Shown: positions 1 to 42,682 of the stretch, one piece after another | Numbering within the stretch: position 1 is the stretch's first letter | How the letters are laid out: the number at the start of each line of letters is the position of its first letter | Assembly: GCA_018263435.1 (NCBI GenBank) | Contig: JAANXD010000044.1 | Span: 1-42,682 of the forward strand | DNA length: 42,682 nucleotides | Direction: 5' to 3' | From: Candidatus Scalindua arabica | Lineage (GTDB): Bacteria; Planctomycetota; Brocadiia; Brocadiales; Scalinduaceae | Translations under genes and position numbers: made by a program | Notes under the pieces: model-generated | What the model was told of the DNA's origin: nothing | Seen by the model: the letters and a program-made list of their open reading frames with translations, nothing else | The model's database searches: none

Positions 1-1
1 A

Positions 2-856
2 GTTAAGGTAAATTCACAGGACGTACATGGTTTTACTGAGTTAATAAATACCATAAAAGATTCATCTAATGGAATAGTCACTTTGCAGGTTAAAAGAGAT
101 GATGTTACAAAATATATAAAATTAACAAAATACGGGGAAGATACAGTCAAAGAATTCTCAGAAAGTATCTTTCCTCACTACGGATTGATTGTAGATTCAA
201 CGGTCGAAGATTTCCCAGCCAGGAAAATGGGTATAAAACCAGGCGATACTATTACATCAATAGACGGCGAAAATGTTACAGAATGGAATCAACTCTTAAC
301 ATTAGTTACAGCCAGCCAGGGCAAAGAATTCGAGATTTCGTGGATGCATAACTATGAAACGTTTACCAGGACAATCATACCCAGGAAGAATGAAAAGGAT
401 GCGCAAGGTTCGATAGGGGTTAAATTCAAAGAAAAGAAGATAACAAGAAAATACGGTTTAGCTAAAGCATGTGTGGTAGGTACGCATAAAACTGTTGTGA
501 ATATCAAAAGGATTTATATGACCATACAGGGTTTTGTTTCTAAGAAATTATCAACAAAGGCATTAGGAGGCCCTGTACTGATAGCTCAAGCCTCTTATGA
601 ATCTGCCAAATCCGGGATTGGCAAGCTCATGTATTTCATGGCTATCATCAGTATAAACCTGGCAGTGATAAACATATTACCAGTCCCTGTGCTGGATGGT
701 GGACATCTTCTGTTTCTTGGCATTGAAAAGATCAAGGGGTCTCCAATAAGTGAGAAAACAATGGCAATTGCGAACTACATCGGTTTTGCATTAATAATAT
801 CCCTTATGATCTATGCCACCAAGAATGATATTATGCGGTTATTTAATATACTTTAG
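2..856 (+). CDS. rseP: RIP site-2 zinc metalloprotease, C-terminal part (5' end outside window)
   Basis: The frame is open from base 2, so the gene starts outside the window and the N-terminal HExxH helix is missing here. What is seen: the end of one PDZ domain, a second PDZ domain (the stretch around MGIKPGDTITSIDGENV), then the C-terminal M50 membrane segment with the NxxPxPxLDGGH motif (INILPVPVLDGGH), whose Asp is the third zinc ligand in this family. Family knowledge: RseP/RasP enzymes cut transmembrane anti-sigma factors and spent signal peptides inside the inner membrane. The last hydrophobic segment (IGFALIISLMIYA) fits the terminal helix. It ends at a normal stop with no partner gene close downstream. 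Confidence 0.93.
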   Translation, partial: VKVNSQDVHGFTELINTIKDSSNGIVTLQVKRDDVTKYIKLTKYGEDTVKEFSESIFPHYGLIVDSTVEDFPARKMGIKPGDTITSIDGENVTEWNQLLTLVTASQGKEFEISWMHNYETFTRTIIPRKNEKDAQGSIGVKFKEKKITRKYGLAKACVVGTHKTVVNIKRIYMTIQGFVSKKLSTKALGGPVLIAQASYESAKSGIGKLMYFMAIISINLAVINILPVPVLDGGHLLFLGIEKIKGSPISEKTMAIANYIGFALIISLMIYATKNDIMRLFNIL

Positions 857-973
857 AATTGGAATCCAGCCAGGGCGGACGTGGACGCCTCTCGAAAGAG
901 AGGATCATATCCTTACTTTGCTTTCGCAAGGAATCCAGCTAATGCAAACTTGTAGACAGGACCTACCATAAAT

Positions 974-1034
974 GTAGGGGCTGTTTCCCAAACAGCCCTA
1001 AATAAAAATGGTTCGTTTGGGAAACGAACCCTAC
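974..1034. repeat. Double-hairpin repeat, copy A
   Basis: A 61-bp element bounded by GTAGGG and CCCTAC. It holds two perfect inverted repeats: GGCTGTTTCCCAAACAGCC and a 21-bp palindrome with core CGTTTGGGAAACG (GGTTC/GAACC outer arms). The same element in reverse orientation lies at 1755-1814, so the pair brackets the DUF374 gene. It resembles a small non-autonomous palindromic repeat (REP/MITE-like). No coding capacity. Confidence 0.8.
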
Positions 1035-1041
1035 ACGTGAT

Positions 1042-1692
1042 CTAAACCATACGTTCTGCCTCATTTCCAAGTTTAACAAGCGCTCTCTCCAATGATGCCC
1101 GGTACTCCTCCACATCAGACTTTTCCAGCTTAGGCGGTACCACAATAGGATCTCCATAGAAGATCCTCGCTTTAGAAAAAGGTTTGGGTACACAAAATCT
1201 GTCCCAGCTTGGAAGCTCCCAATACTTTGCCAGATATATCATTACCGGAATGATAGGATATTGCGTCTTCTGCCCTAATAGTATTGCTCCTGATTGAGCA
1301 ACAAATCTGGGGCCTTTCGGACCATCGGGTGTTATTGCCAAAGATATCGATTCCTCTTTTATCTTCTTTATCATTTTCAGCAACGCCTTTGCACCTCCCC
1401 TGGTTGTAGACCCCCTGGCAACACCATAGCCTAACCTCTGAACAATCTGTGCAATATATTCACCATCACGATGCTGGCTTATCAAAACTTTTATGTTACG
1501 GTTCCTACCTACATATGCCGGAAGCAGCATGTGTGCATGCCAGAACGCATATATCGCATGTTTACCCTGACGCTCGAGGTTTTGCGAATAACCATCCGGA
1601 ATTTCTTTAATACTTATTGTACTAAACAAAAACCTGATAATAGTAGAACCAAGAACACCTACCAGGAAATACTTAATACTTTGTAAATTCAT
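1042..1692 (-). CDS. DUF374 family lysophospholipid acyltransferase-like protein
   Basis: A 216-aa protein with an N-terminal hydrophobic segment (YFLVGVLGSTIIRFLF) and the ordered motifs of the DUF374 family: FWHAH (about residues 50-54), SQHRDGEYIA, RGSTTRGG and TPDGPKGP. FWHxH plus the downstream DGxxI and TPDGPxGP blocks correspond to the acyltransferase catalytic His and substrate-binding blocks of the LPLAT superfamily. By family it is probably a membrane-associated acyltransferase acting on lipid A or a related envelope lipid; the substrate cannot be read from sequence. It starts at an ATG with a weak purine-rich leader. Both sides carry copies of one palindromic repeat, so it is transcribed as an isolated gene. 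Confidence 0.88.
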   Translation of the reverse strand: MNLQSIKYFLVGVLGSTIIRFLFSTISIKEIPDGYSQNLERQGKHAIYAFWHAHMLLPAYVGRNRNIKVLISQHRDGEYIAQIVQRLGYGVARGSTTRGGAKALLKMIKKIKEESISLAITPDGPKGPRFVAQSGAILLGQKTQYPIIPVMIYLAKYWELPSWDRFCVPKPFSKARIFYGDPIVVPPKLEKSDVEEYRASLERALVKLGNEAERMV

Positions 1693-1754
1693 TCTTTTTA
1701 ATTAAGGGATTTAAGAATTGAGGAATTCAGAGAATTCAATTTATGATCTCAATT

Positions 1755-1814
1755 GTAGGGCTCGTTTCCCAAACGAGCCGCATAATAAAAGACTGTTTGG
1801 GAAACAGTCCCTAC
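1755..1814. repeat. Double-hairpin repeat, copy B (inverted relative to copy A)
   Basis: Sixty bases from GTAGGG to CCCTAC containing a 21-bp palindrome with core CGTTTCCCAAACG and then GACTGTTTGGGAAACAGTC. The order of the two hairpins (CGTTT type first, CTGTTT type second) is that of the reverse complement of 974-1034. It sits between the DUF374 and DUF2851 genes, both on the minus strand. Confidence 0.8.
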
Positions 1815-1841
1815 TTTTTTTGATCTTATAACTCCTCAATA

Positions 1842-3404
1842 TTATAATTCCGAATTAATTGACAAAAGGAGTACGCATCTTTTGCATGCAATATCATCAC
1901 TTTCGCAAAAATCCTTAAATATCTGCAAAAGCCCCTGCTGACGTCTTGCCGTATTCACCACGTTTCTTTTCTGTGTATCTTTACCCAGGATTCTATAGTT
2001 CATAAACCTGGTAATATTATTAGGTGATAATTTTGAATGCAGTTTATAAGCTTTAAACAACCTCTCCTCTAATACCGCATCATTCATTTTTCGTGCGTAT
2101 GCCAGTAATACCGGAATAATTATATTAATGAAAATGACGGAAGACCGTTCATTACCAATCAGCCTTTCCCTGCTCTTCAACCTTCTCCCTCCAAATATAT
2201 AATAATATGACCAGTAGTCATCAAATAACTCTAAAAAGATAGACTCTGTTTTCTTAATGATAGCCTTGGCTCCTTCTTTGCCACTCTTGCTATTAACTCT
2301 CAGCCCAAAAGACTTTAATATTACCCTGAATATCCCGGTTTCAAAATTTTCTGCCAGGAGACGGCTGATCGCGGCAATCCTCCTTGTAGGATAATTACCC
2401 GGCCGGGAATACTTAAAACTCCATAACCCCCCATCCATCGGTTTATTTTCAATATCATTTTTAATTACAGACCATATCTGTTCAACGTCATTGATATATT
2501 CAAGAGAATACTTATCTTTTGCACTTTTGTATCTGGACATCTGGCTCGGCAAAAGACCTGACATGCCGAATAATAGTGCCTGTATCTTCCGGCTTCTTTC
2601 CTGTATGGAAGCATCCGATGGTATTAACCTTTTTATTTCATTTATTGAGACAATAGTCCCCAGATGTTTGAATTGCTCTTTATTATTCTTATAACCAAGT
2701 GATTCCATAATTGCTTCATACAGAACCTGCTCAAAAGTCTGTGTATTCAGGCGTTTTTCAAATCTGCCGGCCTTAACCAATATCCTTTCATCACCTGCAT
2801 AATCAAGAAAGTGTCCAATCCATTTATCATCAAGTGAGATTGTACTCAGTCTCTTCTGGCAAGGCCCGGCATTAGCGCTGCCGGTGTGTGGATAATTCTC
2901 GATATCTATCATATCGGCAAGTTTGTCCAATTTATATTTCAGGTAATTATAAAGCTCTAACTGCGGAACCAGCCGGTTCTTTAATTTGATATATTTATTC
3001 TTCCTGTCATTCCACATAAAGACATGCAGGCACACACCTTCATACTCCTTTTGTTTACTGTGCCCATGGCGTATCCAATCACCCGAACAGACATGTATCT
3101 CAACATCCCCCTTTACAACACCCTTTCCTTCTAAAAGGATTTCAGCGTCCTTGAAATCAGGGCCTTCCTCCAGATTCCACAGGCCGGTTGAAATAACCTC
3201 CACCCTCAATCCATCCTCAGTATACAGTTTGTCCTTCTTAAAAAGCTGTTCAGACCATATACACTTTACTAACTGCTCCTTAATCTTCTTTCCATTTGCA
3301 CTATACCTGAGGTCGCTGTCTTCTTTAACCCCACAATATCGCCTTACACTCTCACGATAATGCAGAGTACAGAAACTATCAGAATAATCATTATTCTCAA
3401 TCAT
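1842..3404 (-). CDS. DUF2851 family protein
   Basis: About 520 aa. The N-terminal half has the signature of DUF2851: GLWNLEEGPDFKDAEI, then GDVEIHV, DWIRHGHSKQ and YEGVCLHVF. The C-terminal half carries a conserved NNITRFMNYRILG segment and two late cysteines. The family has no established function. No signal peptide or transmembrane segment is seen, so it is probably cytoplasmic. The ATG at 3404 is chosen because AGGGAGG lies six bases upstream; a TTG one codon earlier is less likely. The gene follows the VanZ-like gene on the same strand with a gap of under 40 bases, so they may share a transcript. Confidence 0.85.
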   Translation of the reverse strand: MIENNDYSDSFCTLHYRESVRRYCGVKEDSDLRYSANGKKIKEQLVKCIWSEQLFKKDKLYTEDGLRVEVISTGLWNLEEGPDFKDAEILLEGKGVVKGDVEIHVCSGDWIRHGHSKQKEYEGVCLHVFMWNDRKNKYIKLKNRLVPQLELYNYLKYKLDKLADMIDIENYPHTGSANAGPCQKRLSTISLDDKWIGHFLDYAGDERILVKAGRFEKRLNTQTFEQVLYEAIMESLGYKNNKEQFKHLGTIVSINEIKRLIPSDASIQERSRKIQALLFGMSGLLPSQMSRYKSAKDKYSLEYINDVEQIWSVIKNDIENKPMDGGLWSFKYSRPGNYPTRRIAAISRLLAENFETGIFRVILKSFGLRVNSKSGKEGAKAIIKKTESIFLELFDDYWSYYYIFGGRRLKSRERLIGNERSSVIFINIIIPVLLAYARKMNDAVLEERLFKAYKLHSKLSPNNITRFMNYRILGKDTQKRNVVNTARRQQGLLQIFKDFCESDDIACKRCVLLLSINSEL

Positions 3405-3442
3405 CAAAATCCTCCCTGATTTTGTAATACTATTAAATGTTC

Positions 3443-4009
3443 CTACACAACTTTCCTCTTACTTATCACCATCGCTATTAGTAACTGTACCAATATACCT
3501 GCGATTCCATTCATTACTATGTCTCTTATATCAAAAAACCTGTTAGGCAGTATCCATTGAATCACTTCATCACCGGTACCAAAAACAAATACAATAAGTG
3601 AGGATAAAAAATATATAGATCTGTTATTTATATCATGTGTAATGGCCACGTAGACCAAAGCGCTGAGAATTCCGTATTCAATAAAATGGACCTGTTCCTC
3701 AGGCAATTCAAGAATATAGATAATAAGCCCGTATAAACAACATATAAATGAAAACCACAAATACTGGCTCACACTATAACGTTCACGGTTACTAATGATA
3801 TGAGCTAAGACAAGAGACAATATTATAAGGAACATTACACTAACACTCAGGTTCAAGTAGAGCCCTAATGTTGCTTTTAGAAAAATTAAGATGGGCCGCA
3901 TTATGTAAAGCGTTGAGTAAATGAGCGTAACGTAACAACCTATCAAAGACCATACAAATGACTTGCTTCTGAACCATTTATGATGTCCTTCTGTGCTTTT
4001 TACATACAT
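3443..4009 (-). CDS. VanZ-like membrane protein
   Basis: A 188-aa polytopic membrane protein with about five hydrophobic helices. Diagnostic VanZ-family residues are HFIEYGILS in the middle and GTGDEVIQWILPNRFFDIRD near the C-terminus, followed by the conserved MNGIAG. VanZ-like proteins are widespread; glycopeptide resistance is shown only for a few, and the general role is unknown. It starts at an ATG and runs toward the DUF2851 gene. Nothing nearby suggests an antibiotic-resistance context. Confidence 0.82.
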   Translation of the reverse strand: MYVKSTEGHHKWFRSKSFVWSLIGCYVTLIYSTLYIMRPILIFLKATLGLYLNLSVSVMFLIILSLVLAHIISNRERYSVSQYLWFSFICCLYGLIIYILELPEEQVHFIEYGILSALVYVAITHDINNRSIYFLSSLIVFVFGTGDEVIQWILPNRFFDIRDIVMNGIAGILVQLLIAMVISKRKVV

Positions 4010-4123
4010 TTAAACAAAAGGTAATAAAAACAATTATCAAAATCAAGCAGTTTAATTTGCAACAGAGAAAGAGAGGAAAGAGGCTGGAAGTCAATTTGTG
4101 ATCGAGGTATGTTGGAGAATTTC

Positions 4124-4483
4124 TTATTCTTTCAACCAGAAGTCTAATTCATCCGTGATCTTGTCATAATCACCGACATTAAGGCTGAGTAGATTGCGCA
4201 GATGTGTCATTGTACCTACGTCTTCTCTCAGGAATTTAAATCCCAGATTATTCTTGTGTATGTGTGTAAGCTCAGCTTCAAATAACAACTTAATATCAGA
4301 AGAGTGAAGATAGATTATTAATGTACAGATGTCTTTCATTTTCATAGAAACTTGATCTTTAAAGCTTAATAATGCTCCTCTTAAAGACAAATCTAACAGA
4401 TCACCTTCATAAATATTGTCATTGAACTCTATTTGAGTCTGGGCTGTAAATTTAATACGGCTGAAATATCGTTTTTCATCCAT
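4124..4483 (-). CDS. PilZ domain protein
   Basis: About 119 aa, a single PilZ domain. The RYFSR motif near the N-terminus and DLSLRGAL about 28 residues later match the two halves of the c-di-GMP site (RxxxR and D/NxSxxG). The ATG at 4483 is preferred because GGAG lies nine bases upstream; a further ATG (4489) and a TTG (4498) lie just ahead in the same frame. It is predicted to be a small cytosolic c-di-GMP receptor; its output partner is not apparent from neighbours. A second PilZ protein is encoded at 18306-18635. Confidence 0.85.
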   Translation of the reverse strand: MDEKRYFSRIKFTAQTQIEFNDNIYEGDLLDLSLRGALLSFKDQVSMKMKDICTLIIYLHSSDIKLLFEAELTHIHKNNLGFKFLREDVGTMTHLRNLLSLNVGDYDKITDELDFWLKE

Positions 4484-4550
4484 TTTCATATTCTCCAATA
4501 AATGCCTTGCTTGAACAATATATTTACGGAAAGGCTACCACTGAAGAGGA

Positions 4551-5030
4551 ATGTTTTCAAGACAAATTTCTATTTGTACTATTGAAACAATTTATATTAG
4601 AATAGTACAACTTATGAACCACCATCCCGAAAATAGCCCGGAAATAGCTGAAATATACAAAGAACTCGAAGCAGAGCTTGCGGGTATCGATCCCGGCTGT
4701 AATGCCTGCGGTACATGTTGCCATTTTGACGAATTTAACCATGTATTGTATGCTTCAACAATTGAAACAGAATACATCCAGGAAAATGTAGAAGTACCGC
4801 CTTTTGACCCCGCCCAGGGAACATGCCCATTTCTTATAGACAATAAGTGCACAATAAGAGAACACAGGGCACTTGGATGCAGGGTCTTCTTCTGCAACCC
4901 TGCTTACAAAGAAACCTTACAGGAAATATACGAAAAATATTATACGATGATCAAGGATTTGGCTGTAAAGAATCAAACCGAATGGATCTATGCGCCTATG
5001 ATGAAACTACTCAAGAAGGAATACAAATAA
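4551..5030 (+). CDS. YkgJ-type cysteine-cluster protein
   Basis: Up to 159 aa. The motif CNACGTCCHF, then CPFLIDNKCTIREHRALGCRVFFC, matches the YkgJ/CxxCxxCC family, whose conserved cysteines are thought to bind a metal or an Fe-S cluster. The function of the family is not established. The start is uncertain: at the ATG at 4551 the GAGG sits only one or two bases upstream, while an in-frame ATG at 4614 has no Shine-Dalgarno but keeps the whole domain. It is divergent from the PilZ gene at 4124-4483. Confidence 0.82.
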   Translation: MFSRQISICTIETIYIRIVQLMNHHPENSPEIAEIYKELEAELAGIDPGCNACGTCCHFDEFNHVLYASTIETEYIQENVEVPPFDPAQGTCPFLIDNKCTIREHRALGCRVFFCNPAYKETLQEIYEKYYTMIKDLAVKNQTEWIYAPMMKLLKKEYK

Positions 5031-5031
5031 T

Positions 5032-5113
5032 GTAAGGGCGTACCCGCCCGAACGACGCAGTCGGGCAGGTTACCATCCCCGGACAAACTGCACCGAGGAC
5101 ATTACGCCCCTAC
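5032..5113. repeat. Small palindromic intergenic repeat with inverted termini
   Basis: The segment begins GTAAGGGCGTA and ends TACGCCCCTAC, an imperfect 11-bp terminal inverted repeat. An internal hairpin is formed by GCCCGA and TCGGGC. It is markedly more GC-rich than its surroundings and fills the gap after the cysteine-cluster gene. It looks like a short non-autonomous palindromic element. Confidence 0.6.
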
Positions 5114-5151
5114 GTAGTGGCAAAAAGCGACGAATGCCTGATTGATTCAAT

Positions 5152-5517
5152 ATGGAAAAATCAACTCATCTTTTTCATAAGAAGATAATTAAGAAGAAGT
5201 CTTCAAGTGCAGAGCAGAGGAAGACAAAACAGAAGAAGAGTACCAAGGCGGAACTCAAAAAAGAGTTCATAAACCATTGCAGGAAAGCCATAGAACATAT
5301 CCAGATATTCAACCACATTTCAATGGTAAACGAGAAAGTAACCCACCTGAACACAGCCATAACACACCTGGAAGAATGCCTCACCCACAGACCCGGCAAT
5401 CACCTGCTCCGCAACCAGATGAAAATATGCAAAAATGAACTTATCTCCCTGAAAGAAACCGGCAAACGCTCATCCGACAATACAGTTGAAATATTATTTA
5501 CAGCAGATTTGTTTTAG
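5152..5517 (+). CDS. Hypothetical lysine-rich protein
   Basis: 121 aa, not recognised. The first 45 residues are very basic (KKIIKKKSSSAEQRKTKQKK) and probably disordered. The rest is predicted helical, with regularly spaced His and Leu residues (HCRKAIEHIQIFNHIS, LNTAITHLEECL). A basic tail next to a helical segment could bind nucleic acid, but that is only a guess. No clear Shine-Dalgarno precedes the ATG. It is convergent with the Ppx/GppA gene. Confidence 0.5.
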   Translation: MEKSTHLFHKKIIKKKSSSAEQRKTKQKKSTKAELKKEFINHCRKAIEHIQIFNHISMVNEKVTHLNTAITHLEECLTHRPGNHLLRNQMKICKNELISLKETGKRSSDNTVEILFTADLF

Positions 5518-5598
5518 CTTAAAAAAACTTGCAGGAAATAAGTATCTTGATCGTCATACGGAAACAAAACCTTACAGACAAAAATAAAATCGTAAATC

Positions 5599-6513
5599 TC
5601 AAATCGTAAATCCTAAATCCATTAACACCCCATACCTCAAACCCCTTGAGCTTATACTGCAGATTGGAAATCTCAATTTCTCCATTGTTCTCCACATAAT
5701 CATTGCCCCTGCCAGTAAGACGTCTGCACGTTTTGGTTCGATGCCTACCTGCTCGCGCCTTTCAGCAACCGTCATGGACTTCAGGTCTTCAACCATTTGT
5801 TGCAAATTTCCCTTAGACAAATGAACTCTTTCTACTTCAGCAGCATTAAACGTCTCTTGCTCCAGATGCCAGGTAGCAAGCGTAGTCGCTGTGCCGGCTA
5901 CAGCAAGCATTTGCATATCTGCCGGAATAGAACTACGCCAGCCCGCAAGTTCTTCCAGCTTATTATCTATTTTATCAAGACATTCTACAAATTCTTCATC
6001 AGTTACAGGATCTGACTTAAGATATCTCTCCGTAAAACGCACAGACCCTAAATCCACACTTCTATCCGCTTCTGCCGTCACAAATTCGGTACTTCCACCC
6101 CCTACATCCAACACAGCATAGTGAGATGGGTCCATACCGGGTAGCAGAGAACCTATAAAGCTCAGGCGAGCTTCATCTTTCCCTGAAAGAACTCTGAACC
6201 TTAAGCCAAACTTTTCCTCAACCTTATCAAAAAAAGCCTCCCCGTTCGAAGCATCCCTTGCATGACTGGTAGCCACGCACACCACATCACCAGATAATAT
6301 GCCCGCTTCAGAGATTATTTTATAATATTCTGACAGACACTCAAAAGTCCGCTCTATTGCCTCAGGCTGAAGGCTTCCTGTCTTATCCACCCCTTCTCCC
6401 AGACGAATGATTCTGGCATAATCACCTGACACCTTTTTAATCTGTCCCGACTCAACCTCCGCCAGAAGCATAAGACAGGTATTCGTCCCTAAGTCAATTG
6501 ATGCTCTCAGCAT
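5599..6513 (-). CDS. Ppx/GppA family phosphatase (short form)
   Basis: 304 aa, the length of the single-module Ppx/GppA proteins that lack the C-terminal HD domain. Two ASKHA phosphate-binding motifs are clear: SIDLGTNTCLMLLAEV at the N-terminus and AVLDVGGGSTEFV in the middle. GTATTLA provides the adenosine-side loop. By family it removes phosphate from polyphosphate or from pppGpp; sequence alone does not say which. Start ATG with AAGGGAG four bases upstream. It stands alone on the minus strand, followed by a 600-bp non-coding region on its upstream side. Confidence 0.9.
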   Translation of the reverse strand: MLRASIDLGTNTCLMLLAEVESGQIKKVSGDYARIIRLGEGVDKTGSLQPEAIERTFECLSEYYKIISEAGILSGDVVCVATSHARDASNGEAFFDKVEEKFGLRFRVLSGKDEARLSFIGSLLPGMDPSHYAVLDVGGGSTEFVTAEADRSVDLGSVRFTERYLKSDPVTDEEFVECLDKIDNKLEELAGWRSSIPADMQMLAVAGTATTLATWHLEQETFNAAEVERVHLSKGNLQQMVEDLKSMTVAERREQVGIEPKRADVLLAGAMIMWRTMEKLRFPICSISSRGLRYGVLMDLGFTI

Positions 6514-6757
6514 TTAACTCCCTTCTACTTCCTATATTAACCCAAGCCCAACCAGAGGTATAATATTTATAAGAAACCGGCTTCATTTTATCTCCTAATA
6601 GAATTTGTCATGCATAATAATAAGAGACTATGAATATATTATATATTCAAAGAGCCTTTTCCAAGATTTTTTATGTAAAAACTTTTGATCCTATCTTTGA
6701 AGTACTTTATTTTATTATGCAAGCAATAAACGCTGTTCAATGGCAAACTATGCCTTT

Positions 6758-6856
6758 GGCATTGTGTCTTCAATAATTTTGAGTGGCATTATTACATTTG
6801 ACATTGTGTCTTCAATAATTTTGAGTGGCATTATTACATTTGACATTCTGTCAAAC
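6758..6856. repeat. 42-bp tandem repeat, about 2.3 copies
   Basis: The unit begins ATTGTGTCTTCAATAATTTT and continues through GAGTGGCATTATTACATTTG. It starts at 6761 and 6803, and a partial third copy begins at 6845 (ATTCTGTC). The first two copies are almost identical. The block ends about 115 bases upstream of the sigma-54 promoter at 6973, the distance usually seen for activator (enhancer) sites of sigma-54 promoters. Confidence 0.85.
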
Positions 6857-6972
6857 GTGTGTCGAGTTAAACTTATATTACAAATAATCATATAATTAAT
6901 AACTTTTATATCTATCTGTATTTAACTGTACTTACAGAAAACAAGATGATGATTTTTGTACCTTTTTAATTT

Positions 6973-6987
6973 TGGCACTATAGTTGC
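6973..6987 (+). promoter_or_regulatory. Sigma-54 (RpoN) promoter
   Basis: TGGCAC, five bases, TTGC, with the invariant GG and GC separated by exactly ten bases: a full match to the -24/-12 consensus. Transcription would start near 6999, leaving a leader of about 150 bases before the YceI-like gene at 7152. Within the remaining non-coding stretch 6514-7151, the 42-bp repeats are the only other structure seen. Confidence 0.75.
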
Positions 6988-7151
6988 GCAGTTACGAGAT
7001 TCAGACTGTGCGATGATTTATTAAAGTGGGTTATTTTCCAAATAAGTAATTATTTACGTATAGACTCCAATCACGTATTCTTTTTATGTTTCAATTATTC
7101 CATCATAACGATGGCTTTTTATTTTAAAAAAATACCTGTGGAGGAAAAATC

Positions 7152-7709
7152 ATGTCTTTAAAAGCTGGAGCGTATAGTTTGAATGGCAATTCCGGAAAAG
7201 TGTCTGCTTATACTTTTAAGTCAGGTTTGCTTAGTAAAATAGCACACGATTTATTAATTAATATAAATAATTTCAAGGTTGATGTAGATGTGCCCGAGGG
7301 CGGTTTCGCTTCCGGAAGCCTGAATCTTGAGGTACAGACAAATTCTTTAAAAGTAGTTTGTGCCATGAAGGAGGGAGAGCAACAACCGGATACATTAAAG
7401 GAAAAAGATATAGCAGATATTGAAGCAGATATGGGCAAGAAGGTTTTACATCCGGACAAATATCCTACTGCCAGTTTCAGTTCCAAGTCTATTCAGGAAA
7501 ATGGTGACAGTTATCACGTAAGCGGAGATTTAAGTTTGCACGGAGTCACCAAGCCTTTAGAATTTGACATAGATACCAGCGGTGGCGGATTAAAGGGAAG
7601 ATTTACCATAATCCAGACAGATTATGGAATTAAACCATTCAAAGCTATGATGGGTACTTTAAAGATAAAAGACGAGATGGATATCGGCTTTGATTTATCT
7701 TTAAGCTGA
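7152..7709 (+). CDS. YceI family protein
   Basis: 185 aa. It has the YceI pattern: AHDLLI early, a KxLxPxKYPTASFSS segment (VLHPDKYPTASF), then HVSGDLSLHGVTKPL and a C-terminal beta-rich half ending IKDEMDIGFDLSLS. YceI proteins form a lipocalin-like barrel that binds polyisoprenoid or other amphipathic molecules. Unlike E. coli YceI there is no signal peptide, so this one is probably cytosolic. GGAGG lies eight bases before the ATG. It is preceded by a consensus sigma-54 promoter and a tandem repeat, so expression is likely activator-dependent. Confidence 0.9.
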   Translation: MSLKAGAYSLNGNSGKVSAYTFKSGLLSKIAHDLLININNFKVDVDVPEGGFASGSLNLEVQTNSLKVVCAMKEGEQQPDTLKEKDIADIEADMGKKVLHPDKYPTASFSSKSIQENGDSYHVSGDLSLHGVTKPLEFDIDTSGGGLKGRFTIIQTDYGIKPFKAMMGTLKIKDEMDIGFDLSLS

Positions 7710-7718
7710 ATATGGATG

Positions 7719-8156
7719 TTATTTCGCAAATGCCTTTTGTTTCCAGAAGATACTACTGCTCCATAGCAACGCGATAGCAATGCTGAAGTCCAATATAGTC
7801 ACGCCTATCAGGAAGTAGTAGTTGCCGTGCGCCATTCTGGACAGGGTTACACCAGTCGCAATCATGGCGGCTAAGAATAGAAAGAACCATGGCCTGAAGA
7901 TTTGCCAGACTTTTGGCTGATCAAGAGAACGTATTCTGGCCAGATTTCTTCGGAAGATTTTACTGAAAATGAATTTCCCTTTTAAGCTTCCAATACACGG
8001 CCCGGCAGTAATGGCAATCCAGATCCAGTACATTCCAGATTTCAGTGTATAAGCTTCTACAAGCAGACTGCCGCCTTTTACAAGTAGTACTATACCTCCC
8101 ATACACCAGAATACGGCAGCCAATATATTGAGGGTGCGGGTAGATACAGTTAACAT
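7719..8156 (-). CDS. Hypothetical four-helix membrane protein
   Basis: 145 aa, family not recognised. Four hydrophobic stretches are visible: LAAVFWCMGGIVLLV, MYWIWIAITAGPCIG, FFLFLAAMIATGVTL and YYFLIGVTILDFSIAIALLW. A basic loop (RRNLARIRSLDQPKVWQIFRP) lies between helices two and three. It is convergent with the YceI gene and ends nine bases from it, so the two genes must share a termination region. The function cannot be inferred. Confidence 0.7.
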   Translation of the reverse strand: MLTVSTRTLNILAAVFWCMGGIVLLVKGGSLLVEAYTLKSGMYWIWIAITAGPCIGSLKGKFIFSKIFRRNLARIRSLDQPKVWQIFRPWFFLFLAAMIATGVTLSRMAHGNYYFLIGVTILDFSIAIALLWSSSIFWKQKAFAK

Positions 8157-8232
8157 TGGTGATTAAAATATTTATGCCTGGTCTAATATAGCGCCGTACT
8201 CCTACGACACTATATCACCTTCTGATTTGGTA

Positions 8233-8505
8233 TTAATATCTAGCTCCGCGTTTTGGACGCTCTTCTTTGGGACGTGCTTGACTGACCTTAATATTTCTAC
8301 CTTTTACTTCACTTTCATTCAGAGCCTTTATGGCCTCTTCAGCCTCAGCCTGATTCGGCATTTCAATAAAACCAAACCCTTTTGATTGCCCGGAATGTTT
8401 GTCCCTTATAATTGATACACTTGATATTTCGCCATGTAGAGAAAATAGATCCTTAACTTCATCATCCGTAATCTCATACAATAGATTTCCTACATATATA
8501 TTCAT
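8233..8505 (-). CDS. RRM-type RNA-binding protein
   Basis: 90 aa, one RNA-recognition motif. RNP2 is IYVGNL at residues 3-8 and RNP1 is KGFGFIEM at about 42-49, with the aromatic residues needed for stacking on RNA. A short basic, Arg/Lys/Pro-rich tail (RPKEERPKRGARY) follows. This is the small single-RRM protein common in cyanobacteria and planctomycetes, usually linked to RNA chaperoning and cold response. AGGAG lies upstream of the ATG. Confidence 0.93.
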   Translation of the reverse strand: MNIYVGNLLYEITDDEVKDLFSLHGEISSVSIIRDKHSGQSKGFGFIEMPNQAEAEEAIKALNESEVKGRNIKVSQARPKEERPKRGARY

Positions 8506-8640
8506 TTCTACTCCTATAAACCTTGCGCATTGGCCAAGAAATCATTACCGTATAACCAACACACATATTATGCGATAACGGCCTGTTAATGGCTGTTTTT
8601 TTAAGACCCTTGTGCTTGTTCCTACGTGCCGGTAACCCGC

Positions 8641-8922
8641 TTATTCAGTACGACCAGTAATCTCTATAAGGTGATATCCGAAATCGGTTTTTACAGGACC
8701 ATGTACCTTTCCAACTTCATCATTGAAAACTACCTGATCAAATTCGCTCACCATTTGCCCGGGACTGAACTCCCCTAGCGCTCCTCCCTGCTGACCCGAA
8801 GGACATGTTGAGTGCTCCTTTGCTACATCAGCAAAGTCTGACCCATTTTCAATCTGCTCTTTCAACTTTTCACACTCTTCCTGACTTGACACCAGGATGT
8901 GGCGTGCTTTAGCTGTCGCCAT
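8641..8922 (-). CDS. Parvulin-type peptidyl-prolyl isomerase
   Basis: 93 aa, a free-standing PpiC/parvulin domain without signal peptide. Family motifs: ARHILV at the start, GSDFADVAKEHSTCPSG, GGALGEFSPGQMV and the C-terminal TDFGYHLIEI. It catalyses cis-trans isomerisation of peptidyl-prolyl bonds and should act in the cytosol. A strong GGGAGAGAGG leader precedes the ATG. It lies upstream of the RRM gene on the same strand with a 135-base gap. Confidence 0.93.
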   Translation of the reverse strand: MATAKARHILVSSQEECEKLKEQIENGSDFADVAKEHSTCPSGQQGGALGEFSPGQMVSEFDQVVFNDEVGKVHGPVKTDFGYHLIEITGRTE

Positions 8923-9053
8923 TCCTCTCTCCCTTCTAAAATTAATAAGGCTTCATAAATTAATTGATGTAATAGTTTAATTTTACTCTTTGCAATCCTC
9001 TTGTCAATTGATTTCCGCACAATCCTTAAACCACACTCCTTATAAAAGGTAAT

Positions 9054-9557
9054 TTACAGTAAATTCTTCAATACCGGCTTAAGTATGAACTTTATAACAG
9101 ACAATGAAATAATCCCAACAAAAACAACCACAATCGTCAAGACACTCCACTCATTAAGAATGAGTCCCAATGCTAAACCTGCCGCAGGAGGATGTTCTGT
9201 ATCCGTAATTACCATCAGAAATATTGACAACCCTACAGACATTGCACCAAACACTATATGCGGGGATTCATGAAAAAATGATGTCCACTCCATTAATGAC
9301 CATAAAGACAAATAGTGACATAGACAACCCGCAACTGCGCCGGCTATATATCCACCTATCATAATCCTTGGCTTTGATACCTGTGCCTCAGGCATTGTAA
9401 ATACTATAAAGGTACTCGACCCCAAAGCAGCAATTATGACTGCATTCTCCACGACATCAAGCATCATCAGTACAATGAAAACAGTTAAAGTTGCAAGAGC
9501 ACATTGAAAAATATATCCTGTTATGTTTTGCTTAAATTTTTCGTCCAATATTTTCAT
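9054..9557 (-). CDS. HPP family membrane protein
   Basis: 167 aa with four to five transmembrane helices. The family-defining HPP is present in DTEHPPAAGLALGL, and the FTMPEAQVSKPRIMIGG block before it is also typical. HPP proteins are integral membrane proteins; a plant member takes part in chloroplast nitrite transport, but bacterial functions are not established. In an organism that may live on nitrite this is suggestive only. No operon partner is evident. Confidence 0.88.
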   Translation of the reverse strand: MKILDEKFKQNITGYIFQCALATLTVFIVLMMLDVVENAVIIAALGSSTFIVFTMPEAQVSKPRIMIGGYIAGAVAGCLCHYLSLWSLMEWTSFFHESPHIVFGAMSVGLSIFLMVITDTEHPPAAGLALGLILNEWSVLTIVVVFVGIISLSVIKFILKPVLKNLL

Positions 9558-9659
9558 AGCAAATCACACACCCCCTCCACTTAATCATAGTATTTAACAT
9601 TGGAAACAATACATTTATTTGTAATCAACGACAAGGATATATTTCTGCCGGAATAGTTT

Positions 9660-10460
9660 TCAGGAACCCGTACTCTGGTAATGATTAACGCCCACTCTCC
9701 ATGTGAAGGTTGATACAATAAACACAATAATGCCTACAATTGGCGTTCCCATTTCTAATGCAGGATGCAGGAGGCCCTCTCCCGAACGGTCTAAAAAGAA
9801 ATGTGCCGGGTAGAAGTTGATAAATGCTATCGGGAAAATAAATGTCAGGAAAAACTGCATACCCAGGTTATAAATATTTACCGGATAATTAATAAACTCT
9901 TTGGTTGAAAATATTACAGTATGGACCAGAGACCGGTTTCTTAATGTCCAGAAAGCGACTGCCGTTACCACCAGGCGTATACCGCCGGCAATTAACACTG
10001 CTCCACCGACAATTACAGGAAACAGCAGAATCTTTCTAAGCGTCCACTCTATACCGGCAAGGTGTGTACCAAAATAGAGGGCAGTGAATCCTATTATAAG
10101 ATGTGCTGCTGTCGATATCTCGAATTTGGAAAAGATAACCTGTCCTAACGGGCTGAGAGGCCTTACCAAGACCCTGTCAAACTCACCATCCACAATCATC
10201 TTGTCAAAATTAACCAGTTGAGAGAAGATCAGATTTGTAAACCCGTATGCAAATGCATGAAGGGAGTAGAGGAAAACCATTTCACCCATCGTCCATCCCT
10301 TTATTTGATGGAAGCGGTTCAGGAGGACAAAAAGCAAACCAATCTGCCCGATATAAAAAGTCAGTATGGCAAATATATAGAACAAAAAACTTGCCTTATA
10401 CTCCATCCTTGCTTTGATGGATGTTGCAAACAGTGTAAGGTAAATCCTTATCGTATCCAT
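9660..10460 (-). CDS. ABC-2 type exporter permease (COG3694-like)
   Basis: 266 aa, six hydrophobic helices. The sequence from FDRVLVRPLSPLGQVI to the GGAVLIAGGIRLV segment is typical of the COG3694 permease that pairs with COG4586 and COG4587 proteins. Its ATG directly follows the stop of the preceding permease gene, with GGGAGG inside the end of that gene, so translation is probably coupled. The transported substrate is unknown. Length equals that of the partner permease (266 aa), consistent with a heterodimeric channel. Confidence 0.88.
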   Translation of the reverse strand: MDTIRIYLTLFATSIKARMEYKASFLFYIFAILTFYIGQIGLLFVLLNRFHQIKGWTMGEMVFLYSLHAFAYGFTNLIFSQLVNFDKMIVDGEFDRVLVRPLSPLGQVIFSKFEISTAAHLIIGFTALYFGTHLAGIEWTLRKILLFPVIVGGAVLIAGGIRLVVTAVAFWTLRNRSLVHTVIFSTKEFINYPVNIYNLGMQFFLTFIFPIAFINFYPAHFFLDRSGEGLLHPALEMGTPIVGIIVFIVSTFTWRVGVNHYQSTGS

Positions 10461-11261
10461 CTACCCTCCCTGGATAACCAGTTTTTTCTTGCCGGCGCCC
10501 CACATAAGACTACAAATAACACCCATTATCAGTATCCACATTAATTGTGAGATTATTATTGAATGAACTTCTGCCAACGGAACTCTTCCGGTCAGGATAA
10601 CAGTAGGAAAATAAAGCATATACTGAAACGGAAGAAAATTAACTACTGGTTTCAAAAATTCAGGGAAGAAGTCTATAGGCACTATCCCTCCGGAAAAAAA
10701 GGTAAACAATGCATATTTAAAGAGCATAAACGGGAAAATCTCTACAAACCAGAAAGCAAGCAATCCCGCAGCAAAGTTAAGCATAGAGATTAATATGTAT
10801 CCAGCAAAAAATGAGAAAAGAAATGCTAATAATCTCACAGGTTCAAACGGAATAGAGATATCAAAAAGAAAAAGGGATATTATGACAATAGGAAAGGTCC
10901 TGGCCATAGTGTGAAAGAGGGAATGGCCGACATTCTCTGCAAGGTTCATAAAGAAAAAGGATGTTGGCCTTACAAGCTCCATTGCAATAGAACCGTCCAT
11001 AACTTTCCTATAGATAATGGAATCATCCATCGTAAAGGATATCCTCACTGCCATCACCAGGACAGCATAAGTTACAATGGCAGTTAATGTAAAACCATTA
11101 TGCACTGTAGTATCGAACTGTGAATACAATGCTTTCCACAGAGAAGTAAAAATAAACACATATAAAAAGCCATTCACTATGCCAACGAAGCAGTCAAACC
11201 TATACGTAACCTGCTTCTGAAAAGATATAGATACGAATTTAAAGAAAAGTTCTGGTTTCAT
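10461..11261 (-). CDS. ABC-2 type exporter permease (COG4587-like)
   Basis: 266 aa with six predicted helices. The block SFTMDDSIIYRKVMDGSIA followed by MELVRPTSFF is characteristic of the COG4587 subunit, and GGIVPIDFFPEFLKPVVNFLPFQ is the conserved loop before the last helices. It starts one base after the ATPase gene stops and is followed without a gap by the second permease. Together the three genes form one exporter. Confidence 0.88.
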   Translation of the reverse strand: MKPELFFKFVSISFQKQVTYRFDCFVGIVNGFLYVFIFTSLWKALYSQFDTTVHNGFTLTAIVTYAVLVMAVRISFTMDDSIIYRKVMDGSIAMELVRPTSFFFMNLAENVGHSLFHTMARTFPIVIISLFLFDISIPFEPVRLLAFLFSFFAGYILISMLNFAAGLLAFWFVEIFPFMLFKYALFTFFSGGIVPIDFFPEFLKPVVNFLPFQYMLYFPTVILTGRVPLAEVHSIIISQLMWILIMGVICSLMWGAGKKKLVIQGG

Positions 11262-11262
11262 C

Positions 11263-12294
11263 TCATTTAGTAAATGACTTGTTCGAAGGCGTAGACAATT
11301 TTATACGATTGTCATAAATGTTTCTGATTATGCTTTCTACAGATGGTTCCTTTACTGAAATATCCTTTATCTTATATTGAGAGGCAATGGTGCCTATAAC
11401 ATCTCCTATACCAAAATTATCTTTGTCAAACGTCAGCCACTTCTTACACCCCTGCTCCCGCACAACAGTGACTCCGGAAATTTCCTGCATAACACAATCA
11501 TTTTCGTAAAATTCTACCTCAATTACTTTCTCATGGATAAATTTCTGCTTCAACAACTCGGTTTCACCGTCAAACATAATCTTTCCCTCTTCAAGTATGA
11601 TAAGGCGTTTGCAAAGTTGTTCGATGTCGTTCATATCATGAGTAGTAAGTATAATAGTAGTTCCCACTGTTCTGTTGATTTCCGAGAGGAAATTTCTTAC
11701 AGATTGCTTCGCCAGTACATCCAGTCCGATTGTAGGCTCATCGAGAAAGAGTACCGGAGGGTTGTGAATAAGAGCCGCTGCAATATCACACCTCATCCTC
11801 TGGCCTAAAGACAGCTTTCTTACCGGCATCTCCAGAAGAGGCCTGAGACCAAGTGCCTTTTCCAGCTTTTCCATTTGACGATCAAAGTCTGACCTGGACA
11901 CACGGAATATTACTCTCAGCAAATCGAATGACTCACGAACAGGAAGATCCCACCAAAGCTGTGTTCTCTGTCCAAATACCACACCAATCTTTGCTGCATT
12001 CTTTTTTCTGTCCTTATAAGGAACAATTCCATTTACCGCTGCAGTTCCGGAGGTCGGAACAAGTATCCCCGTCAACATCTTTATGGTGGTCGATTTGCCG
12101 GCACCATTCTCACCAACATATCCTACAAATTCTCCACGTCTTATCTTAAAGTCAATGTCATTCACAGCCGTAATAACCTTGTTGCTTCTATGAAAAAGCG
12201 CTTGAAGTTTACCTAAGAAGCCTTTACCGGATAAGCTTACTTTGAATTCTTTCCTTAGATCTGTAACTTCGATTGCAATATTATCATGCTGCAT
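11263..12294 (-). CDS. ABC exporter ATP-binding protein (COG4586-like)
   Basis: 343 aa. Walker A is GENGAGKST (61-69), the signature motif is LSLGQ followed by RMRCDIAAAL, Walker B is VLFLDEPTIGLD and the H-loop is LTTHD. An extra N-terminal stretch (SGKGFLGKLQALFHR) between the first strand and Walker A, and a C-terminal extension of about 90 residues, are typical of the COG4586 group. It drives the two ABC-2 permeases encoded directly downstream. Its start lies four bases after the end of the HyuA-like gene. Confidence 0.93.
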   Translation of the reverse strand: MQHDNIAIEVTDLRKEFKVSLSGKGFLGKLQALFHRSNKVITAVNDIDFKIRRGEFVGYVGENGAGKSTTIKMLTGILVPTSGTAAVNGIVPYKDRKKNAAKIGVVFGQRTQLWWDLPVRESFDLLRVIFRVSRSDFDRQMEKLEKALGLRPLLEMPVRKLSLGQRMRCDIAAALIHNPPVLFLDEPTIGLDVLAKQSVRNFLSEINRTVGTTIILTTHDMNDIEQLCKRLIILEEGKIMFDGETELLKQKFIHEKVIEVEFYENDCVMQEISGVTVVREQGCKKWLTFDKDNFGIGDVIGTIASQYKIKDISVKEPSVESIIRNIYDNRIKLSTPSNKSFTK

Positions 12295-12298
12295 GTTT

Positions 12299-14272
12299 TT
12301 ATATCCTTTTTCCTATAATCAGGTTATCATAATCGTCAATATTACAAATATACTCCGGTGCAAGAAAAGTTGTTGAAGTATCCTCAACTATCAGTGCAGG
12401 CCCATTAATCCTTGAATGTTTCTGCACTCTGTTACGATCAAGAACATCTGCCTTTAACCATTTTCCCCTGAAAAAGAACTTCGTCTTTTTGCCAATCGAC
12501 GGTCCCATCGACAAAGAACCTTTCGGCCTTTTTCCCATCACAGGTTTTCTCGTCTTCCCGGTTACCCTTACCCTGATATTTACTACCTCTATGGAATAAT
12601 CGCTCTTTGCATAACCATACGACCGTTTATGGAGTTTATGAAAATCATCGATAAAACTCTTTTTAAATGGCAGATTAAGCTCGTGAGCCTGCCCCATGTA
12701 TCTCATATCAACAGAATTTTCTATTTTAATCCTGTTATTACCCACGCCTTCTGAAAGGACATCTTTCATACCTTTTGATTCTAATGGTTTAAACAATTTC
12801 ACAAGTTCCCTGTACCCACTTTCTTCTACTTCTAACAGTACACTCCTTGAATAATCTTTAACAATGTCCGCAACCGTCATACCCAATGCAGACAGTACTC
12901 CTGCATTCTTAGGTACAAGAATCTTCTTCATTGAAAGACGACCTGCCAACTCACATGCATGAAGTCCTCCTGCACCACCAAAAGAGACCAGTGCATAATC
13001 TCTTACATCAAATCCTTTCTCAACAGAAATTACCTTTATGGCCCTTTCCATGTTCGCATTTGCAACATCTATAATCCCTTCCGCAGCCTTTATGGGAGTC
13101 ATACCCAGTTTCTCTGCTAGTACTTCCATATATTTGGACACCATGTCGGTTTCAAGCTTCATCCTTCCGCCAAGAAAGTGTTCAGGGCTGATTCTTCCCA
13201 GAAACAAATTAGCATCAGTAACTGTTATTTTCTTCCCCTTACCATAGCAGACAGGTCCCGGATCTGCACCTGCACTCTGCGGCCCTACCCTGAGAGCACC
13301 ACCGGGATCAACGTATGCGAGAGACCCGCCTCCTGCTCCTACCGTATTCAAGTCAATAACAGGTATCTTTATTGGCATACCGCTGACAACTGCCTGTGTA
13401 GTAAGACGAATATCACCATCACAGAGAGAAACATCTGTAGAAGTCCCGCCCATGTCAAATGATATAATCTTTTTTATGCCGGTAAGCCTTGCTACTCCTG
13501 ACGCCCCGATTACACCCCCTGCAGGGCCTGAGAGAATGCAGTTAACGGCCTTCCGCTTGGCAGTCCCGGTAGAAACACTACCACCATTAGATTGCATTAT
13601 GCTTATATTGCTTGTCTCCAGTCCGGCTTCCAATGAGGTTATATATCTTGACATAACGGGTGAAACGTATGCATTAACTACAGTAGTACTAAACCTCTCG
13701 TATTCACGATATTCTGGTAATATCCTGCAGGAAGCAGAAATATGTATCCCTGGATGCTGCAGCCCATTCATCACAGCCTCTTCGTTTGCAGGATTTTTGT
13801 AAGAAAAAAGAAAACAGACTGCAACAGACTCTATCCCCTGCCTTCTTAATTTAGTACTAATCTTCTTTAAATCACTCTTCTTTATTCCGGACACAACTTT
13901 ACCCGTTGCAGCAACCCTCTCCTTTACTCCCCATCTAAGGTCTTGCGATACCAGAGGTGACTCACGACAAATGAAAAGGTCGTAAAGCGAACTTCTTGCC
14001 TGTCGGCCAATTTCAATCACGTCCTCATATCCATTCGTGGTAATCAAGGCGACCTTTGCCCCTTTTCTCTCAAGCAGTGTATTTGTTGCAACGGTAGAAC
14101 CGTGTATTATACATGTTTGCTTCTTTGACACACCAAGGGACCTGATTCCACTGAAGACAGCCTCAGCAGGATTGTGAGGTGTAGATAAAACTTTATGTAC
14201 CTTTAATTCTTTTCCATCAAACAGCACAAAGTCTGTAAAAGTACCTCCAATATCAACCCCTAAAACTATCAA
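12299..14272 (-). CDS. Hydantoinase/oxoprolinase family protein, HyuA-like
   Basis: About 657 aa, the normal size for the HyuA (N-methylhydantoinase A) subunit. N-terminal ASKHA fold: VLGVDIGGTFTDFVLFDG; then IHGSTVATNTLLERKGAKVALITT, the SGPAGGV loop and IISFDMGGTSTDVSL, all conserved. The family uses ATP to open hydantoin, 5-oxoproline or acetone-type substrates, normally with a HyuB partner, but no HyuB gene is adjacent here. Start: a TTG at 14272 is preferred because GGAG lies eight bases upstream; another TTG at 14290 would add six residues. It is close to the ABC exporter genes and probably co-transcribed. Confidence 0.9.
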   Translation of the reverse strand: MIVLGVDIGGTFTDFVLFDGKELKVHKVLSTPHNPAEAVFSGIRSLGVSKKQTCIIHGSTVATNTLLERKGAKVALITTNGYEDVIEIGRQARSSLYDLFICRESPLVSQDLRWGVKERVAATGKVVSGIKKSDLKKISTKLRRQGIESVAVCFLFSYKNPANEEAVMNGLQHPGIHISASCRILPEYREYERFSTTVVNAYVSPVMSRYITSLEAGLETSNISIMQSNGGSVSTGTAKRKAVNCILSGPAGGVIGASGVARLTGIKKIISFDMGGTSTDVSLCDGDIRLTTQAVVSGMPIKIPVIDLNTVGAGGGSLAYVDPGGALRVGPQSAGADPGPVCYGKGKKITVTDANLFLGRISPEHFLGGRMKLETDMVSKYMEVLAEKLGMTPIKAAEGIIDVANANMERAIKVISVEKGFDVRDYALVSFGGAGGLHACELAGRLSMKKILVPKNAGVLSALGMTVADIVKDYSRSVLLEVEESGYRELVKLFKPLESKGMKDVLSEGVGNNRIKIENSVDMRYMGQAHELNLPFKKSFIDDFHKLHKRSYGYAKSDYSIEVVNIRVRVTGKTRKPVMGKRPKGSLSMGPSIGKKTKFFFRGKWLKADVLDRNRVQKHSRINGPALIVEDTSTTFLAPEYICNIDDYDNLIIGKRI

Positions 14273-14303
14273 TATTTCTTCTCCGTTCAATCTCTTAAAC
14301 AGG

Positions 14304-14331
14304 ACGCAGATCTTCGCGGATAAACGCTGAT
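14304..14331. repeat. Three 10-bp-phased ACGCNGAT motifs beside the GxxExxY gene
   Basis: ACGCAGAT (14304-14311), TCGCGGAT (14314-14321) and ACGCTGAT (14324-14331) follow one another with exact 10-bp spacing. The reverse complement ATCTGCGT occurs twice at the other end of the gene (14718-14725 and 14755-14762). The GxxExxY gene is therefore bracketed by inverted copies of one octamer. Confidence 0.7.
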
Positions 14332-14333
14332 AA

Positions 14334-14771
14334 CTACTTCCTTAAGTTATCAAAAGCCTTGCGCTTAAAATCTGGCTTTGGGCCATAATTAAACAAAAGA
14401 CCTACTTCTATATCGGTTGCTTTTAAATAATTTAATAATTGTGCTTCATGCTCTTCTGCTATGTTCTTAGCAGCTTTTAACTCCACAATAATTTTACCAA
14501 GAACCAAAATGTCAGCAAAGTATTCACCTACAATTTCACCCTCATACAACACTTTTATTGCAGATTGTGACACTGCTGAAATATTTTCTTTCTTAAATTC
14601 AATCATCATTGCATTCTCATACACTTTTTCAAGAAAATCATAACCAAGTTTATTATAAACTCTATAAAAGATTTCTATAATCTTTTCAGTTAGTTCTTTG
14701 TATTTGAAATCCTTATAATCTGCGTCTTGTCCTCGGCGCCTTTTGTCCGGGGACATCTGCGTCCCATCCAA
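14334..14771 (-). CDS. GxxExxY family protein
   Basis: Up to 145 aa. The domain runs from KELTEKIIEIFYRVYNKLGY through LEKVYENAM, VLYEGEIVGEYFADILV, IIVELKAAKNI and AQLLNYLKATDIEVGLLFNYG. These match the GxxExxY family, whose D...ELK pattern resembles PD-(D/E)xK nucleases; the role is unknown. The name-giving Gly is replaced: the motif reads DFLEKVY. The N-terminus is uncertain: the frame can start at a TTG (14771) or at an ATG at 14756, and the first 20 residues are encoded by repeat-like sequence, so part of it may not belong to the ancestral protein. Confidence 0.85.
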   Translation of the reverse strand: MDGTQMSPDKRRRGQDADYKDFKYKELTEKIIEIFYRVYNKLGYDFLEKVYENAMMIEFKKENISAVSQSAIKVLYEGEIVGEYFADILVLGKIIVELKAAKNIAEEHEAQLLNYLKATDIEVGLLFNYGPKPDFKRKAFDNLRK

Positions 14772-14776
14772 AAGAA

Positions 14777-15754
14777 TTATTTAAACATAGAAAAGATTTG
14801 CTTAAATGTACCGTTCTTAATGTTTGAAAGGAGTTTTTCAATACTGATCCTCAGCTTTTCTTCGTTATAGGCCTTTATTGTTATCCTGACCTCATCTCCT
14901 TCAAAATACCTGGAGTGGTTAACACGAACGTCATTATCCAGACCCAGTTCCCTGCAATAATTATCAAACTCATCCTCCTTCTTACTAATGACAGGATAAC
15001 GCATGGCCTTTATTAATCTATAGACACTCTCACCTCTTTGCCTCTGATTGGATTTATTGTCTGAGAGAATATGAGTGATTTCTTTTGAAGATAATAATTC
15101 AACCATTCCGGTTTGTTTTATCTGCTTAAGATCGAGCAGGCTTCTAATTGTTTCTTTCGCCTCATTAACGTTAGTACTTGCCTCTCTAAAGAGAACTCTC
15201 CACACAATATCCCTCTCAACACCATCAAGTGTAACAAGCAGAAAGGCTTTTTCCGGCTCCAGTTCATCATCGGTTATAGATTTCTTTATTTCAGTATCAA
15301 GGGTTAAAAGGTCAATATATTTGTCTATAATGCCCTTATTAGGCGGAACACCAAGAAGTGGAGCTATTTCAGACATCAATCTATCGTAAGAATAACCTGT
15401 CTCCAGAAACTTCTTTAAAACTATTGCCTTTTCAATTTCATTAAACCCTCTTGAAGATAAATTATCATGAAGAGCCAACAACATTATCTCTCCGTCATTT
15501 ATCCCCTCTACAACCTTTGCCTCAATACTCTCGTATCCTAATTTCTGACAGGCCTTGATACGTTGATATCCGCATACAATAGTATATACTCCACCGGTAT
15601 CCTGGTTCTTATTTAATATTACAGGATTAATCAATCCCACATCTTTTATCGAACTCATTAAGGCATTCGAATCTTGTCGATAATTAAACAGAAACCTGTC
15701 GTGATATTCTGAAGACAAGTCTATATTATTTAAAGAAACCTGGTTTATTTTCAT
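14777..15754 (-). CDS. ParB-like N-terminal domain protein
   Basis: About 325 aa. The N-terminal part shows the ParB/Srx fold: LNNIDLS, NALMSSIKDVGLINPVIL, YTIVCGYQRIKACQKLGY and LLALHDNLSSRGFNEIEKA. GYQR stands where ParB CTPases have GERR. A helix-turn-helix-like region (SYDRLMSEIAPLLGVPPNKGIIDKYI) follows. The C-terminal 150 residues are not recognised. There is no ParA gene or parS-like site nearby, so a chromosome-partition role is doubtful; a DNA-binding regulator is as likely. The ATG at 15754 is taken as start; an in-frame TTG at 15790 would add 12 residues. Confidence 0.8.
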   Translation of the reverse strand: MKINQVSLNNIDLSSEYHDRFLFNYRQDSNALMSSIKDVGLINPVILNKNQDTGGVYTIVCGYQRIKACQKLGYESIEAKVVEGINDGEIMLLALHDNLSSRGFNEIEKAIVLKKFLETGYSYDRLMSEIAPLLGVPPNKGIIDKYIDLLTLDTEIKKSITDDELEPEKAFLLVTLDGVERDIVWRVLFREASTNVNEAKETIRSLLDLKQIKQTGMVELLSSKEITHILSDNKSNQRQRGESVYRLIKAMRYPVISKKEDEFDNYCRELGLDNDVRVNHSRYFEGDEVRITIKAYNEEKLRISIEKLLSNIKNGTFKQIFSMFK

Positions 15755-15857
15755 TTTACTGTTGATGATGAATAATGGATCGCACTCCAACGAGGCTTCT
15801 CTTGACAGGGAAAATTTGTTATAGCAGCTAAAGATTAGAAGCCACTTTTACGACAAT

Positions 15858-17117
15858 TCACAATTGCTGTAATCTTTCAAAGAAATCAGGGAATGTCTTC
15901 TCAACACACTCAGGGTTCTTTATCTTGATCCCGTTAACCCTTAAACCGATGAGGGCAAAGCTCATCGCCATGCGATGATCATTGTATGTTGATATTTCAG
16001 CAGAATGTGGAGGTGATGGAATAATCTCAATACCATCATCGAACTCTTTTACCTCAACTCCGACTTTCTTGAGTTCGTTAACAATAGCCGTAATGCGGTC
16101 TGTCTCCTTGTAGCGGAGGTTGCGGACATTCCTTATGTGCGTATTCCCCTCTGCAAAGACAGCAACAGATGCAAGGGTCTGCACGACATCTGGAGTATCA
16201 TTCATGTCCACATCCACTCCCCTTAATGCCCCCCCCTCAACTTCCAGCCAGTCCGATGACTTTCTTACACTGCATCCCATTTTTTTAAGGATATCAACAA
16301 ATTTTATATCACCCTGTAGTGAACTCTCACCTAAGCCTCCAACCCTGACCCTGCCGCCTGCTATAGCGGCGGCGGCGAAGAAATATGAGGCGCCTGATGC
16401 GTCAGGCTCTACAATATATTCGCAACCTTTATAAGTCTGGCCTGACTTAACACAAAACTCTCTATATGAATCTCTTTCAACATCTACACCAAACTTGTTC
16501 ATAACATCTATAGTCATGTCTACGTAATTCTTTGACACAAGGTCATCGATTACTACAACACTCACATCACCTGATGCATAAGGTGCAGCCAGAAGGATAG
16601 CGCTGATATACTGACTGCTCACATCACCCGGTATTTCGACTCTTCCGCCTTTTAATCCGCTGGCATTTATCAGAACAGGTGGACACCCTGTACCATCTAT
16701 TGAAACTACATCAGCACCAAGCTGGTTCAAGGCATCAATCAATTGCTGTATGGGCCTCTTCCGCATTCGCTCAATACCATCGGTCTCATATTGCCCCTTG
16801 CCAAGAGTCAGGGCTGCCGTCATAAAGCGTACGACTGTACCTGCATTACCCGCAAACAGTCTTACCCTTTCTACCGGAATTACCCCCTCACAACCTTTTA
16901 CGATTAAAGCATTTTCTTCCGGTACACTCCCGACATCTACACCGATTTCACCAAGACACGAAATCATAATCCTTGTATCCTCACTCAATAAGGGATTCCT
17001 GATTACTGACTCACCTGAAGCAAGGCAAGCCGTCATTAAGGCACGATTAGTATAACTCTTTGACCCAGGCACACTGACCGTGGCATCTAGTTTATCAACT
17101 GATTTTATTTCTATCAT
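15858..17117 (-). CDS. aroA: 3-Phosphoshikimate 1-carboxyvinyltransferase (EPSP synthase)
   Basis: 419 aa. Key motifs: VPGSKSYTNRALM (Lys and Ser that bind shikimate-3-phosphate and PEP), LFAGNAGTVVRFMTAAL, the QYISAILLAAP segment, VEPDASGASYFFAAAAIAGG and NLRYKETDRI. The enzyme joins PEP to shikimate-3-phosphate in the sixth step of the shikimate pathway in the cytosol. GAGAGG lies upstream of the ATG and a sigma-70-type promoter is visible at 17144-17172. It is divergent from hemC. Confidence 0.97.
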   Translation of the reverse strand: MIEIKSVDKLDATVSVPGSKSYTNRALMTACLASGESVIRNPLLSEDTRIMISCLGEIGVDVGSVPEENALIVKGCEGVIPVERVRLFAGNAGTVVRFMTAALTLGKGQYETDGIERMRKRPIQQLIDALNQLGADVVSIDGTGCPPVLINASGLKGGRVEIPGDVSSQYISAILLAAPYASGDVSVVVIDDLVSKNYVDMTIDVMNKFGVDVERDSYREFCVKSGQTYKGCEYIVEPDASGASYFFAAAAIAGGRVRVGGLGESSLQGDIKFVDILKKMGCSVRKSSDWLEVEGGALRGVDVDMNDTPDVVQTLASVAVFAEGNTHIRNVRNLRYKETDRITAIVNELKKVGVEVKEFDDGIEIIPSPPHSAEISTYNDHRMAMSFALIGLRVNGIKIKNPECVEKTFPDFFERLQQL

Positions 17118-17143
17118 TTTATTATAATCCTCTCACCATGGGG

Positions 17144-17172
17144 ATTATAGACTGACATTAACTTTTCATCAA
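17144..17172 (-). promoter_or_regulatory. Sigma-70-type promoter of aroA
   Basis: Read on the minus strand: TTGATG (17172-17167), a 17-base spacer, and a perfect TATAAT (17149-17144). Transcription would begin about 20 bases before the aroA start codon at 17117. Confidence 0.6.
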
Positions 17173-17330
17173 GGACAAATGCACAAACAGTACAATTGAG
17201 ACGGCAAAGTCAAGGATTAAAAAAGATTTAAAGTATTGACAACGAAAATGATTTATGAGACAAATAGAATTCAAAGAAATTCACTTAAATTCTATCATTA
17301 TCTATTTATATTCTAAAAAGGAGTAGTTTG

Positions 17331-18278
17331 TTGAAAGAGCAGAATAAATATATTATTGGTTCAAGAGGAAGCAAATTGGCCCTGATTCAGGCCAACTGGG
17401 TAAAATCGCAACTGGAGGATTTACACGAGGATACTGAATTCTCTATCGAAATAATTAAGACAACGGGCGACAATATAACCGACGTGCCACTGTCAAAGAT
17501 TGGAAATATAGGACTGTTCACAAAGGAGCTGGAAAATGCTCTTATTGATAAGAAAGTTGATCTGGTTGTCCACAGCGCGAAAGATATGCCCACAGAAATT
17601 CCTGAGCGTCTGGAGATTGGTGCGGTGACAAAACGTGAAGACCCGCACGATGTTCTAATCAGCAAAGATCATGTTTCGCTGAAAAGCCTTCCTCAAAATG
17701 CAAAACTTGGAACAAGCAGTTTAAGGCGAAAATCACAAGTCCTTGCCGCCAGGCCTGACCTTGAAATAGTTGATCTAAGGGGTAATCTGGATACCAGATT
17801 AAATAAATTAGACTCAGGTGATCTTGACGCAATACTTGTAGCCAGAGCTGGACTGATAAGGCTTGGCCTTGCTGACAAGGCAAGTGAGATAATACCGTTT
17901 GACATAATGCTACCCGCCGTTGGCCAGGGAGCGCTATGCATAGAGGTACGGGAGAATGATGAAAAGGTCAAAAAAATAATAAGAAGCTTAATTGACTATA
18001 ATTCCATGTTTGAAGTAAAGGCAGAAAGAGCCCTTCTTGGAAGACTCCAGGGAGGATGCCAGATTCCAATAGGCGCTCACGCAGAAGTCATATATCCATC
18101 CAATCTGAAGATGGAAGCTGTTGTGTGTTCGCTCGATGGAACCACAGTCATCAGAGATACTATTGATGGTAAGGTAGATGATTTCTCTACTATGGGGATC
18201 GAACTTGCAAGTAAGCTGTTAGGAAGGGGAGGACTACATATACTGGAAGAGATAAGGGCAAGTTTGGGAGAGGAATAA
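17331..18278 (+). CDS. hemC: Hydroxymethylbilane synthase (porphobilinogen deaminase)
   Basis: About 315 aa. Diagnostic residues: GSRGSKLALIQ, the VHSAKDMPTE loop with the catalytic Asp, GTSSLRRKSQ and RGNLDTRLNKL for substrate carboxylates, and GGCQIPIGAHA with the Cys that holds the dipyrromethane cofactor (about residue 243). It polymerises four porphobilinogens to hydroxymethylbilane, feeding heme synthesis, which fits a host rich in c-type cytochromes. Two TTG codons stand side by side at 17328 and 17331; the second has AAAGGAG seven bases upstream and is chosen. No hemA or hemD is adjacent. Confidence 0.96.
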   Translation: MKEQNKYIIGSRGSKLALIQANWVKSQLEDLHEDTEFSIEIIKTTGDNITDVPLSKIGNIGLFTKELENALIDKKVDLVVHSAKDMPTEIPERLEIGAVTKREDPHDVLISKDHVSLKSLPQNAKLGTSSLRRKSQVLAARPDLEIVDLRGNLDTRLNKLDSGDLDAILVARAGLIRLGLADKASEIIPFDIMLPAVGQGALCIEVRENDEKVKKIIRSLIDYNSMFEVKAERALLGRLQGGCQIPIGAHAEVIYPSNLKMEAVVCSLDGTTVIRDTIDGKVDDFSTMGIELASKLLGRGGLHILEEIRASLGEE

Positions 18279-18305
18279 GTTTACTGCGGGAATCTGATAT
18301 TACAA

Positions 18306-18635
18306 CTATACCTTTTTGTCTATAAGGTGTCGTTTTTCTTCCAGGAACTCTTCTAACCTCTTTAACTCATCATCAGAGTATCCTGTGAACTTCACATAAA
18401 ACCCTCTAAAATAATTAATATTATTGAGGTCAGCTTCCACTACCTTTCCTGCAAATGTACCAAGGAGTTTCACCTCAGGTGGTATGTAGAAATGCATCAC
18501 GACCTTGGAACCTTTTGAAATTTGTTTGTCGGTATTGACAAATACACTACCCTTACTTATATTCAGGACAAAATCCTGAAATGCATAGCACATCCTCTCT
18601 CCGTATTTAATAGCAACAAATACCGGAAAGCGCAC
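18306..18635 (-). CDS. PilZ-like domain protein
   Basis: 109 aa. The fold pattern fits PilZ: RFPVFVAIKYG at the start, DFVLNISKGSVFVNT (the NxSxGSxFV half of the motif), then FAGKVVEAD and GFYVKFTGYSDDELKRLEEFL. The start is odd. Only a GTG at 18635 is available before an in-frame stop, and the upstream codons would read ERCKH, so the first arginines of the RxxxR half lie outside the coding region or have been altered. c-di-GMP binding is therefore uncertain. AGAGAGG lies nine bases before the GTG. Convergent with hemC. Confidence 0.75.
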   Translation of the reverse strand: MRFPVFVAIKYGERMCYAFQDFVLNISKGSVFVNTDKQISKGSKVVMHFYIPPEVKLLGTFAGKVVEADLNNINYFRGFYVKFTGYSDDELKRLEEFLEEKRHLIDKKV

Positions 18636-18753
18636 ATGTTTGCACCTCTCTTTGCCTGCCTAATATTCGTCCACTTCCCCTCCCCGGCAGATGAAAAACT
18701 TATCTAAATTATTTTCCTTATCCCCCATTCCTCTTTAATATCTCCTGATACGC

Positions 18754-19203
18754 TCAAATTTCAATCACTAATGAAACTTCACCACAGTCCGGAAATTTGT
18801 AACACTTTACACATTCTGACCAGATCTTGTGAGGAAGAAGATCTTTGTCAATACGCTTGAAGCCCATACGCTCAAAAAACTCCGGGATATAAGTCAGGAC
18901 GAACAACCTGCTTATGCCAAGTGCTTTACCCTCTTCAAGACACTTTTGTATAAGCTGCTTACCGATCCCTCTGTTTTGATGGTCTTCTTCAACCGCTACT
19001 GATTTAATCTCCGCGAGGTCTTTCCAGAAAACGTGTAATGCTGTACACCCAACTATACTGCCGTTCTCGACGTATACATAGTAATCACGAATATTCTCAT
19101 ACAACTCACCCAATGGCCTTGCCAGCATCAGGTCTTTCTTGGCAAAGTGGTCTACTAATTTATTCACCTGCTCTACGTCGTTTATGTGTGCGCCTCTTAA
19201 CAT
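18754..19203 (-). CDS. GNAT acetyltransferase, short N-acetylglutamate synthase-like
   Basis: 149 aa, one GNAT domain. The acetyl-CoA loop is EDHQNRGIGKQLIQKCL, preceded by EIKSVAV. The C-terminal part (LFVLTYIPEFFERMGFKRI, then LPHKIWSECVKC and FPDCGEVSL) is characteristic of the short, free-standing ArgA-type acetyltransferases. It would acetylate glutamate with acetyl-CoA, opening arginine synthesis. No other arg genes are adjacent, so the assignment relies on the sequence pattern. Confidence 0.8.
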   Translation of the reverse strand: MLRGAHINDVEQVNKLVDHFAKKDLMLARPLGELYENIRDYYVYVENGSIVGCTALHVFWKDLAEIKSVAVEEDHQNRGIGKQLIQKCLEEGKALGISRLFVLTYIPEFFERMGFKRIDKDLLPHKIWSECVKCYKFPDCGEVSLVIEI

Positions 19204-19347
19204 TAGAAATTTACCTCTTTTGTAAAACTAATTCTTTCATGCTATAATGCACGCGATTTGATACCTGTATATTCAGCATCGCATCTTAATATTTTAGTTA
19301 ATATTTAGCAAATTATTTATATTGAAGGATTAAAGAATTGAGGGATT

Positions 19348-19372
19348 CCTGCCCAACAAACTGGCGCGCAGG
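19348..19372. repeat. Short palindromic repeat CCTGCC-n-GGCGCGCAGG
   Basis: The 25-bp imperfect hairpin CCTGCCCAAC...GCGCGCAGG lies just before the TPR gene. Related sequences occur at 20761-20788 (CCCGCCTAAC...GGCGGACAGGG) and 24173-24200 (GCCTGCCCACC...GGCGGGC). They are GC-rich islands in AT-rich DNA and look like a REP-type family. Confidence 0.5.
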
Positions 19373-19403
19373 CATAAATTTTAACCAGATACGAATTACA
19401 TTA

Positions 19404-20729
19404 ATGATTAAAACAATTATAACATTTAAAGATCACGTATCACACTCGGCCATCTACACAATAAAGATAGCCTTACTGCTAACGCTGGCCGCTCTCTGTA
19501 TTCTTCCTGCTTATGCCCGGGGAGAATTGTTAACAGATGTGGAAACAGAAGCTCTTATGCTTAATAAACAGGAGCGATATTCTGAAGCGGTGAGTACGGC
19601 TAAAGAATCAGTGAAAATTGCTAAAGATACATTTGGTGCTGATCATCCCAGGTTGGCCAAGGCCATGAGCGTTCTGGGATTGATCTACTTTTCTCAAGGC
19701 AAATATTCAGAGGCAGAGACTGTTTACCTGCAAGCGCTGAAAATAGATGAAAATGCGCTTGTTAAAGATCATCCTGATCTTGCAACTGATCTTGATAATC
19801 TGGCGCTGCTCTACCAGGCACAGGGAAGATATGCAGAATGTATACCTCTGTACAAGCGGGTACTGGAGATCAGGGAAAAAGCCTTTGGCAATAACAAGCC
19901 TATTGTTATAACATCCAGGAACAGACTGGGTTCACTTTATTACTCACAGGGGATGTATGAGGAAGCAGTACCTCTCTTCAAACAAACGCTGGCTATAAAA
20001 GAAAAAACATCCGAGCCAGACCTTGACAGTATAGTATCAACACTGAATCTCCTTGCCTTGTCCTATCACGCTCAAGGCAAATATGACAAGGTGGAACCTC
20101 TTCTCAAAAGAGCACTGGCAATAACCGAGAAGAAACATGGACAACTCCATCCTGAATATGCCACTTCCCTCAATAACCTGGCAGGGCTGTATAAAGCACA
20201 GGATAAATATACCAAGTCGTTACAGCTTTACAAACGTGCACTGGATATCAGGGAGAGAACCCTGGGACAGGACCATCCTGATGTGGCCAGGTCCCTGAGT
20301 AGTATGGGTGCCCTTTACTTCTCAAAAGGCAAATTTGTCGAGGCTGAAAGACTCTATAAAAGGGCTTTGTCAATAAGTGAAAGAGCCCTTAAGCCAGGCC
20401 ATCCTGACATGGCCACATTGCTTAACAACCTTGTAGTACTTTATAATACTCAGGGCAACCGCGCCAAGGCCAAACACTATCATAATCGCCTGATGAATAC
20501 ATGGGACAGCGCACTTAAACCTGAATCAAACACTTCACCTGCTACACGGAGAACAACACAAAAAGAGAAACCCTACACTGGACGCGTCTACGCTTCAAAG
20601 TTTTCCCGTTCATTTCATCGCCGAAATTGTGTGGAGTTGACCGGTAAAGAGGAAGAGATAATAGACTTTAAATCCAGAGAACATGCTATGCGAGACGGGG
20701 CAATACCATGCAAGACATGTAAGCCATGA
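19404..20729 (+). CDS. Exported kinesin-light-chain-type TPR protein with Ada-like zinc tail
   Basis: About 441 aa from the ATG at 19404; a start further upstream would read through a palindromic repeat. A signal peptide or anchor (IALLLTLAALCILPAYARG) is followed by about seven 42-residue TPR units of the kinesin-light-chain type (ALYKAQDKYTKSLQLYKRAL, repeated ...DHPDVARSLSSMGALY). The last 50 residues (VYASKFSRSFHRRNC ... AIPCKTCKP) resemble the zinc-binding module at the start of Ada, with FHxxxC and CxxC as likely ligands. Probably a periplasmic scaffold; the partner is unknown. Confidence 0.82.
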   Translation: MIKTIITFKDHVSHSAIYTIKIALLLTLAALCILPAYARGELLTDVETEALMLNKQERYSEAVSTAKESVKIAKDTFGADHPRLAKAMSVLGLIYFSQGKYSEAETVYLQALKIDENALVKDHPDLATDLDNLALLYQAQGRYAECIPLYKRVLEIREKAFGNNKPIVITSRNRLGSLYYSQGMYEEAVPLFKQTLAIKEKTSEPDLDSIVSTLNLLALSYHAQGKYDKVEPLLKRALAITEKKHGQLHPEYATSLNNLAGLYKAQDKYTKSLQLYKRALDIRERTLGQDHPDVARSLSSMGALYFSKGKFVEAERLYKRALSISERALKPGHPDMATLLNNLVVLYNTQGNRAKAKHYHNRLMNTWDSALKPESNTSPATRRTTQKEKPYTGRVYASKFSRSFHRRNCVELTGKEEEIIDFKSREHAMRDGAIPCKTCKP

Positions 20730-20897
20730 TTCTTGCGATTTTAGATTGACTATTTAATATTCCCGCCTAACAGACTGGCGGACAGGGAAGATTGAGGTAG
20801 ATGCAACTGAAAATATCGAATGCTTCTCAATAGTTCGGTGTTAAGAGTTCGGAGTTAATAGAATTAATATACAGAAATATTTATTGGTTTAGAAATT

Positions 20898-21518
20898 ATG
20901 CCCGAAAAACAAATACATGCTGTCACCGGAGCTTACGGATATTCCGGCAAATACATAACACGAAGATTACTCGGTAGACGTAATAGCGTAATCACCCTGA
21001 CAAATTCTATGCATCGAAGCAACCTCTTTGGAAAGGAAGATATACTTATCAATAACATCGCATGGGCTCTGCATAAACTACCCGTATTCGCAGTGTTTGG
21101 AGATGGACAGTATCGCCTTCAACCAATCTATGTTGATGATCTTGCTGAACTTGCTGTTGAGCATGGAGAGAAGGAAGAAAACTCCATTATTAACGCAGTC
21201 GGACCGGAAACTTTCACTTACAAGGAACTCATTCAAACAATCGGCAGGATTATTGGCAAGGACAGGCCCATCATCTCTGTACATCCTACATTAGTCTACA
21301 TCGCAGGAATGATTATAAGCCAGATGGTTAATGATGTTCTTATTACGCCGGAAGAGATCGAAGGACTTATGTCCAATCTTCTCTGCATTGATTCACCCCC
21401 AACCGGTAAGACGAGACTTACAGATTGGATAGAGGAACATGCAGAATCTCTAGGCAGACAATACACCAGCGAGCTGGTAAGAAGGATAGACAGGGAAACA
21501 GAATACAAGAGTAATTAG
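20898..21518 (+). CDS. NAD(P)-binding SDR/epimerase-like protein with internal deletion
   Basis: 206 aa. The N-terminal Rossmann motif is VTGAYGYSGKYITRRLL, and the second half (LINNIAWALHKLPVFAVFGDG, YRLQPIYVDDLAELA, FTYKELIQTIGRIIGK) is that of an NAD(P)H-binding SDR usually near 290 aa. After LTNSMHRSNLFG the sequence jumps directly to KEDILINN. In relatives as I know them, about 85-90 residues lie between these, including beta-strands 3-5 and the central substrate region. The reading frame stays open, so this looks like an in-frame deletion at about 21025-21035. Catalytic activity is doubtful. Its start has no strong Shine-Dalgarno. Confidence 0.75.
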   Translation: MPEKQIHAVTGAYGYSGKYITRRLLGRRNSVITLTNSMHRSNLFGKEDILINNIAWALHKLPVFAVFGDGQYRLQPIYVDDLAELAVEHGEKEENSIINAVGPETFTYKELIQTIGRIIGKDRPIISVHPTLVYIAGMIISQMVNDVLITPEEIEGLMSNLLCIDSPPTGKTRLTDWIEEHAESLGRQYTSELVRRIDRETEYKSN

Positions 21519-21547
21519 TTGTTAAATAAAATAGGAAGAATCAAATA

Positions 21548-22525
21548 ATGTTGAAACTGGGTAACCTTAAACTTGATGTGCCATTTTTTCAGGCGCCCCT
21601 GAGCGGATATTCTGACAGGGCTATGCGCGTGCTTGCCTGCAAGTATGGTGCTCCGCTTACATATACAGGCGTCATGCTCGACAAGATCGCTCTGTACAGG
21701 AAAGCTTTCGACAGCCTGTATGTACGACCCGGGGAGGATGAAGGCCCTGTCGGCGCCCAGATCCTCGGTTCAGACCCTGAAACGATGTCGATAGCGGCTG
21801 AATCATTTGCTAATCTCGGATTTGATCTGATAGACCTGAACTTTGCCTGCCCTGCCCCGAAAGTACTCAGGCGTTTCAGTGGAGGGTATCTACTGAAAGA
21901 GCCTGAGAAGGCGATCAAGATCCTTCAGTATGTAAGGAACTCAGTTTCGTGCCCTGTCACTATCAAGCTCCGGACCGGGTTTGACAACAGTCAGGAGTCA
22001 CTGGATAAGTTCCGGCAGATATGTCAGGGAGCGGTTACAGAAGGAGTTGATGCAATAATCATCCACGGCAGACACGTAAAGAAACTGTACCGTGACATCA
22101 GCAACTGGGAAATAATATCAGAGGTAAAACGCGAGTTTCCACAGGCAACTATCATTGGCAGCGGTGACCTGATGGACGCCGAGACCGTAGTCGAGCGCCT
22201 GAAAACCAGCGGACTGGATGGAGTGATAATTGCAAGAGGTGCTATCGGTAATCCATGGATTTTCAGAAAGACACGTGCGTTGTTCGGAGGCAGGCCAAAA
22301 CCTGAAGGCCCCGGCCTGACCGAACAGGGAGAGGTGTACCTGAGGCACTATGAGTTGATAGCAGAAATGCTCCCGATGAGAAAGAGTGTTAGATATTTCC
22401 GAAAATTCGCTGTTGGATACTCCAAACATCATCCGGAACGTAAGAAGGTACAGGTTGATCTAATATCCGCAAAGACCAGAGACGAGCTTTATGCCGCTGT
22501 CAGGGAGTGGTACGGAGTTGGCTAA
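21548..22525 (+). CDS. dus: tRNA-dihydrouridine synthase family protein
   Basis: 325 aa. The FMN-binding TIM-barrel motifs are APLSGYSDRAMRVLACKYGA, GAQILGSDPETM and DLIDLNFACPAPKVLRR with the catalytic Cys at about residue 101, followed by GGYLLKEPEK, TIKLRTGF, IIIHGRH and GVIIARGAIGNPWIF. It reduces uridine to dihydrouridine in tRNA D-loops. It lies 29 bases after the SDR gene on the same strand and may be co-transcribed. Subfamily (DusA/B/C) is not clear. Confidence 0.93.
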   Translation: MLKLGNLKLDVPFFQAPLSGYSDRAMRVLACKYGAPLTYTGVMLDKIALYRKAFDSLYVRPGEDEGPVGAQILGSDPETMSIAAESFANLGFDLIDLNFACPAPKVLRRFSGGYLLKEPEKAIKILQYVRNSVSCPVTIKLRTGFDNSQESLDKFRQICQGAVTEGVDAIIIHGRHVKKLYRDISNWEIISEVKREFPQATIIGSGDLMDAETVVERLKTSGLDGVIIARGAIGNPWIFRKTRALFGGRPKPEGPGLTEQGEVYLRHYELIAEMLPMRKSVRYFRKFAVGYSKHHPERKKVQVDLISAKTRDELYAAVREWYGVG

Positions 22526-22531
22526 TGTGGA

Positions 22532-22568
22532 GTTGGTGAGCAACATTGAGAATGTTGACTGCTCCAAC
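22532..22568. terminator. Hairpin between convergent dus and yoeB
   Basis: A perfect inner stem CAACATT-GAG-AATGTTG sits inside an imperfect outer stem (GTTGGTGAG ... CTCCAAC). It lies between the stops of the two convergent genes, a usual place for a bidirectional terminator, but there is no T-run on either side. Confidence 0.45.
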
Positions 22569-22581
22569 ACCTTGTTATAAC

Positions 22582-22836
22582 TTAATAGTGATATCTTAAC
22601 TGTGCAATTAACACCTGTTCATTATGTATTTTATAAACAATCCGGTGTTCATTTGTTATCCGCCTTGACCAATAACCTGATAAGCTATGTTTTAGCGGTT
22701 CTGGTTTTCCAATCCCCTGATATTTATTCTTTTGAATATCTTTGATTAATTCATTTATCTTCTTCAGGATTTTCTTGTCAGTACGTTGCCAGTACACATA
22801 ATCTTCCCATGCATGTTCTGAGAAAACCAGTTTCAT
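22582..22836 (-). CDS. yoeB: YoeB family toxin
   Basis: 84 aa. Typical Txe/YoeB pattern: FSEHAWEDYVYWQRTDKKILKKINELIKDI, then GKPEPLKHSLSGYWSRRI and NEHRIVYKI, ending in RYHY with the catalytic His and Tyr. YoeB is a ribosome-dependent mRNA endonuclease that cuts at the A site. Its ATG overlaps the end of yefM by four bases, giving coupled translation. Convergent with dus. Confidence 0.94.
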   Translation of the reverse strand: MKLVFSEHAWEDYVYWQRTDKKILKKINELIKDIQKNKYQGIGKPEPLKHSLSGYWSRRITNEHRIVYKIHNEQVLIAQLRYHY

Positions 22837-23084
22837 TCAACCAATTTCCGTTCTTTCCCATTACCTTTTTCAAGTTCTTCGATTGATTCCAGGAGTCGTT
22901 TCGTGTTCCTGGGGCTATGTAGTAAATATGCTGTTTCATTTAATGCTTCATAGTCCTCCAATGACATCATTACAACGGCATCATGTTTTTTCCGGGTAAT
23001 AATCACAGGATCATGGTCATCGCAAACATCCTTCATTGTCTTTGCCAGGTTGCTACGTACAGATGTATAAGTAAGTGCCTTCAT
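22833..23084 (-). CDS. yefM: YefM family antitoxin
   Basis: 83 aa, normal for YefM. The N-terminal Phd/YefM DNA-binding fold is MKALTYTSVRSNLAKTMKDVCDDHDPVIITRK, then DAVVMMSLEDYEALNETAYLL, with a C-terminal region (NTKRLLESIEELEKG) that wraps the toxin. AGGAGG lies upstream of the ATG. It is expected to repress its own promoter through the TGTACA sites at 23106-23129. Confidence 0.94.
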   Translation of the reverse strand: MKALTYTSVRSNLAKTMKDVCDDHDPVIITRKKHDAVVMMSLEDYEALNETAYLLHSPRNTKRLLESIEELEKGNGKERKLVE

Positions 23085-23105
23085 TTATTAAATCCTCCTA
23101 AATAT

Positions 23106-23147
23106 TGTACATGTACGTATTGTTGTACATAACGGAATAAATGTCAA
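23106..23147 (-). promoter_or_regulatory. yefM-yoeB promoter with TGTACA operator
   Basis: On the minus strand TTGACA (23147-23142), a 17-base spacer and AACAAT (23124-23119) form a promoter. Over and just past the -10 lie TGTACA at 23106-23111, TGTACG at 23112-23117 and TGTACA at 23124-23129. Cores two and three are 12 bp apart centre to centre. TGTACA is the known core of the YefM-YoeB operator in E. coli. Confidence 0.7.
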
Positions 23148-23337
23148 ATATTTTCTTTTTAATTAGCTACGCCATAATCAATGCCATAGCTGCAGCAAAA
23201 ATTAATTTACTGCCGACAAAGAGTAGATTATAATTAAGATTTAGGTATTTTCTCATCAGTCGCAAATTACAATTACCAACAACAACTAACCATCTTTCCT
23301 GATTCTCAAGTAATAAAGCAGGCAAGGAGAAAAAAGT

Positions 23338-23526
23338 ATGACTACCAGGCTCAAGTGTAGTGACCAGGTGCCGGAAAGAATGAATGAAAAGTTACCTCGG
23401 AGAGAGTTCTTTAAGAAAAGTGGAACTGCTGTTGCATCTACCGCTGCTCTGGTTGGCTCTTTAACTGCATATAATTCTTATGCCAAAGACAAACATAAGA
23501 CAAAAAAACACCAGGCAATTTATTGA
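23338..23526 (+). CDS. Small twin-arginine signal protein
   Basis: 62 aa. PRREFFKKSGTAVASTAALV is a classic Tat signal (twin Arg followed by xFF, then a weakly hydrophobic Ala/Thr segment), ending at SYAKD. Only about 13 residues remain after likely cleavage. Such small Tat proteins are often found next to molybdo-enzyme genes, but none lies here, so it may be an orphan or a remnant. AAGGAG eight bases before the ATG at 23338 supports that start over the in-frame ATG at 23380. The last codon and stop lie in the first of two 35-bp direct repeats. Confidence 0.6.
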   Translation: MTTRLKCSDQVPERMNEKLPRREFFKKSGTAVASTAALVGSLTAYNSYAKDKHKTKKHQAIY

Positions 23527-23553
23527 ATTCGACAGCGAGCTGATTGAGAGGAA
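23519..23553. repeat. 35-bp direct repeat, copy 1 (flanks RelE/Phd module)
   Basis: Begins TTTATTGAATTCGACAGCGA and ends GAGAGGAA. It matches 24226-24260 at 33 of 35 positions in the same orientation. The unit from copy 1 to copy 2 is 707 bases and contains only the toxin-antitoxin pair. On the minus strand both copies encode NQLAVEFNKL. Confidence 0.75.
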
Positions 23554-23586
23554 TTTGGCTATAATTATGACATAACACGACTGATT

Positions 23587-23832
23587 CTATTCCGCCAGAT
23601 CCTCAATCTTAACGCCTTTGCCCTTGCGAATACTTCCTCTGGCAGATTCTATCCTTTGTAAAAAACGAGGGTCGTTTTCAAGCCTGTAATCAAACCAGTC
23701 TTCTTCAGAGTGAAAACCAATCAAGACTCCCGCAGGTTTACCATGACGTGTTATAATAATCTCTTTTTTCTCAGCACTGTGCAAATACTCAGAAAGATTA
23801 TCCTTTACTTTCGAAAGTGCAACTTGTTTCAT
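23587..23832 (-). CDS. Phd/YefM family antitoxin
   Basis: 81 aa from the ATG at 23832, which has AGGAG seven bases upstream. N-terminal Phd fold: MKQVALSKVKDNLSEYLHSA, then EIIITRHGKPAGVLIGF. The C-terminal half (NDPRFLQRIESARGSIRKGKG, EDLAE) is the toxin-binding tail. Here the antitoxin is the second gene: its start overlaps the toxin stop by four bases, so its translation depends on that of the toxin. This is the reverse of the usual order. Confidence 0.88.
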   Translation of the reverse strand: MKQVALSKVKDNLSEYLHSAEKKEIIITRHGKPAGVLIGFHSEEDWFDYRLENDPRFLQRIESARGSIRKGKGVKIEDLAE

Positions 23833-24122
23833 CGTTTTTCTCCTTCTTTCCCCAGCCATTCGGATGCCTTTGATTTAGGGATAATAGCCAATATTTCTAC
23901 AGAAGATTGAGTCACATCATAAAAGATTCTAAATTCATTCACGCGTAATCGAAATTGAGGACGGCTAATCCCTCTTAATCGTTTAATTCGGCTTTTACTT
24001 GTCTTTTCAGGTTTATACCTTAGATGCTTTTCAATGTCATCTCTTATGATTGAGCGGTCCCGTGCTTTTAAACGTTTGAAATCACGAACAGCTTCCGGGG
24101 CAAAAACAACTTCATATTTCAT
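23829..24122 (-). CDS. RelE/ParE family toxin
   Basis: 97 aa. RelE-fold pattern: YEVVFAPEAVRDFKRLKARDRSIIRDDI, then RIKRLRG, PQFRLRVNEFRIFYDV and VEILAIIPKSKA. The Arg-rich strand with RLRVNEFRI is typical of RelE-type ribosome-dependent mRNases; the C-terminal catalytic residue is not certain. It is the first gene of its operon. The promoter and a 25-bp palindrome reach its start codon (24121-24160), and no Shine-Dalgarno is seen. Confidence 0.86.
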   Translation of the reverse strand: MKYEVVFAPEAVRDFKRLKARDRSIIRDDIEKHLRYKPEKTSKSRIKRLRGISRPQFRLRVNEFRIFYDVTQSSVEILAIIPKSKASEWLGKEGEKR

Positions 24123-24160
24123 TCTGGCTAGAGTATAGCCAGAATTTATAAACTTGTCAA
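24121..24160 (-). promoter_or_regulatory. Toxin-antitoxin promoter with palindromic operator, near-leaderless
   Basis: On the minus strand TTGACA (24160-24155), a 17-base spacer and TATACT (24137-24132). A perfect palindrome, ATTCTGGCTA-n5-TAGCCAGAAT (24121-24145), covers the -10 and reaches into the toxin ATG (24122-24120). Only nine bases separate the -10 from the ATG, so the mRNA should start about three bases before AUG. The palindrome is the likely antitoxin operator. Confidence 0.7.
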
Positions 24161-24225
24161 TAGATTAGATTTGCCTGCCCACCGTCTTACTTGGCGGGCC
24201 CCTCTTCTTTCTTATCTTTAGACAG

Positions 24226-24260
24226 TTTATTAAATTCGACAGCGAGCTGATTGACAGGAA
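24226..24260. repeat. 35-bp direct repeat, copy 2
   Basis: Begins TTTATTAAATTCGACAGCGA and ends GACAGGAA; partner of 23519-23553. On the minus strand it reads PVNQLAVEFNKL and continues open as SKDKKEEGPAK, so it may be the 3' remnant of a gene. Confidence 0.75.
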
Positions 24261-24382
24261 CCTGATTAACATTAACCACACCCGTCGGGCTGGAAGGAAT
24301 TGAGGAATTACAAATAACCAATAACATTTAACGAATAACTCAGCCTTTTATTAAAGGCTGACCTGGTGGATTGAAGCATTGG

Positions 24383-24847
24383 TCATCTTGAAAGATTTAC
24401 CTTTCTTCTCTTCACTATTTCTCTTGTTATTAACTTGATGCATGCTTCAGTATCTTTTTTAATTTCGTGTTCCCAAAGACGAATTACAACCCAACCCTCT
24501 TTTCTTAATATTTTATTGGTTTTAGAATCTCTATGAATGTTGCCTTCAATCTTCTTGATCCAATATTTTCTGTTACTTTTTATTTTCTTCTTCTTTTTCT
24601 TCCAATTAAAACCATGCCAAAATTCTCCATCAACAAATATTGCAATCTTATTCTTTTTTATTGATATATCCGGGCAACCTAATATATTTTTGTTATTTTT
24701 TCGATACCTAATACCTTTGTCCCAAAGTCGTTTTCTAAGTAAAATCTCAGCTTTTGTATCAGTTGCTTTTATTTTGCCCATTAACTTCGAGCGTTCTTCG
24801 CTTGTTTCAACGACCTTTGATAACCTTATAAAAATCTTTGTTACCAA
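24383..24847 (-). CDS. vsr: Very short patch repair endonuclease (Vsr)
   Basis: About 154 aa. Vsr pattern: ERSKLMGKIKATDTKAEILLRKRLW, GIRYRKN, ILGCPDISI with the catalytic Asp, IAIFVDGEFWHG with the conserved His, and WVVIRLWEHEI. Vsr nicks next to the T of T:G mismatches left by deamination of 5-methylcytosine, so it normally travels with a C5 methyltransferase, as here. The start is a TTG at 24847; the next in-frame ATG (24781) would remove the conserved ERSKL. A lysine-rich insertion (KKKKKKIKS) follows the FWHG motif where E. coli Vsr has zinc ligands. Confidence 0.9.
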   Translation of the reverse strand: MVTKIFIRLSKVVETSEERSKLMGKIKATDTKAEILLRKRLWDKGIRYRKNNKNILGCPDISIKKNKIAIFVDGEFWHGFNWKKKKKKIKSNRKYWIKKIEGNIHRDSKTNKILRKEGWVVIRLWEHEIKKDTEACIKLITREIVKRRKVNLSR

Positions 24848-24956
24848 TTAGATATTCAACTAACTTTTTTGGAACAACATTTCGGCTCGTTGCGTCTATT
24901 CGTAATAGTTCTTTTCTAAATATATCCAGTATAGGCTTGTATTTTTGTAGTAATTA
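24807..24956 (-). pseudogene. Orphan coding remnant overlapping the vsr start
   Basis: The minus frame opens just after a stop and reads LLQKYKPILDIFRKELLRID followed by ATSRNVVPKKLVEYLIGNKD to a stop inside the vsr start region. No start codon of the usual kinds is present near its beginning. It reads like a genuine protein C-terminus, possibly of another restriction-modification gene that lost its 5' part. I do not recognise the family. Confidence 0.3.
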
Positions 24957-24977
24957 TTCCATCAAATCAACTTTGTG

Positions 24978-25484
24978 CTAGTAGCCTATTAATAAAATAC
25001 CTTTTAAAGGTAATTGTAATCTATTGCTTATATACAAAGTTTCAAGAAAGGTATATATTTTCGAAAAATCATCAGACCCTCGATAATCATTTCTAACGGC
25101 AATTATTAGATATTCAACCTTAAACATCATACAAGCTTGAAAAATATCTTTTAAGAATTGATTGTTATCAACAGCCCTACCTGCTTCTACTTCAATAACA
25201 ATTTTTCCATCGTTACTAATAGCATCAGCGTTAAAACACTTGTCTATACCATTGTTGATCCCAAACAACACAGGTACGTTTATCTTTTTATCCTTAGTTT
25301 TTCCTGTTTCTACATTAAAACCGATTTCTTCTAAACCTAAGTGTAATAGTTTCAATACTTCATTACTTGAATGAGTATGCTTTTCAGAAGAAATATCGTC
25401 TTCTACAGATTTAAAGCATTCTATAATAGAATTTATTTTTTCTGTAATACCATGTGAACGTGGAAAAAACTGGAATCTAATCAT
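24978..25484 (-). CDS. Probable restriction endonuclease of the local R-M system
   Basis: 168 aa. The centre reads DKCFNADAISNDGKIVIEVE followed by AGRAVDNNQFLKDIFQACMM, which fits a PD-(D/E)xK nuclease core (Asp, strand, ExE), followed by VEYLIIAVRNDY and LQLPLKGILLIGY. I know proteins with this pattern as uncharacterised neighbours of DNA methyltransferases. It overlaps the preceding small gene by eight bases. The EVE in place of ExK is an acceptable variant in the superfamily. Its specificity cannot be read. Confidence 0.55.
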   Translation of the reverse strand: MIRFQFFPRSHGITEKINSIIECFKSVEDDISSEKHTHSSNEVLKLLHLGLEEIGFNVETGKTKDKKINVPVLFGINNGIDKCFNADAISNDGKIVIEVEAGRAVDNNQFLKDIFQACMMFKVEYLIIAVRNDYRGSDDFSKIYTFLETLYISNRLQLPLKGILLIGY

Positions 25485-25686
25485 TATATTTTTCCTTCAA
25501 CCAACATAAGAGTACTTCAAAATCAGGGAATTCATAATCAACACTTCCATTATCATTCGATATGTAACTCCCACCATCAGGATAACATCTCAGAAATAAG
25601 TTTTCTCCTGCTTCTGTTTTGTCCAAATTCTCTAATAATTCAACAAATTCTTTAACTGATACTTGACTTAAGTCTGTTTTTCTCAT
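25477..25686 (-). CDS. Small acidic hypothetical protein in R-M locus
   Basis: 69 aa, acidic, not recognised (SVKEFVELLENLDKTEAGEN, DYEFPDFEVLLCWLKEKY). No helix-turn-helix is evident, so it is not obviously a controller protein. Its end overlaps the nuclease gene by eight bases and it lies 23 bases after the methyltransferase remnant, so all appear to have been one operon. Confidence 0.6.
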   Translation of the reverse strand: MRKTDLSQVSVKEFVELLENLDKTEAGENLFLRCYPDGGSYISNDNGSVDYEFPDFEVLLCWLKEKYND

Positions 25687-25709
25687 TATATATCCTTTTT
25701 ACTTTTAGA

Positions 25710-26479
25710 TTAATAGGCATGTCTCCCTCCTGCCTGAATGGTAAAAGATGCTTCGTCCCAACCTCTAACTCGATTTCTAGACATGTATATACTGGAAAAC
25801 CCACCGTTCATATATTCATGATTAGGGACTTTGCATTTTGAACCATTGGTGTAATTGTAATTCTTCGCAGGAATGGCTGAATCTTTCAAATCACCAATTG
25901 CCTTCTCAAGAATGATAATATTAGGATAGCCCTTTGGAAATGAAAAATTTATTTTCAAGTCCCGTCTGAACCCAATAAATATAACTCTTTTTCTGTCTTG
26001 AGGATTTTGTAATCTTTTGCGTTCAAAAGTTGGAAATACAAATCATAACCTTGTCCAGCATTTCTAAGAAGGTTTTTTATGTTTGTAAGTGCTTCCCTGT
26101 GCCGTGGAAGTAACATTCCTGACACATTTTCTGCTAGAAAAAATAAAGGCTGTTTCACTTCTAGCAATCTCACAAAATCATAAAAAAGTTGTCCCCTCTT
26201 GTCGTTTATTCCTCTTAATGCCCCAGCTTCACTCCAGCTTTGACGGGGAGGACCTCCTATTACTCCATCGCAGTTGGGAATTTCGTTTACATTAATGTCA
26301 GTAATACTTTTTTTGTCAAGGGTTGTTCTAGGATGATTCTTCTCATAAGTTTCCCATATCTCTTTGTCAAACTCATTTGCCCAGATAATATCAAACCCTG
26401 CTTTTGAAAAGCCTAAATCTAACCCACCTGCTCCAGCAAATAAAGATACTACTTTCATTTTTCTTTTAGATTTAGTCAT
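25710..26479 (-). pseudogene. C5 cytosine DNA methyltransferase, inactivated
   Basis: Motif I is VVSLFAGAGGLDLGFSKAGF and the target-base loop motifs follow, but three defects are seen. First, motif IV reads GGPPRQSW: the catalytic Cys is Arg (CGT at 26243-26245, one T-to-C change from TGT). Second, the frame breaks near 26002; the +1 frame restores PQDRKRVIFIGFRRDLKINF (motif VIII region), as if one C were lost from CCC. Third, the protein stops at IQAGGRHAY, where relatives continue with motifs IX and X, so about 80-100 residues are gone. The two pieces (about 174 and 82 aa) are otherwise well preserved, which suggests recent decay. Confidence 0.88.
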
Positions 26480-26722
26480 TTTACTACGTAAATAGGAAAA
26501 GCGCCTCTAACTATAAATGTATGCTAACTATTACTTACACAAACGTATTATCCAGAACCCCTCCCCCAAAAAATGTCCTATTGATAATTTTTATTTAAGT
26601 AGGACCAACGTCTGTGATTATAATTGTATCTAAAATCTTACTCGTATAAACAAGTAAAACTATCTTTTTGTAGATATTTAGAATGTGGTAAAAGTGAATC
26701 AAAGCTGCTGTCCTTAGTGAGT
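26480..26722. other. Non-coding gap upstream of methyltransferase remnant
   Basis: 243 AT-rich bases with no gene. The only structure seen is an inverted repeat GTCCTA ... TAGGAC (about 26574-26605) with an A/T-rich loop, after a CCCCTCCCCC run. Confidence 0.4.
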
Positions 26723-28645
26723 TTAGTTATTTATTTCAAAGTTAACCCATTCAAACCATTTCTGAATACCTGCTATCTCTGCCCAAGTATTTATTATTCT
26801 AATATCACCAAGGAAGCTATCTTCTTGTTCTCTTTTAGTTCTTTCAGCTAATTTCTTTCCCGGCTTTAGAAATTCAGTCCCATTATATGGTCTGACAAAA
26901 TTATAATCGATATGAAAACCTAATAATCTTAGGTATGCGTAGTTAAAAATGTTTGAAACATTATAAAGTTTTTGTGGTGTAATTTTTCTCACTTCATTAC
27001 TTAATGCAGCAACTGACTCGTCAGCTTGCTTCTTTAACGATTTAAACTGATACTCCCGTAAATTCGGATATACTTCATATAACCATTTTTCAATCATGAA
27101 ATCTACAGGTAGATTTGTAACTTGTCTTATCAATCCTTTATAAAGCATATCCAATAATTGAGATAATTTAGCCTCTGAAATCTGCTTTGATAATGCACAA
27201 GGATGTCGTCTTCCATTTCAGAATATGCAATATTCTGGTTTTCTTTTGTTGTTGCAGGTACAAATCTGTCGTCTTCTTTTGCATTTAATAGTCTAATTGC
27301 ATGTCCACATTCGTGAGCAATAAGATGTTGAAGGTGTTCATTATGTTCTTTTTTATAATATATCAAATGTTTTTCATCGTTTTTACGTGCTATCCTAATC
27401 CCAGCATATTGCGTCATATCTTCTTTTTCTATAAACTTGAAGCCCTTACCACTTAATAGTTCTACCTCATCTAATATTAGTTTTACATCTTCATGAAGAT
27501 TAGGTAAGGCAATATTTTTGTTAGCATAAATGTTTATTTCTTCCTTATTCTTCGGTATGGCTCCCTCTAGCTCTTTTAGCGTTTCATTTATAATTTGCTT
27601 TAAGTGAGGCATACTATCAGAATTATCATTTGCTTTTTGTAAATATTCTTCTGCTTTTCCTCTATTGCCTACTCGACTATACATTAAACCAATCCCAAAT
27701 AATGTCTGAGGATTATTAGGTTCTAGTTCTAGCGCTTTAAGAAAATATTTCTCTGCATCTTTCTTCCTATCAACTTCCATAAGTGCAGCCGCAAGGTTAT
27801 TGTAAGCCAATGCATAATTAGGGTTTAAAACTATCGCTTCTTCATAATGTTGTATTGCTTTATCTAAGTCACCCAAGATTCCATATACATTAGCAATACC
27901 AATATGTATATTTACATTATTTTCATATTCTAATGCTCTAAGATAGTATGATTTTGCTTCATTCCCTTTTTTTAATTCAAGATAACATCGGCCAATGTTT
28001 TCTAAAAGAATTGATTTATTTGGATATTTTACCAATAGTTCTTTTAATTGTTTTATTGCAGATTCAACATCACCTTTTTTTGCAATCTTTGTCGCCTGTT
28101 GGAATAGTTCATTGTCAATCTTACTCATATTCTTTGAGAATTCTACAGAAGTAACAAAAACCATTTCTATATCACGCATTACCTCAATTGTAACTGCTCT
28201 TGGTTCTTCAAATCCTCCAAATTCTACTACTTTAATTAAAATGGTGGAATCATCCATTTCGCTATTAACACCTAATTCATCAAAAGATAATAGATAAGAA
28301 ATCGTATCTTTATCAAAATCATCATGTTTAGATTTTTCCAGTTCGAACAATCGTTTTGCCTGGAGATATTCTTCTTGAAAGTCCATACCGATATCCATTG
28401 TTGCTTTAATTCTTTTCCAAGACACAAACATATAGCTAACAGCCTGCAATCCGCTCAACTCTTTATCGAGAGCTTTGATATAGTACCTTGAATCTGGATT
28501 ATCCATATCAAAACCTTTCTGACCAATAAGCGCAATTTCAAAACCAATATTTTTTACTTCTTCTTTTGATAGGTTCTCAAAGTATTTTATTGCGCCTAAG
28601 CAATACCACATAACTGCTGGATTAAATTTCAACAAAGACTCCTTA
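26723..28645 (-). pseudogene. TPR protein with HExxH zinc-peptidase motif, 5'-truncated and frameshifted
   Basis: The frame is open into the IS at its 5' side (HYKESLLKFNPAVMW), so the N-terminus is lost. Remaining order: an alpha-helical domain (YCLGAIKYFENLSKEEVKNI ... GLQAVSYMFVSWKRI), about five TPR units (residues 170-345 from the TTG at 28635), and HLIAHECGHAIRLL, an HExxH motif at 27301-27315. After MEDDIL the frame shifts near 27202; the other frame continues LSKQISEAKLSQLLDMLYKG and then 140 more residues to 26723. Adding one base (ATCCT to ATCCCT) would restore one protein of about 640 aa. Possibly an ImmA/IrrE-like peptidase tied to stress or defence; that is a guess. Confidence 0.75.
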
Positions 28646-28719
28646 TAGTGGACTGGGATTTTCGGACCAGTAGTTAAGATGCATTTTTGATGTTATAATG
28701 TCAAAAAGGAGGTCTGGAA

Positions 28720-29004
28720 ATGAGAAAGGGTTTTAATGCTGAGTTTAAGGCAAAAGTGGCATTGGAAGCAATCAAGGAAGAAAAGACCATAGCGGAGTTG
28801 TCATCGAAATATGAAGTACATAGGACACAAATAACGGATTGGCGTAAACGAGCATTAGGAGGAGTGAAAGAAACCTTCAAGGGGAAACAGGGGAAGGTCA
28901 ACAAAGAAAATGAGAAGTTAGTCGATGAACTGTACAGACAGATCGGCCAACTGAAGGTAGAAAACGAATGGCTTAAAAAAAAAGCTGCATTGTTTGACAG
29001 TTGA
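28720..29004 (+). CDS. IS3-family transposase OrfA
   Basis: 94 aa. N-terminal helix-turn-helix (EFKAKVALEAIKEEKTIAEL, SSKYEVHRTQITDWRKRAL) and a C-terminal leucine-zipper-like helix (NEKLVDELYRQIGQLKVENE). It binds the IS ends. AGGAGG lies eight bases before the ATG. A run of nine A bases (28975-28983) stands near its end. Confidence 0.93.
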   Translation: MRKGFNAEFKAKVALEAIKEEKTIAELSSKYEVHRTQITDWRKRALGGVKETFKGKQGKVNKENEKLVDELYRQIGQLKVENEWLKKKAALFDS

Positions 29005-29836
29005 AGAGAAAAGACGGCTAATAGAATTTGGGTATGGTAAGTTAAGTATTCGCAGGCAGTGTGAGCTTTTGGATCTACATAGGTCAAATTACTATTACGA
29101 GCCGGTAAAAATACCAGAAGACAGCTTACGGATAATGCACCGTATAGATGAGATTTTCACAGAGTGTCCTTTTTATGGAAGCCGTAAGATACGGGAGGGG
29201 TTAAGGCGCGAAGGTATTAAGATAGGTAGAGAAAGAGTTCAGGCATACATGCGTCAAATGGGATTACGAGCAATCTATCCCAGGGTAAAAACAAGCAGGA
29301 AGCACCCGGAACACAAAATATATCCCTATTTGCTGGGTGATACGAGTATTGCTTATCCGGATCAAGTGTGGGGTACAGATATCACGTATATTCGGCTTAG
29401 ACAGGGGTTTTTATATCTTGTCGCCATTATTGACTGGTTCAGCCGTTACGTTTTATCCTGGCGGTTAAGCAACTCTCTTGATGTCAGTTTTTGCACGGAA
29501 GCATTGAAGGATGCCTTAGAAAGAGGCTGTCCTAAGATATTTAACAGTGATCAGGGATCACAGTTTACGAGTAACGATTTTACTGGTATCCTCTTAAGTA
29601 GTGGGATAGAGATCAGTATGGATGGCCGAGGCCGAGTGTTTGATAATATCTTTACGGAGAGGCTTTGGAGGAGTGTGAAGTATGAGGAGGTGTATATAAA
29701 GAACTATCAGGTATATAAGGATGCCCGTGAGGGTTTAAGCAGTTATTTTTTGTTTTATAACAATCGCAGATATCATCAATCGTTGGGATACAGGACTCCA
29801 GCTGAGGTACATTATAGGGAATGTAGAGGAAGATAA
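28994..29836 (+). CDS. IS3-family transposase OrfB (DDE integrase)
   Basis: 280 aa. HTH_21 region (YGSRKIREGLRREGIKIGRE) followed by the rve integrase core: QVWGTDITYI (first Asp), FNSDQGSQFTS (second Asp) and the catalytic Glu in NIFTERLWRSVKYEEVY, all intact. It begins at a TTG and overlaps orfA by 11 bases. Relative to orfA it is in the +1 frame, so a simple -1 slip on the A9 run would not fuse the two; independent re-initiation is more likely. Confidence 0.95.
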   Translation: MTVEEKRRLIEFGYGKLSIRRQCELLDLHRSNYYYEPVKIPEDSLRIMHRIDEIFTECPFYGSRKIREGLRREGIKIGRERVQAYMRQMGLRAIYPRVKTSRKHPEHKIYPYLLGDTSIAYPDQVWGTDITYIRLRQGFLYLVAIIDWFSRYVLSWRLSNSLDVSFCTEALKDALERGCPKIFNSDQGSQFTSNDFTGILLSSGIEISMDGRGRVFDNIFTERLWRSVKYEEVYIKNYQVYKDAREGLSSYFLFYNNRRYHQSLGYRTPAEVHYRECRGR

Positions 29837-29897
29837 CGCCAAAAAGGATTATTTTTAGATAAGAAAAATATGCAAGGAGGAGTGGTTTGTAGATTTG

Positions 29898-29948
29898 CAA
29901 AAAGTGTAACTCCAGTCGCCCTACGGGCTCCTTCCGTTACACTTTTTG
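29898..29948. terminator. Large hairpin inside the IS, downstream of OrfB
   Basis: A perfect 13-bp stem CAAAAAGTGTAAC / GTTACACTTTTTG encloses a smaller GCCC-n3-GGGC hairpin. A-rich on one side and T-rich on the other, so it can act as a terminator in either direction and would insulate the transposase genes. Confidence 0.6.
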
Positions 29949-30014
29949 TCTCGTACTGTTCATTAAGTAATGCATCTAAAAAATAGGAGAAAATGGTCTT
30001 GACAAACCAGGCCA

Positions 30015-30404
30015 CCTCAGATTATAATCTTCTGTCTGAATACGTCGATAAATACCAAATTCTTTAGTTTCCGGTTCATAACCAACATGACTTGCCTGAA
30101 TAATCATTATGTCTTTACCGTGTGCAGCATGAGGGGCATGCCGATCAGTTGAAACGATGCCACCCGCTCGACCATGATTAAAGGGAAAAGCTCCAAACTG
30201 CTTGGCAATTAGAATAACAGGAAATCCCTGACTTTCATCAGAACAAAAAGCCCTTGATGGAATTATTTTCCCTGGTTTCATTCCCAGAGACAGGCAAAAG
30301 TTGTACAACCGGGGCATGAATTGACTATACCGAATCATCATACCTTCAAGCTTGAAGTCATTGAGGATTGTCTGAAAGCTGCCTATTGACGATGCGGAAT
30401 ACAT
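30015..30404 (-). pseudogene. LCIB-type (theta) carbonic anhydrase, 3' end removed by IS
   Basis: About 130 native residues remain. SRAFCSDESQG (Cys54, Asp56), GAFPFNHGRAGG, HAPHAAHGKD and ASHVGYEPET (His106) are strongly LCIB-like. In the LCIB family zinc is held by two Cys and one His; the first Cys and the His are present, but the second Cys lies in the missing part. After NLR the frame runs into the IS right end and stops at 29976. The lost 3' part is not found elsewhere in the window. Family role: hydration of CO2 to bicarbonate. An AAGGA leader precedes the ATG. Confidence 0.8.
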
Positions 30405-30874
30405 TGAGATTTATCCTTCCAGATAAGATGATTGAAAAACGCTTTTTCCAGAGAAAGTATTAAAGCAAAGATTGATAAAATTTCAAGATCTTTTAATTCA
30501 TACAAGTGGATTGATATTGGTCTGCCTGTTGTGTTCAGTGTCCATAGTCGGGATGGTCTCTTTGACAAAGAAAAACTATTTTACATTGCTTGAAGATAAA
30601 CAACTGCAGACCTTTATTTTTAGTAAGGGCTTGAAATTTGATACGTGAAGTGTTAAAGAAAGCCTATATTTTGTCGCTTGTTGAGGATATAAGGCATCTT
30701 ACCTATTTACTTTTTCAGATAAATAAGAGAAAATAAATAACTTTCTCAAAGGATGAGTCAAGGAATCCTACAAAATATAGTTTTCTTTAAATGGCCAACC
30801 AACATCCTTGTAATGAATATTTCTTACTTTAAGGATTTAATGGGTGTAAAAAGTTTTTCAGGCAGGAGATAATT
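30405..30874. other. Intergenic region before the Rieske operon
   Basis: 470 AT-rich bases. One protein-like minus-free stretch is seen on the plus strand at 30432-30593 (TTG start, 53 residues, FSRESIKAKIDKISRSFNSY ...), with no Shine-Dalgarno and no recognised family. It presumably also holds the promoters of the LCIB remnant and the Rieske operon, but no clear consensus was found. Confidence 0.4.
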
Positions 30875-31393
30875 ATGGAAACTACGAAGCAGGATAGATG
30901 TAATACTTCCGAGACTGGAGAAAACATGTGTTTTACCTTCTCTCGCAGGCATTTTCTTTCTCTGGCTGGTTGGGGTATGTTTTTTGCCGTAATATTGGGA
31001 TTTCTGTCACAAATTTTTGGATATAAAGGTTTCTTTTATCCCAGGGTACTTTTTGAACCTTCACCAAGATTTACAGTGGGGAAACCCGATGCTTTTCCAC
31101 AAATTTCAGTGACTAAATTAAAGTCAAGGAGGGTATTTATTGTACGCAGTGGCAACATATTTAAGGCTATTTCCGTGGTATGCACACATCTGGGTTGTGC
31201 GGTTGAATTTTCAAAAGCCAAGAATATCTTTGAGTGTCCGTGTCATGGAAGTAAGTACTATAGAACAGGTGTAAACTTTGCCGGCCCTGCACCAAAACCT
31301 TTAGCCCATTTTGAAATGTCTTTAGATCATAGTAGCAGATTGGTTGTAGATAAAAGCAAAACAGTGTCTACAGAAACAGAATTAATTGTATAA
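30875..31393 (+). CDS. Rieske iron-sulfur subunit of a cytochrome bc/b6f-type complex
   Basis: 172 aa. A Tat-type anchor (SRRHFLSLAGWGMFFAVILG) precedes the Rieske domain. CTHLGC (103-108) and CPCHGS (121-126) supply the Cys/His ligands of the 2Fe-2S cluster (C103, H105, C121, H124) and the stabilising disulfide (C108, C123); GPAPKPL is the conserved Pro loop. It takes electrons from quinol at the outer face of an energised membrane and passes them to cytochrome c. AGGAG precedes the ATG. First gene of a five-gene operon ending at 37431. Confidence 0.95.
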   Translation: METTKQDRCNTSETGENMCFTFSRRHFLSLAGWGMFFAVILGFLSQIFGYKGFFYPRVLFEPSPRFTVGKPDAFPQISVTKLKSRRVFIVRSGNIFKAISVVCTHLGCAVEFSKAKNIFECPCHGSKYYRTGVNFAGPAPKPLAHFEMSLDHSSRLVVDKSKTVSTETELIV

Positions 31394-31425
31394 AAATACG
31401 CAAGTTCTTAATAAACAGCAGGATT

Positions 31426-33258
31426 ATGGAACAAGCAACTATTCCAACACAAGTCGAAAGGGTGCAACTCGATTCTGATTGGTTACAGCAAAATATTCGT
31501 TGCCAACATCGTTGCCCTGCACACATGGACGTGCCCGGTTACATACGTCTGATTAATCAAGGTAAATATCTGGAATCGTATCAATTAATGCTGGAAACAA
31601 ATCCATTTCCTGCCGTTTGTGGATATATATGCGCACGTCCATGTGAGTCGATGTGTAAACGTGGTGATTTTGACAAGCCGGTGGCAATTGACAATTTAAA
31701 ACGATTTGTCACAGACCATATTTACAAAAACAAAATAAAAGTCCCGCCTCCAATTATAAAACGAAGAGAGGAAATGGTTGCCATAATCGGAGCCGGCCCT
31801 GCCGGATTAACGGCAGCTAATAACCTTGCAGGCATGGGGTACAAGGTAACTGTTTTTGAAAAGGAATCTCAGACAGGCGGAATGATGATGTGGGCTATCC
31901 CGTCTTACAGACTCCCTCGTGAGCAGATTATGTTTGATGTAAATAATATAATAGCAAGGGGTGTCGAGATAAGGACAAACACCCCCATAGGAAGTCCTGG
32001 CAAATCAATTTCAGATCTATTCGAAGAAGGGTTTAAAGCAGTTTTTATTGCTGCAGGCGCTCAAAAGGTAAGAAAACTCGGGATTCCCGGGGAAGATGGA
32101 GAGGGGGTTCTGGACTGCCTTGAATTCCTGAAAAAAGTGAGTCTCGGTGTTTTTAGAGGCCTGGGAAAGAAGGTGGTGGTAGTTGGTGGTGGAAACGTTG
32201 CAATGGATACTGCAAGAACTGCTGCAAGGTTTTTTCAGACCGAAAGATATTATGTCGGCTATGAGCATGCAGAGATGGATACTGCGCGAATGGCAGTTCG
32301 TATGGGAGCGCAGGAGGTACACGTTGTATGCCTGGAATCTAAGGAAGAGATGCCTGCGCACGAGCATGAGATAGACGGGGCAGAGGAAGAGGGTGTAATA
32401 CTTCATCCGTCTAAAGGTCCTAAGAGAATCCTTACAGAAAATAACAGGGTGGTGGGACTGGAAACTATAGATGTTGAATCTGTTTTTGATAGTGACGGCA
32501 GGTTTAATCCTACATTTATTGAAAGTAGTGAAAGTACTATCTCATCAGATTCAGTGATACTGGCGGTTGGTCAGGCTGCTGACACTTCCTGGTTAGACGG
32601 ACACCCTGAGATAGAGGTGACACAGCGAGGTACAATAAAGATTGATGATGAAACTCTTGCAACTACGAGACCCGGTGTTTTTGCTGGAGGAGATGTTGCC
32701 TTCGGGCCCAGGATAGTAATAGAAGCAATTGGAAATGGCGCACAGGCTGCAAGATCCATTGATCGATATATAAGAGGAGAAGGTCTTCGAGAACCTAAGA
32801 AAAAGGTTTGGGTTACGCTTTCTGATAACAAGATCAATGCGCGCGAAGCAAATTATGATGTCGTGCCCCGCCAGGAGATGTCGATGTTACCTGCAGAAGA
32901 GAGGCAGGTCTCATTTAATATGGTAGAGCTCGGCCTTACTGGGGAACAAGCGAAGATAGAATCTTCCCGTTGCCTTAAATGTGACCTTACTATTGATGTG
33001 GAGACAAAAGACTGCATACTCTGCGGCAGATGCACCATGGTATGCCCGATGGGAGCGCTGAGGATGGTGGATGCGCAAGATGAAACAAAAGTTTACGTGC
33101 CCTCGGTTAGTGAAGACGGTCTTGTAATAAAATATACTGATAAATGCATTCGTTGTGGTAATTGTAAGGATTGTCCTGTGAGTGTAATAACCATGAAACG
33201 TGTGCTTTGGGAGCCTAATGAAGAAATTAATAAAAAACTGGGAAACAGCGAGGATTAA
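31426..33258 (+). CDS. GltD-like FAD/NAD(P) oxidoreductase with ferredoxin domains, part of the Rieske/b complex
   Basis: 610 aa. The N-terminal helical Fe-S domain (CQHRC at 26-30; CGYICARPCESMC at 65-77) is the type found in glutamate synthase small subunit and related proteins. The FAD site is IIGAGPAGLTAANNLAGMGY (from about 120), the second dinucleotide site VVVVGGGNVAMDTART, and GVFAGGDVAFGP is the C-terminal FAD loop. Two 4Fe-4S motifs end the protein: CILCGRCTMVCP and CIRCGNCKDCP, the latter one residue shorter than usual between the third and fourth Cys. About 22 residues containing a repeated MDTAR are inserted after the second dinucleotide site. Its place in the operon suggests electron exchange between quinol and NAD(P) or ferredoxin; this is inference. 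Confidence 0.9.
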   Translation: MEQATIPTQVERVQLDSDWLQQNIRCQHRCPAHMDVPGYIRLINQGKYLESYQLMLETNPFPAVCGYICARPCESMCKRGDFDKPVAIDNLKRFVTDHIYKNKIKVPPPIIKRREEMVAIIGAGPAGLTAANNLAGMGYKVTVFEKESQTGGMMMWAIPSYRLPREQIMFDVNNIIARGVEIRTNTPIGSPGKSISDLFEEGFKAVFIAAGAQKVRKLGIPGEDGEGVLDCLEFLKKVSLGVFRGLGKKVVVVGGGNVAMDTARTAARFFQTERYYVGYEHAEMDTARMAVRMGAQEVHVVCLESKEEMPAHEHEIDGAEEEGVILHPSKGPKRILTENNRVVGLETIDVESVFDSDGRFNPTFIESSESTISSDSVILAVGQAADTSWLDGHPEIEVTQRGTIKIDDETLATTRPGVFAGGDVAFGPRIVIEAIGNGAQAARSIDRYIRGEGLREPKKKVWVTLSDNKINAREANYDVVPRQEMSMLPAEERQVSFNMVELGLTGEQAKIESSRCLKCDLTIDVETKDCILCGRCTMVCPMGALRMVDAQDETKVYVPSVSEDGLVIKYTDKCIRCGNCKDCPVSVITMKRVLWEPNEEINKKLGNSED

Positions 33259-33323
33259 GAGAATAGGTTTCTATAACTAATGTGGATGTAAAGTAAAAGT
33301 AATGTGAAGGGAAGGATAAACAA

Positions 33324-34097
33324 ATGGAAATTCCGGATCTGAAAAAGAAGTTGATGGACTCTGTAAATGAAATCTGGAAGACTGTATTTCGCCATGGTTT
33401 CAAAGATACTCCCAGAAACAGGGCTCTTATAATAATAAGCAATGTGTGGCTGCATTTGCATCCGGCACAGGTCCGGGAGCATGGTACAAAAATCCGCTTT
33501 ACCTGGTGTATGGGCGGTATTACTTTCTTTGTATTCCTGTTTGAATTAGTTACGGGAATATTGTTAATGTTCTATTATACTCCTGATGTAAACAAGGCTT
33601 ATGCGGATATGGCAGATTTGATGTTTGTGGTACCTTATGGCAGATTATTGAGGAATAGCCACCGATGGGCTGCACATGCCATGGTGATTACGGTGAGTGT
33701 ACACATGCTGCGTGTATTTTTATCGGGTTCGTATAAAGTACCCAGGCAATTTAACTGGGTGGTAGGAGTGTTATTATTGTTAATAACATTCTTATTGAGT
33801 TTTACAGGATACCTGCTGCCCTGGGACCAGCTTGGATATTGGGCTATTACGGTTGGTATGAATATGGGAAGGGCAACGCCTTTTTTAGGTTATGAGGGGC
33901 CGTTCTCACATCTGCTGGGAGTGACAATAAACAATGACGTTCGTTTTGCTCTGATTGGAGGAACAACTATAGGCGCTCCAGCCTTGTTGCGTGCCTATGT
34001 ATGGCATTGTATCGCAATACCACTGATAGCCGCAGCATTGATGATGGTTCACTTCTGGAGAATACGTAAAGACGGCGGCATTTCAGGGCGGTTATAA
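33324..34097 (+). CDS. Cytochrome b, N-terminal (b6-type) subunit
   Basis: 257 aa, four core transmembrane helices. Heme ligands: H113 and H127 in the second helix (13 residues between) and H228 and H243 in the fourth (14 residues between), the b6-type spacing. Cys62 in TWCMGGITFF aligns with Cys35 of cytochrome b6, which holds the extra heme ci/cn. SFTGYLLPWDQLGYWA is the conserved Qo-side loop. It forms the quinol-oxidising core with the following gene. GGAAGG precedes the ATG by nine bases. Confidence 0.95.
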   Translation: MEIPDLKKKLMDSVNEIWKTVFRHGFKDTPRNRALIIISNVWLHLHPAQVREHGTKIRFTWCMGGITFFVFLFELVTGILLMFYYTPDVNKAYADMADLMFVVPYGRLLRNSHRWAAHAMVITVSVHMLRVFLSGSYKVPRQFNWVVGVLLLLITFLLSFTGYLLPWDQLGYWAITVGMNMGRATPFLGYEGPFSHLLGVTINNDVRFALIGGTTIGAPALLRAYVWHCIAIPLIAAALMMVHFWRIRKDGGISGRL

Positions 34098-34183
34098 TTA
34101 ATTTGTTTCGGTGACCTGCCCACCATTCCGTTTGCAAATAAATATTAGTATTTGAAAATATTTTTATTTTAAGGAGTATATCC

Positions 34184-34909
34184 ATGGAGATCAGGCAGCA
34201 CGAGAAAGAGCCGGTTGAATTGAAAGATGACAGGGTGTTTACATGGCCTAACCTTGTTGTTAAAGAGTTCCTGGCTGCTATTCTTGTTACGATAGGATTA
34301 CTTTTTTATTCATTTTATGTGGATGCTCCGCTTAGTGAATTATCAGATCCGGCACACGCCGAAAATCCGGCAAAGGCGCCATGGTATTTTGCAGGTTTAC
34401 AGGAACAACTGGTCTATTTCGATCCATGGTACGCCGGAGTAGTGCTTCCAAGCATAATTGTTGTGGGATTGATACTTTTGCCGTTTTTGGATAATAATCC
34501 TAAGGGAAATGGTTATTTTACGTTTAGAGAGCGGAAGTTTGCTATAGTGGTTTTTATCTCAGGCTACGTGTTCTGGTATTTACTGATATACGTTGGCACT
34601 GCTCTGAGAGGACCTTTCTGGACATTTTTCTGGCCATGGCAGGAGTGGACGCATAGTTTCCCTACACCGGCACCGCTCCATAATTTACCTTTACCATTGG
34701 GGATTGCACTTTCGATCGGGTTTTATACTGTGGGACTTGTCTTCCCTTTATTTATTAAGAAAGGAATCCTTTTTCGTAATCTGGGCATCATACGGTATGC
34801 CATTACAATGGGGCTTCTTCTAACAATGATCGGCACAGCGGGCAAGATGATTTTGAGACTTGTATTTAATATCAAATATGTTATAGCGACCCCATGGATA
34901 AACATATGA
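34184..34909 (+). CDS. Cytochrome b, C-terminal (subunit IV-like) subunit
   Basis: 241 aa. FTWPNLVVKEF is the start of the b C-domain, and KAPWYFAGLQEQLVYF replaces the PEWY region (here P-W-Y-F) that lines the Qo site. Five hydrophobic helices follow, more than the three of b6f subunit IV, with two extra helices at the C-terminus (LGIALSIGFYTVGLVFPLF and beyond). AAGGAG lies upstream of the ATG. Co-transcribed with the N-terminal subunit, 86 bases apart. Confidence 0.92.
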   Translation: MEIRQHEKEPVELKDDRVFTWPNLVVKEFLAAILVTIGLLFYSFYVDAPLSELSDPAHAENPAKAPWYFAGLQEQLVYFDPWYAGVVLPSIIVVGLILLPFLDNNPKGNGYFTFRERKFAIVVFISGYVFWYLLIYVGTALRGPFWTFFWPWQEWTHSFPTPAPLHNLPLPLGIALSIGFYTVGLVFPLFIKKGILFRNLGIIRYAITMGLLLTMIGTAGKMILRLVFNIKYVIATPWINI

Positions 34910-34956
34910 TTAATCTCGAAATTCGTAAACGATTATTTCCAGAGAGTAGGTGATTT

Positions 34957-37431
34957 GTGAGCATACGAGGAGTAATATTTTTTATCTCAAGTGCCCTGTT
35001 ACTTTTAATTACAGGTATGTGGATTAATGTTGAGCGGCATCCGGAATGGAAAAAATATCAAAAGAGATATTACAAAGAACATGCACTAAAGACAGAGAAA
35101 GAGTATGCTGCCTCTACATCTGAAGAAGAACAAGAGTCGCTTGGCAAGGAGTTGGCATTCTTGAAGAAACCTGTATATGAAGTTAAGCAGATTCTCTTGA
35201 AAGGCAAGTCATTGTGGTCGGAAGGAGGAAATGGAGACAGGGTGGATAGATGCATGACTTGTCATCTGGGAATAAACAGGGAGGATAGTATTTCTGAAGC
35301 CCAGCCTTTCTCAAGTCATCCGAGGTGGGAAGTTTACCTTGAAAATCATCCACCTGAGAAGTTTGGCTGTGCGATTTGCCATGAAGGACAGGCACGGGCG
35401 ATGACAAATCCGGAAAAGGCGCATGGTGAGGTTAAACACTGGCTGACACCTATGAACAGAGGTAAGCTGGCACAATCCTCGTGTATAAAATGTCATGAAA
35501 GGAATATAGAACTGGTTGGCGGAGAAGAGCTTTGGAAGGGAATAAAGCTCTTTGAAGAATTGAGATGTTTTGGCTGCCATATAACAAAAGGGTTTGGCAA
35601 TGATGGGCATAGTATCGTTGCCCCTGACTTAACACGAATAGGAAGCAGGGTTAACATCGCATGGCTGATAGAGTGGCTGATGGGTCCCAAGAAATTCAGG
35701 CCAAGCACAAGGATGCCGGATTTTATTTTCAAAGAAGAGGATGTTATATCCATAACAGCATATCTCTGGCAGAATTCAGAAGGATCTTACCAGGAAATAC
35801 CGGGAGAATTTGATGAAGATGTGATTGAAGAAGGCTACTTAATTTTTGAGAGTGTAGGGTGTCTGGCATGCCACAGCGATGTAGAGGAAGACGGTAAAAT
35901 ACACGGCCCTAATCTTGCGAGGATCGGAGAGGCTATGAAATATGAATGGCTGGTTAGCTGGTTGTTAGACCCAAGGGCCTATTCGCCAAAGACAAGCATG
36001 CCTGATCTCAGGCTCGATAACGAAAGCGCAAGGCTTTTGGCAGCGTATTTGACAACTTTAAAAGGCGAAGGGTACAAAGAGAAGCCGGAAAAGTATGAAT
36101 GGCTGGACGATCCGGAAGTGGCAAAACAGGGAGAAAAACTGATTATAGAATATGGCTGTTCAGGATGTCATAATATAAAGGGTATGGAGGGCCAGGGTAA
36201 GATAGGTGTAGAATTGACAGAGATAGGCTCCAAAAATATACACTTCTTTGATTTTGGTTCTGAAGAAAAACTTGGCCATTCTTTGCAGAAAGAAATACTC
36301 AGCCTTGTTGGACTGGAAGATGCAGAAAAGAATGTAGGTAAGGCAAGACATACCTGGATAAAGGCAAAGCTGGGTAATCCGAGACAATTTGATGAAGAAA
36401 ATTTAAAGATGCCTAACTTCCGGTTGAATCAGGAGGAGATAGAGGCGTTGTCCATATTATTAGTAGGTTTAAGGAGAGAGAAACTGGAGGAGAGCTATGT
36501 GTATAAAGCATCAGAAAAAGAGAAGTACATTGCAGAAGGCAATAGAGTTCTGTACAAATACAATTGCATGGGATGTCATCAGTTTACAATAGACACATTG
36601 TATTTGAAAGATGGAAGTTGTTTAGAAGGCATGGTTAAGCTCGAGGAAGAAGATAGCTTGTTTTTCCAGTTATGGGAGGATGATGAAAAACTTGGGCGAA
36701 TGGCCGGAGATACGGTGCAAATAGAGAAAGAGCATATAAGTAGCAGAGAAAGCGCCGAAGGAGGAGAAGAAATAGCTTCACTAATAATTGATTATCATGT
36801 TGAGGTGGACAGTATGATGCCGGAGGAAGCAAAAGTTTTTACACCACCAGTGTTGTATGGTGAAGGAAGGAAGGTACAGTGTACATGGCTTTTCAGCTTT
36901 CTTGAAGAGCCTATTGCCCTGAGACCCTGGCTGGATATCCGCATGCCGACATTTCGCTTATCAGAGAAAGAGGCTACATTAATATCCAGATATCTTGCAG
37001 TTGTAGACGGAGAAGAATATCCGTATGAGTTTTTAAGAGAAAAAAGGGATTACTATATAAAACAAAAAGAGCTGGAAAATCCAGGTTACCTGGCAAAGGC
37101 AAGGCGTCTGTTTGAATCCAAGGATGTAAATTGTGCGTCCTGTCATGTCAGAGGAGATAAAACACCTGACGGAGACCCTGCGGATTGGGCACCGGATTTG
37201 TTATTGTCAAAAGAGAGGTTGAAACCTGATTGGATAGAGGAGTGGCTGTTAGACCCCCAGATAATACAGCCCGGCACAAAGATGCCAAAGTTTTTCAGGG
37301 AAGGTACCTTCCAGGACATTTTCCCGGGGACACCGGAAGAACAATCCGAGGCAATTAAGGACCTATTAATGAATCTTCCAGAGGATATGTTCATGGAACA
37401 AGGTCATGAATCAAAAGAATCAGTTAAATAA
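34957..37431 (+). CDS. Membrane-anchored octaheme c-type cytochrome of the Rieske/b complex
   Basis: 824 aa, starting at a GTG. One N-terminal helix (VIFFISSALLLLITGMWI) anchors it. Eight CxxCH motifs are at residues 99, 138, 176, 204, 302, 401, 537 and 726. The first three lie close together as a triheme head. The last five each head a monoheme class I-like domain with a distal Met in an MPxF motif (STRMPDF, KTSMPDL, LKMPNF, IRMPTF, TKMPKF). The domain at 537 carries an insertion of about 85 residues between heme and Met. Length and heme count suggest a long electron wire from the Rieske head to soluble acceptors. Confidence 0.93.
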   Translation: MSIRGVIFFISSALLLLITGMWINVERHPEWKKYQKRYYKEHALKTEKEYAASTSEEEQESLGKELAFLKKPVYEVKQILLKGKSLWSEGGNGDRVDRCMTCHLGINREDSISEAQPFSSHPRWEVYLENHPPEKFGCAICHEGQARAMTNPEKAHGEVKHWLTPMNRGKLAQSSCIKCHERNIELVGGEELWKGIKLFEELRCFGCHITKGFGNDGHSIVAPDLTRIGSRVNIAWLIEWLMGPKKFRPSTRMPDFIFKEEDVISITAYLWQNSEGSYQEIPGEFDEDVIEEGYLIFESVGCLACHSDVEEDGKIHGPNLARIGEAMKYEWLVSWLLDPRAYSPKTSMPDLRLDNESARLLAAYLTTLKGEGYKEKPEKYEWLDDPEVAKQGEKLIIEYGCSGCHNIKGMEGQGKIGVELTEIGSKNIHFFDFGSEEKLGHSLQKEILSLVGLEDAEKNVGKARHTWIKAKLGNPRQFDEENLKMPNFRLNQEEIEALSILLVGLRREKLEESYVYKASEKEKYIAEGNRVLYKYNCMGCHQFTIDTLYLKDGSCLEGMVKLEEEDSLFFQLWEDDEKLGRMAGDTVQIEKEHISSRESAEGGEEIASLIIDYHVEVDSMMPEEAKVFTPPVLYGEGRKVQCTWLFSFLEEPIALRPWLDIRMPTFRLSEKEATLISRYLAVVDGEEYPYEFLREKRDYYIKQKELENPGYLAKARRLFESKDVNCASCHVRGDKTPDGDPADWAPDLLLSKERLKPDWIEEWLLDPQIIQPGTKMPKFFREGTFQDIFPGTPEEQSEAIKDLLMNLPEDMFMEQGHESKESVK

Positions 37432-37443
37432 AAAATTTAAAGA

Positions 37444-37462
37444 TTTCAAATTCTTTTTGAAA
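37444..37462 (+). terminator. Weak terminator-like hairpin after the octaheme gene
   Basis: TTTCAAA-n5-TTTGAAA followed by ATTTTATT. AT-only stem, so weak. The rest of the 331-base gap 37432-37762 shows nothing else that I can support. Confidence 0.3.
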
Positions 37463-37762
37463 ATTTTATTAACCTTTTAAGAATAATAATAAATTTCGAT
37501 ATGATTGAAATGGCTGTAGAGAAACAATCACCGGTTCTGGAAAAGATGATTGGAAATTGCTTTTTAGAAATTTTGTAAGAGTAGTAAAGTAATTAACAAA
37601 ATTCAAACAAATCATAGAATCCGACATAATTCAATCAATATGGTAAATGTTTAGTTTAAAGTATAGTGTGTCCTCAACCATTAATGTTTTTCATTAATTT
37701 CAACAGTGCTTTAATTAAGAGGCTTTGAATGAAAACATATAATACAGAGGAGAAGATTAAAA

Positions 37763-38347
37763 ATGACAATTTTGAGTAGTGAAAATGCTTTACAAAAGCT
37801 GATGGAGGGCAATAAACGTTATGTTGCCGAGAAGCCTGTCTACCCTAATCAAACAACCGTTCGCCGTGCAGAAATTGCTGAAGGCCAACATCCTTTTGCA
37901 ATCATTGTTAGCTGTTCGGATTCACGGGTTCCTCCTGAGATAATATTCGATCAGGGACTAGGCGATTTATTTGTCATTCGTGTGGCTGGTAATACTGTGG
38001 ATAATATGGTTATGGCCAGTGTGGAATATGCAGCCGAACATTTAAATGTACAGCTGGCTTTAGTGTTAGGACATAAAAGATGTGGTGCAGTGGATGCCGC
38101 TATAAAGAGTGATGGTTCCCGTGGTTCCATTGATAATTTGATTAAGGCTATTAAGCCGGCAGTAGAGAAAGCTAAAAATCAGACTGGTGACCTACAGGAT
38201 AATGCAGTAAAAGCTAATGTAAAAATGGTTGTTGATCAATTAAAATCGTCGAAACCGATTCTGTGTGAATTGGTAAAAGATAACAAGTTAATGATCATTG
38301 GTGCATTTTATGATTTGGATAGTGGATTAGTAGACGTAATCACATGA
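37763..38347 (+). CDS. Beta-class carbonic anhydrase
   Basis: 194 aa. Zinc site: CSDSRV (Cys51, with the Asp53/Arg55 dyad) and GHKRCGAV (His104, Cys107). IIFDQGLGDLFVIRVAGN and SVEYAAEHL are typical of beta-CAs. No signal peptide, so it works in the cytosol, interconverting CO2 and bicarbonate. AGAGGAG lies upstream of the ATG. It sits between the Rieske/b operon and a TDT-type transporter and is the intact counterpart of the broken LCIB-type enzyme at 30015-30404. Confidence 0.96.
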   Translation: MTILSSENALQKLMEGNKRYVAEKPVYPNQTTVRRAEIAEGQHPFAIIVSCSDSRVPPEIIFDQGLGDLFVIRVAGNTVDNMVMASVEYAAEHLNVQLALVLGHKRCGAVDAAIKSDGSRGSIDNLIKAIKPAVEKAKNQTGDLQDNAVKANVKMVVDQLKSSKPILCELVKDNKLMIIGAFYDLDSGLVDVIT

Positions 38348-38462
38348 TTTGATGAAAAAGAATACAATACCTAAATAAAAGTGCCTATCATTTTATTTCA
38401 ACATAATACGGTTAGGTTTTTGTGTAGTAAATTTAGGACTGAATAAGTTTATTTTCCTGTTT

Positions 38463-39554
38463 TTATTGAATTCCTCTTACCAGAAGCTTTTCATGTAAGA
38501 TGTTCCGTTTAACAGAAGCGACTCTGTTTTTAGTAATCGATTTTATTATTGATATTATCATACTAACGAATATGAAGCTCCATGTAGCAAAGGCGATATA
38601 GATAAAACATTTTGAAATGTTTATTAGAAATCTTACATGAAAAGCTTGCGATAGTTTTATTGTACAGGCTGTATACATTCCCAAAGGGAAGACCATGCTC
38701 CAGTATAAGGGACAGTATTCGAACCGTACTTTGTGAAATCCATATTTCCATATTGCCAGGATTATTAAAAGTGGCAACCACCATGTGCCGAATGACCAGA
38801 AAAACAGTGTGAAACCTTTTGTAAATGTTAATAAATCAAGAAAAGCACCACCTAGTTGGGGAAAGTTTATACATAGAAGAGTACCAGCCATCGTGGTAAT
38901 GGCAAGTGCACCCATATTAATCCAATAAGGTGGTACTAATGCGTCTGGCGGCATCTTGAAGAATACTAGCCTGTGAAAAAGAATCGTAATTAAAATAATA
39001 TAAAGGAAAGAACCAATCATCCACCACGCTAAGGAAGAAAACATAACAATACTACTGTAGCCTACAAATTTGGGCGCAAGCATAGCGCCAAGAACAGCTA
39101 CAGATTGTGTTCCTACGGTAGCTATCAGCCAACCTCCATGTATTGCTGTTTCAAGTTTTTCTTCACATCTAATGAAGAGTATACTGAATGTGGACAACGA
39201 AACAATTGTCCAGAGAAAGATACCAAAAAACCAAAGTCCCATTGCTATTTTCGGGCAGTTTGCAATAGAAATAAATTGGGCACCCAAAACGTTTGTACTT
39301 GCAACAGTGGTAAAGAATACTAAACTCATTTTCGAATTGGAAATGTCATTTAACAAAAGATCCCAGTACATACATAATCGTGTTACCTGTAAAGTTAGAA
39401 TAATTGCATATGTAAAAATGTTGAGGTAAAAAAGCCCGATTGCAATAACAGTAAAACCCAATAGATTAGACGCGATAGAAATTATACCTGTAGCCATTAC
39501 CATCGCGAAATATGCTGGATGAAATGTTTTAATTGTATCTCTCATAACGCTCAT
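38463..39554 (-). CDS. TDT/SLAC1-type transporter (TehA-like)
   Basis: 363 aa with about ten transmembrane helices. The opening FHPAYFAMVMATGIISIASN is characteristic of the tellurite-resistance/dicarboxylate transporter family, as are WWLPLLIILAIWKYG and SFGTWWLPL late in the protein. Members move malate, sulfite or small anions, or act as anion channels. The position convergent to a carbonic anhydrase raises bicarbonate or a dicarboxylate as substrate, but this is only contextual. Confidence 0.85.
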   Translation of the reverse strand: MSVMRDTIKTFHPAYFAMVMATGIISIASNLLGFTVIAIGLFYLNIFTYAIILTLQVTRLCMYWDLLLNDISNSKMSLVFFTTVASTNVLGAQFISIANCPKIAMGLWFFGIFLWTIVSLSTFSILFIRCEEKLETAIHGGWLIATVGTQSVAVLGAMLAPKFVGYSSIVMFSSLAWWMIGSFLYIILITILFHRLVFFKMPPDALVPPYWINMGALAITTMAGTLLCINFPQLGGAFLDLLTFTKGFTLFFWSFGTWWLPLLIILAIWKYGFHKVRFEYCPLYWSMVFPLGMYTACTIKLSQAFHVRFLINISKCFIYIAFATWSFIFVSMIISIIKSITKNRVASVKRNILHEKLLVRGIQ

Positions 39555-39594
39555 TTAATAACATTCTTACCTTTCTAAGGAATTAATATACTTC

Positions 39595-39783
39595 GTGGTT
39601 TTCTTAATATACCTGAGCCGACTCACATTCTTGTGGACTGGCTTGTATGAGCAAGCGAGAGAAAAAGTGGCAGAAAAAGTTATGACATACCTAAACTTCT
39701 CCTCCACTGGCCCATTACTCTACCTCACATCCTTTTTACTAACAGAGCTAGCAAAAAGCCTTACAAAGAAACTGGGGGGATAA
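39595..39783 (+). CDS. Possible small protein
   Basis: 62 aa, not recognised. It reads plausibly (LYEQAREKVAEKVMTYLNF, then STGPLLYLTSFLLTELAKSL) with one hydrophobic stretch and a basic end. No Shine-Dalgarno is seen. It fills most of the gap between the transporter and zinc-ribbon genes and could be a remnant. Confidence 0.3.
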   Translation: MVFLIYLSRLTFLWTGLYEQAREKVAEKVMTYLNFSSTGPLLYLTSFLLTELAKSLTKKLGG

Positions 39784-39839
39784 AATAATTCCACTACTCT
39801 CCCCCCTTGATTAATATGTGCAGCAAGATACGTAAATCA

Positions 39840-40142
39840 TTATGTATACTGAAACTCCTCTACAGCTAACTTCAATTCAACTCCCGGACATATCCTACAA
39901 TACTTTGGATTATAACCACTCTCTGGAATGCCGTAGTATTTTTCGCATTCAGGACAAATCAAATACTTTACTGTCCCTTTGTTTTTCCTTTTGTATTTCC
40001 CATTGCCGTTATGAGTGTGATTGTCAAATTCTTTTGTAATTCCTAAAATCATCTCACCACAATGTTCACAACAAGGATTAATCTTATCAGGCATGTAAGA
40101 TAGTTTTTCCTTACATTTAGGACATGTAAAATTCTTCTCCAT
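39840..40142 (-). CDS. Zinc-ribbon hypothetical protein
   Basis: 100 aa. Four pairs of metal-binding cysteines: CPKC and CEHC form a first ribbon, CPEC and CRIC a second, separated by a basic linker (NGKYKRKNKGT). It probably binds two zinc ions. Function unknown; no close operon partner. Confidence 0.75.
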   Translation of the reverse strand: MEKNFTCPKCKEKLSYMPDKINPCCEHCGEMILGITKEFDNHTHNGNGKYKRKNKGTVKYLICPECEKYYGIPESGYNPKYCRICPGVELKLAVEEFQYT

Positions 40143-40659
40143 TTAATTCACCTACTTTCATAAAAAATTAAAATGATAACTGTCAGCTCTCAATCTGACC
40201 ATACTTTGAAATATTTATATTCCTGATGTTGTTGGATAACCTTTATGGCAAAATACGTACCATTATAAATTTATCTATGAATTTTCAGTGCCTGTTGAAA
40301 ACTAAACAATTTTATAATTATGGTAAAATATGATTGAAGTTAAGGGAGGTTTCTTTATAACTCAGAAAAGGATTACCAATAAATCACTAAGGCACAAAGC
40401 ATATGGTGAGTGCTTGAAAGTCTTTTGTTTCAATAGGTTGTGAGTTTTAAAAATTCTTAAGAATAATACTGGGTGAGACAGGGATAGAATCTGATGATGT
40501 TTTATTTAAAATCGGAATCAGATTTTATAAAACTGTCAATCTGGTGTGATAATAATTTTATTAACACCTCTTTTCCGGTACAATTCATAGTCTATTTGAT
40601 AATAAAAAGTGTTCAATTATAGAAAGTGTAAAGTTCTGACTTCTGTAAAATTTTACACT
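40143..40659. other. Intergenic region with two hairpins
   Basis: 517 AT-rich bases without a gene. AATCTGAT ... ATCAGATT (about 40488-40526) can pair. AAGTGTAAA ... TTTACACTT (about 40624-40659) lies directly after the regulator gene and is its likely terminator. Confidence 0.5.
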
Positions 40660-42405
40660 TTATTCAGGTTTGCGATCCTTTACTATATTATATTCTTCCA
40701 TCTTCAAATAGATATTTGTACGGCTCATGCCAAGTTTGCGTGCCGCCTTGGCCTTGTTCCAATTGCTTTCTTCTAATGCCTGTAAGATTGATTGCCGATC
40801 AAAGTGCTCTCTCCTTTTTAACGATTGTATGTTAGCAACATTAAGATTTTGGAATTCCTGTGGTAAATTATCTATAGTAATTATGTTCTTTTTGCACATG
40901 ACTATGGCGGATTCTAAGGTGTGCTGAAGTTCCCTAACATTACCAGGCCATTTGTAATACATAAATACCTTTAAAACTTCTGTAGATATACATTTAATAC
41001 TTTTATTTAATTTCTTATTGAACTTTTTTATAAAATAGTCTACCAGAAGGGGAATGTCCTCACGTCTTTTCCTGAGCGGTGGCATAGTCAATTCTACAAC
41101 TTTTAGTCTGTGAAATAAGTCTTCACGGAATTTCCCCTGCTTTACTTTTTTGCGAAGATCCTGATTTGTGGCTGCTATAATCCGAATATCTACTTTAACA
41201 GGAGTTGATTCACCTAAACGTTCAAATTCCTGTTCCTGTAGCACTCTTAATAGCCGTAGTTGCATTGTATTCGATATATCTCCTATTTCGTCTAAAAAGA
41301 TAGTACCTCCATCAGCCTTTTGGAATCTACCGATTCTATCACTGACAGCTCCAGTAAATGCACCCTTAACGTGTCCAAATAGTTCACTTTCAAGCACGTT
41401 ATCAGACAATGCGGCGCAATTTACCATAACAAAGGGGATTTTAATGCTTTTCTGGTGATAATGCAGCGCCTCTGCCACCAGTTCCTTTCCTGTACCATTT
41501 TCACCTGTAATCAAGACTGTTGTTTTAACGTCAGCCAGGGCATCAATAAAATCATAAACCCTTTGCATTTCCTTACTTTTACCTATTAAATTTTGTAGTT
41601 GCCGGCGTTCATGCAGATCAGTTTCCAGATTAACAAGTTTTGTTTCGTCTCTAATAACCATGACGCAACCACAAAATTTCTCCTGATAGCCAAAGAGTGG
41701 GTATGTGATAACACTAATAACACGTTTTGGCTGTCCTTGCTTATTACATTCAAAACGGCTTGTTTCAACGGGAAGTTTTGTATTGATTGTCTCGTTAAGT
41801 GATTCTATACATTTTCCACTGCAACCATCCACAAAAGATTCATATCTCTTTCCTCTCGCCTCAACTGGAAAGCCACATATTTCTTTTGCAGCCTCATTGA
41901 ATTCAAGAATCACTAAATCCTTATCCACTGCAATAATTGCGTCTTTAATGCTCTTGAAGATTGCCTCAAGGTTAGATCTGTAATGAATTAGTTTCCGTTC
42001 ATTAGTAATCGTTTTAGTTATTTGTATCAGATGACTTAACAGTTTCTGATCGTCTAATGGTTTTAAAATGAACTTGTCAGCACCCATATTAATAAATGTC
42101 ATAAGATAATCCGAGTCATCATGTGCAGAAATGACAATAATTATCTGTTCCCTATTGATTTCTTTGATCTTATTAACCATCTCGATACCATTCATAACTG
42201 GCATCTTGATATCACTAAACACAATGTCATAGTTACCGTGTTTGTATTTATCCAATCCGTCCTGGCCATTAATGGCGGTATCAACTGTCTTAAAAAACTC
42301 AGATAATAAATCTGTTATTTCGAGCCTGACGTCATTATCATCTTCGACAAGCAGCACATGGATATCTTTAGCGTATTTTGCAAGATCTTTTATTATTGTG
42401 TCCAT
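40660..42405 (-). CDS. Sigma-54-dependent response regulator (REC-PAS-AAA+-Fis HTH)
   Basis: 581 aa. Receiver domain 1-130 with acidic pair E21/D22-D23, phospho-acceptor Asp65 (FSDIKMP) and Lys115. PAS domain about 145-260 (AIIAVDKDLVILEFNEAAKEICG, with a CSGKC pair). AAA+ domain from about 283: Walker A GENGTGKE (301-308), GAFTGA (348-353, contacts sigma-54) and Walker B FLDEIGD. The C-terminal Fis-type helix-turn-helix (KAARKLGMSRTNIYLKMEEY) binds DNA. Its kinase is encoded just upstream and is broken by an IS. A possible target is the sigma-54 promoter at 6973. Confidence 0.95.
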   Translation of the reverse strand: MDTIIKDLAKYAKDIHVLLVEDDNDVRLEITDLLSEFFKTVDTAINGQDGLDKYKHGNYDIVFSDIKMPVMNGIEMVNKIKEINREQIIIVISAHDDSDYLMTFINMGADKFILKPLDDQKLLSHLIQITKTITNERKLIHYRSNLEAIFKSIKDAIIAVDKDLVILEFNEAAKEICGFPVEARGKRYESFVDGCSGKCIESLNETINTKLPVETSRFECNKQGQPKRVISVITYPLFGYQEKFCGCVMVIRDETKLVNLETDLHERRQLQNLIGKSKEMQRVYDFIDALADVKTTVLITGENGTGKELVAEALHYHQKSIKIPFVMVNCAALSDNVLESELFGHVKGAFTGAVSDRIGRFQKADGGTIFLDEIGDISNTMQLRLLRVLQEQEFERLGESTPVKVDIRIIAATNQDLRKKVKQGKFREDLFHRLKVVELTMPPLRKRREDIPLLVDYFIKKFNKKLNKSIKCISTEVLKVFMYYKWPGNVRELQHTLESAIVMCKKNIITIDNLPQEFQNLNVANIQSLKRREHFDRQSILQALEESNWNKAKAARKLGMSRTNIYLKMEEYNIVKDRKPE

Positions 42406-42452
42406 TTTAGTTTAGATTGTTTCCTTATGAAATCTCTATGATAGCCATGTTC

Positions 42453-42585
42453 TCACACAGTTGGCGGAACTTGTATCGGTAATTTAATTATAAACTTAGC
42501 CCCACTTTTGATATTCTGAGCAGTAATGTGTCCTTTACAATGCTCTTCAATAATAGTCTTGCACATATATAGTCCAAGACCTGTA
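42453..42585 (-). pseudogene. Histidine kinase C-terminal fragment, cut by IS copy 2
   Basis: The last 44 codons of a sensor kinase: TGLGLYMCKTIIEEHCKGHI followed by TAQNIKSGAKFIIKLPI and a stop at 42453. TGLGLY is the G2 box of the HATPase domain, so the insertion falls inside the ATP lid. The fragment ends 48 bases before the response regulator start, so kinase and regulator formed one operon. The N-terminal part should lie beyond the right edge. Confidence 0.85.
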
Positions 42586-42682
42586 TAGTGGACTGGGATT
42601 TTCGGACCAGTAGTTAAGATGCATTTTTGATGTTATAATGTCAAAAAGGAGGTCTGGAAATGAGAAAGGGTTTTAATGCTGA
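42586..42682 (+). mobile_element. IS3-family insertion sequence, copy 2 (left end only)
   Basis: Identical to the left end of copy 1 over all 99 bases from 42584, including the Shine-Dalgarno and the first codons of orfA (ATG at 42660). The window ends inside orfA. It interrupts the histidine kinase gene. Confidence 0.93.

Follow-up and report, generated by a model that had tools for sequence, protein, structure and literature searches.

Sigma-54-dependent regulons of the NtrC/AtoC type, such as those predicted in Desulfovibrio vulgaris (PMC4641369), have -24/-12 promoters with palindromic activator sites located 100-200 bp ahead of them, and a regulator that combines a receiver domain, an AAA+ domain with a GAFTGA motif and a Fis-type helix-turn-helix (HTH). 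In Nitrospira, genes for sigma-54-dependent regulators lie next to nxrAB, and these regulators are suspected of controlling it (PMC6606698). In Kuenenia, a sigma-54 regulator lies within the hydrazine-synthase electron-transfer cluster (PMC12053348), and in Scalindua the cytochrome c oxidase genes are induced by nitrite, by a mechanism called unresolved (PMC13253579). A further point of comparison is the RegB/RegA system, in which GGxxNPF is the quinone motif of RegB (PMC8191878). In the searchable literature we found no published binding site or regulon for anammox catabolic genes, and nothing relevant that joins anammox either to enhancer-binding proteins or to YceI.

The locus described here belongs to a MAG of the marine anammox bacterium Candidatus Scalindua (G000; 2.69 Mb in 102 contigs). 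The window, i.e. the whole stretch of 42,682 nucleotides that was analysed, is contig 42 of this genome. A preliminary description of it had pointed to a perfect -24/-12 element and upstream 42-bp repeats ahead of a gene for a cytosolic YceI protein, and all of these features were found again (Table 1). The repeat has a period of 42 with 96% matches, and the -24 TGG lies 121-218 bp downstream of its units; TGGCAC-N5-TTGC has no other perfect copy within the window; and the protein, besides its Pfam match, begins with MSLKAGAYSLNGNSG... and by inspection has no signal peptide. The element shows GG and GC at -24/-12, the 10-bp spacing and the flanking consensus of a sigma-54 promoter, from which transcription of yceI would be expected to start about 12 bp downstream, near position 6998. 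An Rfam search around the promoter gave no credible match.

The perfect palindrome that ends the incomplete third repeat unit (box 1) had been overlooked, and the predicted functional element within the 42-bp repeat is this palindrome, TTTGACA-N3-TGTCAAA. The 42-bp unit was ruled out as a conserved element, since conservation is limited to the boxes and their 40-42-bp phase. Other aligned yceI promoters of the same type (G009, G002, G004 and G001) hold a single unit each; by this comparison the repeat of the window is a box-plus-spacer unit copied once more, specific to G000. The sigma-54 element, in turn, is kept at the orthologous yceI of G000, G009, G002, G004 and G001, and at the yceI-nxr loci of G013 and G014.

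Table 1. Features of the window that are discussed in the text
Feature	Position	Strand	Remarks
Ppx/GppA phosphatase gene	5599..6513	-	divergent, upstream neighbour of the yceI promoter
42-bp tandem repeat, 2.3 copies	6755..6852	+	one predicted enhancer unit (box + spacer) duplicated
Box 3, distal, degenerate, TTTGGCATTGTGTCTTC	6755..6771		apparent product of the duplication
Box 2, TTTGACATTGTGTCTTC	6797..6813		42 bp upstream of box 1
Box 1, perfect palindrome TTTGACATTCTGTCAAA	6839..6855		predicted primary activator site
Conserved block GTACTTACAGAAAACA	6928..6943	+	contains the ACTTA-type block between enhancer and promoter
Sigma-54 element TGGCACTATAGTTGC (-24/-12)	6973..6987	+	assigned by consensus match and conservation
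Terminator-like hairpin CCATCATAACGATGG with T-rich tail	7100..7124	+	within the yceI leader
yceI, 185 aa	7152..7709	+	Pfam YceI, E=1.3e-18, 68.3 > 23.7 bits; lipocalin-like fold
Gene for 100-aa protein	39840..40142	-	several Cys pairs, zinc-ribbon-like
Sigma-54-like site TGGTACGTATTTTGC	40248..40262	-	between the genes for the 581-aa regulator and the 100-aa protein
Gene for 581-aa receiver-PAS-AAA+-HTH regulator	40660..42405	-	candidate of the preliminary description, rejected for the yceI promoter

Two further features of this region deserve a remark. ACTTA occurs in 25 of 44 promoters at -62 to -25 from the -24 TGG, in 24 of those at -45 to -40, and the ACTTAC block (around -43) is accounted for neither by sigma-54 nor by the boxes. 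The hairpin that precedes the yceI start codon by about 40 nt is a possible attenuator; G009 (CCGTCATAGTGACGG) and G002 (CCGTCATAATGATGG) retain its stem, with changes that are paired, and G001 and G004 lack it.

The combination of boxes and promoter recurs elsewhere in G000: a 205-bp stretch of contig 12 matches the region of the yceI promoter at 77% identity, and on contigs 32 and 66 box-like palindromes are clustered near sigma-54 sites. Genome-wide, the perfect TGGCAC-N5-TTGC has four matches against five for the reversed pattern, so that the lone element is at background frequency, while its combination with the boxes far exceeds chance. A one-box pattern (TGACA-N3-TGTCA, 98-128 bp, TGGYAY-N5-TTGC) found six sites in G000 and matches in 16 of the 17 Scalinduaceae genomes; it matched nowhere in 22 other Brocadiales, and the reversed pattern, used as control, gave no match at all. 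In a sample of the phylum (392 genomes), 25 matches fell in seven Scalinduaceae, against three single matches in the other ~384.

All 44 one-box promoters possess a second box, at a distance of 40 bp (n=20), 41 bp (n=10) or 42 bp (n=14), where 0.018 would be expected per offset. Because 40-42 bp amount to four helical turns, both boxes would lie on the same face of the DNA, which fits NtrC-type dimers that oligomerize. A scan for two boxes with cores 39-43 bp apart, in which the sigma-54 element was not required, again gave matches confined to 16 Scalinduaceae genomes and none in the controls. A sigma-54 element accompanies each of the 59 distinct two-box sites examined, 100-134 bp away from the nearer box (at least 8 of 10 positions matching, with GG and GC intact; chance 0.8% per scan window per strand); repeats away from sigma-54 promoters, which would have spoken against the earlier reading, were not among them. 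Comparative genomics therefore strongly supports the proposed sigma-54 promoter with an NtrC-type enhancer layout, and judging from these patterns the yceI element is almost certainly a real promoter of a sigma-54 regulon.

The pattern searches also provide the list of targets. Two-box promoters precede the NXR operon (nxrC, nxrB, chaperones and nxrA); a transporter operon with a formate/nitrite-family (FNT) protein, an HPP membrane protein, a dCache/PAS sensor, cytochromes and an HAO-like multihaem protein; an operon for a multihaem 950-aa cytochrome, cupredoxin-like and bd-like proteins, an EB_dh-cytochrome and a universal stress protein; several Rieske/cytochrome b operons with HAO-like proteins or FAD-FeS oxidoreductases; the gene of a TDT-family transporter; and, in part of the Scalinduaceae, yceI. 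The cytochrome cd1 nitrite reductase gene nirS, with three radical-SAM proteins, has such a promoter in G003, G005, G007, G008 and G012 (cytochrome d1 domain PF02239, 3.5e-133), and no box was found within 900 bp of nirS in G000 (C85). Sites on C66 and C80 of G000 reach the contig ends, and their targets were taken from relatives. By predicted function the target set is a nitrite/respiration regulon. An unexpected member is an RND-family efflux pump gene, which carries a two-box promoter in G005, G006, G007, G010 and G012. Compared with the known NtrC/AtoC-type regulons, the Scalinduaceae differ in the box (GACA-N3-TGTC), in its strict 40-42-bp pairing and in these nitrite and respiratory targets.

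Two Brocadiaceae genomes have the NXR subunits and the bd-like/cytochrome genes in an uninterrupted cluster, with a PAS protein and NtrC-type regulators on its flanks, none of these regulators being a close orthologue. In Scalindua the cluster is split into two operons, both with the same two-box promoter, so that co-regulation appears retained. The operon on C12 was also considered as the source of the nitrite-induced oxidase, and this was rejected: no canonical ccoN was seen in it, only a subunit of the bd-like kind and a multihaem protein resembling FixO, and the link to the reported induction (PMC13253579) is therefore suggestive only.

Directly upstream of the NXR promoter a 472-aa NtrC-type response regulator, which we name NxrR, is encoded together with a histidine kinase. 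NxrR has the receiver, the sigma-54 AAA+ domain with GAFTGA and the Fis-type HTH of the NtrC type, and it scores below the NCBIfam cut-offs for NtrC (NR(I); 421.8 < 558.6 bits), AtoC (487.9 < 714) and ZraR (403.5 < 760). Its orthologues (77-93% identity) occur in Scalinduaceae only, with a relative of 63% in G018 and paralogues of ~46% elsewhere, and its recognition helix GITPRTIYRKM is near-invariant across the family. The position of the gene resembles that of the Nitrospira regulators beside nitrite oxidoreductase genes; that genus belongs to another phylum, the likeness is one of gene position, and the accessible part of the Nitrospira paper reports neither a binding site nor a wider regulon. 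The partner kinase combines a PilS-like six-helix (6TM) domain with a PAS domain, and GGxxNPF is present in the kinase of all orthologues inspected (GGIENPF in the one paired with NxrR). It thus resembles RegB, likewise a six-helix membrane sensor with GGxxNPF and a respiratory-gene regulon; unlike RegB it is PilS/AtoS-like with a PAS domain, it has an NtrC-type activator as its partner, and over the whole protein it misses the RegB family cut-off (89.7 < 350 bits).

These observations suggest the following mechanism. The enhancer would consist of two boxes (three in the window), TTTGACA-N3-TGTCAAA, four helical turns apart on the same DNA face. The histidine kinase would phosphorylate the NtrC-type activator, whose dimers would bind the boxes and join into an oligomer; by looping out the intervening ~120 bp the latter would reach the promoter and, hydrolysing ATP, open it, so that yceI would be expressed within a nitrite- and quinone-linked respiratory regulon. 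The presence of rpoN is implied by the 13 full-length sigma-54 activator domains in G000. The genomes show directly the promoter layout, its conservation, the genes that follow it and its confinement to the Scalinduaceae; that a protein binds the boxes, which activator this is, that quinones give the signal and in which direction the genes are regulated we infer from these patterns. We regard this explanation as a whole, a two-box sigma-54 promoter of a respiratory regulon with NxrR as its most likely activator, as well supported; that NxrR activates the two-box promoters is, taken by itself, likely, and quinone redox as the signal is a tentative reading of the motif in the kinase.

The identity of the activator leaves room for the most serious alternative, namely that the regulon is the same and is served by another of the ~13 NtrC-type proteins, the location of NxrR beside NXR being incidental. 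The number of full-length sigma-54 activators in G000 speaks for it, as do some irregularities in the distribution: G015 and G018 possess NxrR orthologues (63% identity in the latter, which also has NXR) and no boxes, and in G016 the regulator/kinase pair is unlinked from NXR. In G015, NXR is likewise undetected, and NxrR is missing from G002, an 82%-complete assembly. On the other hand, NxrR is the sole activator gene seen beside a box, in most genomes inspected, and its high-identity distribution tracks the boxes, whereas other activators, matched at ~46% identity, are present in families that have no boxes. We therefore consider a different activator unlikely.

A role of the boxes as sites for a repressor or a nucleoid-type protein, instead of a sigma-54 activator, is much less probable. 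Many dimeric regulators could use a palindrome of such a length, yet a repressor site would be expected to overlap the promoter, and the location 100-134 bp upstream, the strict 40-42-bp phase and the obligatory sigma-54 partner are activator-like.

Hardly more than a slight chance can be given to the 581-aa regulator encoded in the window itself, which the preliminary description had named as a suitable activator; its domains are the appropriate ones, and it lies on the same contig, ~33 kb from yceI. Among 38 relatives it has a close homologue only in G014 (88%), the others reaching at most 61%; G011 and G012 carry the promoters and have no homologue at E<=1e-130, and on this distribution the regulator was rejected for yceI. 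Moreover, its recognition helix AARKLGMSRTNIYLKM differs from that of NxrR, and a sigma-54-like site lies nearer to it, ahead of the gene for the small zinc-ribbon-like protein; this site is more likely its target than the yceI promoter. Equally improbable is that the 42-bp repeat is a neutral duplication, the sigma-54 match a chance one and yceI read from a sigma-70 promoter: the perfect element at background, the duplication unique to G000 and sigma-70-like matches, at background level only, agree with this, but box, phase and sigma-54 element are conserved ahead of the yceI orthologues of several MAGs, and ahead of unlinked operons as well.

The preferred reading, a two-box sigma-54 promoter most likely served by NxrR, has YceI among its targets. 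That YceI genes are not usual sigma-54 targets, as stated in the preliminary description, holds in general, but in the Scalinduaceae YceI sits among co-regulated respiratory genes. Its closest relatives are from Candidatus Scalindua MAGs (90% and 88% identity). With known members of the family, E. coli YceI (1y0g) and the polyisoprenoid-binding Thermus TT1927b (1wub), it shares the Pfam domain and a predicted barrel that matches solved structures: the AlphaFold model (pLDDT 83) finds 7bwl, 1y0g, 5ixh and 1wub in Foldseek with E<=6e-10 and a query TM of 0.65-0.68. The protein may have a quinone or isoprenoid role. The anammox protein differs by its absent signal peptide and by its conservation across anammox families in respiratory neighbourhoods. 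It is present in 13 of 17 Scalinduaceae (clear cases) and in all ten sampled Brocadiaceae, where at the loci inspected it usually lies immediately before a Rieske/cytochrome b pair, and it was not found in families f2-f4 of the Brocadiales.

In two genera the NXR-operon promoter stands directly ahead of YceI. The gene order in G013 is regulator - boxes - sigma-54 - yceI - nxrC - nxrB, and in G014 yceI likewise follows this regulator and this promoter. The yceI copies of G003, G007, G008, G010, G011 and G012 have no two-box sigma-54 promoter; on this pattern, it is in only part of the Scalinduaceae that yceI joined, or stayed in, the predicted regulon. In G011 a promoter of the yceI type beside gppA (C41) drives not yceI but the operon of the 950-aa cytochrome. 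The yceI gene of G011 is located behind an HAO-like gene, within an operon for electron transfer (C10), as if recombination had taken place between similar promoter copies. A second yceI of G013 (C24) is decayed, with several stop codons, and stands behind a duplicate of the NXR regulator gene. In the same genome (C3, ~11200-15700) the translations repeat a peptide, QSTLPYGER / SLPIRGRGLK, as is typical when a CRISPR array is translated, and Cas1/Cas4-like genes adjoin it.

The type of mechanism is known, and what appear to be new are the regulon, its box and the regulator pair proposed here. They yield a defined DNA site, a list of targets and a named candidate sensor/regulator pair for the control of anammox catabolism, and they place the poorly understood YceI, found in nearly all sampled anammox genomes, within respiratory gene contexts. 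It is conceivable, although we put it forward with reserve, that nitrite catabolism in marine anammox bacteria has a single master switch, formed by a quinone-sensing kinase and its NtrC-type partner. Through the two-box sigma-54 enhancer this pair would coordinate the genes for the uptake, reduction and oxidation of nitrite with those for the quinol-oxidising complexes and for a cytosolic YceI acting on quinones or quinone precursors. If true, this switch could underlie the nitrite-dependent gene induction reported for Scalindua.

Follow-up and report, generated by a model that had tools for sequence, protein, structure and literature searches.

A palindrome holding the −10 box adjoins the toxin start codon in a toxin-first family of type II toxin–antitoxin modules

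The stretch of DNA that we analysed (the window, 42,682 nucleotides) is a contig of Candidatus Scalindua arabica whose minus strand carries a toxin gene followed by its antitoxin gene, with a palindrome that contains the −10 box and runs into the toxin start codon. As judged by sequence comparison, the presence of this element at the toxin start is a family trait. We consider it likely that the locus is a mobile type II module that joins the autoregulatory operator, the −10 box, the transcription start site and a near-leaderless AUG in one unit. The coordinates of the features are given in Table 1.

The initial annotation of this locus was essentially right. The reversed gene order that it described holds, the toxin (24122..23829) preceding the antitoxin (23832..23587) with a 4-nt overlap (ATGA) between the two genes, as does the position of its promoter, TTGACA-17-TATACT, which ends exactly 9 nt before the toxin ATG. 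The two hexamers, spaced by 17 nt, match the consensus at 11 of 12 positions and form the top promoter-like site within 23100-25000; promoter matches are by themselves not above chance, since nine such sites were found in this interval versus 6.2 ± 2.7 in shuffled sequences. We also confirmed that the toxin lacks a Shine-Dalgarno sequence (SD) and that the antitoxin has a good one, AAGGAG at 23845..23840. The palindrome had been described as perfect over 25 bp, which is incorrect: it is made of two arms of 10 bp (24121-24130 and 24136-24145), 100% complementary, and a perfect palindrome is ruled out by the 5-nt centre with its one mismatched pair. It does cover the −10 box, as proposed, but of the first bases of the gene it includes no more than the A and T of the start codon. 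Elsewhere in the window, no match to the operator was found at up to three mismatches, and none is expected from shuffled sequences. Transcription usually starts 7 nt after the −10 box, and the predicted start in Table 1 follows this geometry. A 16-nt look-alike within the toxin gene (23884-23899) was considered as an internal half-operator or promoter and rejected, as the Leu-Ala-Ile codons of the relatives differ at this place (GCT in 6 of 80).

Table 1. Features of the toxin–antitoxin locus and its flanks in the window
Feature	Position	Strand	Basis or remark
−35 hexamer TTGACA	24155..24160	-	promoter-like site scan of the window
−10 hexamer TATACT	24132..24137	-	within the palindrome; promoter-like site scan
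Candidate operator ATTCTGGCTA-TACTC-TAGCCAGAAT	24121..24145	.	palindrome; ends with the A and T of the toxin ATG
Predicted transcription start A24125, 7 nt past the −10, with 3-nt leader AGA	24123..24125	-	predicted from geometry
Toxin, 97 aa, ParE/RelE superfamily (PF05016)	23829..24122	-	Pfam profile match
Antitoxin Shine-Dalgarno AAGGAG	23840..23845	-	within the toxin gene, with 7 nt to the antitoxin ATG
Antitoxin, 81 aa, Phd/YefM family (PF02604)	23587..23832	-	Pfam profile match
Direct repeat, upstream copy, 55 nt	24220..24274	+	82% identical to the downstream copy
Direct repeat, downstream copy, 55 nt	23513..23567	+	82% identical to the upstream copy

Both proteins score above the cut-offs of their Pfam profiles, the toxin with 26.9 bits (cut-off 23) and the antitoxin with 43.7 bits (cut-off 29.8), the latter also matching TIGR01552. 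Two adjacent genes with matches to PF05016 and PF02604 would by these family assignments form a type II toxin–antitoxin pair. The AlphaFold2 model of the toxin (pLDDT 95) has a RelE-like fold, with Z-scores of 12.5 for T. thermophilus RelE, tied with M. tuberculosis RelE2 (12.4) and RelE1 (12.3), and of 11.1 for E. coli RelE; identity to the two M. tuberculosis proteins in the fold alignments is 22-26%, and the toxin falls below the cut-off of the NCBIfam RelE_StbE model. We looked for the catalytic basic residues of the RelE active site, which would point to a ribonuclease rather than a ParE-type gyrase inhibitor. In an alignment of 52 rows, R65, which aligns with R61 of E. coli RelE, is invariant and R58, R60 and K83 are conserved in at least 90%, with no clear match for the active-site residues R81 and Y87. 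The antitoxin model (pLDDT 85.5, pTM 0.51) matches M. tuberculosis RelB1 and RelB2, Phd and YefM; among solved structures, the M. tuberculosis antitoxins are its best matches both by sequence and by fold.

Relatives were sought through the toxin protein and not through the DNA. Within the window's phylum, the toxin has a match at E ≤ 1e-10 in 16 of 392 genomes, a count that takes in the window's own genome. Scans of genome contigs and of viral contigs with the single window toxin returned no relative, whereas alignment-based scans did find some: across 84,980 species, one genome per species, a single peptide motif yielded 175 relatives, and we retained the best 80 of them. Together with one viral contig and ten loci from whole genomes (L001, the window itself, L004 and L007-L014), these make 91 loci, or 90 after removal of one duplicate. 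L005 and L006 are the same as L046 and L097 and enter the count once, and the distant L002, L003 and L015-L018 stand outside the set. Leaving out L010, L014 and L021, 87 loci have a start and at least 45 nt of upstream DNA. Their GC content ranges from 35% to 70%, and as they are related by descent, counts over loci are not counts of independent events. L002 and L003, on contigs C78 and C3 of the window's own genome, encode further RelE-like toxins, interrupted by stops and with small genes directly downstream. The element-bearing loci span at least 12 named phyla, namely Pseudomonadota, Nitrospirota, Planctomycetota, Rokuibacteriota, Myxococcota, Acidobacteriota, Chloroflexota, Fidelibacterota, Auribacterota, Verrucomicrobiota, Omnitrophota and Armatimonadota, where single labels may be wrong because most loci come from metagenome bins. 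The element is present in four named strains of Bradyrhizobium (L073, L079, L083 and L092).

The element, TCTGGCTAnnnTnTRGCCAGA, is found with at most four mismatches in 83 of the 87 loci (none in 50, one in 24), and its right end adjoins the start codon in 78 of these 83 and lies 1 nt off in five. The best-scoring −10 hexamer ends 9 nt before the toxin start in 75 of the 87; L031, L032, L090 and L098, counted at 7 nt, have an equally good hexamer at 9 nt. The TTG of the −35 hexamer is kept at the same position (T in 72, T in 65 and G in 42 of 87), and so is A-G-A at −3 to −1 (A in 79, G in 75 and A in 81 of 84). Mean pairwise identity is 0.747 over −23 to −1 versus 0.603 over toxin coding positions +34 to +273, and the non-coding 23-mer is therefore held more tightly than the toxin gene. 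Identity is 0.26-0.27 both for the promoter spacer (−32 to −24) and for −60 to −40; the sequence just outside the element is effectively random (26% pairwise). Four of the 87 loci miss the element, L011 (5 mismatches), L012, L013 and L019, the last of which is the closest relative of the window (toxin 69% identical) yet lacks the operator. Fourteen of 84 loci have an additional start codon in frame, 9 nt upstream.

Because the last base of the operator touches the start codon, the toxin message should begin at about the coding start, without a Shine-Dalgarno sequence. Tetramers of the SD type between −20 and −5 are present before none of the 87 toxins and before 40 of 83 antitoxins, compared with 227 of 1740 random 16-mers of the same loci and 27 of 102 flanking ORFs 150 aa or longer; when loci are collapsed into clusters at 75% identity, the counts are 0 of 54 for toxins versus 32 of 51 for antitoxins. 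Toxins start with ATG in 79 of 83 loci versus 61 of 83 for the antitoxins of the same loci (discordant loci, 22 to 4). Leaderless messages mapped in Sinorhizobium meliloti, 171 in total, are all reported to start with AUG (PMC3616915), and for leaderless genes of Burkholderia cenocepacia a TA-rich promoter motif immediately upstream is described as replacing the SD (PMC4603805). The comparison thus strongly supports the near-leaderless toxin message put forward in the initial annotation, which we infer from the −10 geometry, the absence of SD and the conservation.

A Phd-like antitoxin gene lies just downstream of the toxin in 83 of the 87 loci, only the downstream side having been examined. 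Of these 83 antitoxin genes, 53 share the usual 4-nt overlap with the toxin stop (ATGA, GTGA or TTGA), and 13 begin ~20 nt deeper within the toxin gene. Given these overlapping starts, antitoxin translation may be partly coupled to that of the toxin, and this possible coupling weakens a simple reading of low toxin and high antitoxin translation from a reversed gene order. That reading is plausible, but about half of the antitoxins lack an SD 4-mer.

For genome-wide scans we used a stricter pattern of the element, GGCTANNNTNTRGCCAGAATG, with the same pattern read backward as a control. It occurs once each in 17 of 20 host genomes, in all 17 inside the toxin locus (control, 0). Among 392 genomes of the window's phylum, three have it, always at the toxin start (control, 1 match), and among 398 genomes of the phylum to which the Bradyrhizobium seed belongs, one has it, namely the seed itself. 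From these single in-locus occurrences we conclude that the site is private to the module.

Searching two further phyla with the protein profile, we found matches in 24 of 295 genomes of one and in 14 of 297 of the other. The element stands at the start codon in 22 of the 26 strong new matches (E < 1e-25), and in 13 of the 17 whose toxin is less than 98% identical to any used before. The four strong matches without the operator at the start codon are L131, which has none, and L138, L153 and L157, which have changed or shifted versions. The 16 weak matches include one contig-edge fragment; in the other 15, nothing closer than 7 mismatches is found within −150 to +60, and most have instead a Phd-like motif upstream of the toxin. 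The element thus marks this toxin clade. Four divergent toxin-first loci with a different or changed operator (L138, L157, L145 and L148) display a −35 hexamer, 17 nt, a −10-like hexamer, 6 nt and GTG, and their messages are possibly fully leaderless, starting at GUG. These loci, picked post hoc and two of them with weak hexamers, suggest that the leaderless design outlives the operator sequence.

In the mechanism that we propose for this clade, one 23-bp element, which holds the −10 box and ends with its right arm at the start codon, would also act as the operator. RNA polymerase would start 1-3 nt before the AUG (5'-AGAAUG...), yielding a practically leaderless, SD-free toxin message from which the toxin would be translated by start-codon-first (leaderless) initiation, and the antitoxin by use of its own SD, by re-initiation at the overlapping ATGA, or by both. 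Either the free antitoxin or its complex with the toxin would bind the palindrome via the Phd-type domain of the antitoxin and thereby block the −10 box and the start site. This binding step is drawn from the antitoxin fold and general type II practice, and autoregulation via the palindrome is very likely given the Phd/YefM fold and the conservation. In a message reading through from upstream genes, the palindrome would form a hairpin whose stem takes in the A and U of the AUG, and a free start codon would come only from the module's own promoter. For the window, this hairpin is predicted at −20.9 kcal/mol versus a shuffled mean of −9.5 (z −4.5), with no shuffle reaching this value, and the message predicted from the module's own promoter is unstructured over its first 13 nt. 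The probable effect would be a tight, host-independent control with a modest toxin output.

The fixed geometry might have been selected for transcription only, the short leader being a by-product with no effect on the toxin:antitoxin ratio. We regard this as possible but not as the probable account. An operator that must overlap both the −10 box and the start site could by itself fix the 9-nt spacing, and operators centred on the −10 are given as usual for mycobacterial toxin–antitoxin systems (PMC9477884), yet an operator over the −10 need not stop at the ATG, and this one touches the start in 78 of 83 loci. Most conserved columns do lie in the symmetric part of the element; the ATG bias of the toxin starts is, however, what leaderless initiation would favour, and the four toxin-first cousins, with the caveat of their post hoc choice and two weak hexamers, place a −10-like hexamer 6 nt before GTG. 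It is rather unlikely that the palindrome acts mainly as RNA, the read-through hairpin hiding the toxin AUG. The hairpin is strongly predicted in the window and in one relative and more weakly in another (z −1.5), but any operator palindrome folds as RNA, and an RNA element does not explain why the −10 and −35 are conserved. Imperfect pairs are mostly of the G-U type (71 cells, versus 8 of A-C, over 84 loci and 10 pairs); since most G-U cells fall at three pairs that may be fixed otherwise (by the −10 box, the start codon and the 5' AGA), we do not claim selection at the RNA level.

That the message really starts further upstream, with an ordinary leader and promoter hexamers due to chance, is very unlikely. 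Promoter-like matches are indeed common in AT-rich DNA, as the nine found where 6.2 were expected illustrate, but the −10 and −35 positions are conserved in GC-rich hosts while the spacer is random, no toxin of the 87 is preceded by an SD 4-mer and no conservation is seen upstream of −40. We find it hardly credible that the upstream DNA is alike only through a recent spread of the modules: the toxin tree does mix phyla, but the coding DNA has diverged to 60% identity and the spacer to random, and the 23-bp element is still at 75%.

If the start is near-leaderless as predicted, the nature of the toxin may bear on why it is kept. E. coli RelE cuts mRNA in the ribosomal A site. M. tuberculosis RelE1 is described as cutting 16S rRNA beside the anti-SD, and RelE2 as probably doing so (PMC12620021). 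By analogy with these two neighbours, similar in toxin fold and in antitoxin, the toxin could attack the anti-SD end of 16S rRNA, in which case its SD-free message would stay translatable on cut ribosomes and the SD-dependent antitoxin message would not, a proposal that we hold to be improbable; for E. coli MazF, a related proposal has been disputed (PMC12274833). If true, anti-SD cutting would provide a built-in feed-forward switch, in which cut ribosomes go on making toxin and not antitoxin, and would be the reason why the leaderless start is kept in many phyla.

The toxin tree has 30 changes of phylum label over 13 groups (minimum 12, shuffled mean 47.6), and because it mixes phyla, transfer is likely. 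One IMG/VR contig carries a relative in the alignment-based viral scan; no match was found in plasmids for the window toxin, in plasmids and phages for a Bradyrhizobium toxin, or in PADLOC for toxin or antitoxin. Direct repeats bracket the module in 14 of 72 loci (among them the window, L020, L023, L052, L086 and L097) versus 8 of 138 pairs of control windows, which were somewhat smaller. They often begin within 65 nt of the antitoxin stop, and their length and sequence vary among loci, which hints at insertion of the module with duplication of flanking DNA.

The neighbourhood in the window holds other genes of interest. A second pair, yefM-yoeB (22582-23084, minus strand), lies ~500 bp from the module and shares with it a Phd/YefM antitoxin and a RelE-superfamily toxin, but is antitoxin-first and has a toxin of the YoeB family; autoregulation is known in the yefM-yoeB family. 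An epimerase ORF (20898-21518, plus strand) looks internally deleted, as a 343-aa open frame from a congener (G390) aligns to it as two separate pieces. Upstream of the module, the region 24383-26479 (minus strand) encodes a Vsr-like nuclease and a short C5-methylase ORF (174 aa, covering only the first half of the profile), which suggests a decayed restriction-modification locus.

In M. tuberculosis RelBE1 and RelBE2, the antitoxin gene comes first, as in the naming RelB-RelE, whereas the module described here is toxin-first. These two systems (PDB 9G12, 3G5O; PMC12620021) are the nearest solved relatives of both proteins, tied on the toxin side with T. thermophilus RelE. Toxins of PF05016 are listed as antitoxin-first in Table 1 of PMC11980606, an order that the window module does not follow. 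Other modules with RelE-superfamily toxins, higBA, mqsRA, brnTA and relSI, are likewise toxin-first (PMC13284704, PMC11980606), but differ from the present one in their toxin and antitoxin families; relSI, unlike the module here, is described without an upstream inverted repeat (PMC13284704), and mqsA is reported to have promoters of its own (PMC6918082). Leaderless messages are listed for 32 of 37 toxin–antitoxin pairs of M. tuberculosis, where they make up about a quarter of all genes and occur in many toxin–antitoxin families (PMC3898074). By comparison, in the present family a single clade would keep the trait in many phyla, with the toxin as the predicted leaderless gene. Leaderless toxin–antitoxin messages, in M. 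tuberculosis, and toxin-first RelE-type modules are thus already known; our search of the open-licence literature found no account of this module or of an operator touching the start codon of a toxin gene in a toxin–antitoxin system.

If the 5' end is as predicted, the operator, the core promoter, the transcription start and the start codon would be a single element kept across many phyla, and the toxin rather than the antitoxin would be the leaderless gene. This bears on how toxin-first modules avoid an excess of toxin and on whether a selfish module can function in any host through initiation that does not depend on an SD. The module would also allow one to test directly if leaderless messages are spared by toxins that cut the anti-SD.
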